Shown in pieces: positions 1 to 64,000 of a DNA stretch of 64,000 nt. The position numbers and the translations under genes were made by a program. A model generated the notes under the pieces. That model was given only the letters and a program-made list of their open reading frames with translations. It had not been told where the DNA came from and did not search any database. Numbering within the stretch: position 1 is the first letter of the stretch; every line of letters begins with the position of its first letter. Source of the stretch: Hymenobacter sp. IS2118. GTDB taxonomy: Bacteria; Bacteroidota; Bacteroidia; Cytophagales; Hymenobacteraceae. The stretch is from positions 1 through 64,000 of the forward strand of contig NZ_JNLX01000084.1 of assembly GCF_000715495.1 (NCBI RefSeq). Direction: 5' to 3'.

Positions 1-1
1 A

Positions 2-121
2 ATCGAACGCTTTTTCGGACGCATGAAGCAGTATCGCCGCTTGGCCACCCGCTACGAGAAGACCATCGTTTCCTTCCTCGCGTTCTGGCATATCGGAGCA
101 GCACTTGATTGGCTTAGATGA
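2..121 (+). CDS. IS5-type transposase, C-terminal end (cut by left edge)
   Basis: Only the last 39 codons are in the window. The peptide contains IERFFGRMKQYRRLATRY, which matches the C-terminal block of IS5-group DDE transposases. In that family the glutamate of this block is the third catalytic acidic residue, and the block is followed by a hydrophobic tail like the one seen here (SFLAFWHIGAALDWLR). The frame is open from the first bases and stops at TGA. It is the 3' end of an insertion sequence whose body lies to the left. Whether the full element is intact cannot be told. Confidence 0.85.
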   Translation: MERFFGRMKQYRRLATRYEKTIVSFLAFWHIGAALDWLR

Positions 122-137
122 ATAACTCATTTCTTAA

Positions 138-150
138 TGTCCTCACGCCC
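138..150. mobile_element. probable right terminal inverted repeat of the IS
   Basis: TGTCCTCACGCCC lies 16 bases after the transposase stop. Its complement, GGGCGTGAGGACA, looks like the terminal repeat of IS5-group elements, and it is followed by TAG, which could be part of a short target duplication. The left end is outside the window, so the pairing cannot be confirmed. Confidence 0.45.
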
Positions 151-156
151 TAGCTT

Positions 157-600
157 ATGTCACCCGACCACCCCACGCCCAGTATTTTGCTCGTGGAAGA
201 CGACCAGATGGACGTCATGAACGTGCAGCGCGAGTTGCGCCGCCAGAACATTGATGTGCCGCTAGTACACGCCCGAAACGGCCGTGACGCACTCAAAATG
301 CTTCGTGGTGAAGGCGGCGAGCCGAAAATGGCCAAGCCCAGCCTGGTCATGCTCGACATCAACATGCCCCGCATGAACGGCTTGGAGTTGCTGGAAGCGC
401 TTCGGGCTGACGCCGAGTTTGCCGACCTCAATGTCTTCATTATGACGACTTCCGACCTCGAATCGGACCGGTTGAAGGCTAAGAAGCTGTCTGTGAGTGG
501 TTATATCATTAAGCCGCTGAGCTTTGATACTTTCGGTGAGGGCGGCACGAGCGTCGATGGGTTCAGCTTGTTTCTGGATTTGCTGCGGCTGAAGCAATAA
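157..600 (+). CDS. single-domain response regulator (Rcp1-like receiver)
   Basis: A 147-residue stand-alone receiver domain with no output domain. The acidic pair is in LVEDD (D15, D16), the phosphoacceptor is D67 in MLDINMPRMNG, the switch threonine is in IMTTSD and the conserved lysine is K119 in IIKPLS. The opening (SILLVEDDQMDVMNVQREL) is typical of Rcp-type regulators that work with phytochrome-like or hybrid histidine kinases. No kinase is in view. The ATG lies only six bases after the presumed IS end, so the native promoter or an upstream partner may have been displaced, and expression may now depend on the IS. Confidence 0.9.
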   Translation: MSPDHPTPSILLVEDDQMDVMNVQRELRRQNIDVPLVHARNGRDALKMLRGEGGEPKMAKPSLVMLDINMPRMNGLELLEALRADAEFADLNVFIMTTSDLESDRLKAKKLSVSGYIIKPLSFDTFGEGGTSVDGFSLFLDLLRLKQ

Positions 601-630
601 GCCCCGCCCGGTTTTCCAGGTCAGCAGTTT

Positions 631-1212
631 CTAGAGTAGCCGGAACCCTGGCCGGTGGTGCGGCGTGGGGCCGTGCTCCCGAATTGCCGCGCGATGGCTG
701 ATGGTCGGGTAACCCGCATTTTGCGCCCAGCCGTAGGCCGGATAGTCGGCCGCCAGGGCCTGCATATGCTCATCGCGAAACGTTTTGGCGAGGATGGAGG
801 CGGCGGCAATACTGCGGTACAGGCCGTCGCCGCCAATGATGCAGCTATGGGCAAAACCGACCAGTGGCTGAAACCGGTTGCCATCGACCAGCAAGTGCGT
901 GGGAACAACAGCGAGCGCGGCTACTGCCCGGTGCATGGCCAGGTAGCTGGCTTGCGCGATGTTGATGCGGCCGATTTCCTCCACGGAAGCCGTGCCAACG
1001 GCCCAGGCGGTGGCTTCCGCGCAAATAATGGGACGTAGGGCTTCGCGCCGTTTGGCGGTGAGCTGCTTGGAATCGTTGAGAAAGCGTGGGTTAAAATTGG
1101 GTGGCAGAATCACTGCCGCTGCGAACACGGGGCCGGCCAGGCAGCCGCGCCCGGCTTCGTCGAGGCCGGCTTCGAGCAGCTGGCCGGTGTAGGAAGGTAG
1201 GAGGAGGGACAT
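631..1212 (-). CDS. rnhB: ribonuclease HII
   Basis: 193 residues, a normal length for RNase HII. The enzyme cuts the RNA strand of RNA-DNA hybrids and removes ribonucleotides misincorporated in DNA. The N-terminal motif GLDEAGRGCLAGPV supplies the catalytic Asp18 and Glu19. Further acidic residues sit in LLVDGNRF and in the SILAKTFRDEHM helix. The C-terminal motif HRAAIREHGPTPHHRPGF is typical of the family. The ATG is the only sensible start. It is transcribed leftward and convergent with the response regulator gene. Confidence 0.96.
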   Translation of the reverse strand: MSLLLPSYTGQLLEAGLDEAGRGCLAGPVFAAAVILPPNFNPRFLNDSKQLTAKRREALRPIICAEATAWAVGTASVEEIGRINIAQASYLAMHRAVAALAVVPTHLLVDGNRFQPLVGFAHSCIIGGDGLYRSIAAASILAKTFRDEHMQALAADYPAYGWAQNAGYPTISHRAAIREHGPTPHHRPGFRLL

Positions 1213-1258
1213 GGGACCGCAAAAATAACAGCTTTACGCCCCAAAATCAGGCAAAAGA

Positions 1259-1301
1259 CAACGCCCGTGCGCCCGCAGTATTGGCGGATGCACGGGCGTT
1301 G
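1259..1301 (-). terminator. hairpin after the small minus-strand gene
   Basis: Two perfect 12-base arms (CAACGCCCGTGC and GCACGGGCGTTG) enclose a 19-base loop. On the minus strand the stem is followed by TCTTTT. It lies just downstream of the small gene at 1321-1581 and upstream of rnhB. The T tract is weak, so it may attenuate rather than fully terminate. Confidence 0.6.
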
Positions 1302-1320
1302 CAGGATGGGGATTTGGAGG

Positions 1321-1581
1321 CTAGTTGTGGTCGCCGGCATTGCTGCCGATGATGCCGGGCTCTTCCTCGCCACGGGTGAAGCCCTGACTGTCGCGCGGAG
1401 CAATGGCCGCGTCAATATTTTCCTCTTCTTCGCTGGTTACGTACACGTTAGTGGTGGGGCCGAGGCCGCCGTTCTTTTTGGCGAGCTCCGCTTCGGCTTG
1501 GGCGTGGTGCAAATTGAAGAGCGGGTCGCCGGTTTTAATGTCTGTCTTATCGGCGTCGGTTTTTTTGGGAGTATTGGCCAT
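1321..1581 (-). CDS. small acidic hypothetical protein
   Basis: 86 residues, hydrophilic, rich in Asp, Glu, Thr and Asn, with no signal peptide or membrane segment. It contains NVYVTSEEEENIDAAIAP and ends GSNAGDHN. I recognise no domain. It probably is a gene: it has its own ATG, a hairpin directly after its stop codon, and a composition that is soluble and unlike an antisense shadow. A 173-codon frame on the other strand covers the same bases but reads as low-quality hydrophobic sequence. Function unknown. Confidence 0.6.
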   Translation of the reverse strand: MANTPKKTDADKTDIKTGDPLFNLHHAQAEAELAKKNGGLGPTTNVYVTSEEEENIDAAIAPRDSQGFTRGEEEPGIIGSNAGDHN

Positions 1582-1733
1582 TGGAGTAGTAAGAGAGGAC
1601 CGGAAAGTGGACGGTCGGCTTCCTTAATGGATACGATGACCGGGTGGCCGGGGTTGGGTGCTGCGTTGCCAGAAAGAGGGCGCATCAGGCCGGACAAGCT
1701 TCGTGAAGCAACGCTGCGCAATTATCTGATGCA

Positions 1734-1874
1734 CAAAAAAAGGCCGCCACACGAATGCGACGGCCTTAAAGTGGCGGGTCTGGCTTGAAGGTGTCTACCC
1801 CACCTTTTCAGCCAGAACGCCGCCGCACGAGAGGTCCTTCCTTTCCACATTTCCAGCCCGTGCGGGGGTACTTA
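1734..1874 (-). ncRNA. candidate structured small RNA with its own promoter and terminator
   Basis: Reading leftward, a good Bacteroidota promoter (minus-7 box TACCTTTG) is followed by about 140 bases that fold into three hairpins. The first pairs CCGCACG with CGTGCGG (1823-1829 and 1859-1865). The second is a long three-step stem spanning 1773-1824 (GGCGG/CCGCC, CTGGCT/AGCCAG, AAGGTG/CACCTT). The third (1740-1767) is a GC-rich stem, AAGGCCG/CGGCCTT, followed by seven U residues, a textbook intrinsic terminator. No reading frame of note lies inside. It does not show the SRP RNA GGAAGGAAGCAG motif, tmRNA ends or RNase P signatures. 6S RNA is possible but unproven. Confidence 0.6.
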
Positions 1875-1879
1875 TGATT

Positions 1880-1912
1880 CAAAGGTACACAATTGGCCGG
1901 GGCACACGCAAT
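1880..1912 (-). promoter_or_regulatory. promoter of the candidate small RNA
   Basis: On the minus strand the minus-7 box TACCTTTG (1880-1887) is preceded, after 21 bases, by ATTG (1909-1912). This fits the Bacteroidota sigma-ABfr consensus TTTG-N19to21-TAnnTTTG. The predicted start is near 1874. Confidence 0.6.
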
Positions 1913-2051
1913 GATTTTCAGACCAAATGACATCTTTGGCCGACTAACGGCTGTATCCGCACGGCGGATGGAGCACTTTAGCAAGCCAACCCACCCGCCC
2001 GGTTGCCGGACAAAACGTAATTTTGACCGTTCTTCGACTTACATTTCCCCC

Positions 2052-2642
2052 ATGCCCCTTGTCGCCGCCGCGCCCGATTTTGACGAAACCCACAACCCCT
2101 GGCAAACCCTGGGCACGGAGGTGAAATACCAGAACCCCTGGATTTCGGTGCGCGAAGACCAGGTGCGGAACCCCGGTGGTGGCCAGGGCATCTACGGCGT
2201 GGTGAGCATGAAGAACAAGGCGTTGGGTATTGTTCCCATTGATGCTGAGGGCAATACCTGGCTGGTGGGCCAATACCGCTACCCGCTGAACGAGTATTCC
2301 TGGGAAATTCCCATGGGCGGGGGGCTGGTGGAGCGCGACATACTGGAATCGGCCCAGCGCGAGCTGAAGGAGGAAACGGGACTCACGGCGGCCCGCTGGA
2401 CGCGCATTGCCCGGCTGCACACCTCCAACTCCGTCACCGACGAAGAAGGCTTTGTGTACCTGGCCGAAGACCTGACCCAGGGCGACCTGGAGCCCGAAGA
2501 AACCGAGGACCTGCGCCTCTGGAAGCTGCCCCTGGCCGAAGCCATTAGCATGGTAATGGCCGACCGCATCACCGATAGCATCAGCGTGGCGGGCCTGCTG
2601 AAGGCGGAAAAGGTACTTGCCGGGCGCGAGCGGAAGCTTTAA
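2052..2642 (+). CDS. Nudix hydrolase, ADP-ribose pyrophosphatase type
   Basis: 196 residues from the ATG reading MPLVAAAPDFDE. A frame open 53 codons further upstream has a non-conserved, basic N-terminus and is not preferred. The Nudix box is GGGLVERDILESAQ followed by RELKEETGL; the family pattern GX5EX7REUXEEXGU is met in its catalytic REL-EE-G half, with the first Glu displaced by one position. The surrounding sequence (KYQNPWISVREDQV, GIVPIDAEGNTWLVGQYRYP, WEIPMGGG) is typical of NudF-like enzymes that hydrolyse ADP-ribose or similar nucleotide sugars in the cytoplasm. The substrate is inferred, not shown. Confidence 0.88.
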   Translation: MPLVAAAPDFDETHNPWQTLGTEVKYQNPWISVREDQVRNPGGGQGIYGVVSMKNKALGIVPIDAEGNTWLVGQYRYPLNEYSWEIPMGGGLVERDILESAQRELKEETGLTAARWTRIARLHTSNSVTDEEGFVYLAEDLTQGDLEPEETEDLRLWKLPLAEAISMVMADRITDSISVAGLLKAEKVLAGRERKL

Positions 2643-2720
2643 AACGTGAGGCGAAGCCGCACGAAAGCGCTGTCTTCGCCCGATTATCGCCGCTCCGCAG
2701 CCGCTCCTGTCTTCGTGCCT

Positions 2721-2728
2721 TAACTTTG
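2721..2728 (+). promoter_or_regulatory. minus-7 box immediately before the acyltransferase start
   Basis: TAACTTTG matches the Bacteroidota TAnnTTTG box exactly and ends five bases before the ATG. Transcription would begin at or next to the start codon, so the mRNA may be leaderless. No clear minus-33 box is seen. Confidence 0.5.
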
Positions 2729-2733
2729 CCGGT

Positions 2734-3549
2734 ATGCGCCACCTGCTTCGTTACATCGGCCAGCGCCTCTACACTACTTGGGCCGTTTTCTGGTTCATTG
2801 TGCCGTTTGTGCTCATCTTTCCGTTGCAGTGGTTCTTTAGCCGGCGGCCGGACGGTGGGGCCGTGGTGCATGCCTTGAATCGGTTCTGGTCGTGGTTTTC
2901 GATTACGATGTGGGCCATTCCGGTGGAAGTGGTGCGCGAAAGTGCCGGGCCCAACCCGCGACCGTGCGTGTACGTGGCCAACCACGGCTCCTATGTCGAT
3001 ATCATGATGTTGTTCAAATACATTCCAGGCTTTCTGAACATGATGGGCAAGTCCTCGCTGGCGCAGGTGCCGGTGTGGGGGCCGCTTTTTGGGCGGGTCT
3101 ACATCACCGTGGACCGCGGCAGTGCCGTAAGCCGGGGCCGCGCCGTGGTAGCGGCCCGCCGCACCCTGGCCGAGGGCAAAAGCATCGCCATTTTTGCCGA
3201 GGGCCGCATTTCTGCCACGCCGGGCAAAGAGCTGCTGCCGCTGCTGGACGGAGCCTTTCTGCTGGCCTTGGAAGCGGGGGTGCCGCTGGTGCTGGTGGGC
3301 ATGCCCCTGAACCATATGTTTATGCCCGACGTCCCGCACGATTTGCGGGTGCGGCATCATCGGCTCAAAATCGTTTTTCATCCACCTATTCCTACCACTG
3401 GCCTCACACTGGCCGATATTCCGGCGCTGAAAGCGCAGGTTGCCGCCCAGCTAACGGCCGATTTTCTGCCCGAGGGCGCCCATAAGCCGGGCCCCAGTAC
3501 GTGGCGCGCTCCGGACCATACTACCCGGTCGCAGCCCATCAATTCCTGA
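2734..3549 (+). CDS. plsC: 1-acyl-sn-glycerol-3-phosphate acyltransferase (PlsC family)
   Basis: 271 residues. It has one or two N-terminal membrane segments (about residues 10-35, WAVFWFIVPFVLIFPLQWFF) and then a PlsC domain. The catalytic HX4D motif is NHGSYVD near residue 85, and the phosphate-binding motif is FAEGRIS. GKSSLAQVPVWG and YITVDRGS are further family blocks. The enzyme adds the second acyl chain to lysophosphatidic acid at the inner membrane in phospholipid synthesis. Paralogues acylating other lysophospholipids look the same, so the exact acceptor is inferred. gatC follows after 27 bases. Confidence 0.9.
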   Translation: MRHLLRYIGQRLYTTWAVFWFIVPFVLIFPLQWFFSRRPDGGAVVHALNRFWSWFSITMWAIPVEVVRESAGPNPRPCVYVANHGSYVDIMMLFKYIPGFLNMMGKSSLAQVPVWGPLFGRVYITVDRGSAVSRGRAVVAARRTLAEGKSIAIFAEGRISATPGKELLPLLDGAFLLALEAGVPLVLVGMPLNHMFMPDVPHDLRVRHHRLKIVFHPPIPTTGLTLADIPALKAQVAAQLTADFLPEGAHKPGPSTWRAPDHTTRSQPINS

Positions 3550-3576
3550 TTTAACCACTATACTTTCGTAATTCTC

Positions 3577-3864
3577 TTGAGCACCGACCTGAATACCCTG
3601 CGGGGCCTGGCCCATCTGGCCCGCCTCGAACTTGATGCCACCCGCGAGCAGCAAATGCTCGGCGACCTCAATAACATCCTCGATTTCGTGGCCCAGCTCG
3701 ACGGCCTCGACACGACGGGAGTGGAGCCGCTGGTGCACCTTTCGCAAGAGGTGAACGTGCTGCGTGACGACGTGGCGCGCAACACCGTGAGCCATCAGGA
3801 CGGCCTGCGCAACGCGCCGCGCAAGGACTCGGATTATTTCCGGGTGCCTAAAGTGCTGGAATAG
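3577..3864 (+). CDS. gatC: Asp-tRNA(Asn)/Glu-tRNA(Gln) amidotransferase subunit C
   Basis: 95 residues, the usual GatC length, starting at a TTG codon. No in-frame ATG is placed correctly, and MSTDLNTLRGLAHLARLEL aligns with the GatC N-terminus (helix with LA-LA-LEL). The C-terminus LRDDVARNTVSHQDGLRNAPRKDSDYFRVPKVL is the family signature. GatC clamps GatA and GatB in the complex that converts mischarged Glu-tRNA(Gln) or Asp-tRNA(Asn). gatA and gatB are not in the window. The stop is two bases before the start of the next gene, so the two are probably translated from one mRNA. Confidence 0.93.
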   Translation: MSTDLNTLRGLAHLARLELDATREQQMLGDLNNILDFVAQLDGLDTTGVEPLVHLSQEVNVLRDDVARNTVSHQDGLRNAPRKDSDYFRVPKVLE

Positions 3865-3866
3865 GG

Positions 3867-6644
3867 GTGGCGCAACCAATCTTCAAACGGTTTGGGTTGC
3901 CCGGCTGGCTGGCCATCCTCGCCGCGCTGGCCGTCGGACTGGCCGGGTTTTACTACTTCACGGGCCACGCCGCCACGCTGCCGGTGCAGCTGGTGCCGCA
4001 CTTGCAACCCGTGCCCGTGGTGCTGGAGCAGGTGGTGCTGGGCGCCGTGCGCCTGCCGGTGCAGGCCAGCGGCTTTGTGGTGAGCCTGACGCACGACGTG
4101 GCCGGGCCGTTCACGCAGCCGGTGGCGGCGGGGCTGTTCCTGCTGCTGCTGGCCTTTGCGCTGGCGGGCTGGCTGGCCGTGGTGAGTACGTTGGGCCGAG
4201 GGGCATTTGTGGCGGGCATGGCCCTGGTTATCTTCCTGCTAATGTCGCTGAACCTGGACGTGGCAGGCGTATTTGAGCCCGGCCAGCGCTATTTCCTGTA
4301 CCTGACGCTGGGCCTGCTGGTGGGCGGCGCCTGTGGGTTTCACGCCTTTGCCGAGGGCCTCAGACTGGTGTGGCGCTGGCTGATTTTCGCCGTGCTGATT
4401 CTAGGGTTAAGCATTTTGCTTTACCTGAAAAGTGACTTGTCACCGGCCGAAACCACTTTGCAGCTGGCGGCTTACGCCACTACTGGCGGGGCGGTCATGG
4501 TGGCCTTGGTAGTGCTTTGGGTGGGGTTTGAGAATGTCCGGGCCTTGCTCTGGTTCAATACCCAGGCCGAGCAGCCGGGCAGCCGGTTTGGGCTGGTGCC
4601 CTTCGTGGTGGCCAGCAGCCTGTATTTGGGCGTCCTGCTATGGCTGGTGTGGAACAACGGCCAGCTGGAGCTATTTCCGGGCGTGCAGCTCGACCCGCTG
4701 GTGCTGTTACTGCCGGCCCTGCTGGCGGGCGGCCTGGGCCTGCGCCTACGGGCGCTCTCCTACGGCGAATGGGTGCCTTACACGCGGGCGGCGCAACTCT
4801 ATGCGCTGCTGATTTTGCCGGCGGCGGGGGCGTTGGGCTACGCCTTTGCCACGGCCAACACGCCCTTGCTGCAGGCCGCCCGCGACTTCACTTCGTTGGC
4901 GCTGCTGTTCCTGGGCGGGGCGTTTCTGGCGTATGTGCTCATGAACTTCGCCCCCCTGATTCGGCGGCGGCTGCGGGTATACCGGGTGGTGTTTGAGCCG
5001 CGCCGCCTGCCGTTTTACACGGTGTATATTCTGGCGGTGGGCGGGCTGATTATGGTGCAGGTGCGCAACAACCGGCCGCTGCCCGACCAGGTAGCGGCCG
5101 GCGAGTACAACAACCTCGGCGACCTTACCCGCCAGCAGAGCGAGGCCCAGCCCAACGACGTAGGACTGGGCCTGCTGGCCGAGCGCTACTACGCCGAAGC
5201 CGGCGACGTGCTCTACCGCGGCGACCTGCACGCGCAAATGGGCCGGGCCGCGCTCTACCGCTTCCGCCAGCAGCGTCAAAACGAAATCAACGCCCTGCGC
5301 CGCGCCCTGGTGCGCGAGCCCGGCGAAAAGGTCTTCCTGCGTTTAGCCACCCACTTCACCGAGCCGACGGATTTGTTTGAGGGCCTGGAAGTGCTGCGGC
5401 TCGGCCTGGCAGCGCAGCCCCGCAGTGCCGCCCTGGCCGGCGACCTGGCGCAACTTTTCACCCAGACCTCCCTTACCGATTCGGTCGCTTTTTACCTGGA
5501 CAAAGCCGAGCAGCTGGCACCCGGCAGCTACCCCAGCCAAACCAACCAGCTGGGCTTTCTGCTAAATCAGAATTTGCTGGAGGAAGCTCAGAAGCTGAGC
5601 AAGGAGTGGAAGCTGGAAGCCGGCCAGCCGGCTCTGGCCAGCAATTACCTGCTGTTGCAGCTGCTGAGTGCCCAGCCGGCCCCCGCCCTTGCCGTACCCG
5701 CCGCTGCTGCCATGGAATTGGATGCGGCCAGTTTTGCCCGGCTATACCACGAGGTGCTGCTGGGCGTGGCGCGGCGCAAGGACCAGCTTACCCCGGCGCT
5801 GCTCCGGCGCCTCTCGCAGCTGGCTAACCACCCCGCCAACGAGGCTTTCTACGAGCAGCTGCTGTTTTTGCAGGCGCTGGCCCGCCATGGGCGCGGGGAG
5901 GAGCAAACTGCCCGGCAGCTGCTGGCCCCGCTGGCGGCCGGCACCAACGCCAGCGCTGCGTATTACCAGCAGCTGCTGGGGTTGTGGCAGCTGCAGCAAG
6001 GCCAGTTTGCGCGCGCCGCCGACCAGCTTGCTTACGCCGCACAACACGGTGCTACCAGTGCGCTCGAAACCCGGGTGCTGGCGCTGGCCTGGAGCGGGCA
6101 GGCCGATTCGGCCCGGGCAGCAGCCACGCGGCTGGTGGCTTCGCCAGATTCGGCCCGGCGGCAGGCGGGCCTACAGGTGCAAGAGCTGCTGACCAGCATC
6201 CGCCTGACCCCGGCTGAAAATACTTCGGCGCGCATTGGTACTAATTGGCTGGCTCGGGCCCGGCAGGCCGAGCAACAAAACAAAACCGCCGAAGCCGCCC
6301 GCAATTACCGCCGCATCGTGCGCGAAGCACCATTTAATGAAGCGGCAATGCTGGCGGCGGCCCGTTTCTACACCCGCCAGCCGAACCCGGTGGCTGCCTA
6401 CGAGGCTTTGCGCGCCGGGCTCGACGAAAACCCCCGCTCGCTGCCGCTGTTGAGAGGCTACGTGCTGGCTGCCGCCGATGCCGGGCTTACGGACTACGCC
6501 GCCGATGCGCTGGTTGAGCTGCGGCAGCAGCTTTCCCCGGCTGCTTATGCTACTTTAGCAGCCGAATACAATGCCCGCCAGGCAGCCCGTGCGGCCGCGG
6601 CGGCGTCCTTCTCCGGCGTCCCTTTCACCTCTCCTCTGCAATAA
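3867..6644 (+). CDS. large polytopic membrane protein with C-terminal TPR region
   Basis: 925 residues from a GTG start two bases after gatC. Roughly residues 1-400 hold about ten hydrophobic helices (for example WLAILAALAVGLAGFYYF, YFLYLTLGLLVGGACGFHAF). From about residue 420 the protein becomes soluble and helical, with repeated ALxxxAxxxxP-like units (NEINALRRALVREPGEKVFL, AARNYRRIVREAPFNEAAML) that read as degenerate tetratricopeptide repeats. I recognise no enzyme motif. It may be a membrane scaffold whose TPR arm binds partners. The side of the membrane that carries the TPRs is not determined. Confidence 0.75.
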   Translation: MAQPIFKRFGLPGWLAILAALAVGLAGFYYFTGHAATLPVQLVPHLQPVPVVLEQVVLGAVRLPVQASGFVVSLTHDVAGPFTQPVAAGLFLLLLAFALAGWLAVVSTLGRGAFVAGMALVIFLLMSLNLDVAGVFEPGQRYFLYLTLGLLVGGACGFHAFAEGLRLVWRWLIFAVLILGLSILLYLKSDLSPAETTLQLAAYATTGGAVMVALVVLWVGFENVRALLWFNTQAEQPGSRFGLVPFVVASSLYLGVLLWLVWNNGQLELFPGVQLDPLVLLLPALLAGGLGLRLRALSYGEWVPYTRAAQLYALLILPAAGALGYAFATANTPLLQAARDFTSLALLFLGGAFLAYVLMNFAPLIRRRLRVYRVVFEPRRLPFYTVYILAVGGLIMVQVRNNRPLPDQVAAGEYNNLGDLTRQQSEAQPNDVGLGLLAERYYAEAGDVLYRGDLHAQMGRAALYRFRQQRQNEINALRRALVREPGEKVFLRLATHFTEPTDLFEGLEVLRLGLAAQPRSAALAGDLAQLFTQTSLTDSVAFYLDKAEQLAPGSYPSQTNQLGFLLNQNLLEEAQKLSKEWKLEAGQPALASNYLLLQLLSAQPAPALAVPAAAAMELDAASFARLYHEVLLGVARRKDQLTPALLRRLSQLANHPANEAFYEQLLFLQALARHGRGEEQTARQLLAPLAAGTNASAAYYQQLLGLWQLQQGQFARAADQLAYAAQHGATSALETRVLALAWSGQADSARAAATRLVASPDSARRQAGLQVQELLTSIRLTPAENTSARIGTNWLARARQAEQQNKTAEAARNYRRIVREAPFNEAAMLAAARFYTRQPNPVAAYEALRAGLDENPRSLPLLRGYVLAAADAGLTDYAADALVELRQQLSPAAYATLAAEYNARQAARAAAAASFSGVPFTSPLQ

Positions 6645-6656
6645 AACCCCAGTGCC

Positions 6657-7376
6657 ATGAACTCAAACGTTATTGAAACCACGGACATCGCCAAAAATTA
6701 CGTGATGGGCGCGGAAGTAATTCACGCCCTGCGCTCGGTCAGCATCCAGATTCCGCGCGGCGAGTACGTGGCGTTCATGGGCCCGTCGGGTTCGGGCAAA
6801 TCCACGCTGATGAACATTGTGGGCTGCCTCGATACGCCTTCCAAGGGGCAGTATATTTTGAACGGGCAGGACGTGAGCCGCATGAGCGACAACCAGCTGG
6901 CCGAGGTGCGGAACAAGGAAATCGGCTTCGTTTTCCAGAGCTTTAACCTGCTGCCCCGCGCCAGCGCCCTCGATAATGTGGCCCTGCCGCTCATTTACGC
7001 GGGCCTGAGCAAGGGCGACCGCACCGAGCGGGCCATGGAGTCGCTGCGGTCGGTGGGCCTGGCCGACCGGGCTTTTCACCGTCCCAACGAGCTTAGCGGG
7101 GGCCAGCGCCAGCGCGTGGCCATTGCCCGTGCCCTCGTCAACAACCCCAGCGTGCTGCTGGCCGACGAACCCACCGGCGCCCTAGACTCGAAAACCAGTC
7201 ACGAAATCATGGACCTTTTTGAGGCGCTCTACTCCAAAGGCAACACCATTATTATGGTAACGCACGAAGAAGACATCGCGCGCTACGCCCACCGAATTGT
7301 GCGCCTGCGCGACGGCTTGGTAGAATCGGACGAGGAAAACAAAGAGATTACCACGCACGCCCTCGCCAGTCACTAA
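6657..7376 (+). CDS. ABC transporter ATP-binding protein (MacB/LolD type)
   Basis: 239 residues, a complete nucleotide-binding subunit. Walker A is GPSGSGKST (residues 42-50), the Q-loop is in [12 protein letters not shown], the signature is [15 protein letters not shown], Walker B is [12 protein letters not shown] and the switch histidine is in MVTHEED. These blocks place it in the MacB/LolD/FtsE group that drives mechanotransmission-type permeases for lipoprotein release, efflux or division. No permease gene is adjacent. The gene begins 12 bases after the TPR membrane protein, so it may share that transcript, and it ends at a strong terminator. Confidence 0.93.
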
Positions 7377-7385
7377 CCCGCCCCT

Positions 7386-7417
7386 AACTCCCCGGCCTCA
7401 CCAGCTGGGGAGTTTTT
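7386..7417 (+). terminator. intrinsic terminator after the ABC ATPase gene
   Basis: Stem AACTCCCC/GGGGAGTT with a 13-base loop followed by a short T run. It closes the transcript that probably starts at the acyltransferase or gatC. Confidence 0.8.
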
Positions 7418-7440
7418 CGTTCAAATGTTGTTCTGCTGCT

Positions 7441-7989
7441 ATGAAAATATACACTAAAACCGGCGACAAAGGCCTCACTTCCCTCATTGGCGGCACCCGC
7501 GTGCCCAAGAGCAGCCTGCGAATCGACTGTTACGGCACGGTGGATGAGCTGAATTCGCACATCGGCCTCGTGCGCGACCAGGATGTGAACGCTGCCCGCC
7601 GCCCGCTACTTAAGGAAATCCAGGACCGGCTTTTCACGATGGGCTCGGCCCTGGCCGCCGACCCGGAGAAGTCGAAGATGAAGCTGCCCGACCTCCACGA
7701 AGCCGACGTGACGCTGCTGGAGGACGAAATGGACCGCATGAACGCCGAGCTGCCGGAGCTGCGGGCCTTCATTCTGCCGGGCGGGCACCCCGCCGTGAGC
7801 CACGCCCACGTGGCCCGCTGCGTGTGCCGCCGCGCCGAGCGCATGGTCATTCACCTGGGCGAGGAATCGTTCGTGGCCGAGCTGGTAGTGGTGTACCTGA
7901 ACCGGTTATCGGACTACCTGTTCGTGCTCAGCCGCTACATGGCCCACGAGCTGGGCGTGGAAGAAGTGACCTGGAAGGCACGACTTTAA
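7441..7989 (+). CDS. pduO: cob(I)yrinic acid a,c-diamide adenosyltransferase, PduO type
   Basis: 182 residues, normal for PduO-type ATP:cob(I)alamin adenosyltransferases. The enzyme moves the adenosyl group of ATP to reduced corrinoid to make adenosylcobalamin. The N-terminus MKIYTKTGDKGLTSLIGG is the ATP-binding block, followed by YGTVDELNSHIG. The signature FILPGGHPAVSHAHVARCVC and RRAERMV are present in the C-terminal half. No other cobalamin gene is near, so it most likely serves salvage of imported corrinoid. It is flanked by terminators on both sides and so appears to be monocistronic. Confidence 0.94.
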   Translation: MKIYTKTGDKGLTSLIGGTRVPKSSLRIDCYGTVDELNSHIGLVRDQDVNAARRPLLKEIQDRLFTMGSALAADPEKSKMKLPDLHEADVTLLEDEMDRMNAELPELRAFILPGGHPAVSHAHVARCVCRRAERMVIHLGEESFVAELVVVYLNRLSDYLFVLSRYMAHELGVEEVTWKARL

Positions 7990-8043
7990 GCCCTGTTCGG
8001 TTATTGATTCTGCCGGAGCTCAAAACCTCCGTTCTGTTCCTTG

Positions 8044-8096
8044 AGGCAGTTTTAGTGCCTTTGTTTTTTCTGCGGCTGCGCAAGCGCCGCCTTTTT
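8044..8096 (+). terminator. two successive terminator-like hairpins
   Basis: AGGCA/TGCCT with a T-rich tail (8044-8068) is followed by a GC-rich stem, GCGGC/GCCGC-type, ending in CTTTTT (8071-8096). Both lie between the adenosyltransferase gene and ilvE. Confidence 0.65.
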
Positions 8097-8154
8097 ACCT
8101 CCATCCTGCGTACCTCCAAAATCCCACCCACCCGCATCACAAAATTCTCCTAGT

Positions 8155-9219
8155 ATGATTGATATTCTTCCCATCAACACGCAAAAAACGGACACTTCGC
8201 GGCTCGAATCTGTCGATTTCGACCACATTGAGTTCGGCAAGGTGTTTTCCGACCACATGTTTGCCGTTGATTTTGTGGACGGCGAGTGGCAGGAGCCGCA
8301 CATTGTGCCGTACGGTGACATTGTGGTGAGTCCGGCCAATTCGGCCCTGCACTACGGCCAGGCCATTTTTGAGGGCATGAAAGCCTACCACCAGGCCGAT
8401 GGCGGCGTGGCGCTGTTCCGGCCGCTCGACAACTGGGCGCGCCTCAACGTCTCGGCCCAGCGCATGTGCATGCCTGAAATACCGGAAGACCTGTTCATGC
8501 AGGGCCTCAAAGAGCTGATTCGGCTCGATGCGCAGTGGGTGCCGGCCAAGCCGGGCAGCTCGCTCTACATCCGGCCGTTTATGTTTGCTACCGACGGCTT
8601 TATTGGCGTCCGGCCGTCGTTCAGCTACCGCTTCATAATTTTTACCTGCCCGGTTAATAAGTACTATACCAAGCCGTTGCGCGTGCGCTTCGAGCAGACG
8701 TACGTACGCTCGGCCGAGGGCGGCGCGGGCTATGCCAAAGCGGCCGGCAACTACGGCGGCGCCATGTATCCCAGCAAGCTGGCCCAGGACCAGGGCTACC
8801 ACAACCTCATCTGGACCGATGCCTCGGAGCACCGCTACGTGGAGGAATCGGGCACGATGAACATCGTTTTCGTGCTGGATGGCAAGGTTGTGACCCCGGC
8901 CCTGAGCACGTCGATTCTGGACGGTATCACGCGCCGCAGCGTACTGGCCCTGGCCCGCGACATGGGGCTGACCGTGGAAGAGCGCAAAGTGAGCAGCGTT
9001 GAAATAATGGAGGCCCTGGCCGCCGGCAAGCTCGAAGAAGCCTTTGGCGTGGGCACGGCCGCTACCATCGCCACCATCGCCACCATCGGCTACGAAGGCC
9101 AGGATTACGACCTGCCCGTAGCACCCGCCACCGCTTTCTCGCACCGCGTCCGCGCTGCCCTCGATGCCATTCGCGCCGGCGAAGGTGCCGACATCCACGA
9201 CTGGATGGTGCGCGTGTAG
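8155..9219 (+). CDS. ilvE: branched-chain amino acid aminotransferase
   Basis: 354 residues, the length of the larger (type II) class-IV PLP aminotransferases. The enzyme makes or breaks down Leu, Ile and Val by exchange with glutamate in the cytoplasm. Recognisable blocks are HYGQAIFEGMKAY near the N-terminus, SLYIRPFMFATD, the AKAAGNYGGAMYP segment that carries the PLP lysine, and EESGTMNIVFV with GITRRSVLALA in the C-terminal half that binds the cofactor phosphate. Conserved active-site residues appear intact. It has its own spacer on both sides. Confidence 0.95.
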   Translation: MIDILPINTQKTDTSRLESVDFDHIEFGKVFSDHMFAVDFVDGEWQEPHIVPYGDIVVSPANSALHYGQAIFEGMKAYHQADGGVALFRPLDNWARLNVSAQRMCMPEIPEDLFMQGLKELIRLDAQWVPAKPGSSLYIRPFMFATDGFIGVRPSFSYRFIIFTCPVNKYYTKPLRVRFEQTYVRSAEGGAGYAKAAGNYGGAMYPSKLAQDQGYHNLIWTDASEHRYVEESGTMNIVFVLDGKVVTPALSTSILDGITRRSVLALARDMGLTVEERKVSSVEIMEALAAGKLEEAFGVGTAATIATIATIGYEGQDYDLPVAPATAFSHRVRAALDAIRAGEGADIHDWMVRV

Positions 9220-9227
9220 CGAGCTAA

Positions 9228-9391
9228 GAGTAACTGAGCGGCGGAGTGACTGAGTGACTTAGAAAGGTCCTTAATTCCGCTGAAATTTGGAAAAAGCCGC
9301 TTCCGGACGAAGCGGCTTTTCTTTTTTGCCCCACCTTTGCGGCACCAAGTCCATTCCCACTCTTCATTCAGTTACTCCGTCATTCAGCCAC
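9228..9391. repeat. inverted pair of degenerate short-word repeats around the ilvE terminator
   Basis: The left unit (about 9228-9260) repeats the word GTAACTGAG/GAGTGACTGA. The right unit (about 9365-9391) is its inverse (CATTCAGTTACTCCGTCATT). GAGTAACTGA on the left can pair with its complement on the right, placing the terminator at 9291-9327 in a larger stem. The function is unknown. Confidence 0.6.
9291..9327 (+). terminator. intrinsic terminator after ilvE
   Basis: Stem AAAAGCCGCTT/AAGCGGCTTTT with a 7-base loop, flanked by A and T runs on the two sides, so it may act in both directions. Confidence 0.85.
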
Positions 9392-9395
9392 CCTT

Positions 9396-10499
9396 ATGTC
9401 CGTTTCCCTGAAAACCGTTACCCTTGATGCTACGCACCGCCAGCTGGGCGCTAAAATGGTGCCTTTTGCGGGCTACGACATGCCCGTGCGCTATTCTTCC
9501 GACCTGGACGAGCACCACACGGTGCGCCGTGCCGTGGGCATGTTCGACGTGTCGCACATGGGCGAGTTCCGGGTTCGGGGCCCGCAGGCCCTCGACCTGA
9601 TTCAGCGCGTAACCAGCAACGATGCCAGCAAGCTCGCCGACGGCAAGGCCCAGTACTCCTGCCTGCCAAACAACGACGGCGGCATCGTGGACGACCTGCT
9701 GGTGTACAAGCTTGCCGATGAGGACTACCTGCTCGTGGTGAATGCCTCTAACATCGATAAAGACTGGAATTGGATTCAGCAGCACAACACGCAAGGCGCG
9801 GAGATGGAAGACATTTCTGACCGGACCAGCCTGTTTGCCGTGCAGGGCCCCAAAGCCATTGCCGCCCTGCAACCCCTAACCGACGTGGACCTGACCAGTA
9901 TTCCCTATTATTCGTTCGTGCAGGGTACTTTTGCCGGCGCGCCCGACGTCATTATTTCGGCCACGGGCTACACCGGCGCGGGCGGCTTTGAGTTGTACAT
10001 CCCCAACGAGCACGCGGCGGCGGTATGGGATAAAATCATGACTGCTGGCCAGGCGCATGGCATTAAGCCCATCGGCTTGGGCGCCCGCGACACCCTACGC
10101 CTCGAAATGGGTTTTGCCCTCTACGGCAATGACATCGATGACACCACGTCGCCGCTGGAAGCCGGCCTGGGCTGGATTACGAAATTCACCAAGGACTTCA
10201 CCAACGCCGAAAACCTGAAAAAACAGAAGGAAGCCGGCGTCAACAAAAAGCTGGTGGCCTTTATTATGGACGGCCAGGGCATTCCGCGCGGGCACTACGA
10301 ACTGGTTGATGCGGACGGGCAGAAAATTGGCGACGTCACCAGCGGTACGCAGTCGCCTTCCCTGAGCAAAGGCATCGGCATGGGCTACGTGAAAACCGAG
10401 TTTGCCGCGCCCGGCACCCAGATTTTCGTGCAGATTCGGGGCAAAAACCTGCCCGCTACAATCAATAAATTGCCCCTGACCAAGGGAGCAGAGGTTTAG
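9396..10499 (+). CDS. gcvT: glycine cleavage system aminomethyltransferase (T protein)
   Basis: 367 residues, normal for GcvT. It transfers the methylene group of glycine from the lipoylated H protein to tetrahydrofolate. Family blocks are [49 protein letters not shown], and [16 protein letters not shown] with [18 protein letters not shown] in the folate-binding core. The C-terminal beta-barrel ends in [11 protein letters not shown]. gcvH and gcvP are not adjacent, as is usual in Bacteroidota. The ATG follows the right-hand word repeat directly. Confidence 0.96.
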
Positions 10500-10516
10500 A
10501 ACCTATTCGGAAAATG

Positions 10517-10620
10517 AATCGAACGTCATGCTGAGCCTGTCGAAGCATCTCTACCGCGTAACTAATCCAGTTTAGTGCAGCGGTAAAGATGCTTCGGCAG
10601 GCTCAGCATGACGTTCGATT
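10517..10620. repeat. REP-like long palindrome, copy 1
   Basis: Two 41-base arms (10517-10557 and 10580-10620) match inversely with only two mismatches around a 22-base loop. The arms begin AATCGAACGTCATGCTGAGC and end in TACCGC. A diverged second copy is at 28403-28506. The form is that of a REP/MITE-like mobile palindrome, and it could also end transcription of gcvT. Confidence 0.8.
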
Positions 10621-10688
10621 TTAGTTTTTAAACAACTTCATCAGCAAGATGCCAGCTCAGTTTAGCGGCTGGTATTAGTCTTCAAAAC

Positions 10689-11414
10689 GTGCCCAAATTA
10701 GATATTTGCTTCTCGCCCGAGCTGCTGCCGCTGCATGACCTGCGCGGCAAAGTGGCTGTCATCGTTGATATTTTGCGGGCTTCCAGCACCATTGTAACGG
10801 CGCTGGGGGAGGGCGTGAGCCACGTTTTTCCGGTGGCTTCGCTGGAAGAGTGCGCCGCTCTGGGCCAGCAGCACGGCTGCCTGACGGCGGCCGAGCGTGA
10901 CGGCCTGCCGGCCGTTGGTTTCGACCTGGGCAACTCTCCGTTTGGCTTTCTGGATGCCGGGCGCGTGGTGCGGGGCCGGGCCCTCTCCATCAGTACCACC
11001 AATGGTACGGCGGCTCTGCGCCAGTCGCTGGCTGCCGAGGCGGTGGTAGTGGGGGCTTTCCTCAATCTCGCCGCAGTGGCTGCGTTTGCCCGCGCGCAGG
11101 GCCGCGACGTGCTGGTAGTCTGCGCCGGCTGGAAGGGCCAGTTTTGCCTGGAGGACACCGTATTTGGTGGCGCGCTGGCGGAGCAACTATCGGATGATTT
11201 TGACGTGCGCGGCTCCGATGCGACGCTGGCCGCGTTGCACCTCTGGCAGCAGGCCAAGCCCGATTTGGCGGGCTACCTGCTGCAATCGGCGCACGTACGC
11301 CGCCTCAATTCCCTGGAAGCCAGCCAGGATTTTGAGTTCTGCCTGCGCTTGGACGCTTACGCCGACGTGTTGCCCCGTTGGCAAACCGACCGTTTGGTAG
11401 CGGTTAGTGTCTAA
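10689..11414 (+). CDS. comB: 2-phosphosulfolactate phosphatase family protein
   Basis: 241 residues from a GTG start (no suitable ATG). Blocks VAVIVDILRASSTIVTALGEG, DLGNSPFGF, LSISTTNGTAALR and CAGWKGQFCLEDTVFGGAL are the conserved core of the ComB fold. The founding member hydrolyses 2-phosphosulfolactate to sulfolactate in coenzyme M synthesis. In bacteria the family is linked to sulfolactate or remains of unknown substrate. No other coenzyme M gene is nearby, so the physiological substrate here is not established. Confidence 0.88.
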   Translation: MPKLDICFSPELLPLHDLRGKVAVIVDILRASSTIVTALGEGVSHVFPVASLEECAALGQQHGCLTAAERDGLPAVGFDLGNSPFGFLDAGRVVRGRALSISTTNGTAALRQSLAAEAVVVGAFLNLAAVAAFARAQGRDVLVVCAGWKGQFCLEDTVFGGALAEQLSDDFDVRGSDATLAALHLWQQAKPDLAGYLLQSAHVRRLNSLEASQDFEFCLRLDAYADVLPRWQTDRLVAVSV

Positions 11415-11439
11415 ACTAACCGTTCACCACTAACCGCTA

Positions 11440-11766
11440 TTATTTCAGCTTGTCGTTGTTGTGATGGCGCTGGCTGTCGCGCTGGGTTTTCTTGGCTAGG
11501 TTGCGGGCCAGGGCATCGGTTAGGTCAATGCCGGTTTGGTTGGCCAGGCAGATGACTACGAACAGCACATCGGCCAGCTCATCGCCCAACTCGCGCCCTT
11601 TGTCCGACTCCTTGAACGACTGCTCGCCGTACTGCCGGGAGATGAGGCGCGCCACTTCGCCCACTTCCTCGGTGAGAATGGCCAGGTTGGTCAGCTCGTT
11701 GAAGTAGCGGACGCCGGTGGTCGTAATCCAGGTGTCAACGGTTTTTTGGGCTTCTTCGATGGTCAT
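11440..11766 (-). CDS. MazG-like nucleotide pyrophosphohydrolase
   Basis: 108 residues, a single MazG-fold domain. The metal-binding motif EEVGE (in ILTEEVGEVARLISR) and the second motif ELGDELADVLFVVICLAN with its ExxD pair are intact. This matches small all-alpha NTP pyrophosphatases that cleave non-canonical or excess NTPs to NMP and pyrophosphate. The substrate is not predictable. The start lies 11 bases after the stop of dtd on the same strand, so the two form a likely operon of cleaning-up enzymes. Confidence 0.88.
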   Translation of the reverse strand: MTIEEAQKTVDTWITTTGVRYFNELTNLAILTEEVGEVARLISRQYGEQSFKESDKGRELGDELADVLFVVICLANQTGIDLTDALARNLAKKTQRDSQRHHNNDKLK

Positions 11767-11777
11767 GGGAACGTTGG

Positions 11778-12227
11778 TTAAGCCGGCGGCGTGTCGAGTA
11801 CAATGGTAACCGGGCCGTCGTTGAGCAGGCTTACTTTCATGTCGGCGCCAAATATGCCGGTGGGTACGGGCTTGCCCAGGTCGGCCGCCACCATTGCCAC
11901 AAACTGCCGGTACAGTGGCTCGGCCAGGGCCGGAGGTGCCGCGCCGATGTAGCTGGGGCGGTTGCCCTTGCGCGCGTCGGCCAGCAGCGTAAACTGGCTC
12001 ACTACCAGGATTTCCCCGTTGGTATCCACCACGCTACGGTTCATCTGCCCGTTTTCATCGCCAAAAATGCGCAGCTGCACCAGCTTGCGGCACATCCAGG
12101 TAAGGTTGGCGGTGGTATCGGTAGGGGCGAACCCGGCCAGCACCAGCAAGCCCGGCCCAATGCGTCCGGTAATCTGGCCTTCGACGGTGACCTGAGCTTC
12201 GCTGACGCGCTGAATAACGAGACGCAT
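11778..12227 (-). CDS. dtd: D-aminoacyl-tRNA deacylase
   Basis: 149 residues starting at [15 protein letters not shown], the canonical N-terminus of the family; longer in-frame extensions are ignored for that reason. The active-site motifs are [20 protein letters not shown] (SQFT with the catalytic Thr) and [11 protein letters not shown] (the Gly-Pro motif that checks D-chirality). The enzyme hydrolyses D-amino acids, and glycine from tRNA(Ala), off mischarged tRNA in the cytoplasm. It precedes the MazG-like gene. Confidence 0.95.
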
Positions 12228-12367
12228 GAATGGATGAAAAAGGATTGGGCGCGTTGATTGGCTAATTTCAAAAGGACTGGCCAGCCCAACAAGTCTCAAA
12301 AGTAAAGCAGCCAGCCGATGTTGGACGCACCCTTCCGACCTTCGCGGCCTTAACGCTCCCGCCGTCC

Positions 12368-13891
12368 ATGCCGATTTCGCCAGCTCGCCTACCCAGTCAT
12401 TCCCAACCCGCATTCCGCGGGTGGTGGCTGTTGGGGGCGTTGCTGGCCGTTAGCAGCCTGCGGCTGTGGCGCTTGCCCGAAGCCGGCCCCACTGATTACG
12501 ACTCGGTGCGCAACTGGCAAGTCGTTCAGGAGTTCGCGCAGGGTAGTTATGCCAATCTGTTTCATCACGGCAGTCCGGGTTTTCTGTTACTATATGTGCC
12601 AGTGGCGGCGCTGACGCGTGATTTCGTCATTTTTCAAACCATTAACGCCCTGTTGGGGATAAGTGGGCTGGGCTTCTTCGCCGCCTGGGTCACCCGGCAG
12701 GCCCGCCTGACCGGGCCCGAAGCCGCCGCCCTCACGCTGCTGGGCGGCACCTCGCTGCTGCTCACCTTTTCCGGCCGCGACTTCACCATGAGCTCGGCCA
12801 GCCTGGTGCTGTTTGCGGGCTTGCTGCGCAGCCATTACGCGCGGCTGCAACGGCCCGGCCCGGCGGCAGTACTGCGCGTGGCTGGCTGGCTGGCGGCCGG
12901 GCTGTGTTTCAACTATAAATTCCTGTTCGCGCTGCCCATTATCGGGGTGTTGGAATTGTGGCGGGCCGATGGAATCTGGCGGCAGCGCGGGCTGTGGTGG
13001 CGCACCGGGCTGGTGCTTGCCCTCCCGTACCTGGTATTTGGTGCGATGGGTGCATTGGCGGGCTTGCCGTGGTACCGGTGGGCGACCTTCTACCTGCGCA
13101 CGGTGGTGCCGGCGGCGGCCAACGCTGCCGGCCGGCAGGCCACGCTGCACCTCGACCTGTTGTACTACCCGCGCTACCTGGCCGGATACGAATCGCCTTT
13201 GCTGCTGGCCGGGCTGGTGGCGGCTGGCTGGCTGGTGTGGCGTAGCTGGCGCAAGGGCGGGGCGGAGCGGGCGTCCGCCATGCCGCTGCTGCTCTACCTG
13301 CTGGTGTGGGCCGGCTGCTTGCTGGCGGGTATGTCACTGCTTATCAAAGCGCCCCGTGGGCTCTTGTTCGCGTTCCTGCCGTTGGCGGCGCTGGCGGTGC
13401 TGAGTGGGCGGCGCTTGCTGCCCGGTGCGGCCGTTCTTAGCCTTGCGCTGGCGGCTGTGGCCTTCAACGTATTCCGGATTCACCGGGAGCTGTATGTGCC
13501 GCTGCCCACGCAATACCCTCAGGTGGCGGCGTGGCTCCAGCGCCACGGTGCCACCAGAGTAGCCAGCACCGTGGGCGCCGGTATCGCGCCCTACCTGGTG
13601 CCCAACCAAACTTTGGTCGTGGTCACCGACGAACGCCAGCTGGCCGGCCTGCGCCAACAAGGCTACCAATACGTGCTGCTGGACGGCTACTGGCGCGTAG
13701 CCGGGGTGGCGCGTTTCGATTCGTTGCGGCGCCAACAGCCCGTGGCCGCCTGGCCCGCGCCCCAGCTCCAGCAGCCGCTGCTATTTCTGGAGCACTCGGA
13801 GTTCACGGGCCTCAGCTACGAGGAAACCTTGGCTGCCCAACAAACGGCCGCCACCGATTCGCTGCCCCTGCGGCTTTATCGGTTGCGATAG
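12368..13891 (+). CDS. polytopic membrane protein, GT39/ArnT-like
   Basis: 507 residues with about ten hydrophobic helices, then a soluble C-terminal part from about residue 390. The N-terminal topology, with an acidic loop after the first helix ([20 protein letters not shown]) and the following [14 protein letters not shown], resembles membrane glycosyltransferases of the GT-C (GT39, ArnT) type that use lipid-linked sugars, where such a loop carries the catalytic acid. The C-terminal region ([20 protein letters not shown]) resembles the periplasmic tail of those proteins. The sequence is distant, so donor and acceptor are unknown and a non-enzymatic role is not excluded. Confidence 0.6.
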
Positions 13892-13894
13892 GTT

Positions 13895-13971
13895 GTTGTT
13901 AGTTGCTCGTTATCAGTGGTTAGTAATGAGGTAAGGAATTGGCTAACCACTAACAACGAGCAACTAACAAC
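13895..13971. repeat. 29-base inverted repeat between convergent genes
   Basis: Arms 13895-13923 and 13943-13971 match inversely at 27 of 29 positions around a 19-base loop. Each arm is built from the word GTTAGTTG/GTTGTTAG. It sits between the stop codons of two convergent genes. There is no T tract. A related sequence (GGTTGCTCGTTATCAGTTG) appears once near 53933. Confidence 0.75.
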
Positions 13972-13978
13972 GAACAAT

Positions 13979-15385
13979 TTACTGGGCCGAAGTGGGCAGG
14001 TTGTTCGCATCGATAGTAGGAATGTTGGCCCGGTATGCTTTGTTGAATGCCGAGATAAAAGTATTGGCCAACAATGCGTTGCCGCGGGGCGTGAGGGAGT
14101 AGTAGTCCAACGAAAAGAAGTTGCCCCGCACGGGTTCGGCCGTGTAAGTAACGCCGGCCACCGAAATGGAACCGGCCACGGGATTGAACAGCGCAACGTC
14201 CAAATCCAGAGTGCTTTGTTTTTTGGCGGGTGTGATAACGGGCAGTTTATACACCTCGCTGGCGAGGCGGTCCAGCTCGTTGTTGTAGCTGCTCACCACC
14301 ACCGAAACGCGGCTAAGCTCGTCCTTGTCCAGCACATCGGCGTCGCGTAGCGGATTGCGGATGTCGCGGCCGTACGGCAGCACCAGGGTAGTAGTCCCCA
14401 CCAAAACCTCCGTGAGCTGTCCCACGCGCGGAATCGTAGTGGCCAGCACGTAGTCATCGTCCGTGATGGGCTGGGTGCGGCCCAGGCCAATCGGGTCTTC
14501 GATGTAAATCAACGCGTCATCCTTGAATTTGCTTTGCAAGCGGGCCTGCAAGTCCAGCCCTTTGCCCGCACGCAGCAGGGGCAGGTTGGTAAAGGAAGGA
14601 AGCCGGGCAATGATGCCGGGCCGCCCACCCGCCGTGAGCTGGTCCAGGATTTTTTTGGCGTTCTGGCGCAGCTGGGTGGTCAGCGTCGAATTGGGGACGG
14701 GGCCGCACTGCCCGCCGGCGCGCACATAGGGCATCAGGTCGTCGATGCCGAGAAAGAAGGTGAAGAACGTAGACGTGGCGGTGGCATCCGTGACAGACTT
14801 CAGGTACGTCTGGTCGCTGCCGGTGGACAGCAGCCGCTCGAAATAAGGGTTGAACGTGGCGCCCGGCACGGCCAGGTTTTCGTTGCCCAAGCCAGGAAAT
14901 TCGATTTGGGTCAGGCGCAGGCCGGGCACGCCCAGGTTTTGGGGCAGCGTGCCGGCCGTGGCGCTGCGGGCCAGCAAGCGCACCGTATCGGCGCCGGCAC
15001 AAGCCGCAGGGTTAATAACGGTGGCGCGAACGGCCTGGCCATCTACCCGGCGGGTGCGAAAAAAGCCATCGGCCGGAAAGTCCACCAGACTGAAATAGCC
15101 CGCCCCAGTGCCGGCTTCCAGCAGCGGCTGGCTGAAACTGGCCCCGTTCGAGGCGCCCTGCAATTGCCGCGCTATCAGGTTTGGATACGCGTATTCCTGG
15201 CTGGCCCGCGTGAGGCCGCCCGCGCTAAAACCGGACGTGTAGGTGTCGCCCACGGCCAGGTAGCGGCTCACGTCCACGCGGGTGGTGGGCGTGGGCGTGT
15301 CCTGGTTGGGAGCGCAGGCATTGAGAAGCAACGCGGCGGCTACAAAACCGGCGCAGTGCCACGGAGCAAGACAAAAATTCTTCAT
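13979..15385 (-). CDS. SGNH/GDSL-type lipoprotein with replaced catalytic residues
   Basis: 468 residues from MKNFCLAPWHC. A lipobox (LLLNAC, Cys24) marks a lipoprotein. The body follows the Bacteroidota SGNH/GDSL layout: block I YLAVGDTYTSGF, then YAYPNLIARQL, NLGVPG, block III FFLGIDDLMPY and block V FSLDYYSLTPRGNALLANTFI, given here in part. Active relatives, as I know them, have GNSLTAG, GNND and D-x-x-H in these places. Here Ser is Thr48, Asn is Ile and His is Ser430, so hydrolase activity is doubtful. The gene follows a FadL-type porin on the same strand, a pairing that suggests a joint outer-membrane role. Confidence 0.75.
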   Translation of the reverse strand: MKNFCLAPWHCAGFVAAALLLNACAPNQDTPTPTTRVDVSRYLAVGDTYTSGFSAGGLTRASQEYAYPNLIARQLQGASNGASFSQPLLEAGTGAGYFSLVDFPADGFFRTRRVDGQAVRATVINPAACAGADTVRLLARSATAGTLPQNLGVPGLRLTQIEFPGLGNENLAVPGATFNPYFERLLSTGSDQTYLKSVTDATATSTFFTFFLGIDDLMPYVRAGGQCGPVPNSTLTTQLRQNAKKILDQLTAGGRPGIIARLPSFTNLPLLRAGKGLDLQARLQSKFKDDALIYIEDPIGLGRTQPITDDDYVLATTIPRVGQLTEVLVGTTTLVLPYGRDIRNPLRDADVLDKDELSRVSVVVSSYNNELDRLASEVYKLPVITPAKKQSTLDLDVALFNPVAGSISVAGVTYTAEPVRGNFFSLDYYSLTPRGNALLANTFISAFNKAYRANIPTIDANNLPTSAQ

Positions 15386-15461
15386 CGAAATAACGAAATA
15401 CAGACCCTCAACCCGGAGGTAGAAGTAGGTCGGGAACACGGTGAGGACGGCCGGATACTGC

Positions 15462-16706
15462 CTAAAAAGCCAATGCTACGCCCACCGAAGCCGTGTGGGT
15501 AGTGGTGCGGTACGAGCCGCTGATATTGGCAACGGCTTCGTTCAGCTGGTCGGCGCGGGCGTTGCGCAGCTGGCCGTAGTCGAAGGCATAGCCCGCTTCC
15601 AGGGCCAGCCGTGGGCTGAACTGGTAGCTGAAGCCGGTGGAAAGCCCGAGACGGTTGGCGTCGATAAACTCGGGGTTGATGTACTCGTCGCGGATGGGCG
15701 TTTCGTCGTAGCGCAGGCCGGCCAGGGCGGTAAATTTGGGGCCAATCTGATACTCGGCGCCTACCCGGAAGGCCAGGGCGTCTTCGTAGCGGCGCGCGGT
15801 GGTGATGCGGCGGTCTGGGGCGTCGCCGCTGGCCGATACGTTCAAGCGGAGTGAATCCTGGGTGCTCCAGCCGGTGAGTGTGAAATCAAAAGAAACCAAC
15901 AGGTTTTTGGTAATGCGGTTGGCAACGCCCACCGAAAGCGAGCTGGGCAGGCTGAAATCCGTGGTGAAATCACCGGTTCGCGGATACAGCGCCCCGTCGC
16001 GGTCCGGAATGCCGGTGGTCGTGGCTTTGCCGTTGGTCATCTTCAGCTTCACCCCGCTGCGGTAGCTGATGCCGAAGGACAGGTTGTCGCCGGTGCGGCC
16101 GTACAGGCCCACGTTCAGGCCCAGGCCCGACCCGCTGCTGGTGTATTTGGCCTGCGCCGTAGGGTCGTCGTACTGGCCCAGGGCCCGGCGCTGGCTGTAT
16201 TTGCCAAACGCGTACACCACGCCCAGGCCAGCGTTGAAATTGTCGTTCAGCTTAATGCCTACCGTGGGCTGCACGAAGTAGGTGTTGAGCCGGCTTTCCT
16301 GAATAACGGAGCGGCCTTCCCAGGTTTCGGGCCATTTGGTGTGGTAGCCGTAGGGCGTGGTGACCGCCAGGCCCACCGCAAAGCGGTGGCTCACGGCGTG
16401 GGTGGCGTAGAAATAGCCGCCCGGCTGCACGGTCAGGTCCTGGTCGGTGCGTTGGTAGGTATCCTGGCCAATAAAGGATGAGCGCCGCACCTGGCCCATG
16501 CCGCCCATGCTCACTCGCAGCAGCGAGTCGCCGAGATGTCCCAGCAAGCCCGGATTGACGCTAATGCCAGCAATGCTGCCGATGTAAGCGGTGCTGGCGC
16601 CGCCCAGGCCCAGCACCCGCGCGCCCTGCGGGCCAGTGTCGAATCCGCCGGCCGAAGCCGTCAATCCAGAGAAGAGCGGAAGTAAGAAGAGGAAACGTAG
16701 GCGCAT
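15462..16706 (-). CDS. OmpP1/FadL-family outer-membrane transport protein
   Basis: 414 residues with a signal peptide (MRLRFLFLLPLFSGLTASA) and a C-terminal Phe (ASVGVALAF) as expected for a beta-barrel. The mature start, GGFDTGPQGARVLGLGGAST, is the N-terminal hatch region of FadL/TodX proteins, and VSVNPGLL-type, TPYGYHTKWPETWEGR and LSVGVANRITKNL are further family blocks. Such proteins pass hydrophobic molecules through the outer membrane. The natural ligand is unknown. The SGNH-like lipoprotein gene starts 76 bases downstream on the same strand, so the two are probably co-transcribed. Confidence 0.88.
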   Translation of the reverse strand: MRLRFLFLLPLFSGLTASAGGFDTGPQGARVLGLGGASTAYIGSIAGISVNPGLLGHLGDSLLRVSMGGMGQVRRSSFIGQDTYQRTDQDLTVQPGGYFYATHAVSHRFAVGLAVTTPYGYHTKWPETWEGRSVIQESRLNTYFVQPTVGIKLNDNFNAGLGVVYAFGKYSQRRALGQYDDPTAQAKYTSSGSGLGLNVGLYGRTGDNLSFGISYRSGVKLKMTNGKATTTGIPDRDGALYPRTGDFTTDFSLPSSLSVGVANRITKNLLVSFDFTLTGWSTQDSLRLNVSASGDAPDRRITTARRYEDALAFRVGAEYQIGPKFTALAGLRYDETPIRDEYINPEFIDANRLGLSTGFSYQFSPRLALEAGYAFDYGQLRNARADQLNEAVANISGSYRTTTHTASVGVALAF

Positions 16707-16862
16707 ACGAACGGTTTTGCGGGAAATTGGGAAGCAAAAGTACGCACCCTGCTGCTAGCACGACACCAGCCCCTTGTGAAGCCCTTTCCGCCATGCATTC
16801 TGAACTGCCGGGGCCAAAACCAATTATTCCAGCAAAGCCAAAGTCAAAGCCGGGAAGCCGGG

Positions 16863-17903
16863 CTAGCGCTTCACGCCCAGGCTGTCGAGCTGGTGCTGGT
16901 AGCGGCGGGCATTGATTTTGTGCTGGGCGTAGGTTTCGGCAAAGTCCGAAAAGCCGCTGCCATCGGGGCGGGCGCAGAAGAACAGGTTCTGGTTGTGGGC
17001 CGGCCGCAGCACGGCATTGAGGGAGCTGGGCAGGGGCGTGGTGATGGGGCCGGGCGGCAGGCCCTTGTGCCGGTACGTGTTGTAGGGCGAATCTACTTTC
17101 TTGTCCACGTTCAGCACGCGCTTGCGGGTGCCGAGGCCGTGCAGCGGCCACAGCAGCGTGGGGTCGGCTTGCAGGGGCTGGCCCCGGCGCAGGCGGTTGA
17201 GGTACACGGCCGCAATCAGGGGCTTGTCGGTAAGCTGGGCCGTTTCGCGCTGCACAATGCTGGCCAGTACGCTCACCTGCACGGGCGTGAGCTTGATGGA
17301 GTCGGCCCGGGCCCGGCGCTCAGCCGTCCAGAAGCGGCGGTGCGTGGCCGCCACGCTATCCAGAAAAGCCGCCGCGCTGGTGTTCCACAGCAGCTGGTAG
17401 CGGCCCGGAATAAACAGGGTGCGCACCGTGCAGGTGTCAAGTTGATAACGACTCAGTAGGCCAGCGTTATCACCCAGCAGCAGCTCCAGCTTGAAGGAAT
17501 CGGTTTCCAGCTGCCGGCTCACCTGGCGCGGGAGGCGGTCGAGGTAGTGAAACGGTTTCAGGTCAAACTGCACGGTGTCCTGGTGGCCGGCCGCCAGCCG
17601 CCGCACCAGGTCCAGGTTGCCCAGATTGGGGTCGAGCCGGTAGCGGCCGGCCCGCACTTGCGCGGGGTAGTTCTGCTGCCGCGCCACCCAGGCAAATTCA
17701 GCGGGCTCGCGCAGCAGCTGGTATTTCTGCAAGGAATCCAGTACCGCCGTAAAACCAGTCCCGGTACGGATGTACAGGAAGGCCGGCCCCTCGGCTAAAG
17801 TGCGCACATTGGGCCGGTACAGCACGCGCCACGCGGCGTAGCTGCCCGCCGCCAGCAAGAGGAAAAGAAGGAAAAAGGATGCCTTAATAACGGATAAGCG
17901 CAT
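16863..17903 (-). CDS. mltG: endolytic murein transglycosylase
   Basis: 346 residues from MRLSVIKASFF. A single N-terminal membrane helix (FFLLFLLLAAGSYAAW) is followed by a LysM-like/YceG domain. Catalytic Glu lies in SIVQRETAQ, followed by family blocks AAVYLNRLRRGQPLQADPT and SPYNTYRHKGLPPGPI. The enzyme cuts nascent glycan strands at the inner membrane and so sets peptidoglycan strand length. A start 22 codons upstream would put polar sequence before the helix and is less likely. It is transcribed away from the regulator gene to its right. Confidence 0.93.
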   Translation of the reverse strand: MRLSVIKASFFLLFLLLAAGSYAAWRVLYRPNVRTLAEGPAFLYIRTGTGFTAVLDSLQKYQLLREPAEFAWVARQQNYPAQVRAGRYRLDPNLGNLDLVRRLAAGHQDTVQFDLKPFHYLDRLPRQVSRQLETDSFKLELLLGDNAGLLSRYQLDTCTVRTLFIPGRYQLLWNTSAAAFLDSVAATHRRFWTAERRARADSIKLTPVQVSVLASIVQRETAQLTDKPLIAAVYLNRLRRGQPLQADPTLLWPLHGLGTRKRVLNVDKKVDSPYNTYRHKGLPPGPITTPLPSSLNAVLRPAHNQNLFFCARPDGSGFSDFAETYAQHKINARRYQHQLDSLGVKR

Positions 17904-18050
17904 AAATTCAGAATAATACGAATAGAAGTCCGCGGTCGGAGAGAGGAAAGCCAGGCTGGCCTGGAGCAACCATTGTGCAACAGTTTCTGGCCTGTGCCAT
18001 TCTCCGGTAGCACACCGGATGGCAAACTAAAGTTTACCGCACTTCGTGCA

Positions 18051-19553
18051 TCATTCGCCTTGCACGAGGGCCGTCACGGCGGCTTCGAAAGCTTCGCGCT
18101 CCGCTTGGCGGATGATTTCGGTGGGTGCCGCGGCGCGCGACTCGCAGTCGGGAATGGGGCAGCGCTCGCAGGTTTCGTTCACGATGCGGAAGGGCAGGGC
18201 GGGGTCGGCCAGGAAACGGACCTGGGCGCGCAGGTTGTCGTCGCAGCGCAGGCCCACGGTCACGCTCACGGCGGGCTGGGTGGGCGTGCCGGCCCGCGCC
18301 AGGGTGAAGCACAAATACTCATCTTCGGTGCCAAAGTAGCGCGATTTCTGGGCACCGGCCACCGTGACGGGAGCGGCGGCGGTGTCGGGGACGGGCAGCG
18401 CCCGCGCTTCGTCCAGCAGCCGCAGACTCACCCAGCGGCGGCAGTAATGCTCGTTCAGCTCGTTGCCGTGCGGGTTGTGCAGGCGGGCCAGGTGCAGCTC
18501 CTTGGTCAGCTCGTAGGACGCGTCGGCAGTGGTCTGGTCGAAGCGCAGAAAGAACAGGCTTTGCAGGCCGAAATGCCGGGGCAGCAGCGTGGTCAGTCGC
18601 TGCATAAACATCTCCGGGCTCACGTCGTACTGCGTCAGCAAATCCAGCAGCAGGCCCGGAGCCCACTTTTTAGCCCCGAAAACCTTGCGCAAATCGCGCA
18701 GCAGGTTTTCCTCCTCCATCAGCAGCGCCCCGGCGAAATACGACGCTTTGAAGTTGTTCAGCACCTCATCAAAAGAGCGCACCTGCGTGCTGCTGCTCAC
18801 GTAGGGCCGCTCCGTCAGCTTGAGGTAGTTGAAGGCTACCTCCCGGCCCAGCACAAAGGCTTGCTGGCCCCGGCTCAGGCCAGGCCGCAGCAGCAGCCGC
18901 TTGGTTTTGGGCTGAAACACCGAGCGCAGCCGGGCCTGCGTGGCCACGGCGTGCTGGCCCAGCGTTTCGCGGTCCAGCGTGTAGCCGTACTTGTCGGTGA
19001 GCACGCGCTCCAGCTGGCGGAGGTCGAACGGGGCGGTGGTGCTGAGTTGGTGGCTGCCTACAAAGGCGCGGGCGTCCTGCTCCAGGTCCTCAAAGTAGTT
19101 GTCGTGCATCTCCTGAAACGAGCGCAGCGCGGCTAGAAACAGATGTTCCTGGCGCATCTCGTAGTTGCGCGCTATCTCGAAGATGGTGCTGATGAAGGCA
19201 TTCATCTTGGCCGGCGCATTAGCAATCAGGTCGATGATGCGGGCGGGCTCCAATCCGTACATCTCCAGGGGAAATTCCTTGAGCATCCTGGAGTTGAGCA
19301 GCTCCGCAATGGGTTCGAGGCGGCGCGGCAGCTGCAGCGAAGTCAGCTGGTCATAGCGCACACCCAGGCACTGGCTCAGGCTCAGAATCTTGTCGGCCTT
19401 GGGATATTTCTTGCCCTTCTCAATCTCATTCAGGTAGCTGACGGAGACGTCGCAGGAGCGCGCCAGCTCGGCGGGACTGAGGCCGCGTTCCTGCCGCAGC
19501 TCGCGCAGTTTCAAGCCGAAGATGAGGCGCACTACCTGGCCGTGATTGAGCAT
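18051..19553 (-). CDS. RamB/ScfR-type transcriptional regulator of the glyoxylate shunt
   Basis: 500 residues from MLNHGQVVRLIFG. Residues about 8-65 form an XRE-type helix-turn-helix (LRELRQERGLSPAELARSCD, VSVSYLNEIEKGKKYPKADK). A long IrrE-like region follows, and the C-terminus has the cysteine cluster NETCERCPIPDCESR seen in the DUF2083/ScfR group. Characterised relatives (RamB, PrpC-associated ScfR) control acetate and propionate metabolism in actinobacteria. Here the gene is divergent from aceB-aceA, which fits a role as their regulator. I see no intact HEXXH metalloprotease motif. Ligand and direction of control are inferred. Confidence 0.82.
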   Translation of the reverse strand: MLNHGQVVRLIFGLKLRELRQERGLSPAELARSCDVSVSYLNEIEKGKKYPKADKILSLSQCLGVRYDQLTSLQLPRRLEPIAELLNSRMLKEFPLEMYGLEPARIIDLIANAPAKMNAFISTIFEIARNYEMRQEHLFLAALRSFQEMHDNYFEDLEQDARAFVGSHQLSTTAPFDLRQLERVLTDKYGYTLDRETLGQHAVATQARLRSVFQPKTKRLLLRPGLSRGQQAFVLGREVAFNYLKLTERPYVSSSTQVRSFDEVLNNFKASYFAGALLMEEENLLRDLRKVFGAKKWAPGLLLDLLTQYDVSPEMFMQRLTTLLPRHFGLQSLFFLRFDQTTADASYELTKELHLARLHNPHGNELNEHYCRRWVSLRLLDEARALPVPDTAAAPVTVAGAQKSRYFGTEDEYLCFTLARAGTPTQPAVSVTVGLRCDDNLRAQVRFLADPALPFRIVNETCERCPIPDCESRAAAPTEIIRQAEREAFEAAVTALVQGE

Positions 19554-19731
19554 GTTTTTAAATGTGAAAATGGGAGGATGTGGGAAATGTGAGGAATGAG
19601 GAAGATGTGAAAATGGGGTGATTAGGAGATGTGAGAAATTTTTTGGAGAATTTTCACACAAGCAACAGCACAAATAAAAACCCCTTTGCAAGCCCTAATA
19701 TCCCGGTTTGGAGATAATTCCAAGAACCAAA

Positions 19732-19739
19732 CAAAGGTA
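19732..19739 (-). promoter_or_regulatory. minus-7 box for the RamB-like regulator gene
   Basis: Minus-strand TACCTTTG fits TAnnTTTG exactly. It lies about 180 bases upstream of the chosen start codon, leaving a long leader that contains the purine-rich word repeats. Confidence 0.5.
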
Positions 19740-19765
19740 AGACGGAGAGCAAATTTTATTATTTT

Positions 19766-19779
19766 AGCGAATATTCGCT
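19766..19779. promoter_or_regulatory. candidate operator palindrome between divergent promoters
   Basis: AGCGAATATTCGCT is a perfect 14-base palindrome, followed at 19781-19795 by a second related half-site (AATATTTAAATTCGC). It lies upstream of the aceB minus-7 box and of the regulator minus-7 box, where a regulator could control both. Confidence 0.55.
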
Positions 19780-19800
19780 GAATATTTAAATTCGCTTTAG

Positions 19801-19808
19801 TATGTTTG
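19801..19808 (+). promoter_or_regulatory. minus-7 box for aceB-aceA
   Basis: TATGTTTG fits TAnnTTTG. The minus-33 region overlaps the second half-site of the palindrome. The aceB start is 90 bases downstream. Confidence 0.5.
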
Positions 19809-19897
19809 CATCGGTCGCTTCGCAGGAGTTGTGAGAAGGTGGCCACCCGGATTCATTTCCCCATTCTCAAATTCCCACCTTTCCACATCTATAAAGC

Positions 19898-21523
19898 ATG
19901 CCTTTCACTCACACTGCGCCCGCCCCCAAGCCCACCTTTCTCACCCCCGAGCGGGTGAAAGTCATCGGTCGCTTCACGTCCGAGTACGCGGAAATCCTCA
20001 CGCCCTCGGCCCTGGCCTTCGTGGCCGAGCTGCACCGGCGCTTCGACCCCACGCGCCAGGCGCTGCTGGGCCGTCGGATTGAGCGGCAGACTGATTTTGA
20101 CGCCGGGGTGATGCCCGATTTTCTGCCCGAAACCAAGCGCATCCGCGAGCAGGACTGGACCGTGGCGCCCGTGCCGCAGGAGCTGCAGGACCGCCGCGTG
20201 GAAATCACCGGCCCCGTGGAGCGGAAGATGATTATCAACGCCCTGAACTCCGGCGCCAGCGTGTTCATGGCCGATTTGGAGGACTCCAATGCCCCCACTT
20301 GGGACAACGTGGTGCAGGGCCAAATCAACCTGCGCGATGCCGTGCGCCGCACCATTTCGCTCAGCACGCCCACCAAAGAGTACCGGCTGAACGAGAAAAC
20401 CGCCGTGCTCATGGTGCGGCCCCGCGGCTGGCATTTGCTCGACAAGCACATTCTGGTCGACGGCGAGCCCATCAGCGCCTCGCTGCTCGATTTTGGCCTT
20501 TATTATTTTCATAATGCCCACGAGCTGTGTGCCCGCGGCTCGGCACCCTACTTCTACCTACCCAAACTGGAAAGTCACCTCGAAGCACGGTTGTGGAATG
20601 ACGTGTTCGGCTTTGCCCAGTGGTCGATGAAGCTGCCCAAATGTCTCATCAAGGCCACCGTTCTCATCGAGACGCTGCCGGCGGCGTTCGAGCTGAATGA
20701 AATCCTGTACGAGCTGCGTGAGCACAGTGCCGGCCTCAACTGCGGGCGCTGGGACTACATTTTCAGCTACATCAAGCGCCTGGGCCTCAACCCCGAATTC
20801 CGGCTGCCCAACCGCGCCGACGTGACGATGAGCGTGCCCTTCATGGCTGCCTACTCGCAGCTCGTTATCCAGACCTGCCACCGGCGCGGGGTGCACGCCA
20901 TCGGCGGCATGGCGGCCCAGATTCCCATCAAAAACGACCCTACGGCCAACGAGGCTGCGTTGGAGAAGGTGCGGCAGGACAAAATCCGGGAAGCTACCAA
21001 CGGCCACGACGGTACCTGGGTGGCGCACCCTGGCCTGGTGCCCGTGGCCCTGGAGGTATTCAACCGCCTGATGCCCGGCCCCAACCAAATCGAAAACAAG
21101 CGCCTCGACGTGCAGGTAACGGCCGCCGACCTGGTGCGTGCCCCCCAGGGCGACATCACCGAAGCGGGCCTGAAGCTGAACATCGACGTGGCCGTGCAAT
21201 ACCTGGCTTCGTGGCTGGGCGGCAACGGCTGCGTGCCGATTTACAACCTGATGGAGGACGCCGCAACGGCCGAAATCAGCCGGGCCCAGGTGTGGCAGTG
21301 GCTGCACACGCCCGGCACCACGCTGGCCGACGGCCGCCCCGTCACCACGGAGCTTTACCGCTCCCTGGTGCCCGGCCAGCTCGAAAAAATCAAAGCCCTG
21401 GTAGGGGAGGAGGCCTATGAAAATGGCCAGTACCTGGAAGCCGCCCGCCTGTTCGACCGTCTGGTGATGAGCAAGGAATTCGTGGAATTTCTGACCATTC
21501 CGGCCTACGAGCAGCTGGCATAG
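19898..21523 (+). CDS. aceB: malate synthase A
   Basis: 541 residues, the length of the A isoform. It condenses glyoxylate and acetyl-CoA to malate, the second step of the glyoxylate shunt. The family signature [16 protein letters not shown] is complete, [11 protein letters not shown] is the metal-binding Asp/Glu region, and [11 protein letters not shown]-type sequence ([15 protein letters not shown]) and [15 protein letters not shown] follow. The ATG at [20 protein letters not shown] comes right after the inverted word repeat. aceA follows after 135 bases on the same strand. Confidence 0.97.
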
Positions 21524-21658
21524 CACGATTGTAGCAACGCACCACGGTGCGTCCCAACCCCTTCTGACTTTGAAAAAAGCCGCCTGACAGGTAGCCAGGC
21601 CACGCTTTGTCCTTTCTGAACCGCAAATCATTTCCTCATTCAATCCCCATCAACCAAG

Positions 21659-22942
21659 ATGAAACAGCACCAGCAACGCGCCGCCGAAATTGCCCTCGAC
21701 TGGGCCCACAACCCCCGTTGGATTGGCATTCAGCGCCCTTACTCGCCCGAAGACGTAGTGAAGCTGCAAGGCTCCATCCACATCGAATACTCGCTGGCCC
21801 GCCAGGGCGCCGAGCGGCTCTGGGAGCTGCTGCATTCGCAGGAATACGTGGCGGGCCTGGGTGCTCTCACCGGCAACCAGGCGGTGCAGGAAATTCAGGC
21901 CGGCCTGCAGGCCATTTACCTCAGTGGTTGGCAGGTAGCGGCCGATGCCAACGGCGCCGGCCACATGTACCCCGACCAAAGCCTGTACCCCGTGGACAGC
22001 GTGCCGGCCGTGGTGCGCCGTATCAACAACGCCCTGCTGCGGGCCGACCAGATTCAGCACCTCAGCGGCGAAGGCAAGGTGCATTGGCTGGCGCCCATCG
22101 TGGCCGATGCCGAAGCGGGCTTTGGCGGCAACCTGAATGCCTTCGAGCTGATGAAGATGATGATTGAAGCCGGCGCGGCCGGTGTGCATTTTGAAGACCA
22201 GCTTTCGTCGGCCAAAAAGTGCGGGCACCTGGGCGGCAAAGTGCTGGTGCCCACGCAGGAAGCCATCAACAAGCTGGTGGCTGCCCGCCTCGCGGCCGAC
22301 GTGCTGGGCGTGCCCACGCTCATCGTGGCCCGCACTGATGCCGACGCGGCCGACCTGCTGACTGCCGACGTGGACCCGCGCGACCAGCCCTTCATTCTGC
22401 AGGAAGCCGAGCGCACCAACGAAGGCTTCTACCGCATCCGCTGTGGCGTGGAGGCCGGCATTGCGCGTGGCCTGGCCTACGCGCCCTACGCCGACCTTAT
22501 CTGGATGGAAACCTCGCACCCCGACCTGGAAGACGCCCGCAAATTCGCCGAAGCCATTCACGCCCAATTCCCCGGCAAGCTCCTGGCCTACAACTGCTCG
22601 CCGTCGTTCAACTGGGCCTCCAAGCTCAGCGTGGAGCAGATGGGCACCTTCCGCGAGGAGCTGGCGGCGCTGGGCTACAAGTTTCAGTTCATCACTTTGG
22701 CCGGCTTCCACGCCCTCAACACCAGCATGTTCGAGCTGGCCCAGGCGTACCGGCAGCGCGGCATGGCGGGCTACTCGGAGCTGCAGGAGCGGGAATTTGC
22801 GCTGGCCAAAGACGGCTACCAGGCCGTGAAACACCAGTCCTTCGTGGGCACCGGCTACTTCGATGCTGTGCAAAACGTGGTGACGAGCAACCAAACCAGC
22901 ACCTCCGCGCTGGTGGGCAGCACCGAAGAAGCACAATTCTAA
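21659..22942 (+). CDS. aceA: isocitrate lyase
   Basis: 427 residues, normal for bacterial isocitrate lyase. It splits isocitrate into succinate and glyoxylate and lets the cell grow on acetate or fatty acids. The active-site motif KKCGHLGGK (Cys188) is intact, with [17 protein letters not shown] for metal binding and NCSPSFNW near the C-terminus. It is followed by a perfect palindromic terminator. With aceB it makes up the whole shunt, next to a RamB-like regulator. Confidence 0.98.
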
Positions 22943-23022
22943 ATCACGGATTAGTCGGATTAACGACGGATTTCACGGATTTTGTGCACAGTTCTTTCCC
23001 CGGGTTCTGATTTAGAATGTTC

Positions 23023-23060
23023 AGTAAAAAGGGCCGCCCAATTGGGCGGCCCTTTTTACT
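23023..23060. terminator. perfect bidirectional terminator
   Basis: A 38-base perfect palindrome: 19-base arms reading AGTAAAAAGGGCCGCCCAA and its exact complement, with A and T runs on the two sides. It separates the convergent aceA and secreted ricin-fold genes. Confidence 0.95.
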
Positions 23061-23119
23061 GTTAATATATGACTGCTATAAAACGGCGTCTTATTCTTTG
23101 TACAAAGTATGCAGGTGTT

Positions 23120-24001
23120 TTATTGCTGCGCTACGTGGATTTGCTGGGTGTTTTTGCCTTGGCTCACGCGCACCACGTAGAGGCCGGCGGCCAGCACCGG
23201 GTTGCTGAGTTTTACGGTATTAGCGCCGGCCCGCAACGTGGCCCGCTGGCTGTGTACCGCGTGGCCCAATGCGTCAATCACGCTGATGGAGACGGTTCCT
23301 CCGGTCAGGGCATCGATGCTAACCGATAGGGCCTCGCCCTGGCCAAATGGGTTGGGGTAAGCCTGCGCCTTGAGCACCAGTTGGCTGGCGTTTTTGGTGG
23401 CGGTTGGCGTCGATATCAGCGTGAGCTGGAAGCGTTGGGCGCGGGCGTATTCGTTGTCGTCAAAAAGCTTCAGGCGCTGCCCCGACACGTTGTTGGCGCT
23501 GGGTACTTCCATGCACATTTCAAAGGGCATCTGTCCGACCGACTTCTTTAGCTTAAACTCGTACAAGCCGGCCGGAGGGTTGGGATTGTCGACGTTGCTG
23601 CCCGGATTTTCGGTGATAACCCAACGTTGCGCGAAGTCGTCGGTCGATACGTTCTGCTCCAGTTCCGCAAACACCGCCGAGCTTAGTCCCACGGTCTGGA
23701 TGTACATGTCGGTTCCTTTATGGCGCAGCTTGTAAGACCCATCGGCCTGCAGCTCGAAGACGAAGCGCTGGGCATCGTTCCCATTGTCGTTGAACTGTTG
23801 CACCGCCGCCCCAGCCGCTGCCGAGTTACCGGCCACTTCCACGCAAAGCGGGTCGCCGTTGGTCGCCGTTACGAAGTAGTGCGTTATCTTATAAGTACCA
23901 CCGTTCACGATGGGACCGGACGAGAACTGGGCAGAGGCTGATGGCCCGGCAAATAGGAGGGCAATTGCCGCCAGTGAACTGAAAAGTAAGGATTTTTTCA
24001 T
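23120..24001 (-). CDS. secreted ricin-fold protein with T9SS C-terminal sorting domain
   Basis: 293 residues from MKKSLLFSSLAAIALLFAG, a clear signal peptide ending ASAQ. Residues about 25-200 hold two repeats of the ricin/CBM13 kind (AQRFVFELQADGSYKLRHKG, ARAQRFQLTL, AQRWVI blocks). Residues about 215-293 are a type A type IX sorting domain (YPNPFGQGEALSVSI, GLYVVRVSQGK). It should be exported through the outer membrane and released or surface-anchored, where it may bind polysaccharide. No enzyme domain is seen. A LacI-type operator lies about 110 bases upstream. Confidence 0.82.
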   Translation of the reverse strand: MKKSLLFSSLAAIALLFAGPSASAQFSSGPIVNGGTYKITHYFVTATNGDPLCVEVAGNSAAAGAAVQQFNDNGNDAQRFVFELQADGSYKLRHKGTDMYIQTVGLSSAVFAELEQNVSTDDFAQRWVITENPGSNVDNPNPPAGLYEFKLKKSVGQMPFEMCMEVPSANNVSGQRLKLFDDNEYARAQRFQLTLISTPTATKNASQLVLKAQAYPNPFGQGEALSVSIDALTGGTVSISVIDALGHAVHSQRATLRAGANTVKLSNPVLAAGLYVVRVSQGKNTQQIHVAQQ

Positions 24002-24302
24002 GGTGAAAATGGAATGAGTTGAGGGAAGTTGAATGAAACAGCGGCTATCGAGCCGCTTAGTAAAGACTTTATAAATGTAAAGCGTAGTTTCCGTTTTTTT
24101 GTCATTATTACGCAAACGTTTGCCCAATGATTTTAGAGCTAAAAATCATGCATCATTGGCTTCCAATGCCCTTTGTGACCTCAAAATATTTTATTCGTTT
24201 CGTTCGAAGTACTGCTTGGGTAAAGCACAGCTGAATGGCTTTGCTCCCGAAGGAGCTTGTGCAGCACTGTGTCCGTCGATGCTGCCCAATGCAATAGCCA
24301 GA
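24002..24302. other. 301-base spacer upstream of the ricin-fold gene
   Basis: It carries the operator palindrome at 24112-24123 and an AT-rich stretch with a weak minus-strand minus-7 candidate (TACATTTA) near 24075. The part from 24125 to 24302, behind the epimerase stop, shows no gene or repeat to me. Confidence 0.5.
24112..24123. promoter_or_regulatory. LacI-type operator upstream of the ricin-fold gene
   Basis: GCAAACGTTTGC, a perfect 12-base palindrome with the central CG typical of LacI-family sites. The same 12 bases recur at 33315 and 35953. Confidence 0.75.
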
Positions 24303-25526
24303 TTATTGGCGCACCCCAAAGCGGTATTCCGTAACGGAGTGGAACGCTTTGTTCGGACGCAGCACGGTGCTGGGGAAAGTGGGCTGATTGGGGGAATCGG
24401 GGAAATGCTGGGTTTCGAGGCAGAAGCCGTAGTGTTGCGGGTAAGCCACGCCGCCTTTGCCCTTTAGGTTGCCTTTCAGGAAGTTGCCGGAATAGAACTG
24501 AATGCCAGGCTGGTCGGTGAATACGCTCATGGTGCGGCCCGATACGGGCTCGAACACGGTAGCAGCCAGGGCGGGAGCGGTACGCATCTGGTCGGCCAGC
24601 ACCCAGTTGTGGTCGTAGCCGCCGGGTGCGGCACCGGGCACCTGCGCAATGCGCTCGCCAATGGCGTGGGGCGCCCGGAAGTCCATGGGCGTACCCTGCA
24701 CCGGCCGGAGCTCGCCCGTTGGAATCAGGGTGGCATCTACTACCGTGAACCGGTCGGCGTTCAGGGTCAGCTCGTGGCCGAGGGCATTTTTGGCCTGGCC
24801 GTGGTTGAGGTTAAAGTAGCTGTGATTGGTGAGGTTGAGGGGCGTAGCCTTATCAGTCGTGGCAGAGTAGTCGAGGCGCAGTGCGTCGTCATCGGTAATG
24901 GTATACACCACTTTCACTACCACCGTGCCGGGGTAGCCCTCCTCGCCGTCCGGGCTTGTGTAGCTGAGCGTGAGGGTCTGGCCGGCGGCCGAGGTGCCGG
25001 GCTGGGCCGTCCACACCACTTTGTCGAACCCTCGTTTGCCGCCATGCAGCGTATTGGGGGCGTTGTTGAGCGCCATCGTATATTGTTTGCCATCGAGCGA
25101 GAATTTGCCCTGCTTGATGCGGTTGCCATAGCGTCCAATCAACGCCCCAAAATAAGGGCCTTCCTTGAGGTATAGGTCGCTCGTATAGCCGGCCAAGTCG
25201 TCGAAGCCCAGCACCACGTCGCCCAGTTTGCCGTTGCGGTCGGGTGTGAGCAGGCTGGTGAGCGTGCCGCCGTAGGTACTGATGGTGGCTTTGAGGCCGT
25301 GGGCGTTGGTAAGGGTGAAAAGCTGCACCGCCTGCCCGTCGACAGTTTTGCCGAACTCCTTAGCAACGGGTAATGCCTGCGCAGCAGAAGCGCTGGAGTC
25401 AGTCGTCCCGGCCGGGCGGCCATCGGCCCCTTCGGCAGCGTTGGTAGAGGTCGCGGAGTTGCAGGCAGTCAGCAAAGCCAAGTTGGTTAAGATGCCAGCC
25501 AAGCTAGCGCGGAGAGAAACAGGCAT
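24303..25526 (-). CDS. galM: aldose 1-epimerase, lipoprotein form
   Basis: 407 residues. The N-terminus has a lipoprotein signal (LTNLALLTAC) and a low-complexity Ser/Ala linker, then a galactose mutarotase domain from about residue 55. Family blocks are ALIGRYGNRIKQGKF, NLTNHSYFNLNH (catalytic His) and CLETQHFPDSPNQP (catalytic Glu). It interconverts alpha and beta forms of aldoses, here probably in the periplasm or at the membrane on sugars released by the neighbouring glycosidases. It is the last gene of the leftward susC-susD-GH43-GH43 series. Confidence 0.92.
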   Translation of the reverse strand: MPVSLRASLAGILTNLALLTACNSATSTNAAEGADGRPAGTTDSSASAAQALPVAKEFGKTVDGQAVQLFTLTNAHGLKATISTYGGTLTSLLTPDRNGKLGDVVLGFDDLAGYTSDLYLKEGPYFGALIGRYGNRIKQGKFSLDGKQYTMALNNAPNTLHGGKRGFDKVVWTAQPGTSAAGQTLTLSYTSPDGEEGYPGTVVVKVVYTITDDDALRLDYSATTDKATPLNLTNHSYFNLNHGQAKNALGHELTLNADRFTVVDATLIPTGELRPVQGTPMDFRAPHAIGERIAQVPGAAPGGYDHNWVLADQMRTAPALAATVFEPVSGRTMSVFTDQPGIQFYSGNFLKGNLKGKGGVAYPQHYGFCLETQHFPDSPNQPTFPSTVLRPNKAFHSVTEYRFGVRQ

Positions 25527-25583
25527 ATTGAAAAATGAGGCGTTGAAACAGGCAGCTTACCGGACAGCGGCCCGGAATTGGGG

Positions 25584-27164
25584 TCAGGGCTGGGCAGTCA
25601 GGGTGAAATTTTCGAACGCGGCCACGGCAGTTGGCGCGCCTTGGGCCACCACACCCACGCGTACGCCCCGGTCCCAGGGCGGCAGGAAACGGCCGTCGAC
25701 GGCGGTGCCCGCTACGGGCAGGGTTTGCCAATTGGTGCTGCCGGTAGGGCGCCAGGCAAAAGTGAATTCACTGCCTTTACGGGCCTGCAGGCGCAGTTCC
25801 AAGGCTTTGGTCGTAGGCAGGGACGCCTCGGCCAGGGTTTTGGTTTGTCCTTTTTCCAGTTGCAGCAGCTGCACCTTGCCGACGCTGGCCACTAGCATCA
25901 GGGTGTTGTCGGGGTCGCCGTGGGCAGCCAGACCGGCACAAGCCCCGGCCAAGGTGCCAGGGTTCAGCAAGGTGGTGGTGGCGGTATAGGCGGCGGCAGT
26001 GGTGGAGCGGCCGAGTGCCGCGCCACTGTGGTCGGGCCGAGCCGTGAGGCGCAACTGGCCGCCGCTTACCGCGAATGTGGGCCGATATTCCACCGGCCAC
26101 TGCCAGGCCAGGTCCAGGGTCCGGCCCGTAAACTCGTCGGCCACCGCGCTGGCTCGGGCAACTATGGCTGGCGCGGCAACTGGCGTGCTTTTGCCCCGGA
26201 ACGCCGGCCAGCCCGCCGCCGTCCATTCAAACTCGCTCAGCACGCCCTGGCGGCCCGCAAACTCGTGGCTGCCGGCTTCGTAGGCGTGGTGCAGCATGTA
26301 CCAGCGGCCCTGATGCTCCAGTGCAGTGCCGTGGCCAGGACACTTCCAGGTGTCGTTGTTGAGCAGAATTGGGTTGCCGGCGTGTTTTTCCCAAGGGCCG
26401 AGCAGGGTTTTAGCCCTGGCCACGCCCGTAGCGTAGGTGCAGCCACGCCCGCAGCAGCCGTTGCCGGCGTAAAAAGCGTAGAAATACCCCTCGTGGCGCA
26501 CGATTGATACGCCTTCCACCAGATTGCCTTCCCAGGTAGCAGGGTCGTTGCGAAACAACTCCGTTTTTTCGCCCACCAACGCGGTGCGGGCGTCGTTCAG
26601 GCGTTGCGCCCAGATGGGCGTGGGCTGCTGCACGCTGTTGCCATCCTCTTTCCAGATAAGGTAAAGCTGGCCGTTTTCGTCGCGCATCGGGAAGCCGTCA
26701 ATCGAGCCGGCAGGCTGGCCCACCAGCGGCCCGTGGTCGGTGTAAGGGCCTTCGGGACGCGGGGCACTGGCCACGCCCACGGCCAGATTACCGCCCCGCT
26801 TGTGGGCGGAGTAGAACACGTACGTCTTGCCGCCGTCCTGGCTGATTTCCGGGGCCCAGAAGTAATAGTCGGCCCAATCCGGCCGCTCGCCCGGAAACAC
26901 GTGGCCCACCAGCTTCCAATCGGTCAGGTTTTTGGAGGACAGCAGCGGAAACACCGGGCCCCAGTTCGAGGTGGTGGCGGTGGCCCAATACGTATCGCCC
27001 ACCTTCACCACCGACGGGTCAGGAAAATCGCCAGGCACCACCGGGTTGGCGATAACCAGCGCGGCTGACGCGGTACCAGTGGTAGCAGCGGGCTGCTGGC
27101 AACTCGCCAGCAGCCCGCTGGCCAGCAGCGCGGCACTGCTCAAGCATCGAATAAATGGCGTCAT
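25584..27164 (-). CDS. glycoside hydrolase family 43 protein, two-domain lipoprotein
   Basis: 526 residues from MTPFIRCLSSAALLA; the lipobox is GLLASC. The five-blade propeller domain holds the three expected acids: base Asp in GDFPDPSVVK, the pKa-modulating Asp in GSIDGFPM and the general acid Glu in NLVEGVSIV. From about residue 330 a second beta-sandwich domain follows (AVADEFTGRTLDLAWQWPVE), as in the GH43 subgroup with a C-terminal concanavalin-like domain. Such enzymes release arabinose or xylose from side or main chains. A TTG eight codons upstream is also open but puts extra residues before the signal. Confidence 0.88.
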   Translation of the reverse strand: MTPFIRCLSSAALLASGLLASCQQPAATTGTASAALVIANPVVPGDFPDPSVVKVGDTYWATATTSNWGPVFPLLSSKNLTDWKLVGHVFPGERPDWADYYFWAPEISQDGGKTYVFYSAHKRGGNLAVGVASAPRPEGPYTDHGPLVGQPAGSIDGFPMRDENGQLYLIWKEDGNSVQQPTPIWAQRLNDARTALVGEKTELFRNDPATWEGNLVEGVSIVRHEGYFYAFYAGNGCCGRGCTYATGVARAKTLLGPWEKHAGNPILLNNDTWKCPGHGTALEHQGRWYMLHHAYEAGSHEFAGRQGVLSEFEWTAAGWPAFRGKSTPVAAPAIVARASAVADEFTGRTLDLAWQWPVEYRPTFAVSGGQLRLTARPDHSGAALGRSTTAAAYTATTTLLNPGTLAGACAGLAAHGDPDNTLMLVASVGKVQLLQLEKGQTKTLAEASLPTTKALELRLQARKGSEFTFAWRPTGSTNWQTLPVAGTAVDGRFLPPWDRGVRVGVVAQGAPTAVAAFENFTLTAQP

Positions 27165-27214
27165 AAAACTCAAGCGGACAGTTACCAATGCGGTGGGAAA
27201 AAGAAAAGCAGCTG

Positions 27215-28276
27215 CTATTCGCCGGCCGGGCGGGGCAGCGGGATGCCCAACGGCACCGGGGTACCAAAGTCCGGCGTGTCGTCAGCACGCCAAGTGAATT
27301 TTTGCATTCGGGGGCTACGGGTGTCGCTGCAGCCCTGACCCGTGCGCGGGTTGGCGTGGTACACAATCCAGTCCTCGCTGCCATCGCGCGAGGTGAAGAA
27401 GCCGTTGTGGCCCGGCCCGAAGGCTTGGCCCGCAGTATTTTTTACGAAAACGGGGGTGGGCGCCTTGGTCCATGAGGCCGGCAGCATGGGGTCGGCGGTG
27501 GTGGATGCCGTGAGCATGCCCAGGGCGTAATCGTCGGTGCTGCAATGGCTGGCCGAATAAATCAGTACGGTTTTACCGCCATGCTTGAGTATCTGCGGGG
27601 CCTCGTTCACCTTCGGGAAGCCGTTCAGCTCCCAACCGTATTGCGGAATGCTGAGCCGCGCCCGGGCCCCGGTGAGGGCCGTGGGACTGCTCATGCGGCA
27701 GATGTAGAGGTTTTGTTGGTCGGAGTTGGGCTCCTGGCCTGACCAGAGCAGGTAACGCCCGCCGTTCTGTTCCAGAATGGTGGCATCGATGGCCCACAAA
27801 TCCTGACCCGGCACGGCTAGCTGGCCGCGCTCCGTCCAGGCGCCGATGGTAGGGTCAGGGTTGGCGTTTTCGAGCGTCCACAGGCGCTGGCCGCCGCAGC
27901 AGCCGGGAGGGCCCGCGGTGAAGTAGACGTACCACTTGCCATCGAGAAAATGCAGCTCCGGCGCCCACACGTTCTGGGAGTACGGGCCCGTAGCTGGGGC
28001 CGTCCAGATAGTAGTGCTCACGGCCGAGCCCAACTCGCTCATTTTAGCGGTTTTGCGCAGTATTACGTTGTTGCCAGTAGTGTGCATGTAGTAATAAAAC
28101 CCGTCCTTCTGGTACACCCACGGGTCGGGGCCACTAGCCAGCAGCGGGTTGGTGAACGTGGTAGCGGCGGGCGGGGCCGGCGGTACCTGAGGGGCAACCG
28201 TGGGCGAGCTTTTCGAGCAGCCCAGTGTGCCTGCCAGTAGCAGCATGGCCCAAAAGGAAGAACGGAATAACAACAT
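27215..28276 (-). CDS. glycoside hydrolase family 43 lipoprotein
   Basis: 353 residues with a lipoprotein signal (LLLAGTLGCSKS). Single GH43 propeller: base Asp in ASGPDPWVYQ, second Asp in LWAIDATILE, acid Glu in FPKVNEAPQIL. It is closely similar along its length to the enzyme at 33600-34694 (shared TNP-L, DPW, YYY-HTTG, WAPELHFL, and a PLxRPAGE end), so the pair arose by duplication. That relative lacks a lipobox. Expected to trim arabinosyl or xylosyl residues, with the exact linkage unknown. Confidence 0.88.
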   Translation of the reverse strand: MLLFRSSFWAMLLLAGTLGCSKSSPTVAPQVPPAPPAATTFTNPLLASGPDPWVYQKDGFYYYMHTTGNNVILRKTAKMSELGSAVSTTIWTAPATGPYSQNVWAPELHFLDGKWYVYFTAGPPGCCGGQRLWTLENANPDPTIGAWTERGQLAVPGQDLWAIDATILEQNGGRYLLWSGQEPNSDQQNLYICRMSSPTALTGARARLSIPQYGWELNGFPKVNEAPQILKHGGKTVLIYSASHCSTDDYALGMLTASTTADPMLPASWTKAPTPVFVKNTAGQAFGPGHNGFFTSRDGSEDWIVYHANPRTGQGCSDTRSPRMQKFTWRADDTPDFGTPVPLGIPLPRPAGE

Positions 28277-28402
28277 AATAATGGGAAAGGGAAAGGAAAT
28301 TGAGGGAGTAAACAGTCAGCGTATAGTGCCAAGCCAGTCGTTGCGTAACAATCGTTATCAGTGCCTAACTGACCGTACAGAATTAACCGTGTTGTATCGG
28401 GT

Positions 28403-28506
28403 TTGTCATGCTCCATTTGGCGTCTGCTTGTTGAAGCATTGCTACCGCTTCGTTGCACGGTGCGGACGAAGCGGTAGCGATGCTTCGGCTGCGCTCAGCA
28501 CGACAA
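28403..28506. repeat. REP-like palindrome, copy 2 (diverged)
   Basis: The 3' half, ACGAAGCGGTAGCGATGCTT (from 28466) and on through GCTCAGCACGAC, matches the 3' arm of the palindrome at 10517-10620. The inner 21 bases pair with 28433-28453, while the outer 5' arm has decayed. It lies between the susD stop and the GH43 lipoprotein gene. The rest of the 273-base spacer shows no gene. Confidence 0.7.
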
Positions 28507-28549
28507 CTTTTCTGCTACGATTATTTTTGCGCCGGTACTTAATACTTAT

Positions 28550-30121
28550 CTAGTAATTAGGGTTTTGGGTTAATCGGGCCAGGTCTACGTCGATTTGCAG
28601 AATGGGCAGCAAGCGGTCGCGGCCTATCTGGAAATCGTTGAAGCTGGGGTCGCGCTGCTTCAGCTGGTCGATGCCGGCCTGGGTGGTGAGCACGCCGTAG
28701 CGCTGCAGGTCGAACCAACGCAAGCCCTCACCGGTCAGTTCGGTTACCCGCTCGTGCCGGAGCTGCGTGCGCAGCTCAGCCTGCGATAGCCCCGCTGCTA
28801 GGGGCGCCAGTCCCGAGCGGGCACGCACCAGGTTGACCAGTGGGATGGCGCTAGCCGGGTTGTTTTGCTCGTTCAAGGCCTCGGCCTGCAGCAGCAGCAC
28901 GTCGGCGTAGCGCATCACGCGCTGGTTGATGGGCGAATCGAAATCCTCGAAAGTGCGGTAGTAATCGGTAGCATACTTGCGGTAGTACACGCGGCCCAGG
29001 TCGCGGGCATTGCCACCGTAGCGGTTTTCAAAGTTGCCGCTGCCGTACACACCCCGGTCGTTGTCGGGCGCCAGGGCGGTTGGGAACTGGGTCAGGTCGA
29101 ACCGGTTGTAGAACGCGGTGGCGGCCAGGCGCGGGTCGCGCTGGCCCTGGGCCGTGCCTTCCTGCAAAAACTCGCGCACCACCCAGGGGCGCAGCTCGCC
29201 ATCGTTGAAGCCGAAGCCCGGCACGCCCCAGAACTGCGAGCGCTGCCCGCCCTGCGAGGAGGTGGCATCGGGGCCTCCGCCGGAGTCGTTCCCCCCCCGC
29301 TTATCGTCCGAAAACTGCACCTCAAAAATAGATTCCTGATTGTTTTCCGTAGTGTGGCGGAAGTTGTCGGTGTAGTTCGCAGTAAGGCGGTAGGTGCCCG
29401 AACTGATAACCTGCGCGAACTGCGCCTGCGCATCGGCCCAGCGGCGGTTTTGCATGTAGGCCTTGCCCAGCAGCGTGGTGGCCGCGCCGCGGGTGGCCCG
29501 CCCCAGGTCGGCGCCGGTGTACGAAGCCGGCAGGTCGGGCTGCGCCTTGGTCAGGTCATCAATGACCAAGGCCCACACCTCGGCTTCGGTGCCCTGCGGC
29601 GGTAAAACGTTCAAATCGATTGGAGGCGTCGTGGCCAGCGGCACGTTGCCGTAGAGCGACACGAGGTTGAAGTAGCTCAGCGCCCGCAAAAACCGGGCTT
29701 CGGCCAGCACGCGCTTCTGCAAAGTGGCGTCCATCTGAATGCCGGGCACGTTGGCAAGCACCTGGTTGGCGCGGTATATGGTGCGGTAGTGGTCGCGGTA
29801 AATGTGGAACGACACCTCAAAATCGTAGTTGTTTTGCACGAAGCGGGTGAAATCGGCCAGCTCGCCCCAGGGGCTTTGGCTGAAGCCCTCGTCCGAGCGC
29901 AAGTCGAAGGCGAAGTTCAGCCAGCGCCGGTACATGCCCAGACCCTGCAGGCCGGCATACACGGCCGTGGAAGCCCGTACGGCATCCTCACTGGTTTTGA
30001 AAAACGACTCGGTGGTGGGCAGGTTGGGGTTCACCTGGTTCAGCAGGTCCTTCTCGCAGGCCGTGGCCGAAATCAGCAGCAGCCCAGCCAAACCCAAACG
30101 GGCTAAAAAATTGGTTTTCAT
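28550..30121 (-). CDS. SusD/RagB-family glycan-binding lipoprotein (first pair)
   Basis: 523 residues with a lipobox (LLLISATACEKD). SusD blocks are clear: LNQVNPNLPTTESFFKT near the N-terminus, RFLRALSYFNLVSLYGNVPL in the TPR region, and MRYADVLLLQAEALNEQNN with FDLQRYGVL near the C-terminus. It sits on the outer surface, binds oligosaccharide and forms a lid on the SusC channel. It is encoded 35 bases after the susC-like gene on the same strand. Confidence 0.96.
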   Translation of the reverse strand: MKTNFLARLGLAGLLLISATACEKDLLNQVNPNLPTTESFFKTSEDAVRASTAVYAGLQGLGMYRRWLNFAFDLRSDEGFSQSPWGELADFTRFVQNNYDFEVSFHIYRDHYRTIYRANQVLANVPGIQMDATLQKRVLAEARFLRALSYFNLVSLYGNVPLATTPPIDLNVLPPQGTEAEVWALVIDDLTKAQPDLPASYTGADLGRATRGAATTLLGKAYMQNRRWADAQAQFAQVISSGTYRLTANYTDNFRHTTENNQESIFEVQFSDDKRGGNDSGGGPDATSSQGGQRSQFWGVPGFGFNDGELRPWVVREFLQEGTAQGQRDPRLAATAFYNRFDLTQFPTALAPDNDRGVYGSGNFENRYGGNARDLGRVYYRKYATDYYRTFEDFDSPINQRVMRYADVLLLQAEALNEQNNPASAIPLVNLVRARSGLAPLAAGLSQAELRTQLRHERVTELTGEGLRWFDLQRYGVLTTQAGIDQLKQRDPSFNDFQIGRDRLLPILQIDVDLARLTQNPNY

Positions 30122-30156
30122 ATCGCTAGTTATTAAAAAATCGAAAGAAACAACGC

Positions 30157-33100
30157 TTAGAAGCCGGCCTGAATGCCCAGCGTGAACGAGCGCAGGTTGG
30201 GATACGAGCCATCATCGACGCCGCGGGCCAGCTGGCCCGCACCCACGGTTTCGGGGTCGTAGCCGCTGTACTTGGTTATCGTGAACAGGTTTTGGGCAGT
30301 GGCGTACAAGCGCATCGAGGCCACGTACTTCGTGCGTACCAGCAGGGCTTTAGGCACCGTCAGGCCCACCTGCAGGTTCTTCATACGCAGGTACGAGCCG
30401 CTTTCCAGCCAGCGCGTGCTGTTGAAACGGGCATTGTGGCCGGCCGAGATGCCGCTGTTGGGGCCGCCCGCAATCAGCGCCCGTGGCGTCGTGGTGGAGG
30501 GGTTTTGCGCCGTCCAGGGGTTGAAGTCGGCCCGGTGGTTGCCGTTGTCGTCGGTGCGGTCGAGCCAGAACTTGCTTACGTTGAATACGTCGTTGCCCTG
30601 CACGCCCTGGATGAAGGCCGACAGGTCGAGCACGCCGTAGCCCAGGTTCAGGTTGGCGCCGTACTGCACCTTGGGAAACACGTTGCCCACGTGCACCCGG
30701 TCGCCGTCGTCGGTGCGGCCGTTGCCGTTGTTGTCTTTGTAGCGCACGTCGCCGGGGCTGAGGCCGGCCGGTATGCCGGTGTCGCCGCTCTGGTAAATGC
30801 CGTCGAACTCATACAGGAAGAAAGAGCCGATTTCCTGGCCCACTTCGGTGCGGGTGATGGCGCCGGGGCCGCCGTTGAAAAAGTTGGGCGTGCCGCTGGG
30901 GTCGTTGCCGGCATTGCCCAGGTCCAGCACTTTGTTGGCGATGGTCGTCAGGTTCACCGAGGCGCCATAGCGGAACGGGCCGCTGTTGTCGTTGTAGCCC
31001 AGCTGCAACTCAAAACCTTTGTTTTCGAGCTTGCCCAGGTTGCGGAACGGGTTGCTGCCGGCGTTGCCGAACACCACCGGCAGGGCGGGGTCAACCAGCG
31101 CGTCCGTGGTTTGCGATATGTAGTAGTCGGCCGACAACGTGAGCCGGTTTTCCAGGAAGCCGGCGTCGAAGCCCACGTTGGTGGTGCGGCGGGTTTCCCA
31201 ACGGATGTCGGGGCTGGCGAACTGGGTTTGCAGCGCCCCGTTCTGGATGGCGCCGCCCAGCAAGTAGTTGGCGTTGGTGTTGATGAACCCCTGGTAGCGG
31301 TACGAGCCGCCGTAGTCTCCGCCCAGCAAGTCGTTGCCGAGCTGCCCGTAGGAAGCCCGCAGCTTGAGGTCGGATACGGCCGTGATGCCTTCAAAAAACT
31401 TCTCCTTCGACACGCGCCAGCCCACCGAAGCGGCGCCGAAATTGCCGTAGCGGTTGTCGGCCCGGAAGCGCGACGAGCCGTCGCGCCGGTACGCCGCCGT
31501 GAACAGGTAGCGCTGGTCGTAGTCGTAGGTGAGCTGCCCGAAAAACGACTCCTTGGTGTGCGTGAACGACGAGCCTACTACCTGCGGCGTTTCGCTGCCC
31601 GCGTCGAGGGCCCAGTAGTAGATGGGGCCGCGGCCGTACTCGAAGTTCACGCCCCGCGTCACTTCCTGCCGGGTGCGCTGCTGGCTATAGCCGCCCACCG
31701 CAGTCAGGTTGTGCTCACCGAAGCTTTTGTCGAAGGTGAGGGTGTTCTCGGCCATACCAAACACCTCCGTGCCCTGCGTGTCGCCAAAAGCCGAGGGCCG
31801 GATGGGGTCGTTGCGGCGCCACACGCCAAACTGCCGCTTCTGCTGGTCGCGGAAACCGTGGTACTCGGTGGCCAGGTTCAGGCGGTAGCGCAGAAAGTCG
31901 AAGATGGAAACCTCGCCGTACACGTTGCCCTGCAGGCGGCTCGACACCCCAGTGTCGTTGAGCAGACTTTGCAACGCAATGGGGTTGGTGCCGAAGGTGT
32001 TGGCGTTGTTGTTGCCGATGCCGAAGCCGCCGGGTACGGTGTTGTCAAACACCGGAATCACGGGCAGCATGCGCAGGATTTCGATGAAGGGATTGCCGTT
32101 GACGCGGGTCTGATTGGTGCGCGTAAGCAGGGCGTTCTGGCCCACGCGGAACCGGCCGCGGTTGAAGCCCGTGTTTACCCGGAAGCTGTAGCGGTCAAAC
32201 TTCGGCCCCTGCACCGTACCGTCCTGCTTGAAGTAGCCGCCCGACACGTTGAAGGTGGAGTTGGGGCCGCCGCCCGAAAAGCCCAGGTTGTAGTCCTGCA
32301 CCGAGCCTTGCTTGAAAAATTCTTTCTGCCAGTCCGTATCGACGCCGGCCGGCGGGTTGGCCGCGAAAGGCTGGCGCGCCGCCGCCGCGTTATCATACGC
32401 CTGGTTGTTGAGGGCGGCCCACTGGGAAGCATTGGCCAAATCCAGGGTGTTGGCCAGGTTCTGAACCCCGCCGTTGGCGCTGAATGTGATGGCGGGCACA
32501 CCCGCTTTGCCTTTTTTAGTGGTGACGATAACCACGCCGTTGGCACCCGAAGCGCCGTAGGGCGCCAGCGAAGCGGCGTCCTTCAGCACCTGTATCGACT
32601 CCACGTCGGAGGGGTTGAAGTCGCGCTGCCCGCCGGCATTCTGCACCCACAGGCCGTCGATGACGTAGAGCGGGCCGCTGCCGCTGGCAATGGTGCCCAG
32701 CCCGCGAATATTGATAACCGGCGCCTGCCCCGGCGCACCGGAGTTGGTTACCGTCACGCCCGGCATCCGGCCCTGAATGGCCTCGGCCACCGACGCCACC
32801 GGCGCCCGGCGCACTTCCTGGGCACTCACGCTGGCCACCGCGCCGGTCACGTTCTCGCGCTTCTGGGTGAGGTAGCCTACCACCACCACTTCATTAAGCT
32901 GCTTGGCATCAAGGGCCAGCGAAACGTTGATTTCGCTCCGCCCGGCCACGGCTACGTCCTGGCTCGAATAGCCAACGAACGAGAATGTGAGCGTGGCATT
33001 GTCGCCCACCGTAAGCGAATAATTGCCGTCAGCCGACGTGGTGATGCCGTTGGAGGTGCCTTTTTCAAGCACCGTCACTCCCGGCATGCCCTGTCCTTTC

Positions 33101-33273
33101 TCGTCGACCACGCGCCCGGTCACGGTCTGCACCGGAGCTACGGCCCAGCCGATGCCATCGGTGGCGGGACGAGCGGTGGCGGGTAGCCCCACCAGCGCGG
33201 CGGCGCCCAGCGGGAGGCAGCAAAGCAGGGCCGGCACGGCTTGGCGGCTCAGCCTAAAGTAAGAATTATTCAT
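30157..33273 (-). CDS. SusC/RagA-family TonB-dependent transporter (first pair)
   Basis: 1038 residues from MNNSYFRLSRQAVP. After the signal peptide come a carboxypeptidase-regulatory-like domain (VTGRVVDEKGQGMPGVTV), the plug (AIQGRMPGVTV, NIRGLGTIASGSGPLYVIDG) and a barrel ending SFTLGIQAGF. It imports oligosaccharides across the outer membrane with energy from TonB. A minus-7 box and a LacI-type operator lie 25-55 bases upstream of the start, so it is the likely first gene of the leftward transcript. A 964-codon frame on the other strand is only a shadow. Confidence 0.96.
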   Translation of the reverse strand: MNNSYFRLSRQAVPALLCCLPLGAAALVGLPATARPATDGIGWAVAPVQTVTGRVVDEKGQGMPGVTVLEKGTSNGITTSADGNYSLTVGDNATLTFSFVGYSSQDVAVAGRSEINVSLALDAKQLNEVVVVGYLTQKRENVTGAVASVSAQEVRRAPVASVAEAIQGRMPGVTVTNSGAPGQAPVINIRGLGTIASGSGPLYVIDGLWVQNAGGQRDFNPSDVESIQVLKDAASLAPYGASGANGVVIVTTKKGKAGVPAITFSANGGVQNLANTLDLANASQWAALNNQAYDNAAAARQPFAANPPAGVDTDWQKEFFKQGSVQDYNLGFSGGGPNSTFNVSGGYFKQDGTVQGPKFDRYSFRVNTGFNRGRFRVGQNALLTRTNQTRVNGNPFIEILRMLPVIPVFDNTVPGGFGIGNNNANTFGTNPIALQSLLNDTGVSSRLQGNVYGEVSIFDFLRYRLNLATEYHGFRDQQKRQFGVWRRNDPIRPSAFGDTQGTEVFGMAENTLTFDKSFGEHNLTAVGGYSQQRTRQEVTRGVNFEYGRGPIYYWALDAGSETPQVVGSSFTHTKESFFGQLTYDYDQRYLFTAAYRRDGSSRFRADNRYGNFGAASVGWRVSKEKFFEGITAVSDLKLRASYGQLGNDLLGGDYGGSYRYQGFINTNANYLLGGAIQNGALQTQFASPDIRWETRRTTNVGFDAGFLENRLTLSADYYISQTTDALVDPALPVVFGNAGSNPFRNLGKLENKGFELQLGYNDNSGPFRYGASVNLTTIANKVLDLGNAGNDPSGTPNFFNGGPGAITRTEVGQEIGSFFLYEFDGIYQSGDTGIPAGLSPGDVRYKDNNGNGRTDDGDRVHVGNVFPKVQYGANLNLGYGVLDLSAFIQGVQGNDVFNVSKFWLDRTDDNGNHRADFNPWTAQNPSTTTPRALIAGGPNSGISAGHNARFNSTRWLESGSYLRMKNLQVGLTVPKALLVRTKYVASMRLYATAQNLFTITKYSGYDPETVGAGQLARGVDDGSYPNLRSFTLGIQAGF

Positions 33274-33297
33274 AGGTGAAAAAGTGAGTGGGAGAGA

Positions 33298-33305
33298 CAA
33301 ATATA
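33298..33305 (-). promoter_or_regulatory. minus-7 box of the first susC gene
   Basis: Minus-strand TATATTTG fits TAnnTTTG. The predicted start is near 33291, giving a leader of about 18 bases. The minus-33 region is poor (TTATG), as expected for a promoter needing an activator or masked by a regulator. Confidence 0.6.
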
Positions 33306-33314
33306 AGAGCCAAA

Positions 33315-33326
33315 GCAAACGTTTGC
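33315..33326. promoter_or_regulatory. LacI-type operator in the susC promoter
   Basis: GCAAACGTTTGC, identical to the sites at 24112 and 35953. It begins nine bases upstream of the minus-7 box and so covers the spacer toward minus-33. Confidence 0.8.
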
Positions 33327-33578
33327 ATAAAATTACACAAAATGTTGAATTTGGTGCTAATTAATTCCTGTTGAATACGTTTCGAGGTTGAAAAGCACTC
33401 TTGATTGCGTTGCAAAGGCCAATTAGGCGACAGGAATACGGTCTTTACGCCGCTAAATGCCATGGTTAGGGTATTCAAACACTTCTAACGCGCGCCCTAT
33501 TCTGGGTCAAAAAGGAGGGCGGGTAGCGTTGCGGGCCGGATAATCAGCCTTTAACAGCAATGAATATAATTCTTTTCT

Positions 33579-33590
33579 GCAAACCTTTGC
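33579..33590. promoter_or_regulatory. imperfect LacI-type operator
   Basis: GCAAACCTTTGC differs from the perfect site by one central base. It lies 253 bases upstream of the main susC operator, a distance that could allow looping, and directly after the stop of the GH43 gene. Confidence 0.5.
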
Positions 33591-33599
33591 GCAGAGGCC

Positions 33600-34694
33600 T
33601 TACCTCTCACCCGCCGGGCGGGCCAGGGGCTGTCCGGGGGCCACGGGGCGGCCAAAATCGGGGGTGCCGTTGGGGCGCCAGGTGAACGGCTGAGCGCGGG
33701 GCGAACGGAAATTGCCGCAGCCCTGGCCGGCAGCGTCGTTGGCGTGGTAAAGTATCCAGTCCTCGGTGCCGTCGGGCGACTTAAAAAAGGAGTTGTGGCC
33801 CGGTGCGTACACCTTTCGGGCAGGGTCCTGCTGGAACACGGGCACCGGCGACTTCGTCCAGGAGCCCGGTTGCAGCAAGTCGCTGTCGGCCGGGGCCGTG
33901 AGCATGCCCAGCGCGTAGGTATCAGTCCAACAGCCGCTGGCGGAGTAAATCAGCACCAGCTTATTGCCGCGCCGTATCACCTGCGGCCCTTCGTTCACGT
34001 CGACATGGGCGGGCGTTTCGGTTGGGGGCAGGTCGCCGTTGCGCTCCCAGGCAAACACCGGCGTCGACACCTTCAGGCGCGGGCCGGCGATGGTCCAGGG
34101 GTTTTTCATGCGCGCCAGGTAAATATTCTGTCGGCCGTTCACGTCGCCCTCCCAACCCGACCACACGAAGTACAGCTGGCCGTTGTTTTCGAACACCGAG
34201 CCGTCGATGGCCCACTTATCGGTAGTGTCCGTTATCTGTCCCTTATCGGTCCAGGTGCCCTGCGTAGGGTCGGGGGAGGCATTCTCCAGCACGAAAAGCC
34301 GGTGCGTCTGGTTGGTAGCGGCGTCGGCGGCGTAGTAGAGATACCACTTGTTGTTCAGAAAATGCAGTTCTGGGGCCCAGATATCGCGCGAGTTCGGGCC
34401 CGTGGCGGGCGGCGTCCACACCACCGTTTTGGGCGCGCTGTCGAGCTGGCTCAGCGAGCGGGTTTTCCAGAGCGTGATATTGCGGCCCGTGGTGTGGGTG
34501 TAGTAATAGTAGCCGTCGCGGTAAATGCTCCACGGGTCGGCCCCGGCCGGCAGCACGGGGTTGGTGAAGGTGGCATCGGCTTGGTTGGCCGTGGGCTGCG
34601 CCAGGCCGGGCACCCACAGCACCAACGCCAGTAGTAAGACGAACAAGGTTCTAGTCATCGCACGAAATCGGAAAAGGAAGCGGCCACGGCTCAT
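33600..34694 (-). CDS. glycoside hydrolase family 43 protein, secreted
   Basis: 364 residues from the ATG that overlaps the upstream stop as ATGA. A second ATG 12 codons later (34658) gives a tidier signal peptide, MTRTLFVLLLALVLW ending GLAQ, and may be the true start. No lipobox is present. GH43 acids: Asp in PAGADPWSIY, Asp in KWAIDGSVFE, Glu in VDVNEGPQVI. Close paralogue of the lipoprotein enzyme at 27215-28276. The four-base overlap with the GH5-like gene indicates translational coupling. Expected to act in the periplasm on arabinosides or xylosides. Confidence 0.9.
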   Translation of the reverse strand: MSRGRFLFRFRAMTRTLFVLLLALVLWVPGLAQPTANQADATFTNPVLPAGADPWSIYRDGYYYYTHTTGRNITLWKTRSLSQLDSAPKTVVWTPPATGPNSRDIWAPELHFLNNKWYLYYAADAATNQTHRLFVLENASPDPTQGTWTDKGQITDTTDKWAIDGSVFENNGQLYFVWSGWEGDVNGRQNIYLARMKNPWTIAGPRLKVSTPVFAWERNGDLPPTETPAHVDVNEGPQVIRRGNKLVLIYSASGCWTDTYALGMLTAPADSDLLQPGSWTKSPVPVFQQDPARKVYAPGHNSFFKSPDGTEDWILYHANDAAGQGCGNFRSPRAQPFTWRPNGTPDFGRPVAPGQPLARPAGER

Positions 34695-35785
34695 TTGCCG
34701 TTCATTTTTCTAATCAAATTGGTTTCGTCGGCGCGGTAGGGCGTGCCGTCCTTGCGAAACACTTCGTGGAACCACTCCACGGGCTCGCCGCCGTCGGCAA
34801 TGGGCACATCCCACTGGTATTTGGTGTTGGTTTTGCCATCCACCAGGCCCCAGTTGATGGCGCCCACATTCTGCTTCTTCAGCAAGGGCAAGATGTTGGC
34901 AAACCGGCTGTTGCGGGGGCGGGCCATGTATTCGGTGCAGATGAGGGGGCGGCCGTGGGTTGCCAGCAGCTCAATAATTCGCTGGTGCGCGGGCACCTCG
35001 TCGTAGTTGTGGTAGGTGATGATGTCGGAATGAAGGGCCTGGTAGGTGTTCAGGGCTTCGAAATCCCAGTTCCACAGGCCCACGGTCAGGGGCTGGTCGG
35101 GGCGCACGGCCTGGGCCCAGGCAAACACGTTGCGCACCAGCGGCAGCGAGGTAGCCAGCTTGCCCGAGTTGCCGGGCTCGTTGAACAGGTCCCACAGCAG
35201 GATGCGCTTGTCGTGGGCAAAGTGCGTGAGCACGTCCTGCACGTAAGGGCGCAGCTTGCTGAAGGTGAGCGAGTCGCGCGATTCCGGGTCGCCGGGGTCC
35301 TGCACCCAGCCGGAGTTGTGCACGCCGGGTTTGGGCGCGGGCTGCGGGCCGGGTTTGGCGTCCTTGTTCCAGCAGTCGTCAAAAAACACGAACATCGTCT
35401 TTATTTGGTGCTTGTCGGCAATGGCCAGATAGGTGTCCATGCGCTTTTTGAAGCCTTCGGGGTCTTGCTGCCAGGCCAGGCTGTGCAGAAATACCCGCAT
35501 GGTATTGAAGCCAATGCCCTCGGCCCAGCCCAGCTCCCGGTCAATGGTAGCGGGGTCGAAGGTGGCGGCCTGCCACATTTCCAGCTGGTTGATGGCCGTG
35601 CTCGGCGTAAAATTGGCGCCGCTCATCCACGGATAGGTGCGGTACCAGGCATTGGCTTTCTCCGCCGACCAACGTTGGTCGGCGGCTATTGGCGCGCTGC
35701 CTTTGGCTTTTGATTTGGCTTTTTGGCCCCAGGAGTCGGTGGTGAACGAGGACAGCAGCAGCAGTAGAACAACTAGTTTTTTCAT
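34691..35785 (-). CDS. GH5-like (clan GH-A) secreted glycoside hydrolase
   Basis: 364 residues from MKKLVVLLLLLSSF with a signal peptide. The barrel motifs of clan GH-A are clear: GFNTMRVFLHSLAW, TMFVFFDDCW, LLWDLFNEPGN (acid/base Glu after Asn) and PLICTEYMARP (nucleophile Glu). This combination fits GH5-type endo- or exo-glycosidases such as xylanases or mannanases, but I cannot assign the subfamily. It is coupled with the GH43 gene downstream and has a LacI-type operator 168 bases upstream. Confidence 0.82.
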   Translation of the reverse strand: MKKLVVLLLLLSSFTTDSWGQKAKSKAKGSAPIAADQRWSAEKANAWYRTYPWMSGANFTPSTAINQLEMWQAATFDPATIDRELGWAEGIGFNTMRVFLHSLAWQQDPEGFKKRMDTYLAIADKHQIKTMFVFFDDCWNKDAKPGPQPAPKPGVHNSGWVQDPGDPESRDSLTFSKLRPYVQDVLTHFAHDKRILLWDLFNEPGNSGKLATSLPLVRNVFAWAQAVRPDQPLTVGLWNWDFEALNTYQALHSDIITYHNYDEVPAHQRIIELLATHGRPLICTEYMARPRNSRFANILPLLKKQNVGAINWGLVDGKTNTKYQWDVPIADGGEPVEWFHEVFRKDGTPYRADETNLIRKMNGK

Positions 35786-36124
35786 GGGAAAGCGAATGCA
35801 AAAGGGTGAGTTGTAAATGCCAAAAAGTGTTCCGTAATGCCTGCAGCCCAACCTGCGGTGCTGGGCTGGCCAGCCGGTGCCGGGGCGTGCCTACTGCGTG
35901 CTTCGGCAGGAAGTGGCCGCACTCCAACAGCCGCTGACAACGGGGGCAATGCGCAAACGTTTGCGTATTTGTTAGCAACTTACAATGTTTTCCCGACCTT
36001 CGCCCAAGTTGAGGCTCACTTTTGCTGGCGCAGCATTGGCCATTAGTTGTTGTTTCTCTTGAACAGGGACGCCATTAACTGCTTTTTCCAACGTAGTATT
36101 TTTTCCTTAACCTTCCTGCTCCAC
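35786..36124. other. 339-base divergent spacer between GH5-like and GH43 genes
   Basis: It holds the operator at 35953-35964 near its middle, placed so that it could control both divergent genes. I find no confident minus-7 box for either gene and no other gene or repeat. Confidence 0.55.
35953..35964. promoter_or_regulatory. LacI-type operator in the divergent GH5/GH43 spacer
   Basis: GCAAACGTTTGC within the longer palindromic context GCGCAAACGTTTGCGT, close to the E. coli PurR-type LacI-family box. Identical core to the sites at 24112 and 33315. Confidence 0.8.
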
Positions 36125-37192
36125 ATGGTTTCTCGTCGCAAATTCCTTCAGCAAGCCGGCACGGGTCTGGCTTCATTGGCCGTGCTGCACCAGGCGGCCC
36201 AGGCGGCCGGTAGCACCTACACCAACCCGGTGTTCGCCGGCCAGTTTCCCGACCCGTTCGTGCTCAAGCACCAGGGCCGCTACTACGCGTTTGGTACCAC
36301 CGGGCAGGGCCGCACCGCCGACGGCCGCATCTTCACCCTGCTCACTTCTGCTAATCTCGTGGACTGGGAAGTGGCCGGCGGTGCGCTCAGTCCGCCCGCC
36401 GGTGCAGAAGGAGCGGACTTCTGGGCGCCCGAGGTAGTGTACCACCAGGGAACGTTTTACATGTACTACTCGATGGGGGGAGGGGCCATTGCGGCCACCG
36501 TGGGCCACCGGCTGCACGTGGCCACCAGCAAAACGCCGCAGGGACCTTACCAGCAGGTGGCCGTGCTTGACGTGCCCGGCAGCCAGTTCACCATCGACGC
36601 GCACCCATTCCTTGATACCGATGGGCAGTGGTACCTGTTTTATGCCCGCGACTTCATCGACTCGGATGACGGCTACCGGCCCGGCACCGGCCTGGTAGTG
36701 GACCGCCTGCTGGACATGACCCGGCTGGCCGGCGACAGTCGCACCGTAATGCGTGCCCGCCACGATTGGACGGTGTTCGAGAAAAACCGCACCATGCCGC
36801 TCTACGACAACCGCAACTTTGCCGAATGGCACACCCTGGAAGGGCCGTTTATCCGGCAGCACGCGGGCAAGTACTACTGTTTCTACAGCGGGGCCAACTT
36901 CCTGACCCCGCGTTACGGCGTGGATTATTGCGTGGCCAGCACCATTATGGGGCCTTATTCCGATGCCGGGGCCGAAAAGGGACCGCGCGTGCTCCACGCC
37001 GTGCCCGGCCACGTGCGCGGCCCCGGCCACCACTCGCACGTGATGAGCCCCGACGGCCGCACCGAATACCTGGTGTACCACGCCTGGGACCCGGCCATGA
37101 AGGAGCGCCAGCTCTGCATCGACAAGCTGGCCTGGACGGCGCAGGGCCCGCGTTGTGTGGGACCGACCTACACGCCGCAGCCGCGACCCTAA
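36125..37192 (+). CDS. glycoside hydrolase family 43 protein with Tat-like signal
   Basis: 355 residues from MVSRRKFLQQAG. The twin-arginine-like start (SRRKFLQ) followed by LASLAVLHQAAQAAG suggests export, possibly by Tat. GH43 acids: Asp in GQFPDPFVLK, Asp in FTIDAHPFL and a Glu candidate in TLEGPFIRQ. It differs clearly from the other three GH43 proteins of the window in its insert DDGYRPGTGLVVDRLLDMTR, so it probably has another linkage preference. It is read rightward toward the LacI-family gene. Confidence 0.87.
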   Translation: MVSRRKFLQQAGTGLASLAVLHQAAQAAGSTYTNPVFAGQFPDPFVLKHQGRYYAFGTTGQGRTADGRIFTLLTSANLVDWEVAGGALSPPAGAEGADFWAPEVVYHQGTFYMYYSMGGGAIAATVGHRLHVATSKTPQGPYQQVAVLDVPGSQFTIDAHPFLDTDGQWYLFYARDFIDSDDGYRPGTGLVVDRLLDMTRLAGDSRTVMRARHDWTVFEKNRTMPLYDNRNFAEWHTLEGPFIRQHAGKYYCFYSGANFLTPRYGVDYCVASTIMGPYSDAGAEKGPRVLHAVPGHVRGPGHHSHVMSPDGRTEYLVYHAWDPAMKERQLCIDKLAWTAQGPRCVGPTYTPQPRP

Positions 37193-37350
37193 AATGGGCT
37201 GGGCTGATGCGTAGCTGCCTGTTTTGCGTTAAGAAACCGAATGAAGCATGGCGTATTGATTAGCGCCAATTTGCGTCGCATTTATTTTAGCTGAGCCGTA
37301 GTAATGCGGAACGCTGAGCGGTGAGACAGCCCATTCGCTTGCAAAACAGC

Positions 37351-37358
37351 TAAGTTTG
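37351..37358 (+). promoter_or_regulatory. minus-7 box of the LacI-family gene
   Basis: TAAGTTTG fits TAnnTTTG. It lies 75 bases before the TTG start of the regulator. No copy of the operator palindrome is in this promoter, so autoregulation is not indicated. Confidence 0.5.
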
Positions 37359-37432
37359 TATGGAATTCGGGGCTTATTTGTGCTGCTTCCGGAAGTTTCT
37401 TTCCACGCAATCTGCTTCTATCCGACACGACC

Positions 37433-38458
37433 TTGGCCCGAGCAAAGTATTCCATTTCGGATTTGGCCAGTCAGCTTGGCGTGTCGGTGTCTACCGTATC
37501 CAGGTCCCTGAACGACCATCCTTCCATCAGCGCGGCCACCAAAAAACGCGTCTGGCAGCTGGCCAAAGAGCTGCATTTCCAACCCAACCACCTCGCCGCC
37601 GGCTTGCGGAAGGGCCGCAGCAACATACTCGGAGTGATTGTGCCGCACATCGATGGCCATTTTTTTGCTTTGGTGGTGAAGGGTATTGAAGCCGTAGCGA
37701 GCAAGGCCGGCTTCAACGTGATGATTTGCCAGTCGAACGAAGACGTGACGCACGAGCGCAAAAATATTGAGACGCTGCTCGGCGCCCAGGTGGAGGGTAT
37801 TCTGGTATCGCTGGCCCGCAACACCCGCGATTTCAAGCACTTCGATAAGGTGCGTAAGCAGGACATTCCCCTCGTATTCTTCGACCGGGTGCTGGATGGA
37901 ACCGACGTGAATGCGGTGGTCATCGACGACCGGGAAGGCGGCTACCAATGCACCAGGCACCTGCTGGCGCAAGGATGCCGCCGCATTGCCCATTTCGGCG
38001 GCCCGCAGCACCTCAATATCTACAAGCATCGCCGGCAAGGCTACGTCGACGCGCTGCTCGAAGCGGGCCTGCCCCTTGACGAAACGCTGGTGCACTACTG
38101 CGACATGACCCAGGAAGACGGCGCCCTCGGTATGCGGCGCATGCTCAGCCTGCCGCAGCCGCCCGATGCCGTTTTCTCCGCCAGCGACTTCTCCGTGGTG
38201 GGCGCCCTCCAGGAAATCAAGCGCCACGGGCTGCAAGTGCCCCAGGACGTGGCCTTAGTAGGTTTCAGCAACGAGACGTTTACCTCCCTCACCGAGCCCA
38301 TGCTCACATCGGTAGACCAGCGTTGCGAGCAATTGGGCCAGTCGGCCATGCGGCTTTTCCTCGAAATGCTGGAAGCTGGCAACAGCACGTTTTCGCCCCG
38401 CCGCATCGTGCTCCAACCCGACCTGCTGGTTCGCGCCTCATCCAAACGGCTGGAATAA
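37433..38458 (+). CDS. LacI-family transcriptional regulator
   Basis: 341 residues from a TTG start; no in-frame ATG precedes the HTH. Residues 6-26 are the helix-turn-helix (YSISDLASQLGVSVSTVSRS) and PNHLAAGLRKGRS is the hinge helix that inserts into the central CG of the operator. A periplasmic-binding-protein-like sensor domain follows (LGVIVPHIDGHFFALVVKGI, PLVFFDRVLDG, DAVFSASDFSVVGALQE). It lies inside the polysaccharide region where palindromes with central CG occur at three promoters, so it is the best candidate to bind them. The inducer is probably a sugar released by the local enzymes. Confidence 0.93.
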   Translation: MARAKYSISDLASQLGVSVSTVSRSLNDHPSISAATKKRVWQLAKELHFQPNHLAAGLRKGRSNILGVIVPHIDGHFFALVVKGIEAVASKAGFNVMICQSNEDVTHERKNIETLLGAQVEGILVSLARNTRDFKHFDKVRKQDIPLVFFDRVLDGTDVNAVVIDDREGGYQCTRHLLAQGCRRIAHFGGPQHLNIYKHRRQGYVDALLEAGLPLDETLVHYCDMTQEDGALGMRRMLSLPQPPDAVFSASDFSVVGALQEIKRHGLQVPQDVALVGFSNETFTSLTEPMLTSVDQRCEQLGQSAMRLFLEMLEAGNSTFSPRRIVLQPDLLVRASSKRLE

Positions 38459-38470
38459 AAGGCGCCAAAT

Positions 38471-38544
38471 CAGGACTCAACCAGCCTTAGCACCTAAAGC
38501 ACCAGGCGCTAAGGCTGCGGAATTCAGCCTAATGCGAGTCCTGT
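38471..38544. terminator. nested inverted repeats between convergent genes
   Basis: An outer pair AGGACTC/GAGTCCT encloses an inner stem AGCCTTAGC/GCTAAGGCT. It lies between the lacI-type stop and the rnd stop. There is no good T tract, so the terminator role is inferred from place and structure. Confidence 0.5.
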
Positions 38545-38551
38545 TTATGGT

Positions 38552-39718
38552 TTAAAATGGCTCGGCAATCTGCCCGAAGTCTTCGCCATGCCGCGCGGCT
38601 GATTCGCGCAGCAACTCCTGCTGCCAGGGCCGCAGAGCCGTAGTGGCTCCTTGCTCAATAATTTCGGCGATTAGCCGGTTGCTGAGCACCATGTTGGCCA
38701 GGGTAGCGCCTTGGTCAGCAATAAGGTGCGCTTTGAGCGTATTGAGCAGGGTTTCGCGGGCTTCGGCGCGGGTAGCGGCTGCTCCGTTGAGCCGGCGGCG
38801 AAACGGAAACTTGCGGCTCTCGGGCGCGAGTGGCGCGTCGGGCGCCAAATCGGTGGTGCCGATGGCCAGCAGCTGCTCGGCGTAGGGCGCGCGTTTCAGC
38901 TCGGGGTGCAGGCCGTTGGCGGTGCGCAGCTGGAGCGGCGTTTCGATGGGGTTGCGGGCCAGCTCGGCCAGCCGGTCGTTGCTGATTACGTGGTACGGGG
39001 GGCGGTCAAGCTGCCGGGCCACGGCATCACGCAGCATGTAAAGCTCCCGAAAAAAAGGCATTTCCTGGGACGAAATCTTGTACTTGGCGGCGTTGCGCGA
39101 CCAGGGGCGCGGGTCGTCGCGGCCGTAGCGTACGGCTTCCAGGGCAATATTTTCCTGGGCGGCCCACTCGTTGCGTCCCATTTCAGCCAAGCGCAGGCTG
39201 AGGCGGTCGGTGAGCTCAAAAAGGTAGAGCACATCGTTGGCGGCGTATTCCATCTGGGCATCGGTGAGGGGACGCTTGAGCCAGTTGGACTTCTGTTCGC
39301 CCTTATCTACCTCGAAGCCCAGTTCGGCCTGAATGAGGCGGCCCAGCGAAATGTTGTTATCCTCAGCCGCCAGCAGCGTGAACTGTACGCTGGTATCGAC
39401 AATGTTGCGGCAGTTCACCCCAAACACCTCGTCCAGCAACAGAATATCCGACTTGCAGGAGTGGAACACCTTGGCCACAGCCGGGTCGCGCAGCACCGCA
39501 AAAAGCGGTTCGAGGTCTGCGGCCATATCTGCCAGTGGCAGCGGGTCAATAAGGTAAGCCTGCTGTCCGTCAAATACCTGAATCAGCGCCAGATGGCGTC
39601 CGTAGCGGTGGCGCATGTCATCAAACTCCAAATCGATGCCAATGCGGGGCAACGTGGCAAAGTGGGCGGCGGCATCGCCAATGGCTTCGGCGGTGGTCAG
39701 GTAATGAATGGTGGGCAT
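38552..39718 (-). CDS. rnd: ribonuclease D
   Basis: 388 residues from MPTIHYLTTAEAIGD. The DEDD exonuclease residues are seen: Asp29 and Glu31 in GIDLEFD, Asp in HSCKSDILLLDEV, and Tyr/Asp in YAANDVLYLFELTD. The C-terminal half contains HRDC-type sequence (LYMLRDAVARQLDRPPYHVI, LAELARNPIETP). It trims the 3' ends of tRNA and other stable RNA in the cytoplasm. An upstream extension of 20 codons is possible but has no family support. Confidence 0.94.
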   Translation of the reverse strand: MPTIHYLTTAEAIGDAAAHFATLPRIGIDLEFDDMRHRYGRHLALIQVFDGQQAYLIDPLPLADMAADLEPLFAVLRDPAVAKVFHSCKSDILLLDEVFGVNCRNIVDTSVQFTLLAAEDNNISLGRLIQAELGFEVDKGEQKSNWLKRPLTDAQMEYAANDVLYLFELTDRLSLRLAEMGRNEWAAQENIALEAVRYGRDDPRPWSRNAAKYKISSQEMPFFRELYMLRDAVARQLDRPPYHVISNDRLAELARNPIETPLQLRTANGLHPELKRAPYAEQLLAIGTTDLAPDAPLAPESRKFPFRRRLNGAAATRAEARETLLNTLKAHLIADQGATLANMVLSNRLIAEIIEQGATTALRPWQQELLRESAARHGEDFGQIAEPF

Positions 39719-40052
39719 GGAGGCGGAAAGGCAAAACAGCGGGCAGAGTCCCGCACGGGGCAAAGGTAGGCACGCCACGCAAGCACTCGCAGGACAGTCG
39801 GCTAGGCAGTGCTGGTTCGGGGCAATGTTGCGCTAAGAATTGGCCTCCAGCCCGTCGCCCATCATCGGGTATCCGCCTGGCCGCAGGTTGTATATACAGA
39901 AAATGATTTGTATAATTACTATTCTTCAAACAATGCCCAAAAGGGCCAATTGCTTAATGAAGCGTGTTAGGCTTGTCTTGAAGTTGTTCTTGTATTTCAA
40001 AAAAAGCCATGTAGTAACCATTCTTCTAGTCACTCACCAACACTTTTTTCCC
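39719..40052. other. 334-base region upstream of the second susC
   Basis: AT-rich between 39890 and 40030. No copy of the LacI-type palindrome and no confident TAnnTTTG box are visible, in contrast to the first susC. No gene is supported here. Confidence 0.45.
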
Positions 40053-43000
40053 ATGAAACACAAAATTTTTACTCATCTCAAGTTGTTTTCGCTGCTGCTT
40101 GCGTGCCTGCTGGCGGCGCCCGCCTGGGCCCAGCAAGCCATTAGTGGCCGTATTATCGGGGCCGACGGTACGGCGGTACCTGGCGCCACCGTTCTGGAGC
40201 GCGGCACGACCAACGGCGTCAGCACCAACGCCGACGGGGCGTTCAGCCTCACGGTGCAGCCCAGCGCAACGCTGCTTATCAGCTCGGTAGGATATACTTC
40301 CCAAACCGTTCCGGTAGGCTCGCAGTCCACTATTAATGTGACCTTGGCAATCAACACCACGCAGCTCAGCGAGGCGGTGGTGGTGGGCTACGGCACCCAA
40401 TCGAAGGCCGACCTGACGGGCTCGGTGACTCAGATTTCGGGCCGGGAGATAGCCAACGCGCCGGTACCCAGCTTCGAGCAGGCTATTCAGGGCAAAGCGG
40501 CGGGGGTATTCATAGAAAACAGCAGCGGTAAGCTCGGCCAGGGCATCAAGGTGCGGGTGCGCGGCACCAGCTCGGTGAGCGGCGGCAACCAGCCCCTATA
40601 TGTTATCGACGGCATCCCGCTGATTTCGGAAAACCTTTCGGGCACCGACGCGGCCACAAACCCCATCGCCGACCTGAATCCGAACGACATCGAAAGCCTT
40701 AGCATTCTGAAAGACGCCTCGGCTTCGGCTATCTACGGTTCACGGGCTTCCAATGGCGTGGTACTCATCACTACTAAGCGCGGCAAAGCTGGCGACAGCC
40801 GTTTCACGCTGGGCTACCAGACTGGCCTGAGCACGCCGACCAACAAAAAGGAGTTCTTGAATGCCACCGAGTACGTGGACTATTTTCGCGAAGCCGGCCG
40901 CAATGCCGGCCTTGAGGCCTTTGCCGAGGGCCGCCTGCGGCGCTACTCCGCCGGTAACGACGACTACAAAACCGGCGTCGTGAACACCGACTGGCAGGAA
41001 GAAGCGTTCCAGCGTGCGCCGTTTAGCCAGTACGACCTGAACGCGAGCGGCGGTAACGACAAAACCCGCTACTTTATTTCGGGCCTCTACAGCAACCAGA
41101 GCGGCATCCTGATTGGCAACAAGTTTGAGAAAATCGGAACCCGCATCAACCTCGACCAAAAGGCCACCGACAAGCTCTCCTTCGGCGTTAACGTGGCCCT
41201 GAGCCGGACGCGCAACAACCGAATTTCCAATGACAACGCCTTTAGCACGCCCATGCAGATTGTGGCGCTGGCGCCCATCTCGCCCACCATCGACCCGCGC
41301 ACGGGCCTGACGAGTGGAGCCCTGGACCCGGTGACCGGCAACCCCAATACCAACTTTCCCACGTATTACAACCCCGTGTTGAGCCTCATTGGGTCCGATT
41401 ATGTGGCCACGGTGTACCGCACGCTGGGCAACGTGTTTGCCCAATACGAACTAATACCTGGCCTTACGTTTCGGAGCGAACTGGGCCTGGACTTGCTGAA
41501 TCAGGAAGAAAACCAGTTTGCCGGCCGTATCACGGCCCGCAACAGCGGCCCGAACAACGGCGATGGCTTCAACCGCCGCGTGACCGTGGGCCGCTACACC
41601 ACCAATAACTTCCTTACCTACCGCAAAACCTTCAACGAAACCAGCACCCTGGAAGTGGTAGGGGGCATGGCCTTCGAAGAGCGTCGCCTGAAGTCCAATA
41701 GCGTATCGGGCCAGCAGTTTGCCAGCGATGCTTATAAAACCATCACCAGCGCAGCCAGCATCAACGCCGGTAGCTCCAACGAGACGCGTAACACGCTGTT
41801 GTCTTATTTCGGACGCGGTAACTTTGCGTTTGCCAACAAATATCTGGTCAGCGCCAGCCTGCGCGTCGACGGCTCATCGCGCTTTGGCGATAACCAACGG
41901 TACGGCTATTTCCCAGCCGCTTCCGTGGGGTGGGTTATCACCGAAGAATCGTTTTTACAGGACCAAAACGTGCTTAGTTTTCTTAAGCCGCGCGTGAGCT
42001 ACGGACTGACCGGCAACCAGGAGTTTGGCGACTTTGGCTCGCTGGGTTTGTTTGCCGGCGACGCCGGCTACGCGGGCATTCCCGGCCAGCGCCCCAGCCA
42101 ACTCGAAAACAAAGACCTTAAATGGGAGTCGACGGCTCAGGTTGATGTCGGCCTGGAGTTTGGATTCCTGGACAACCGCCTGAGCGGCGAGGTGGACGTG
42201 TACCAAAAGAAAACCAATGATTTGGCCCTCAACGTGAACGTGCCCGGCACCTCTGGTTTTTTGCGGCAGTTTCGTAACGTGGGCAAGCTGGAAAACCGGG
42301 GCATCGAGTTTGTGCTGAACACGCGCAACCTCATCGGGGACTTCACCTGGAACACCAGCTTCAACGCTTCCATCAACCGCAACAAGGTCACCAACCTCGA
42401 CGGGCAGGTAATTGAGGGCGGCTTTCTCAACCGGGCCATCGAGGGCCAGCCGCTGGGCGCGTTCTACGGCCAGGAGTACGCCGGCGTGAACCCCCGCAAC
42501 GGCTCGGCGGTGTACTACCTGAACACGCCTAATGCCGACGGCAGCCTCAACCGCGACACGACCAGCAGCTACGCCGATGCCGAGCGGGTGCTCATCGGCA
42601 ACCCCAACCCCAAGTGGAGCGGGGGCGTTACCAACACGTTCGGCTACAAGGGCATCGACCTGAGCTTCACCTTTCAGGGCGTGTTCGGCAACGACGTGTA
42701 CGACGGCGGCGGCAAGTTCCAGTCGGCCAACGCCGGCGGCGGCTTCGACAACCTGACCCGCGACCAGCTGGACCGCTGGCAGAAGCCCGGCGACATCACC
42801 AACGTACCCCGCGCCGTGCTCTTCGACGTGTACGGCACGGGCGGCGGAGGCGAGTCGTCGCGCTTCCTCTCCGATGGTTCCTACGTGCGCCTGAAAACCG
42901 TGACCCTGGGCTACAACATTCCGTCGGGTTTCCTCAAACCGGCCCGCCTACAGTCGGCCCGGCTTTACTTCAGCGCCGTCAACCTGCTGACTTTTACCGA

Positions 43001-43139
43001 TTACAAGGGCTGGGACCCGGAAGTCAATGCCGACTACTTGTCCAGTGGCGCCAACACCGGCAACATTGCCCAAGGCAACGACTTTTATTCGGCTCCCCAA
43101 GCCAAAACCTTCACGTTTGGCGTCAACGTGGGCTTTTAG
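40053..43139 (+). CDS. SusC/RagA-family TonB-dependent transporter (second pair)
   Basis: 1028 residues from MKHKIFTHLKLFSLLLACLL, a signal peptide ending AWAQ. The regulatory-like domain (ISGRIIGADGTAVPGATVLE), plug (AIQGKAAGVFIENSSGKLGQ, VRVRGTSSVSGGNQPLYVID) and barrel ending TFGVNVGF are complete. It would import a glycan fragment. It is on the opposite strand from the first pair and clearly different in sequence, so the two probably take up different products. Confidence 0.96.
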   Translation: MKHKIFTHLKLFSLLLACLLAAPAWAQQAISGRIIGADGTAVPGATVLERGTTNGVSTNADGAFSLTVQPSATLLISSVGYTSQTVPVGSQSTINVTLAINTTQLSEAVVVGYGTQSKADLTGSVTQISGREIANAPVPSFEQAIQGKAAGVFIENSSGKLGQGIKVRVRGTSSVSGGNQPLYVIDGIPLISENLSGTDAATNPIADLNPNDIESLSILKDASASAIYGSRASNGVVLITTKRGKAGDSRFTLGYQTGLSTPTNKKEFLNATEYVDYFREAGRNAGLEAFAEGRLRRYSAGNDDYKTGVVNTDWQEEAFQRAPFSQYDLNASGGNDKTRYFISGLYSNQSGILIGNKFEKIGTRINLDQKATDKLSFGVNVALSRTRNNRISNDNAFSTPMQIVALAPISPTIDPRTGLTSGALDPVTGNPNTNFPTYYNPVLSLIGSDYVATVYRTLGNVFAQYELIPGLTFRSELGLDLLNQEENQFAGRITARNSGPNNGDGFNRRVTVGRYTTNNFLTYRKTFNETSTLEVVGGMAFEERRLKSNSVSGQQFASDAYKTITSAASINAGSSNETRNTLLSYFGRGNFAFANKYLVSASLRVDGSSRFGDNQRYGYFPAASVGWVITEESFLQDQNVLSFLKPRVSYGLTGNQEFGDFGSLGLFAGDAGYAGIPGQRPSQLENKDLKWESTAQVDVGLEFGFLDNRLSGEVDVYQKKTNDLALNVNVPGTSGFLRQFRNVGKLENRGIEFVLNTRNLIGDFTWNTSFNASINRNKVTNLDGQVIEGGFLNRAIEGQPLGAFYGQEYAGVNPRNGSAVYYLNTPNADGSLNRDTTSSYADAERVLIGNPNPKWSGGVTNTFGYKGIDLSFTFQGVFGNDVYDGGGKFQSANAGGGFDNLTRDQLDRWQKPGDITNVPRAVLFDVYGTGGGGESSRFLSDGSYVRLKTVTLGYNIPSGFLKPARLQSARLYFSAVNLLTFTDYKGWDPEVNADYLSSGANTGNIAQGNDFYSAPQAKTFTFGVNVGF

Positions 43140-43196
43140 GCCCGCGTAGCCGCTATTGACAACGGTCGGTTTTTCACCCTTTCGAATATACTCTTC

Positions 43197-44522
43197 ATGA
43201 AAAAGATATTACAATTCCTCGCTTTGGCCGCCGCGTTAGCTGCGGGTCCGTTGGCTGGCTGCAATGGCAAGCTCGACGTGGAACCCATTGACCGGGTCCG
43301 AGCCGAAAAAGCCCTGCTGACCTCTGCCGACGTGGAGGCCGCTCTGGTGGGCTCCTACAGTGCCCTCAGCAGCAACCGCCTGTACGCGGGCTACATTCAG
43401 TTTCTGGCCGAGCTGCTGGGCGATAACGGCGACATTGCTTTTGTCGGCACGTTCACCCAGCCCCGCGAGTTCATTCAAAAAACGATACTCGTGGGCAACA
43501 CCTTTGCCGCCGCTACCTGGATTGACGCCTACAATGCCATCAACGGTACCAACAACGTGCTGGCTAATAAGGACAAGGTAGTTGCCGTGCGCCAAAACCG
43601 GGTAGAGGCCGAGGCCAAGTTCATTCGGGCCTCGCTTTATTTTGAGCTGGTGCGACTGTACGGCCGTGATTGGAACGACGGCAACCCCCAAACCAACCTG
43701 GGGGTACCGCTGGTGCTCACGCCCACGCTGGCGGTAACCGAAGCCTCGCGGGTGCCCCGCAACACCGTAGCCGAAGTGTATGCCCAGGTCATAGCCGACC
43801 TGGTTGACGCTGAAGCTAAGCTACCCGCGGGCAACGGATTCTTCGCCACCAAAGGCGCCGCTGCGGCCATGCTGGCTCGGGTGTACCTGCAGCAGGGCCG
43901 CTTTGCCGAAGCCCGCGACGCCGCCAACCGCGTCATTGCTTCCAATCGTTATGACCTGACCAATTCGTTCGCCGAGGAATTTGAAACCACCACCAACACC
44001 TCTGAGGACATATTTGCGATTCAAATCACGTCCCAGGACGGATTAAACGACCTCAATACCTACTATTCGGGTAGCCAGCGCGGCGACATTGAAGTGAGCG
44101 ATGATTTTATCAATCTTTATGGCGCCACTGATGAGCGGGGCGAGTTTTTCGACGACGTTTACACCCTGAAGTTCGACGAACAATACAGCAACGTGAAGCT
44201 AATTCGATTGGCCGAGATGTACCTGATTCGGGCTGAAGGGAACGTGCGCTTGGGTACGTCGGTAGGCGACACGCCCCTGGCCGACCTGAACCTGGTGCGG
44301 GCCCGCGCCGGCGCCGCGCCCCTTGCCAGCGCCACCCTGAACGCCGTGCTGCTGGAGCGTCGTCTGGAGCTAGCATTTGAAGGATTCCGCATTCACGACC
44401 TCAAACGGCTCAAACAAAACGTGGGCGCGTTCCCATTCAATGCGCCCCGGCTGGTGCTACCCATTCCTCAGCGCGAACGCGACGTGAATCCGAACCTGGT
44501 GCAGAACGAGTTTTACCTGTAG
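43197..44522 (+). CDS. SusD/RagB-family glycan-binding lipoprotein (second pair)
   Basis: 441 residues, a lipoprotein (LAAGPLAGCNGK). SusD blocks include RVEAEAKFIRASLYFELVRL, GNARLG-like MYLIRAEGNVRLG and FEGFRIHDLKRLKQN near the C-terminus. It is about 80 residues shorter than the first SusD, mainly through a missing stretch in the middle that often carries binding-site loops. It starts 57 bases after its partner susC and ends before a strong terminator. Confidence 0.95.
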   Translation: MKKILQFLALAAALAAGPLAGCNGKLDVEPIDRVRAEKALLTSADVEAALVGSYSALSSNRLYAGYIQFLAELLGDNGDIAFVGTFTQPREFIQKTILVGNTFAAATWIDAYNAINGTNNVLANKDKVVAVRQNRVEAEAKFIRASLYFELVRLYGRDWNDGNPQTNLGVPLVLTPTLAVTEASRVPRNTVAEVYAQVIADLVDAEAKLPAGNGFFATKGAAAAMLARVYLQQGRFAEARDAANRVIASNRYDLTNSFAEEFETTTNTSEDIFAIQITSQDGLNDLNTYYSGSQRGDIEVSDDFINLYGATDERGEFFDDVYTLKFDEQYSNVKLIRLAEMYLIRAEGNVRLGTSVGDTPLADLNLVRARAGAAPLASATLNAVLLERRLELAFEGFRIHDLKRLKQNVGAFPFNAPRLVLPIPQRERDVNPNLVQNEFYL

Positions 44523-44541
44523 CATATTCACCTTTTAATAC

Positions 44542-44579
44542 AAGAAGGGCCGTGACATGTGTCACGGCCCTTCTTGTTG
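44542..44579 (+). terminator. strong terminator after the second susD
   Basis: Stem AAGAAGGGCCGTGACA/TGTCACGGCCCTTCTT (44542-44575) followed by GTTG. The A and T flanks suggest that it may act on both strands. Confidence 0.85.
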
Positions 44580-44618
44580 CTGCGTAACTGATGTTGCGCG
44601 GTGTTTGTGCCGGGGCCT

Positions 44619-44643
44619 CAGAAGCTGAATTTTGCAGCTTCTG
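44619..44643. other. isolated perfect hairpin
   Basis: CAGAAGCTG and its exact complement CAGCTTCTG around a 7-base loop. It is in the 210-base spacer between the second susD and the minus-strand gene at 44733. It has no T tract. The role is unknown. Confidence 0.5.
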
Positions 44644-44732
44644 CCAAGCGTCTTTCTATGCAATCTGTCCGAGTAGTGCGGATAGTAGCAACGAGGAAAT
44701 CAGTAAGCATAGCATGGTGCTTTCCTCATGCG

Positions 44733-45197
44733 CTATTCTTCGTCCTCAGAGCCGAAATCCAGGGTTCGGGCCAAGTCTACGGCTTCCTGGGCTACTTCCT
44801 CCAGCAGCTCCGGGGCGTCGGCATCGAGCGTGCGGCCGAAGAGGTTAAGCAACTCCTCGCCCTGCTCGTTCACGTACAGGTTCTCGTAGAGGCGGTCAAA
44901 AAGACGGGCTTCGCGGCCTACGATGCGGTCGATGTCTTCGGGGGAGCGGGCTTCGCTTAGGGCGCGGTGCAGCACGTCGAGCACCTGCCGGCTCTCGTCG
45001 TGCTCACCAAGCTCCGATACCAGTTTGAGCAAACTCATGGCTACGCCCAGGCGCACCTGTTCGAAGCGGAAGGGCCGCTCCGGCGTCGGGGCCTTTTGCA
45101 GGAGGTCGTAGGCCCGCAGGGTGGTGGGGGTGAGGTAATACTTCACGTCGTTGGGCGCGGTGAAGGCAAGGTGCAGGAGCTGTTCGTAGGGCGTCAT
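44733..45197 (-). CDS. conserved-looking helical hypothetical protein
   Basis: 154 residues from MTPYEQLLHLAFTAP. Soluble, acidic and predicted all-helical (FEQVRLGVAMSLLKLVSELG, LLNLFGRTLDADAPELLEEV). It ends in an acidic tail, DFGSEDEE. No signal, membrane segment or known domain is recognised. The regular helical character and clean codon usage make it a real gene. It could be an adaptor or scaffold, but nothing specific supports that. Confidence 0.65.
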   Translation of the reverse strand: MTPYEQLLHLAFTAPNDVKYYLTPTTLRAYDLLQKAPTPERPFRFEQVRLGVAMSLLKLVSELGEHDESRQVLDVLHRALSEARSPEDIDRIVGREARLFDRLYENLYVNEQGEELLNLFGRTLDADAPELLEEVAQEAVDLARTLDFGSEDEE

Positions 45198-45340
45198 GGC
45201 AAAGGCGCGGGCCCGGTGCCGTAACACGGCCGGGGGTGGTGCGTAAGCAGAAAGCCGAAAGGTACGCGGTGAACGGAAGCCCGCCTTCGTTTTTTCGCGA
45301 TGCTGAACTTTAAGTACTTCATTTATAATTGATTTATCTG

Positions 45341-45574
45341 ATGACGCACAAAAATAAATGGCTGCTCTTTTCGCCCCTGGGCCTGGCTACCATCGGAGCG
45401 GGCGCCTGCCTGGTTCATTGGGCGGGCAGCCTCAAAGACCAGCAAGCGCCCACCCGGCAGTGGGTGGCCGCCGGTACCGGCGCACTAGTCGTCCTCAACG
45501 CCGGGATGAGCCTGTTTGGGCGCGGCATTCTGGAACGGGTGCGTCATGAAGCGCACGAAAAAGCATCCGTATAG
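45341..45574 (+). CDS. small membrane protein
   Basis: 77 residues from MTHKNKWLLFSPLGLATIGA. Two hydrophobic segments (about 8-28 and 43-60) flank a short polar loop with DQQAPTRQW, and the C-terminus is basic and soluble (ERVRHEAHEKASV). Likely an inner-membrane protein of the two-helix hairpin type. No family is recognised. A TTG four codons upstream is also open. Confidence 0.65.
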   Translation: MTHKNKWLLFSPLGLATIGAGACLVHWAGSLKDQQAPTRQWVAAGTGALVVLNAGMSLFGRGILERVRHEAHEKASV

Positions 45575-45663
45575 CGGGCTTGAGATTTAAATAATCCCTG
45601 TTGCTGAATTTGCAGCCCTTTGCTTGAGATGAGCATAAAAAGGCGGGCTCGCGAAATCTCAGA

Positions 45664-45734
45664 AGCTCAAATTTTGGTCACAAAAAAAGCCCCAAACAGT
45701 GTGTTGGGGCTTTTTTGTGACCAAAATTTGAGCT
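45664..45734. terminator. 31-base-arm near-perfect inverted repeat
   Basis: Arms 45664-45695 and 45704-45734 are complementary, with one extra A in the left arm, around an 8-base loop. The inner part, AAAAAAGCCCCAA and its complement, has the form of a bidirectional terminator. The outer 18 bases, AGCTCAAATTTTGGTCAC, extend it well beyond what termination needs. Confidence 0.8.
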
Positions 45735-45792
45735 GCCTGAAAATGGGGCTCTACTGCATGACAGGTTGCTGTCGCAGCGTAAAACCGAAGGC

Positions 45793-46116
45793 TTATTCGG
45801 TTTTCTCTTTGAGTTTCCGGGTGCCTTTTTTCGCGGCGTTGCTGGTGTTGCGGGCAGCACGCTTTGCCGTTTTGCTGGTTTTGCGGGCGGCACGTTTCAC
45901 TGCGTTGCCGGTTTTGTCGGCAATGTTGCCGGCGGCATCCTTGGTGTTGTCGAGGGCCTCGCCAACGTTGGTTTTACCCGTCTTAGTAGTGGTTTTCACC
46001 GTGCCATTGTCCCGTACTTCGACTTCGGTTGTGGTATTGGCTGGGGTAACATCCTGGGCGTTGGCAGCAGTGGTGGCGAGGGCCAGGCCAGCGAACAACA
46101 AAAACGATTTTTTCAT
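45793..46116 (-). CDS. small secreted protein with Lys/Arg-rich tail
   Basis: 107 residues with a signal peptide (MKKSFLLFAGLALATTAANA). The mature part begins acidic and Thr-rich (QDVTPANTTTEVEVRDNG) and ends strongly basic, with repeated AA-RKTSKTAKRAARNTSNAA units. The hydrophilic alternation resembles late-embryogenesis-abundant or histone-like tails, but no domain is recognised. It is exported to the periplasm or beyond. A 203-codon frame on the opposite strand is a shadow. Confidence 0.65.
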   Translation of the reverse strand: MKKSFLLFAGLALATTAANAQDVTPANTTTEVEVRDNGTVKTTTKTGKTNVGEALDNTKDAAGNIADKTGNAVKRAARKTSKTAKRAARNTSNAAKKGTRKLKEKTE

Positions 46117-46184
46117 GAGAAACTATTTTAAAAAGATAAGTGCGGCCTTCTACGCGGCACTGGAACAGATGTTTTTAAATCTCC

Positions 46185-47453
46185 TTACTTCTTCTCCTCC
46201 GGAAGCAGCAGCGAGCTGTCGCCGTAGCTAAGAAAGCGGTAGTCGTGGGCCAATGCGTGGTCGTACACGGCTCGCCATTGCGGCCCCAGCAGCGCCGCCA
46301 CCAGCAGCAAAAGGGTGCTCTCGGGTTGGTGAAAATTGGTGATGAGCCCATCCACCAACCGGAAGTGGTAGCCCGGCGCAATTAGCAGGCGGGTGCTGGC
46401 CTGCAAGGTGTCGGTACCCGCCGCAGCCAGGTAGTCGAGCAGTGCCGTTAAGGCGGCTTCGGGGCTGATGCTGGCGGCGGCTTCCGCCATTTCGTAGGGC
46501 TGCCACTGCGTCACGTTCAACGCTGCCGTCTCGGTTGCGGCCAGGACCGGTGGAGGCAACTGCAAAAGGCCTACGCCGAGCCAATACAGGGTTTCCAGGG
46601 TGCGCAGGCTGGTGGTGCCCACCGCTAGCACGGGCCGGGGCCGGTGGCCCAGCAGCTGCCGCAGCAAAGCGGCCGAAACCAGAATCGGCTCGGTGTGCAT
46701 GGGGTGGTCGGCCATTTGGTCGGCCTTCACCGGCTGGAAGGTACCCGCCCCCACATGCAGCGTTACGTGCCCCGTCGAAAACCCTTCCTGGGCCAACTCC
46801 GCCAGAATTTCGGGAGTGAAGTGCAGCCCGGCGGTGGGCGCCGCTACGGCGCCTTCGGTAGCCGCGTACACGGTTTGGTAGCGCACGGCATCGGCCGGCG
46901 TGTCGGTTCGGCCGAGGTAGGGGGGGAGGGGCAGGTGGCCGCCGGCCCGCAGCACTTCCGCAAAAGGTAGCTCGGCCGGCAGCCAGTGGAAGTCAACGAG
47001 AGCGGTGCCAGCTTCCTGTACCCGGCGCTCGGCCCATAGGGTAGCCGACTCACCTTCTGCGGTAGTGAATTCCAGGGTAACCGGGCCGTCTTTCCAGCGC
47101 CGGCCGTTGCCCACCAGGCAGCGCCAGGTACAGTGCCCGGTTTGTTGCAGGGCTAGTTCCAAGCTGCGGTGCGGGGCCACGGGTTCCAGACAAAACAACT
47201 CCACTTGCCCGCCCGTGGGCCGTCGGGCCAGGAGCCGGGCCCGCACCACGCGGGTATCATTGAATATCAGCAGGGCCCCGGCCGGCAGCTCCTGCGGTAG
47301 CTCCCGAAAGCTTTTGTCGGTGATTTCTCCGTTGCGGCACACCAGCAGCTTGCTGGCGGCCCGGTCTGGCAAGGGTTCGGGGGCGATGCGCTCGGGCGGG
47401 AGCGGGTAAGTGAAATCCTGAATGGAGAGGTGGCGCGGGTGCGGGGCAGTCAT
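46185..47453 (-). CDS. queA: S-adenosylmethionine:tRNA ribosyltransferase-isomerase
   Basis: 422 residues from MTAPHPRHLSIQDFTYPLPP. Family blocks are LPPERIAPEPLPDRAASKLL, LLIFNDTRVVRARL, YQTVYAATEGAVAAPTAGLH, HVTLHVGAGTFQPVKAD and LITNFHQPESTLLLLVAALL. The enzyme adds the ribosyl part of SAM to preQ1 in tRNA to give epoxyqueuosine. It is about 60-80 residues longer than the E. coli enzyme, with extra sequence before the C-terminal block (MAEAAASISPEAALTALLDY), a length I believe is common in Bacteroidota. Confidence 0.95.
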   Translation of the reverse strand: MTAPHPRHLSIQDFTYPLPPERIAPEPLPDRAASKLLVCRNGEITDKSFRELPQELPAGALLIFNDTRVVRARLLARRPTGGQVELFCLEPVAPHRSLELALQQTGHCTWRCLVGNGRRWKDGPVTLEFTTAEGESATLWAERRVQEAGTALVDFHWLPAELPFAEVLRAGGHLPLPPYLGRTDTPADAVRYQTVYAATEGAVAAPTAGLHFTPEILAELAQEGFSTGHVTLHVGAGTFQPVKADQMADHPMHTEPILVSAALLRQLLGHRPRPVLAVGTTSLRTLETLYWLGVGLLQLPPPVLAATETAALNVTQWQPYEMAEAAASISPEAALTALLDYLAAAGTDTLQASTRLLIAPGYHFRLVDGLITNFHQPESTLLLLVAALLGPQWRAVYDHALAHDYRFLSYGDSSLLLPEEKK

Positions 47454-47486
47454 GGCGCAAAGGTCGGGCACCCCGGCCAAAACCGC

Positions 47487-48290
47487 CTACTTCGGCCGCC
47501 GAAAGAACAGCAGATGCTGCTGCGGCAGGGTTTCCACGGCTTCCACAAATTCCAGGCCCACGGCGGCCATTTCCTTGCGGGCCTGCTCCACGCTCATCTT
47601 ATGAATGCGTTTGATGGGCACGTTGGGGTCCTCGGCCCGGTACTCGACCAGGGCCAGGCGGCCAGTACCCGGCTTCAGCGCCTGGCGCATGGCCCGGCCC
47701 ATTTCGCGAGGGCGGTCAAATTCGTGGTAGGCATCTACAATCAGAATCAGGTCCACGCTGTCGGCTGGCAGGGCCGGGCTGGTGGTGGTGCCCAGCACCG
47801 GCCGCACGTTGGGCGCGTTGCGTTCGCGCCGGTTGGCTTGCAGCGTAGCAATCATTTCGGGTTGAATATCAACGGCTAATACCTGCCCTTTGGGCACCTT
47901 TTTGGCCATTTGGAAGGAAAAGTAGCCGGTGCCGGCTCCGATGTCGGCCACCACATCGGTCGGTTTCAGCTTCAGCGCATTGATGAGTTTATCGGTCCCT
48001 TCTTCCTGGCGGCGGTCGCTACGCTCGAGCCAGTCGGCTCCTTCGTGGCCCATGACGTGGGCAATCTGGCGGCCCATATAATAGGTGCCGATGCCGTTGA
48101 GGTCGCGGGGCGGAGCTGTTACGTAGCCACTGGTGTCACTCTTCACCATGGCCTGCAGGCGTCCTTCGGCACTTGCCGAGGGGCGCGTTTCGGCAGGCAA
48201 CTGGGTGCAGCCAAAACCCACCAGTCCCACACTGCTACCAGCTACCGCAACCCATACTGCCCGCTGCCATGTCAACAAAAAATAACTCAT
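47487..48290 (-). CDS. exported class I SAM-dependent methyltransferase-like lipoprotein
   Basis: 267 residues. The N-terminus has a hydrophobic segment and lipobox (AGSSVGLVGFGCTQ), so the protein should be lipidated and outside the cytoplasm. The core is a Rossmann methyltransferase: motif I VVADIGAGTGYFSFQMAK, acidic end of beta2 AVDIQPEMI, and DLILIVDAYHEF. SAM is not expected in the periplasm, so either the segment is a membrane anchor with a cytoplasmic domain or the role is not SAM methylation. queA lies just downstream on the same strand, 33 bases away. Confidence 0.75.
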   Translation of the reverse strand: MSYFLLTWQRAVWVAVAGSSVGLVGFGCTQLPAETRPSASAEGRLQAMVKSDTSGYVTAPPRDLNGIGTYYMGRQIAHVMGHEGADWLERSDRRQEEGTDKLINALKLKPTDVVADIGAGTGYFSFQMAKKVPKGQVLAVDIQPEMIATLQANRRERNAPNVRPVLGTTTSPALPADSVDLILIVDAYHEFDRPREMGRAMRQALKPGTGRLALVEYRAEDPNVPIKRIHKMSVEQARKEMAAVGLEFVEAVETLPQQHLLFFRRPK

Positions 48291-48448
48291 ATGTTTCGCA
48301 AGTAAGCATATTTACGGTTTTCCAACAGCAATTCGAGGGGGAGCGTTCAGCTGTCTGTCTGGCAGTTTCACTTCCAGCGACTTATGCTGTCGAAATTCAA
48401 TAAGTATTTTTTTGTGTCAAAAAAAGGTCGGATAAGTTCGTCTCACAT

Positions 48449-48456
48449 TACATTTG
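48449..48456 (+). promoter_or_regulatory. minus-7 box of the Ala-rich lipoprotein gene
   Basis: TACATTTG fits TAnnTTTG and is 43 bases upstream of the ATG. The minus-33 element is not clear. Confidence 0.5.
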
Positions 48457-48499
48457 GCCGTAGAACGCACATTTCCATTTTTCATTTCCCCCTTTTCAT

Positions 48500-49114
48500 A
48501 TGAAAAACACTTTTTCTCCTTTCGCGAAGCTTATTGCTCTCGCCGCTTGCGCCCTCACGCTGGGCAGCTGCAGCCGGGCCGACTACGCGATGCTGCCCAA
48601 GGGCGGTTCTTACCACGGCGTGAGCCGGGTAGCTACGCCGGTTCCCGCTAAGGCTGAAACCGCCGCCGTTGTTGCCACGCCCGAAGCAGTGGTAGCCCAG
48701 GAAGTTGCTGTTGCGTCTGCTCCCGCGGCCGTAGCGACCACCGTAGCTCAGCCTAAAGCCGCCGCCAAAACGGCCAAGGTAGCCGCTCCAGCTGTGGCCA
48801 GCACTACGGCTGCTGCCGCTCCTGCCCCCAAAACCACGCTTGCCCAGCGCATCGCGCTCAACACCGTGACGCGCAAGATTGATAAGCTCGTTCAGAAGTC
48901 GGGTGCCATGAAAAAGCACGAAAACATCGCGGCTACCAGCAGACTTGAAGGCAAGCTGCGGCAGGGTTTAATTCTGCTCTTGGTTGGCTTGTTGGTTGGC
49001 ATCGTAGGTGGTGCCGTAGGTGGCAGCATCGGCGGCATCATTGGCCTGTTGGGTCTGATTCTGTCCATCGTTGGCATCATACTCATCGTTCTTTACCTAC
49101 TGGACGAAGTTTAA
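48500..49114 (+). CDS. Ala/Val/Pro-rich lipoprotein with C-terminal Gly-rich membrane segment
   Basis: 204 residues. Lipobox LALTLGSC, then a low-complexity linker of Ala, Val, Pro, Lys and Thr (about residues 45-115), a basic helix around KIDKLVQKSGAMKKHENIAA, and a C-terminal hydrophobic region with repeated glycines (VGIVGGAVGGSIGGIIGLLG). The last part would cross a membrane as one or two helices, so both ends could be membrane-bound with the linker spanning the periplasm. No family is recognised. A perfect terminator follows. Confidence 0.65.
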   Translation: MKNTFSPFAKLIALAACALTLGSCSRADYAMLPKGGSYHGVSRVATPVPAKAETAAVVATPEAVVAQEVAVASAPAAVATTVAQPKAAAKTAKVAAPAVASTTAAAAPAPKTTLAQRIALNTVTRKIDKLVQKSGAMKKHENIAATSRLEGKLRQGLILLLVGLLVGIVGGAVGGSIGGIIGLLGLILSIVGIILIVLYLLDEV

Positions 49115-49131
49115 TTGCCCCATAATTAACT

Positions 49132-49173
49132 AAAAACAAACCCCGTCTGCAACCGCAGACGGGGTTTGTTTTT
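49132..49173. terminator. perfect bidirectional terminator
   Basis: 19-base perfect arms (AAAAACAAACCCCGTCTGC and complement) around a 4-base loop, with A and T runs on the two sides. It separates the lipoprotein gene from priA, which are convergent. Confidence 0.95.
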
Positions 49174-49203
49174 GACTGACACTACCACTTTATCTGCGGC
49201 GGT

Positions 49204-51804
49204 CTACATCGGGTCCACATCGGCCACCAGGCGGGCCTGCTTGAATTCTTTCTGGTCCTTTACCACGTCCATGGCGGCGCAAATCTGCTCCTTGGCCCAT
49301 TTCAAAGCGGTATGGGCGCGGTCAAGTTTGATGGTGATTTCCTGCAGGTAGAAGTTGCGGATGCGGAAGATGTAGGGTGCCTCCGGGCCCAGCACGGCTG
49401 CGCGGCCCAGGCGCTCTACCAATTGCTCGGTGAGCAAAATGGCGGCCTGCTCGCCCAGGCCCTGCTCCATGTGCTTCACCGTCATTTTAATGATGCGCAT
49501 GAAGGGCGGGTAGCCGTGTTCCTGCCGCTGCATGATTTCGTAGTTGTAAAACTCCGCGTAATCATTGCGAATCACCTTGTCGAAAATCACCTGCGTGGGG
49601 TCAGAAGTCTGGATGATAACCTTACCTTTTTTGCCCTTGCGCCCGGCCCGGCCGCTCACCTGCACAAACATCTGGTAGGCCCGCTCGTGGGCCCGGAAAT
49701 CGGGGTAATGAATGATGCTGTCGGCGTTGATGATGCCCACGAGGCTCACGTTGGCGAAGTCCAGGCCCTTCGTCACCATCTGCGTGCCCACCAGCACGTT
49801 GGTGTTCTGCTTCTCGAAGTCGCCGATGATTTGCTGGTAGCTGTTTTTGGCGCGGGTCGTGTCCAGGTCCATCCGCTGAATGTTGGCTTGGGGCAGCATG
49901 ATTTTGAGGTCATCCTCAATCTTCTCGGTGCCGAAACCCTGGGTTTTTACGGCGCGGGAGCCGCAGGCAGGGCACTTGGTCACCATGCTGTCGTGGTAGC
50001 CGCAGTAGTGGCAGCGTAGCTCGTGGCTGTGCTTGTGGTAGCTCAGGCTCACGGCGCAGTTGGTGCATTTGGGTATCCAGCCGCAGTCCTGGCAGGCCAC
50101 CACGGGCGCATAGCCGCGCCGGTTTTGAAAGAGTATCACCTGTTCCTGCCGGCCCAGGGTGCGCTCCACCTCGCCCAGCAGGTCGGCGGTGAAGTGGTTG
50201 TGCATGGTTTTCTGCTCGCGGGCCTTGCGGGTGTCCACCAGCTCAATGTCGGGCATGCCGGCCTCGCCAAAGCGCTTGGTGAGGCTCACCAGCCCGTAGC
50301 GACCCTGTTTAGCCTGATAATAGGTTTCTACGGCCGGCGTAGCCGAGCCCAGTAGCGTTTTCGCGCCCTGGAAGTTGGCCATCATCAGGGCTACTTCGCG
50401 GGCGTTGTAGCGCGGGGCGGGGTCGTACTGTTTGTAGCTGGACTCATGCTCCTCGTCCACGATAATCAGCGAGAGGTTATCAAACGGCAAAAACACCGCC
50501 GAGCGCACGCCCACCACCACCTGAAACCGGCCCGAGAGCACGCCATTCCACACTTCCACCCGCTCATTGTCGGAGAATTTGGAATGATAAACCCCCAGCC
50601 GCGAACCAAACACGCGCATGAGGCGGGTCACAATCTGGGCGGTGAGGGCAATTTCGGGCAGCAGGTACAGCACCTGCCCGCCGCTCTCCAAAGCCTTGCG
50701 GATGAGGTCGATGTAAATCTCGGTTTTGCCGGCGCCGGTCACGCCGTGCAGCAATGTTATTTCCCGCTCCCCAAAATGGGCCATTATCTCGTCCCGCGCC
50801 GTGGTTTGGGCCTCGGTGAGGGTGAAATGCAGCTGGGCCGTGGGCTCGTCTTCCAGCGGGAAGCGGCTCACAATCACATCAAACTGTTCCAGTACGCCGT
50901 TTTTAATGAGCGTGTTCACGGCCGAGGCCGACAGGTGCGGACTGCTGGTCAGGTAGGCCTTCTCAATGCCGTTTTGATTGGAGTACTCGTTTTGGTGCAC
51001 CGGCACGCGCTGCAGGTACTTCAGCAGCACATCCAGCTGCTTGGGCTTGCTGGCGAGGCTGTTAAACAGCTGTTCAATGGAAGCCTCCGACACAAAATGA
51101 TGGGCCAGCCGGACCTTTTTCACCACTTTGGGCGAGTATTTATCGGCCGTGTGCTCAAAGAGGAATATGACCTCCTTGTGCATCAGCGACTTTATCACCT
51201 TGTGAAAAGAGGTAATCCCCAGCAGCTCGCCCACTTCGGTAAAGGTCAGGGCTTTGCCATCTTCGGTGGTGCCCAGGGCGTCCACAATCAACTCCTCCTG
51301 CGCGCTCAGCGGGTACTCGTTTTCCTCCCGCGAGAAGCGCGGGTGCAGCTGTATCCGCGACTCCGAGCTGAGCTTGAGCGCCGAGGGCAGGGCCGCGTTT
51401 ATCACCTCACCAATGGTGCACATGTAGTAGTCGGCCATCCAGCGAAACAGCTTCAGCTGCGGCTGCGTCACCACGGGCGCATCGTCGATGAATTCGAGAA
51501 TGTACTTGGCCTGGTATTCCTTGGGCGCCTGCTCGTGCACGGCCGCTACAATGCAGCTGAGCGTCTTTTTGGCCCCAAACTGAACGATAACGCGCCCACC
51601 AACCACCACGTTGTCATTCAGCTCATACGGCACGCGGTACGTGTAGAGCCGGGGCAGCGGCAGGGGCAGAATAACGTCAGCAAACAGCGTCACCCGGTCG
51701 GCGGCAGGCGCGGCGGCGGGGGTGATAAAATCAAGCGTGAAACTCAAAACAGCAGCGGAGAAGGGGGCGGATAATAAAGGTAAGCAGGGCAGGCGCCGGG
51801 GCAC
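49204..51804 (-). CDS. priA: primosomal protein N' (PriA helicase)
   Basis: 866 residues. It restarts stalled replication forks by 3'-5' unwinding and helicase loading. The 3' binding domain begins near ADRVTLFADVILPLPLPRLY, Walker A is LLHGVTGAGKTEIYI, the DEEH box is IIVDEEHESSYKQ, and the zinc-binding insert carries CQDCGWIPKCTNC and CHYCGYHDSMVTKCPACGS. The first 35 or so residues (MPRRLPCLPLLSAPFSAAVL on) do not resemble the family, so the real start may lie inside, near the residues before ADRVTLFAD. Confidence 0.95.
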   Translation of the reverse strand: MPRRLPCLPLLSAPFSAAVLSFTLDFITPAAAPAADRVTLFADVILPLPLPRLYTYRVPYELNDNVVVGGRVIVQFGAKKTLSCIVAAVHEQAPKEYQAKYILEFIDDAPVVTQPQLKLFRWMADYYMCTIGEVINAALPSALKLSSESRIQLHPRFSREENEYPLSAQEELIVDALGTTEDGKALTFTEVGELLGITSFHKVIKSLMHKEVIFLFEHTADKYSPKVVKKVRLAHHFVSEASIEQLFNSLASKPKQLDVLLKYLQRVPVHQNEYSNQNGIEKAYLTSSPHLSASAVNTLIKNGVLEQFDVIVSRFPLEDEPTAQLHFTLTEAQTTARDEIMAHFGEREITLLHGVTGAGKTEIYIDLIRKALESGGQVLYLLPEIALTAQIVTRLMRVFGSRLGVYHSKFSDNERVEVWNGVLSGRFQVVVGVRSAVFLPFDNLSLIIVDEEHESSYKQYDPAPRYNAREVALMMANFQGAKTLLGSATPAVETYYQAKQGRYGLVSLTKRFGEAGMPDIELVDTRKAREQKTMHNHFTADLLGEVERTLGRQEQVILFQNRRGYAPVVACQDCGWIPKCTNCAVSLSYHKHSHELRCHYCGYHDSMVTKCPACGSRAVKTQGFGTEKIEDDLKIMLPQANIQRMDLDTTRAKNSYQQIIGDFEKQNTNVLVGTQMVTKGLDFANVSLVGIINADSIIHYPDFRAHERAYQMFVQVSGRAGRKGKKGKVIIQTSDPTQVIFDKVIRNDYAEFYNYEIMQRQEHGYPPFMRIIKMTVKHMEQGLGEQAAILLTEQLVERLGRAAVLGPEAPYIFRIRNFYLQEITIKLDRAHTALKWAKEQICAAMDVVKDQKEFKQARLVADVDPM

Positions 51805-51813
51805 CGCGCGGCG

Positions 51814-53847
51814 CTACAAGGCTGCCAGAGCTTCCGCCACGCTATAAACCGGCGCCAAGCAGGCCCGGTTCCGGCAAATGTGGATGGCCGTGCGCCCGGC
51901 GGTGCCGGACTTGAGGTGCCGGAGCAGGGGGAGGGCTGAACCTGTTTTGGTGCCCGCTATTACCGTATCAAACAAAAAATGCCGGCTTAGTTCCTGACGA
52001 AAAGCGCGGGCCTCCGGGCCCATGATGGCGATTTCGGCACCCGGCCGCAGCTGGGCTGCGTACAGTGCGGCCCAGTTGGTGAGGTGCTGCGGCTCTTTCA
52101 CCACCAGCTGGCGCACCTGGGCCAGCATGGCGGCAGCCAGGTCCGAGTAGCGGGCGTTTTCCAGGTGGCGGCCCAGGCGGTGCAGGTTGTGCGCCATCAC
52201 GGAGTTCGATGCGGGAATCACGTTGTCGAACAGCTCTTTTTTGCGGGCGATGAGCGGCTCGGCACGGCTGTCGGTGTAGAAAAACTGCGTTTCGGCAGAG
52301 TCGAAAAAGTTATTCAGCACGTACTCCGTCAGCGCTTCGGCTTCGCGCAGCCACGTTTCCACGAAGCTCACTTCGTAGAGGCTGATATAGGCCTGAATGA
52401 CCAAGGCGTAATCTTCCAGGAAGCCGTTGATGCTGGGGCGGCCGTTTTTGCAGGTCCGGAACAGGCAGGCGCCCTCCCGCAGGTTGGCCTCGATGAAGCG
52501 GGCGTTGTGCTCGGCCATTGCCAGGAATTCCGGCTCGGCGAAGGCCCGGTAAGCATCGGTGAGGCCCTGAAGCATGAGGGCGTTCCAGCCGGTCAGGATT
52601 TTGTCATCGAGGCCGGGGCGGACGCGGGTGGCGCGCACAGCCATAATTTTTTGCTTCCAACCCGCTACCAGTTCCGCCACCGCGCCGGACGTTAGCTGGT
52701 GGGAGGTGGCAAAGTCCTCTTTGGTTTGGCGGCGGTGCAGAATGTTGCGGCCGTGCTCCCAGTTGCCGGCCGCCGTGCAGTTGTAATAATCGGAGAAAAG
52801 CGGCTCCTCGTCTCCAATAATTCCGCGCAGCTCGTCCTTGGTAAAGACGTAGAACCGGCCCTCCTCGCCCTCACTGTCCGCATCGAGCGACGAATAAAAG
52901 CCGCCTTCGGCATTGGTCAGCTCCAGGCGAATGAATTCCACGGTATCGTACACAACGTCGCGAAACAGCTCGTTCTGCGTCGCCTGAAACGCCTCGCTGT
53001 AGAGGCTCAGCAGCTGGCCATTGTCGTACAGCATTTTTTCGAAGTGCGGCGCCAGCCACTCCGCATCCACCGAATAGCGGGCAAAGCCGCCGTGCGCTTG
53101 GTCGTAGATGCCGCCCCAGGCCATTTCGCGCAGCGTTAGCACTGTCTGGTCCAGCAGCACCTGGCTGCCGCTCACGACGTGCGCCCCCAGCAAAAAGCGC
53201 CAGATGCTGGGCATGGGAAACTTCGGTTCTCGGTTCATGCCGCCCCGCTCGCGGTCAAATTGCACTTCCAGGTTGTAGGTCAAAAGCTTGAATTCCTCAT
53301 CTGAAACCCCACCATCTGCCGGTTGCCCCTGATGCTTTTGCAGCTCGCTACCGCCGATGACTTCCATAAACCGCTCGGCCGATTGCTCTAACTCCGCCCG
53401 GTGTTCGCCGGCATAGGCTTCGCCGATGTTCTGGAGCAGCTTCACCCAGTTGCCCTGGGGGAAGTAGGTGCCGCCATAAAAGGGTTTGGCGGCCGACGTC
53501 AGGAATACGTTGAGGGGCCAGCCGCCCTGCAAGCCCATGGCGTGCAGCGCATCCATGTAAATCTGGTCCACGTCGGGCCGTTCTTCCCGGTCTACTTTGA
53601 TGCAAACGAAATTGGCGTTCATGACCGCCGCAACGGCTTCGTTTTCGAAGGATTCCCGTTCCATTACGTGGCACCAGTGGCAGGCCGCGTAACCGATGCT
53701 CACCAGAATAGGCTTTTGCTCCGCCTGCGCCCGGCCCAACGCCTCCGGACCCCACGGGTACCAGTCCACAGGATTATAGGCGTGCTGCTGCAAGTAAGGA
53801 CTGGTTTCCTGAGCAAGACGGTTAGGCAACTGCGAAGCGTGGTCCAT
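51814..53847 (-). CDS. thioredoxin-fold DUF255 protein (YyaL/SSP411 type)
   Basis: 677 residues. The start [20 protein letters not shown] and the CxxC centre [15 protein letters not shown] are diagnostic for the N-terminal thioredoxin-like domain, and the remainder is the alpha/alpha-toroid part with [20 protein letters not shown] and [20 protein letters not shown]. The family occurs in all domains of life and is related to human spermatogenesis-associated protein 20. Its reaction is not established. No signal peptide, so it should be cytoplasmic. Ten bases separate its stop codon from the start of the priA frame. Confidence 0.93.
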
Positions 53848-53870
53848 GATAATAAGGAAGAGCTAAAACA

Positions 53871-53899
53871 CCAAACCCGGCCATTGTGGCCGGGTTTGG
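53871..53899 (-). terminator. terminator-like hairpin after the GSCFA gene
   Basis: CCAAACCCGGCC and complement around a 5-base loop. Downstream of the GSCFA gene on the minus strand. A short word repeat of the 13.9 kb type lies right beside it (about 53927-53955). Confidence 0.65.
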
Positions 53900-53985
53900 A
53901 AGTAAGTAGACATTTAAAAAAGCTAGTTGTCGGTTGCTCGTTATCAGTTGTCCGGTAGGAAAACATCAAAATCTGACCACTCAAA

Positions 53986-56580
53986 TCAAGCGGGTTTCGC
54001 CGGTTTGCGGGGAGCCTTAGGCTTCGCTGCTACTGGTTTCTCAGAAGCGACTGGTTTGGCTTTGGCGGCGGGTTTGGCTTTAGGCTTTGCCACGGGCTTG
54101 GCTTTGGCGGTGGGCTTGGCTTCAGGCTTTGCCGCTGGTGTGGCTTTAGGTTTAGCCACAGGCTTAGGCTTGGCGGCAGAAGCGGGTTTCTTTGCTGTCG
54201 GAGCCTTTTCTGGTGCTTTTACCTCGGCCACGGGAGGCGTCGGCTTAGCCTCTGGTACTGGAGTTGGCGCTACAGTTTTCTTAGTAGCCATCTTCTTGGG
54301 AGCGGGCACTTTTTCAGAAAGCGTGTTTTCCGCTGGCGCTACTTTTGTGGCAGGAGTACGTTTTGCGGGTGCTTTAACGGGCGCGTCCGGTTCTATCAGG
54401 GATGCCGAAGAGCCCGTCATGCGGCCCGCCGCCACCTGCGTGCGGAGCTGGAGCGCATCGGCCACCGGAATAACGGGCGTATCGACGGCTGGCTTTTCAG
54501 CTCTGGCTCCGCTCACTGCCCGCTTTGCCCGATTGGAGCGCCGCGCCGGAGCGGCTGCCGGCGCCTCGGCCGAAACCGCAGTCTCGGCCGGAGCAGCGGC
54601 TGCTTCAGTTGCGGCAGGCTGATTTCCACGCTGATTGCGGTTTCGGGCTGGCGCATCTGTTGCTTCTACAGCACCGGAAAGGTCTTCCGCATTGCCATTC
54701 GTCGCGGGCGAGGTTTCGATAACGGGGCGCGGAGCCTCGGTGCCGGTTGCTGCGCCGTCGCCGGCTGGCCCGCTGCCTTTTCTGCCGCGGTTGCGGTTGT
54801 TACGAGACTTTTGAGGAGCGGCGGCTGGTGCGTCCAACGCCGTTGCCGGAGCCTCAGCCTGCGGTTCATTCGCTGCCGAAACCGCTGCTACGTCCTCAGC
54901 CGATATAGCCGAATCTGGAGCTGCGGTAGAACCGGCCGCAAACAACTCCTTCCGCTGCACGCGCCCAGTCTCATTGCGGCGCCCGCCTCTTTGCACCGGC
55001 GCCGGGTTGGTGCCCGGAGTCTGATGGTCTTCCGATTGGTCGCTGGCAGTGGTGCCAAGGTCGTCCGCATTCGCTTCCTGCAAGCCAGTGCCAGATTCGT
55101 CTTCCGGCATGGTCTCGCCAGCGGCTAAGCGTAGTGCGTTTTTGCGGGCGGTTCTTTTGGCGCCGCCCCGCGAGCGGCGCTTCTTCTTTTTCGCGGTTTC
55201 ATCCGTTCCCGCTTCGTTGTTCGCGGCTTGCTCCAGGCTTTCTTCGGCCTGGCTCAGCTCAGATGGCACAAACACGACCGGCAAATCAGTAGCAGTGGTT
55301 TCCGACTGGTCCTGAACCAGAGAAGCAGCCACTTGAAACTGCTCGTTTTCGGAAGGCGTCTGCGGTTGGCCTTTGCCTCGGCCATCGCGGCGGCCACGTT
55401 CGGGCCGGGCCGGCCGCGCCGCGCGTTGCGCCCGGAATTCTTCCGGCGACAAGCGTGGCGGCCGCCCTTCAACAAGCGCCGCCGGGGGCATAAGCGGAGC
55501 CGTGGCAACATCGGTGCGGGCAGGCCCGGCATCCTCGCCGATGTCAACCCGCTCTTCATCGTCCTCCAGAACAACGACGGGTTCCGGCTGCTTCGGTACC
55601 GGCAAAGCCATTATTCTGGCACGTACATCGTTCAGCTCGGTGGTTACCTCCACTCTGCGCAGGCTCAGCTGCTCCAGCTTTTCCATGGTGTTCACCAGGA
55701 ACTGCCTGTGCTCGGGGGCCCCTTCGTGCAACGGGCGGTGGCCCAGCGACTGCCGAACGGCCGCCCATTCCTTCCGGAACCGACCAAAATCGGCATCGAA
55801 ATACGTTCGGGCAAACTTATCCCAAACGTATTCCTCCGCTACTTCCGACGGATGCAGCATGTCGGAAGCGTAAAAGCGGTAGTCGCGCAAATCATCCACC
55901 AGCAGCTCGTAGGCCGGGAAATAGGCCACGCCCGGCAGCAAGTCACTCACAATATGAGTCGCTAATCGCAGCACCGATTTGCTGACCGAGTTCAGCGGCA
56001 AGGTGTCTTTCAGGTGCCGTACCGGGCTCACCGTCACCACAAATCGCAGATTGGGGTTGATGCGCCGTAGGTATGCGTGCGTTTCGGCCAGGGCATTGAT
56101 GACTTCGTCCGGCGTCAACAGCTCCTTCACAAAAAGGTCGGCGGGCTGCTTGTGGCAGTTGTTCACCAGCTCGCCGGTTTCGCGCAGGCGGTAGGTCCAG
56201 GCGGTGCCCAGCGTCAGCAATACCACGTCGGCTTGCCGCAGAAAATCGCCGGTGCGCCGCACCAACTCCTGAATGTGCAGGAGCAAGTCCACCGGCGAAT
56301 CGGCCCCGATGCTGCCGTGCAGGTCGTAGCTCTGCCAGCGCCCGCGGGCATACACCAGGTGCTGCTGCCAGTCTACGTCTTCGCCGGCCGCCGCCCGCAG
56401 CAACCGCGCCAGCGCCAAGGGCTGAAACACGGTGCCAAAGGGGTTTACCAACGTTTTGACCTTGTTGGCCGCGAGCCGCGCACCGATGCTATCGGCGAAG
56501 CAGGAGCCCACGGTAAGCACCTGCGCGGTGCGTGCTAGCTGGTCAGTAGCCGGGGCAATTGGTATTTCAGTTCTAAACAT
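53986..56580 (-). CDS. GSCFA-domain protein with long basic disordered tail
   Basis: 864 residues from MFRTEIPIAPATDQL. Residues about 1-320 are a GSCFA domain, an SGNH-like fold named after TVGSCFADSIG; VNPFGTVFQPLAL, LTLGTAWTYR, FVVTVSPVRHLKDTL and SDMLHPSEVAEEYVW are its blocks. Stand-alone members have roughly this length. The remaining 540 residues are low complexity: Glu/Arg/Gly-rich at first (RPERGRRDGRGKGQPQ), Ala/Pro-rich, and finally Lys/Ala/Pro repeats such as KPKATPAAKPEAKPTAKAKP, like histone H1 tails. No signal peptide. The tail could bind nucleic acid or acidic polymer. Confidence 0.8.
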   Translation of the reverse strand: MFRTEIPIAPATDQLARTAQVLTVGSCFADSIGARLAANKVKTLVNPFGTVFQPLALARLLRAAAGEDVDWQQHLVYARGRWQSYDLHGSIGADSPVDLLLHIQELVRRTGDFLRQADVVLLTLGTAWTYRLRETGELVNNCHKQPADLFVKELLTPDEVINALAETHAYLRRINPNLRFVVTVSPVRHLKDTLPLNSVSKSVLRLATHIVSDLLPGVAYFPAYELLVDDLRDYRFYASDMLHPSEVAEEYVWDKFARTYFDADFGRFRKEWAAVRQSLGHRPLHEGAPEHRQFLVNTMEKLEQLSLRRVEVTTELNDVRARIMALPVPKQPEPVVVLEDDEERVDIGEDAGPARTDVATAPLMPPAALVEGRPPRLSPEEFRAQRAARPARPERGRRDGRGKGQPQTPSENEQFQVAASLVQDQSETTATDLPVVFVPSELSQAEESLEQAANNEAGTDETAKKKKRRSRGGAKRTARKNALRLAAGETMPEDESGTGLQEANADDLGTTASDQSEDHQTPGTNPAPVQRGGRRNETGRVQRKELFAAGSTAAPDSAISAEDVAAVSAANEPQAEAPATALDAPAAAPQKSRNNRNRGRKGSGPAGDGAATGTEAPRPVIETSPATNGNAEDLSGAVEATDAPARNRNQRGNQPAATEAAAAPAETAVSAEAPAAAPARRSNRAKRAVSGARAEKPAVDTPVIPVADALQLRTQVAAGRMTGSSASLIEPDAPVKAPAKRTPATKVAPAENTLSEKVPAPKKMATKKTVAPTPVPEAKPTPPVAEVKAPEKAPTAKKPASAAKPKPVAKPKATPAAKPEAKPTAKAKPVAKPKAKPAAKAKPVASEKPVAAKPKAPRKPAKPA

Positions 56581-56626
56581 CGAAGCAAAAATAGCCCTTA
56601 ACCTGTAGTTTAGGCCGAGGGGTAAT

Positions 56627-56658
56627 AAAAAAGCCCTGCCAGAAGGCAAGGCTTTTTT
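56627..56658 (-). terminator. terminator of the rpsF-rpsR-rplI operon
   Basis: AAAAAAGCC and GGCTTTTTT form the outer stem, with TGCC/GGCA inside. It lies 20 bases after the rplI stop on the minus strand and before the GSCFA gene start. Confidence 0.85.
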
Positions 56659-56678
56659 ACTTAATTATTGAGTACTAA

Positions 56679-57122
56679 CTACTCAGCTACAACGCGGAAG
56701 TTAACCGTGTGTTTAACTTCCTTGTGCAGGTTGGCCGTTGCGGTGAAGTCGCCGGCAGCCGCTGGCTCCTGGTCGAACGACAAACGCTTGCGGTCCACAT
56801 CCACACCTTTTGCTTTCAGCGCTTCGGCCAATTGCAGGGTGGTTACGCGGCCGAAGATTTTGCCGCTTTCGCCGATTTTGGCGGGAATTTCCAGGAATGC
56901 AGCACCAATCTGGTCGGCAATGGCCTGGGCATCGCCCTTGATTTTGTCGGCTTTGTGAGCCGCCTGGCGCACGTTCTCCGCCGTGATTTTTTTATTGGTC
57001 TTGTCGGCCAGCATGGCCAAACCCTGCGGCAACAAGAAGTTGCGACCGTAGCCCGATTTCACGGTCACGATGTCGTTCTTGTAGCCGAGGCCCTTAACGT
57101 CGTCTTTGAGGATAATTTCCAT
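56679..57122 (-). CDS. rplI: 50S ribosomal protein L9
   Basis: 147 residues, the standard length. MEIILKDDVKGLGYKNDIVTV and the KSGYGRNFLLPQGLAMLADK block are the N-terminal rRNA-binding domain signature, followed by the long connecting helix and the C-terminal domain (KIFGRVTTLQLAEALKAKG). L9 binds 23S rRNA at the base of the L1 stalk. It is the third gene of the operon. Confidence 0.97.
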   Translation of the reverse strand: MEIILKDDVKGLGYKNDIVTVKSGYGRNFLLPQGLAMLADKTNKKITAENVRQAAHKADKIKGDAQAIADQIGAAFLEIPAKIGESGKIFGRVTTLQLAEALKAKGVDVDRKRLSFDQEPAAAGDFTATANLHKEVKHTVNFRVVAE

Positions 57123-57147
57123 GTCTTGTTCAGAATGATGAGTTCTG

Positions 57148-57215
57148 AATTATGAGTTATGAGCTAAGAATTGCCCAGAGAGCAACCCAAAACTCAAAAC
57201 TTATAACTCATAATT
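57148..57215. repeat. inverted AT-rich word repeat between rpsR and rplI
   Basis: AATTATGAGTTATGAG (57148-57163) pairs at 15 of 16 positions with 57200-57215, which ends at the rpsR stop codon. The words ATTATGAG and TTATGAG are repeated. An mRNA hairpin here could separate rpsR from rplI translation or protect a processed end. Confidence 0.6.
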
Positions 57216-57490
57216 TATTTCAAAGCGTCGGCTACGTAAGGCATCAGAGCCAAGTGGCGGGCCTTTGCGATGGCCTGCGTCACTTTGCGCTGAAACTTCA
57301 GGCTGGTGCCGGTGAGACGCCGGGGCAGCACGCGGCCCTGCTCGTTCACGAACTTCAGCAGGAAGTTCGGGTCTTTGTAGTCCACGTACTTAATGCCGTT
57401 TTTCTTGAAGCGGCAGTATTTCTTGCGGGTGTCCTGCGGCTTGTTCATAGCCGACCGGTCGTTGTTCCGGTTGTATGCGGGAGTTGCCAT
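57215..57490 (-). CDS. rpsR: 30S ribosomal protein S18
   Basis: 91 residues. [20 protein letters not shown] and [20 protein letters not shown] followed by [14 protein letters not shown] are the complete S18 signature. It forms a heterodimer with S6 on the platform of the 30S subunit, and the two genes are adjacent, as is general in bacteria. Twelve bases separate it from rpsF. Confidence 0.97.
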
Positions 57491-57502
57491 GTTACTACTG
57501 GG

Positions 57503-57880
57503 TTATTGGGCTACGCTTTCGGTTTCCTTCGCAGCCTTTTGCAGGTTCATCTCGCCGTTGCGGCGACGGTTGTTATAGTCCACGGCGTGCTTATCGAGCA
57601 CGGTGGTCAAAAACCGGATGATGCGCTCGTCGCGGCGGAAAGCCAGCTCAAGCACGTCAACAATGTTACCTTGTCCAGTGTACGACAGGCAGTAGTAGTA
57701 GCCTGTGTTCTTCTTCTGAATCGGGTAAGCCAGCTTACGCAGGCCCCAGGCTTCAGTGGACAAAATGGCGGCGCTATTTTCCTTAAGCACCTGGGTGAAC
57801 TTCTCGACCGTCTCTTGCACCTGGCTCTCGTTCAACACGGGAGTTACGATGAAGACCGTCTCGTAATTTCTTACTTCCAT
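57503..57880 (-). CDS. rpsF: 30S ribosomal protein S6
   Basis: 125 residues from MEVRNYETVFIVTPVLNESQ. The strand-helix pattern and blocks AWGLRKLAYPIQKKNTGYYY and LAFRRDERIIRFLTTVLDKH are typical of S6. The frame runs 33 codons further upstream, but that part is unconserved and would overlap the promoter. First gene of the rpsF-rpsR-rplI operon. Confidence 0.97.
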   Translation of the reverse strand: MEVRNYETVFIVTPVLNESQVQETVEKFTQVLKENSAAILSTEAWGLRKLAYPIQKKNTGYYYCLSYTGQGNIVDVLELAFRRDERIIRFLTTVLDKHAVDYNNRRRNGEMNLQKAAKETESVAQ

Positions 57881-57925
57881 TACGACGGGGTGAAAATTTG
57901 GGGGTGAAAAAAATTGATTGGGGCG

Positions 57926-57957
57926 CAAAGGTACTGACTTTCCGCTAGATTGCCAAA
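57926..57957 (-). promoter_or_regulatory. promoter of the rpsF operon
   Basis: Minus-strand TTTG (57954-57957), 20 bases, TACCTTTG (57926-57933): an exact match to the Bacteroidota consensus. Transcription should start near 57919. Confidence 0.8.
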
Positions 57958-58342
57958 GGCAGCATATCCTTCCTTTCAATAGCGGGCCCGTTACCCCATG
58001 TAAGCCGGAGCGCTACAGCTGAGGCCTAAAGCAGCGATGAAGCCAACAGTTGGATAGGGCAGGGCCGAACTTACTAACATGAAGCTCATGGCACGGACCG
58101 ATATGAACAAAGTAGCAATAAGCACGCGCCATACTTTTTTTGTAGAATAATCAACAAAACACCCCGAATTAGGGTTGTCGTTCAGGGATTTATCCGCTGC
58201 GCGTTGCTCGGTTTATTCGGAATATGGGAGTTGCGGAATGTAGTCTGGCTGCCAGGGCAGTAATAACCGGCACGCAGGGTGGGAGAGGACTCAAACCCTT
58301 CGGGAAAGCCCGGTAAGATTGCCCAGAAATTACCTTTCACTT

Positions 58343-58373
58343 TTTGCCGCCTACGATTCCTGACCTACATTTG
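58343..58373 (+). promoter_or_regulatory. promoter of the act operon
   Basis: TTTG (58343-58346), 19 bases, TACATTTG (58366-58373): an exact match to the Bacteroidota consensus. The start near 58380 leaves a leader of about 40 bases before actA. Confidence 0.8.
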
Positions 58374-58418
58374 TGGCCTTGAAATGCCCTAGCGTTTCGT
58401 TTTACCGTCTATTTTCTT

Positions 58419-59765
58419 ATGAATAGCATTCGACTTCGTACGTTACCTCAACTGTTGCTGGCACTGTTCCTTACGTTTGCCGGCACCCAACACGCTGCCG
58501 CTCAACAAGCCGGTGCTGGCGATGTAAACAAAACGGGCGTAGTTCCCGGCGCTACCGACGGTGCTACGGCCGCCATAGCCGTTGACCCGGCAGCGGCCGG
58601 GGGCGGGGGCGGCGATGCCGCGGCCATCGCTGCAGGTGATGCGCTTTTCAAAAATAATTGTGCCCAGTGCCACGCCGTCAACGAAGTAGTAGTTGGCCCT
58701 GCCTTGTCTGGTATTACCAAGCGGCGCACCATTTCCTGGTTGATTCCGTGGATTAAGAACTCGAGCAAAGTAGTAGCCAGCGGCGATGAATACGCGGTGG
58801 CCATCTACAACAAGTACAATAAGCAGCAGATGCCCTCTTTTGCCCTTTCGGATAAAGAGGTTACTTCAATTCTGGCCTGGGTAACCTCGCAGGAAGGTGC
58901 TGCTCCCACAGCGGGCGGCGTAACCGCTGGCAACGCGGCAGCAACTGATGGCACAGCCGCCGATGCTGGTGCCGAAGCTGGCGCCGGTAAGTACGTTGAC
59001 ATTCTGCTGATTGTCCTCGTAGTGGTTCTGATTGTGCTGGTTGTAACGCTCGTTATCATCGGTAACCTGATGAAAGATGTGCTGCGGGGCCGCAAAGACC
59101 TTGATGGCCGGGACGTTGAAATCCTGGAGCAGCGCTTCGACTGGAGCAAAATGTACCGTTCGCCCATGCTGCGCGGAATTGTAGGGGCAGTATTCGGCAT
59201 CGTGCTGGTGTATGCCGGGGTGCAAAGCGTGATGGCGGTGGGCTTGTCCCAGGGTTATCAGCCTACCCAGCCCATCGCCTTCTCGCACAAATTGCACGCT
59301 GGCGAACACCAGATTAACTGCGCCTACTGCCACACGTCGGTTTACAAGAGCAAGTCGGCCAACATTCCTTCGGCCAACATCTGTATGAACTGCCACTCGC
59401 AGATTAAAACGGAGTCGCCGGAAATCAAGAAGATTTACCGTGCCATCGAGCGCAAGCAGCCCATTCAGTGGGTGCGCGTGCACAACTTGCCAGACCTGGC
59501 TTACTTCAACCACTCGCAGCACACGCAAGTAGCGGGCCTGCAGTGCCAGACCTGTCACGGTCCCATTCAGAACATGGAGGTTGTGTACCAGTACTCGGCT
59601 CTCACCATGGGCTGGTGCATCAATTGCCACCGCGAGATGCCGGTGAACGCCAAAGACAACGCATATTACGACAACCTCGTGAAGCTGCACGACACCAAAA
59701 ATGCTGGTGCTCCCTTCACCGTGTCGTCGAACGGCGGCACCGAGTGCTCGAAGTGCCACTACTAA
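58419..59765 (+). CDS. actA: alternative complex III subunit A, multihaem cytochrome c
   Basis: 448 residues with a signal peptide (LLLALFLTFAGTQHAAA). Six CXXCH motifs are present: CAQCH at 81-85 in an N-terminal monohaem cytochrome c domain, then CAYCH, CMNCH, CQTCH, CINCH and CSKCH in the C-terminal half, which form the pentahaem domain known for ActA. Two membrane segments lie between (DILLIVLVVVLIVLVVTLVI and GIVGAVFGIVLVYAGV). The complex oxidises quinol and passes electrons to a cytochrome or oxidase. actB and actC follow on the same strand. Confidence 0.93.
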   Translation: MNSIRLRTLPQLLLALFLTFAGTQHAAAQQAGAGDVNKTGVVPGATDGATAAIAVDPAAAGGGGGDAAAIAAGDALFKNNCAQCHAVNEVVVGPALSGITKRRTISWLIPWIKNSSKVVASGDEYAVAIYNKYNKQQMPSFALSDKEVTSILAWVTSQEGAAPTAGGVTAGNAAATDGTAADAGAEAGAGKYVDILLIVLVVVLIVLVVTLVIIGNLMKDVLRGRKDLDGRDVEILEQRFDWSKMYRSPMLRGIVGAVFGIVLVYAGVQSVMAVGLSQGYQPTQPIAFSHKLHAGEHQINCAYCHTSVYKSKSANIPSANICMNCHSQIKTESPEIKKIYRAIERKQPIQWVRVHNLPDLAYFNHSQHTQVAGLQCQTCHGPIQNMEVVYQYSALTMGWCINCHREMPVNAKDNAYYDNLVKLHDTKNAGAPFTVSSNGGTECSKCHY

Positions 59766-59780
59766 TATTTTGATTCTTAT

Positions 59781-59818
59781 GCAGTCAGAATGACAACGAT
59801 TTGTTGCCGACTGACTGC
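59781..59818. repeat. word-repeat hairpin between actA and actB
   Basis: GCAGTCAG (59781-59788) and CTGACTGC (59811-59818) are exact complements. ACTGACT words go on to 59837. It resembles the other spacer repeats of this window. Confidence 0.5.
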
Positions 59819-59847
59819 CCAATACTGACTACTGATTACCCTCCCAA

Positions 59848-62800
59848 ATGAAGTACTGGAAAGGAATTGAGGAACTAGAAAACGCCCCGGAATTCATGCA
59901 ATCAGCTTTTGCTGAGTTCATGCCGGTCAAGGAGAGCCACGAGAGCAAAGATGCTGCCTCGGCTCCTCGTCGCGACTTCCTCAAACTAATGGGTTTTGGT
60001 GTGGCTGCGGCTACCTTGGCTTCCTGTGAAGCCCCGGTTCGCAAGGCCATTCCATACCTGAACAAGCCCGAGGAGATTGACCCGTCCATCTCCAACTTCT
60101 ACGCTTCCACCTACTTCAACGGCTCCGACTACAACGCCGTGTTAGTGAAGACCCGTGAGGGCCGCCCCATCAAGCTGGAAGGCAACCCGGAGTCGCCCAT
60201 CACCAGCGGTGGTTTGTCGGCGCGGGCCCAGGCAGCGGTGCTGAGTTTGTACGACGGTGGCCGCTTGCAGAATTTTGCCATCAAGTCGGGCAACACCCAC
60301 GAAAAGGTGGAGCAGGCAGCCCTCGACCAGGCAGTACGCGCCAAACTGGCTGCTACTACGGGCCGCATTGCCATTGTTTCGCCCACCATTATCAGCCCTT
60401 CCACCAAGCGGGCAATTGCTGATTTTGCCGCGCGCTACCCCAACACCACGCACGTCATGTACGACGCGCAATCGGTAACGGGGCTGCTGCAGGCTAACGG
60501 TGGTGTTGTGCCAGGCTATAATTTCAGCCGGGCCAATGTTATCGTGAGCCTTGGTGCTGACTTCCTGGGTACCTGGATTTCTCCGGTTGAGTACAGCCGG
60601 CAGTACGCCATGACCCGCAAGATTAGCCGGGAGAAGCGCTCCATGTCACGCCACTACCAGTTCGAGACGGCGATGTCGCTCAGCGGCTCGAACGCCGACA
60701 TTCGAGTGCCAGTGAAGCCTTCGGAGATGGGTGCCGTAGCTGTGGCGCTGTACAACGCGGTAACCGGTGGCGGCACTTCCGCCTACAAAAATGATAAACT
60801 CACTCAGGCCGCTCGCGACCTGACTGCCAACCGGGGTGCCAGCCTCGTGGTATCGGGTTCAAACGACCCCGCCGTTCAGGCCTTGGTAGCGGCCATCAAC
60901 CAGGCGCTGGGCAACGTGGGCACTACGGTTGACCTCAACGCTCCGAGCAACGTGCGCCAGGGCGACGACGCCCGCATGGTCGCGCTGGTGAATGACATGA
61001 ATAATGGCCGCGTTGGCGCAGTTATTTTCTACAACGCCAACCCTGTTTACAACCACCCACTCGGTCAGAAAGTAAAGTCAGGTATCGCCAAAGTGCCCCT
61101 GACCATCTCGTTGAATGACCGGTTAGACGAAACCGGCACGCTTTGCCAATACGTTGCTCCCGACAGCCACTGGCTGGAATCGTGGAATGACTACGAGCCC
61201 AAGCGCGGCTTCCTGAGCTTGGCGCAGCCTGCTATCACGCCGCTTTTCTCCACCCGTCAGGGCCAGGAAACGCTGTTGCGTTGGGCTGGCAACAATACTA
61301 ACTATTACAAATACCTCCGCGCTACGTGGCGTGCCATCACCCCAACTGACTCAGCCTGGGACAAGGTGGTGCACGATGGCGTGGCTACCGGCACGGCTCT
61401 GGCTGCCGCACCGGCTATGATGGGCGCTGCCATGAGCCCAGCCGCTGCAATTGCTCAGATTGGCCAAGGCCCAAAGGCTGGCGCTAACGCGGTTGAGCTG
61501 GCACTGTATGAAAAAGTAGGTTTGGGTGCCGCTGGTTGCGAATCCAATAACCCATTTCTACAGGAATTGCCCGACCCGGTTTCGAAAGCTACCTGGGGCA
61601 ACTACGTGGCGGTGCCCCGTAAAATGGCGGTTGATAACCAGTGGGAGCAGGGCGACGTTATTAAAGTAACGGCTAATGGCTATTCCATCGAACTGCCCGT
61701 TCTGATTCAGCCGGGCCAGACCAATGGTACCGTAAGCATAGCGCTGGGCTATGGCCGCACCCTGGCTGGCAAAGCCGGTAATTTGGTAGGTGCCAATGCT
61801 GCCCCGCTGGCCATGGCTACGGCCAACGGCCTGATGTTTAATAACGTGGTGACGCTGGCAAAGACCGATGCCACCTCACCCATTGCCCAAACGCAGACGC
61901 ACCACACCATCATGGACCGCAAGCCGGTGGTGCAGGAGAACACGCTGGCGCAGTACATCAAAAACCCCAGTGAGGTAACCGAGTACGAGAAGGTTTCTAC
62001 TCCTGACGGTTTGGAGAAGCCCAACAAGGTTTCGCTGTGGCAGGATTACCAGTACAACAACCACCACTGGGGCATGGCCGTGGACCTCAACTCGTGCATC
62101 GGGTGCGGCGCGTGCGTGATTGGCTGCCAGACTGAGAACAATATCGCCGTAGTGGGCAAGCAGGAGGTAATTAACCGCCGCGAAATGCACTGGATGCGCA
62201 TTGACCGCTACTACAGCTCGGACCACCACAAGGACGAGTTTGAAACGGTGGGCAAAGTAGGGACTTACACGGCCATGGAAGACCCTTCGGACAACCCGCA
62301 GGTGATTTTCCAGCCGATGATGTGCCAGCAGTGCAACCACGCACCTTGCGAAACGGTGTGCCCCGTACTGGCTACCACGCACAGCTCGGAAGGTCTCAAC
62401 CAAATGACCTACAACCGGTGCATCGGTACCCGCTACTGCGCCAACAACTGCCCGTACAAAGTGCGGCGCTTCAACTGGTTCTCGTACTACTCCAACGAGA
62501 AGTTCGAAACCGTGAACGGCCACATGTTCACCGACCTGGGCCGCATGGTGCTCAACCCCGACGTAACTGTTCGGGCCCGTGGCGTGATGGAGAAATGCTC
62601 GTTCTGCGTGCAGCGCATTCAGTTGGGCAAGCTCGAAGCCAAGAAGCAGAAGCGCCGTCCCATGGATGGGGAGATTGTTTCGGCTTGTGCCCAGTCCTGC
62701 CCCACCGAAGCTATCGTGTTCGGCGACATGCGCGACCCCAATAGCCGCATCAGCCAACTGTTGCGCCGCGAGGATGGCGAGCGGGCTTTCCACGCCTTGG

Positions 62801-62916
62801 AATCCATCAACGTCCAGCCGAACGTTACTTATCTGACCAAGATTCGGAATGCGGAATCGGAGTTCTTTGCTAAGGAAGAGCCAGAGTACATCAAGTACGA
62901 CGAGGCCAAATCCTAA
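59848..62916 (+). CDS. actB: alternative complex III subunit B, molybdopterin-type/iron-sulfur fusion
   Basis: 1022 residues. A Tat-like motif (RRDFLKLMGFGVAAATLAS) lies about 40 residues in, the variant position usual for ActB. Residues to about 720 form a molybdopterin-oxidoreductase-like domain that in this family carries no metal cofactor. The rest is an iron-sulfur protein with CIGCGACVIGC, CQQCNHAPCETVCPV, CIGTRYCANNCPY and CSFCVQ plus CAQSCPTEA, ligands for four clusters. It passes electrons within the act complex on the periplasmic face. Confidence 0.95.
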   Translation: MKYWKGIEELENAPEFMQSAFAEFMPVKESHESKDAASAPRRDFLKLMGFGVAAATLASCEAPVRKAIPYLNKPEEIDPSISNFYASTYFNGSDYNAVLVKTREGRPIKLEGNPESPITSGGLSARAQAAVLSLYDGGRLQNFAIKSGNTHEKVEQAALDQAVRAKLAATTGRIAIVSPTIISPSTKRAIADFAARYPNTTHVMYDAQSVTGLLQANGGVVPGYNFSRANVIVSLGADFLGTWISPVEYSRQYAMTRKISREKRSMSRHYQFETAMSLSGSNADIRVPVKPSEMGAVAVALYNAVTGGGTSAYKNDKLTQAARDLTANRGASLVVSGSNDPAVQALVAAINQALGNVGTTVDLNAPSNVRQGDDARMVALVNDMNNGRVGAVIFYNANPVYNHPLGQKVKSGIAKVPLTISLNDRLDETGTLCQYVAPDSHWLESWNDYEPKRGFLSLAQPAITPLFSTRQGQETLLRWAGNNTNYYKYLRATWRAITPTDSAWDKVVHDGVATGTALAAAPAMMGAAMSPAAAIAQIGQGPKAGANAVELALYEKVGLGAAGCESNNPFLQELPDPVSKATWGNYVAVPRKMAVDNQWEQGDVIKVTANGYSIELPVLIQPGQTNGTVSIALGYGRTLAGKAGNLVGANAAPLAMATANGLMFNNVVTLAKTDATSPIAQTQTHHTIMDRKPVVQENTLAQYIKNPSEVTEYEKVSTPDGLEKPNKVSLWQDYQYNNHHWGMAVDLNSCIGCGACVIGCQTENNIAVVGKQEVINRREMHWMRIDRYYSSDHHKDEFETVGKVGTYTAMEDPSDNPQVIFQPMMCQQCNHAPCETVCPVLATTHSSEGLNQMTYNRCIGTRYCANNCPYKVRRFNWFSYYSNEKFETVNGHMFTDLGRMVLNPDVTVRARGVMEKCSFCVQRIQLGKLEAKKQKRRPMDGEIVSACAQSCPTEAIVFGDMRDPNSRISQLLRREDGERAFHALESINVQPNVTYLTKIRNAESEFFAKEEPEYIKYDEAKS

Positions 62917-62946
62917 GAAGCTTAATAATCACAAACTTATAAGATT

Positions 62947-64000
62947 ATGCAGCACGTATCAGCCGTACGCGAACCACTCGTAACCGGGGGTAAGACGTTA
63001 CACGACGTAACGCAAGACATCTGCTATCAGGTAGAAGCCAAGCCCAACATTCGTTGGATGGCGGCCCTGAGCGTGGCGCTGTTTTTCCTGGGTGTTTTCT
63101 TCTATTCCGTCTACCGCACCGTATGGTTCGGCATCGGAGAGTGGGGCCTCAACAAAACCGTAAACTGGGCTTGGGACATCACCAACTTCGTGTGGTGGGT
63201 AGGTATTGGCCACGCCGGCACGCTGATTTCAGCTGTGCTGCTGCTGTTCCGTCAGAAGTGGCGGTCGTCCATCAACCGGGCCGCCGAGGCAATGACCATT
63301 TTTGCTGTAATCTGCGCAGCGATGTTCCCGGTACTGCACATGGGCCGTCCGTGGCTGGCATTCTGGGTGTTCCCATTGCAAAACACTTACGGTTCGCTGT
63401 GGGCGAACTTCAATTCGCCGCTGCTCTGGGACGTATTTGCTATTTCGACCTATTTCACGGTGTCGCTGGTATTCTGGTACATCGGTCTGATTCCTGATTT
63501 TGCTACCATCCGGGACCGTGCTAAGGGCACGATTGCCAAATTCAGTTATTCGATGCTGAGCTTTGGCTGGAAAGGCTCAGCTAAGGCTTGGTCGCGTTAC
63601 GAAACAGTTTCGCTGATTCTGGCTGGTGTTTCGACCCCACTGGTGCTTTCGGTGCACACCATCGTATCGATGGACTTTGCCACGTCGATTGTACCGGGCT
63701 GGCACACCACTATTTTCCCGCCCTACTTCGTGGCCGGCGCTATCTTCTCTGGTTTTGCGATGGTGCTTACGTTGATGCTGATTACCCGCGTGGTATTCCG
63801 TCTCGAAGACTACATCACCCTGGAACACATTGCCCTCATGAATAAAATCATGATGGTAACGGGCTCTATCGTAGGTGTGGCTTACATCACGGAGTTCTTC
63901 ATTGCTTGGTATTCGCAGGTTGAATTTGAGCAGTACGCCTTTATCAACCGGGCTACCGGTCCTTACTGGTGGGCATATGCGGCCATGATGACCTGCAACG
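62947..64000 (+). CDS. actC: alternative complex III subunit C, NrfD-like quinol-binding membrane protein (3' end beyond window)
   Basis: 351 codons are visible from [20 protein letters not shown] and the frame is still open at the edge. Several membrane helices are seen ([68 protein letters not shown]). GHAGTLISA and HMGRPW are NrfD/PsrC family marks. In the complex this subunit binds menaquinol. It starts 30 bases after actB, in operon order A-B-C. Confidence 0.95.

Follow-up and report, generated by a model that had tools for sequence, protein, structure and literature searches.

A conserved basic block in the long disordered tail of a Hymenobacter GSCFA protein suggests an enzyme tethered to a negatively charged partner

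The GSCFA gene of Hymenobacter sp. IS2118, which lies in the 64,000-nucleotide stretch of contig NZ_JNLX01000084.1 analysed here (the window), is one real gene and not an artefact. A minus-strand frame with its ATG at 56580 and its stop at 53986-53988 encodes 864 residues, in which a GSCFA domain continues in frame into ~525 residues that AlphaFold2 models as disordered. Inside this tail lies a basic block, overlooked in an earlier note on this DNA, with a near-invariant core, KKKKRRSRGGAKRTARK (residues 464-480). A patch so conserved and so strongly positive suggests a tether that holds the enzyme to RNA, DNA or some other anionic partner. Sequence comparison also suggests that Hymenobacter and its nearest genera added the tail to a GSCFA protein that is short elsewhere. 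A near-invariant motif in a lineage-specific tail offers a handle on the enzyme's cellular surroundings, and hence on its substrate; the occurrence of the same gene in the same neighbourhood with and without the tail, parted by one branch, constitutes a natural experiment. The features are collected in Table 1.

Table 1. The tailed GSCFA gene and its surroundings (positions in the window; residues of the 864-residue protein)
Feature	Position	Strand	Basis
Whole coding sequence	53986..56580	(-)	864 aa plus stop
GSCFA domain (PF08885), residues 21-256	55813..56520	(-)	277 bits; AF2 model; SGNH-fold PDB matches
Ser26 of the GSC motif, candidate SGNH nucleophile	56503..56505	(-)	invariant in 21/21 and 50/50; catalytic role putative
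Asp240-x-x-His243, candidate block V dyad	55852..55863	(-)	D240 and H243 invariant in 21/21 and 50/50; role putative
Final two helices of the folded region (within residues 289-325)	55606..55716	(-)	AF2 secondary structure
Acidic proximal linker, residues 341-463	55192..55560	(-)	pre-block charge; low pLDDT
Basic block KKKKRRSRGGAKRTARKNALRLAA, residues 464-487	55120..55191	(-)	alignment; genus survey; profile searches; dN/dS
Variable spacer with scattered RG/RN patches, residues 488-790	54211..55119	(-)	column identity; low pLDDT
Lys/Ala/Pro-rich C-terminus, residues 791-864, net +19	53989..54210	(-)	composition
TATTTTTG, TAnnTTTG-type element 5 nt before the ATG	56586..56593	(-)	consensus count vs shuffling
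Terminator-like hairpin between rplI and the GSCFA gene	56633..56660	(-)	scan: 5-pair stem 56633-56647; longer stem by eye
Terminator-like hairpin after the GSCFA gene	53871..53899	(-)	13 pairs, 9 GC; consensus match only
rplI (L9), conserved upstream neighbour	56679..57122	(-)	Pfam; synteny
Thioredoxin-domain DUF255 protein, frequent downstream neighbour	51814..53847	(-)	PF03190; synteny

The protein shares its profile, its invariant residues and its gene neighbourhood with the short GSCFA proteins of related genera and differs from them by its tail. GSCFA proteins are normally close to 320 residues long, as the earlier note had stated: 69 of the 80 named loci encode 311-342 residues (about 310-345 elsewhere), and the 11 long ones (662-912 residues) all belong to Hymenobacter or Solirubrum. 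At 864 residues the window protein departs from the usual single-domain length, which is customary rather than defining. That note had asked whether the fusion is conserved in Hymenobacter, and it is: every one of the 120 genus genomes searched has the gene, 114 of them with a frame open over 600 residues or more, while frame jumps or a contig end account for the other 6. The apparent short forms (G018, G061, G062, G082 and G091) have the tail, or its remainder, in a different frame, and in G095 the gene is interrupted by contig ends. Frame jumps within the tail occur in 7 of the 71 fetched genus genomes, at differing positions, and only one of these seven loci (L061) has a homopolymer of at least 7 at the jump; L065 has no tail jump, its frame running on into the next gene, and the several jumps of L060, one of them near the gene start, suggest assembly error.

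The same note had named the finding that would undo the fusion, a tail encoded separately in relatives and joined here by error. This was looked for and not found. In the short-GSCFA relatives L071-L075 the stretch between the GSCFA gene and the place where the next conserved gene is first matched measures only 76-368 nt, which would not accommodate a tail several hundred residues long. A profile of the basic block matches, at E<=0.01, 13 of 194 genomes in an order sample that does not include the tailed sister genera g94 and g96; among the matches listed, all 13 are Hymenobacter. A sequencing join of two genes is ruled out by the genus-wide frame and by the out-of-frame tails of the apparent short forms. 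A tree built from a subset of the proteins, 40 tailed and 23 short, has one well-supported branch parting the two forms. On these sequences the tail is clade-specific and fits a single origin, and its gain in an ancestor of Hymenobacter and the closest genera is the best explanation.

All 72 genomes of the genus that were read, 71 of them fetched and one the window's own, contain the block. It reads in frame in 68 loci, one of them the second contig piece of G095, and in the window; L060 and L061 have it whole in a different frame, and a frame jump breaks it in L063. An alignment of 66 proteins, free of frame-jumped, run-on, split and short loci, gives a column identity of 0.81 at residues 461-480 vs mostly 0.22-0.34 around them. 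The block carries a net charge of at least +10 in 22 residues (typically about +12), and its distance from the domain varies, the RR falling at index 391-498 in 68 proteins. Some lineages do without its exact sequence: Solirubrum, g96 and Hymenobacter sp. 15J16-1T3B have a divergent basic RGG patch in its place, and g94 has lysine-rich patches. Within the whole genome the block profile finds one place, the GSCFA gene, and it has 0 matches in the PDB; the motif has no match in the plasmids searched, and the 11 pattern matches of the whole protein to viral contigs include no relative.

Among 16 distinct pairs, for some of which dS is saturated or undefined, dN/dS where defined is 0.02-0.11 for the domain, 0-0.08 for the block and 0.12-0.30 for the rest of the tail; judged by these comparisons, selection acts on the tail as a protein. 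An RNA-level cause of the block's conservation is not favoured, because the block and the domain show comparable synonymous change. The frame kept across the genus, a tail dN/dS well below 1 and the conserved motif inside the tail place the fusion beyond chance or sequencing error. The same facts, together with the short GSCFA genes outside the genus (71 of 71 in the phylum sample, none with a long frame), largely refute the proposal that the tail is a neutral expansion of GC-rich low-complexity DNA through slippage and read-through, a proposal that its low complexity, its many length changes and the frame jumps in the tail, with a run-on in an eighth genome, might otherwise recommend, and which retains next to no likelihood.

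The tail is variable in most respects and constant in one. AlphaFold2 ten-residue pLDDT means of 32-55 across residues 341-864, except for 65-76 at 371-390, bear out the long disordered tail of the earlier note, though its 540 residues become ~525 by the AlphaFold2 boundary; the Arg/Gly, Ala/Pro/Glu and Lys/Ala/Pro blocks that it described are all present. Among 65 tails (the 66-protein alignment set minus L100, truncated at a contig boundary), length ranges from 264 to 654 residues and total net charge from -29 to +38 (mean +1.5; window +19), and aromatic residues make up ~1%. Column identity in the spacer is 0.10-0.43 by 20-residue bins. What is constant is the order of charges, from acidic linker to ~+12 block to basic C-terminus, kept in 64 of the 65 tails. 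For the 64 tails other than L068, which has no block by the pattern used, the region before the block is net negative in every case, averaging -19 per 100 residues, and the final 40 always carry a net positive charge. The tether to an "acidic polymer" that had been proposed thus describes the proximal tail, and not the block or the C-terminal end, both of which are basic in 64 of 64. By eye, the Lys/Ala/Pro run is typical of the window's own subclade and of some others, whereas many relatives end instead in a sequence of the KRRxRPPRKKP type. Divergence this strong, in sequence (identity mostly 0.22-0.34) as in length and charge, is what one would expect of an entropic spacer or solubility aid that has no specific partner and in which the block is incidental; the retained order of charges and a block dN/dS near that of the domain speak against such a role, to which we attach a slight probability.

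The ordered part matches PF08885 with 277 bits (cut-off 25) over profile positions 2-237 of 237, and no Pfam family besides GSCFA is listed at E<=1 for the 864-residue protein. AlphaFold2 models residues 1-340 as a confident alpha/beta fold (pLDDT 94.4; in the full-length model, ten-residue block means of at least 82 across residues 11-340), and the fold is predicted to be of the SGNH type. Searched against the PDB, the predicted model has SGNH esterases among its neighbours, such as EstL5 with Foldseek (E 1.7e-5; TM-score 0.37 when normalised to the query and 0.57 to the target) and Ape1 with VIA (Z 13.1, rmsd 3.5, 195 residues aligned). The query-normalised TM-scores are low (0.30-0.40 for 13 PDB matches at E<=0.001), which counts against the SGNH-enzyme reading that we prefer, and the best E value of the domain sequence against the PDB, 0.79, is not meaningful. 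In SGNH enzymes the catalytic serine follows strand 1, and an Asp-x-x-His lies towards the fold's C-terminal end. The GSCFA serine and Asp-x-x-His occupy such positions, judged by sequence columns and AlphaFold2 secondary structure: Ser26 sits between strand 20-25 and helix 27-38, and Asp240 and His243 we take to be the block V dyad by the superfamily pattern. The motif G25 S26 C27 F28, with N141, H143, D240 and H243, forms invariant columns in 50 of 50 (of the 80 named loci, 49 went into a structure alignment of 50 rows and 41 into one of 42, the window making up the remaining row of each). The N-terminus, MFRTEIPIAP..., is by eye without a signal peptide, which upholds what had been claimed, and we infer that the domain is catalytic and the protein cytoplasmic. 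A 2022 review places GSCFA among the SGNH families then without a known function or structure (PMC9487903).

These features are most readily accommodated, with a confidence that stops short of even, by a cytoplasmic SGNH esterase or acyltransferase whose disordered tail tethers it to polyanions, most likely nucleic acid. An ancestral short GSCFA enzyme would have gained a long disordered C-terminal tether, a patterned polyampholyte made up of an acidic linker, a basic RGG-containing block, a fast-evolving near-neutral spacer and a basic C-terminus. Through the block and the basic end the tether would attach to a polyanion, RNA or DNA being the likeliest, and so concentrate the enzyme near the nucleoid or a ribonucleoprotein; the acidic linker may moderate the binding. 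A conserved block of net charge at least +10 and basic C-termini make association of the tail with nucleic acid plausible, but basic patches also bind anionic lipids or acidic proteins. The AT-hook-like motif of many tails favours the tether as well; against it weigh the replacement of the block in some lineages, the lack of PDB matches to its profile, the unconserved net charge of the tail, the missing AT_hook profile matches and the lack of [KR]RxRP or RGRP in the window's own tail.

Alternatively, the block may dock on one particular protein or on the ribosome surface rather than on free nucleic acid, with the tail as a flexible arm that carries the esterase to that partner. With its ~24 near-invariant residues at a variable distance from the domain, it resembles a short linear motif, and the gene lies downstream of rpsF-rpsR-rplI, rplI being found at 79 of 80 loci. 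The tail-less relatives L071-L074, however, share this neighbourhood, and a terminator-like hairpin parts rplI from the gene, so that a joint role with L9 is not implied; moreover, a net charge of at least +10 in 22 residues is more typical of polyanion binding. Docking is on balance unlikely. Held at the inner face of the cytoplasmic membrane by basic regions bound to anionic lipids, the esterase might act on lipids or envelope precursors. The scarcity of aromatic residues, the single short helix that AlphaFold2 places in the tail (residues 379-387, within the acidic linker), and the RGG core and RPPRKKP ends, which are not typical of lipid binding, leave membrane anchoring with a poor chance. 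Its attractions are that many fold neighbours of the model are enzymes acting on envelope sugars or lipids and that in Tannerella and Porphyromonas gingivalis the gene immediately downstream of a GSCFA gene is alr-like and named vanT (PMC13298647).

Tethering to a polyanion, the preferred reading, has a possible precedent within the same phylum. The disordered region of Bacteroides thetaiotaomicron Rho (BtRho) varies in length and sequence and contains a few short conserved charge-dense motifs, two of them basic and jointly needed for RNA-dependent condensation; loss of one basic motif alone did not abolish the condensates, which counts against the preferred reading (PMC13269538). Both proteins would thus be enzymes with a long disordered region (predicted, in the window protein) bearing conserved charge-dense short motifs. 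The enzymes differ, and BtRho has KE-rich and prion-like subdomains and several motifs; RNA-dependent condensation is established for BtRho, whereas the window protein is known from sequence and model. Were the GSCFA block to bind RNA, it would be a second case in Bacteroidota, beside Rho, of freely varying disorder with short charge-dense motifs. The Rho of the window's own genome is not matched by the block profile, and its low-complexity region is unlike the GSCFA tail.

A further step, rather improbable, would make the protein a putative RNA- or DNA-scaffolded, possibly condensate-forming enzyme, a bacterial parallel to Oskar with its catalytic residues kept and with a substrate attached to or made near nucleic acid; candidates would be molecules such as acylated RNA, aminoacyl- or acyl-tRNA, and acylated nucleoid or ribosomal proteins. 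OSK is not known to keep the catalytic residues, whereas GSCFA retains Ser, Asp and His, and the remainder of the protein is unrelated to Oskar. OSK structures are absent from the 50 Foldseek matches listed and from the VIA result, which says nothing on kinship. The likeness, an SGNH-clan domain in an RNA-associated protein, is an analogy only; it draws on the 2022 review, which lists OSK as an RNA-binding SGNH-clan domain (PMC9487903), and on a paper proposing a bacterial contribution to oskar (PMC7250577).

The label "H1-like", given to the tail in the earlier note, survives as a description of composition: the window's subclade shares a Lys/Ala/Pro-rich end with histone H1 tails, but there is no linker-histone Pfam match at E<=1, and in place of a globular linker-histone domain the tail is modelled as disordered. 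Many relatives have RGRP or RPPRKKP-like cores in common with AT-hook proteins: an AT-hook-like [KR]RxRP occurs in 36 of 65 tails (2.5 by shuffling) and an RGRP core in 18 of 65 (0.8 by shuffling). The window's own tail has neither, and Pfam AT_hook is not listed at E<=1 for the window protein or six tailed relatives, a search in which HMMER filters may lose such short weak matches.

The GSCFA-tail frame is the sole one among 129 mechanically called ORFs to contain a low-order stretch of at least 200 residues, in a small 162-kb sample of the same genome consisting of the window and 8 of 20 stretches (the other 12 being contigs under 1.4 kb). A search of the genome for relatives of the tail gave two weak matches only (E 0.11 and 0.23). 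Outside this sample, the Rho of the same genome also has a long low-complexity N-terminal region. Terminator-like hairpins such as those flanking the gene are found at 10 sites by the scan, compared with 7.6 in shuffles. The element TATTTTTG is of the TAnnTTTG type and presumably a -7 promoter element; of 79 loci, 33 carry such an element in the 60 nt upstream of the gene, 32 with a spacing of 5-6 nt, against 1.9 expected from shuffling.

The GSCFA gene lies exactly where the earlier note had placed it, and the joining of its domain to a long tail is real, conserved and clade-specific, and it is more specific than that note supposed. Residues 21-256 form a complete GSCFA domain (PF08885, 277 bits in a Pfam profile search); a search of the same genome finds no PF08885 match elsewhere, so that this gene is the sole one. 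The closest named relative found is that of Hymenobacter terricola, the first 310 residues being 91% identical, so that the window comes from Hymenobacter or something very near it. The protein is a variant of a known family.

Coordinates of the GSCFA gene, its basic block and the flanking hairpins
Feature	Location	Strand	Extent or basis
GSCFA-tail coding sequence	53986-56580	minus	864 codons + stop
Basic block KKKKRRSRGGAKRTARKNALRLAA	residues 464-487		column identity in 66 aligned proteins
Terminator-like hairpins flanking the gene	53871-53899 and 56633-56660		consensus matches

A model of residues 1-340 built from 42 aligned sequences has a mean pLDDT of 94.4, and the PDB structures that it matches best are esterases and O-acetyltransferases of the SGNH type. 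Among the 13 Foldseek matches at E<=0.001 are PatB and EstL5, the latter at E 1.7e-5 with a TM-score of 0.37 when normalized to the query and 0.57 when normalized to the target; Ape1 superimposes with Z 13.1 and an rmsd of 3.5 over 195 residues. SGNH enzymes carry their serine after the first strand and Asp-x-x-His before a late helix. In the model, Ser26 comes after the first long strand, and a late helix is preceded by Asp240-x-x-His243; since Ser26, Asp240 and His243 are placed in this way and are invariant in 50 of 50 aligned sequences, catalysis by the domain is likely, and we hold with considerable confidence that it is an enzyme. A 2022 review of SGNH families describes GSCFA as being without known activity or structure (PMC9487903).

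Beyond the domain, confidence in the full-length model drops near residue 340 and pLDDT is 32-55 thereafter, except at residues 371-390 (65-76), around one possible short helix (379-387); the tail is almost certainly disordered, to judge from this prediction. Averaged over 65 tails (62 from the genus, including the window's, and three from sister genera), composition is K+R 14%, D+E 14%, A 21%, P 14% and aromatic 1%, with no cysteine; length ranges from 264 to 654 residues and net charge from -29 to +38. One rival explanation makes such a tail a plain spacer, another a neutral expansion. The dN/dS values bear on the latter: in the 16 pairs compared, those that are defined run from 0.02 to 0.11 in the domain and from 0 to 0.08 in the basic block, and the tail outside the block gives 0.12-0.30. 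By these ratios the tail is read as protein under constraint, and the block is constrained about as strongly as the enzyme domain.

The domain is present in 120 of 120 genus genomes, and conservation of the fusion in Hymenobacter, which the earlier note proposed to check, is borne out by 114 of them, in which the frame stays open for 600 aa or more. Among 71 other genus genomes fetched, including all six exceptions, the exceptions have the tail or its remainder in another frame (5/6) or split by contig ends (1/6). Seven of the 71 fetched genomes (L060, L061, L062, L063, L064 and, beyond the exceptions, L105 and L122) have frame jumps in the tail, which lie at differing positions and may be either assembly error or real variation; in L065 the frame continues into the next gene.

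The basic block is conspicuous within the tail. Mean column identity over residues 461-480 is 0.81 at full occupancy in 66 aligned proteins, against 0.10-0.43 (mostly 0.22-0.34) in the other 20-residue bins of residues 361-840. None of the 71 genus genomes fetched lacks the block, nor does the window: it is in frame in the window and in 68 loci, which include the second of the two contig pieces of genome G095; L060 and L061 have it whole in another frame, and in L063 the jump falls inside it. It lies at no fixed distance from the domain (index 391-498). It occurs once in its own whole genome and, in a sample of the order, in 13 of 194 genomes, every one of which belongs to the genus. A divergent form around KRRKRKRGGRKHK is found in Solirubrum, in the same-family genus group g96 and in Hymenobacter sp. 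15J16-1T3B; tails of group g94 have lysine-rich patches without a block of the KRRKRKRGGRKHK type.

Sixty-four tails have either the block or its divergent form. In every one of them the part ahead of it is net negative (mean -19 per 100 residues), 22 block residues carry at least +10 (mean +11.8), the part between block and C-terminal end is near neutral on average, and the final 40 residues have a net positive charge (64/64). After shuffling of the tails, these stretches have the corresponding sign in ~45% of cases, and the strongest 22-residue span averages +6.0 rather than the observed +11.8. The AT-hook-like core [KR]RxRP occurs in 36 of 65 tails, where shuffling gives 2.5, and 21 of 65 contain RxRPPRxK, where shuffling gives 0.01; a pattern scan of the window's own tail finds neither RGRP nor [KR]RxRP.

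The simplest and most likely account is that of a cytoplasmic SGNH esterase or acyltransferase on a tether: the short basic motif and basic end would hold the enzyme near a polyanion, while the acidic linker would keep the motif away from the enzyme and weaken non-specific contacts. That the tail binds a polyanion is somewhat favored; the rivals have it dock on a protein or bind a membrane. RNA or DNA is the likeliest partner, at roughly even chances, in view of the block's RGG core, the AT-hook-like C-termini of related tails and the parallel with Bacteroides thetaiotaomicron Rho (BtRho). The BtRho study describes two short conserved basic motifs within a variable disordered region, a likeness to the GSCFA tail; both together are required for RNA-dependent condensation in vitro and clustering in cells, and loss of either singly did not abolish these (PMC13269538). 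Condensate formation by the GSCFA protein is improbable. Rho of the window's genome (L253, G000:C149 about 109794-110015; open frame 788 aa) has a long low-complexity N-terminal region with RRE and NDQPRE-type repeats, unlike the GSCFA tail. In the own-genome comparison (162 kb, 129 mechanically called ORFs), a small protein (L233:12681-13211, minus) ends in a ~50-residue K/A-rich H1-like run.

Long forms are specific to one clade. Among the same-family genomes listed, frames run to 740, 680 and 660 aa in g94 and g96 but to 326-397 aa in g2, g3 and g95. In a phylum sample GSCFA occurs in 74 of 296 genomes, at 710-892 aa in three of the genus versus 308-386 aa in 71 others; among 80 named loci, 11 Hymenobacter/Solirubrum proteins have 662-912 aa and the other 69 have 311-342. 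A tree of 63 domains puts all 40 tailed forms on one side of one branch (support 100/96) and would place Solirubrum with g96. The order rpsF-rpsR-rplI-GSCFA is common to tailed and short forms, with rplI upstream in the same orientation in 79/80 loci; in 68/80 a thioredoxin gene of the DUF255 type lies downstream. The single branch and common gene order thus indicate that the tail arose at a locus that stayed in place, its loss in the other lineages being the less likely alternative.

TAnnTTTG, which we take to be the Bacteroidota -7 promoter element, stands 5-6 nt upstream of the start codon at 32 of 79 loci (56586-56593, minus strand, in the window), so the mRNA would be nearly leaderless. 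From the hairpins on either side, the gene may be its own transcription unit in the window's genome despite the conserved ribosomal-protein neighborhood; terminator-like sites in the region number 10, versus 7.6 in shuffles. Neighbors, clustered from mechanically called ORFs in the flanks of L153-L232, vary by lineage: in Cytophagales-type loci the upstream gene is that of ribosomal L9 (cluster of 27) and the downstream one belongs to DUF255 (cluster of 36). A further cluster of 7 consists of upstream genes that are presumably AlaS-like, and a cluster of 17 of downstream genes that are presumably ParA/Mrp-like. Elsewhere in the window, ORF 58419-59765 (plus) has several CxxCH motifs, apparently those of a multihaem cytochrome c protein, and is followed by a 1022-aa ORF (59848-62916).
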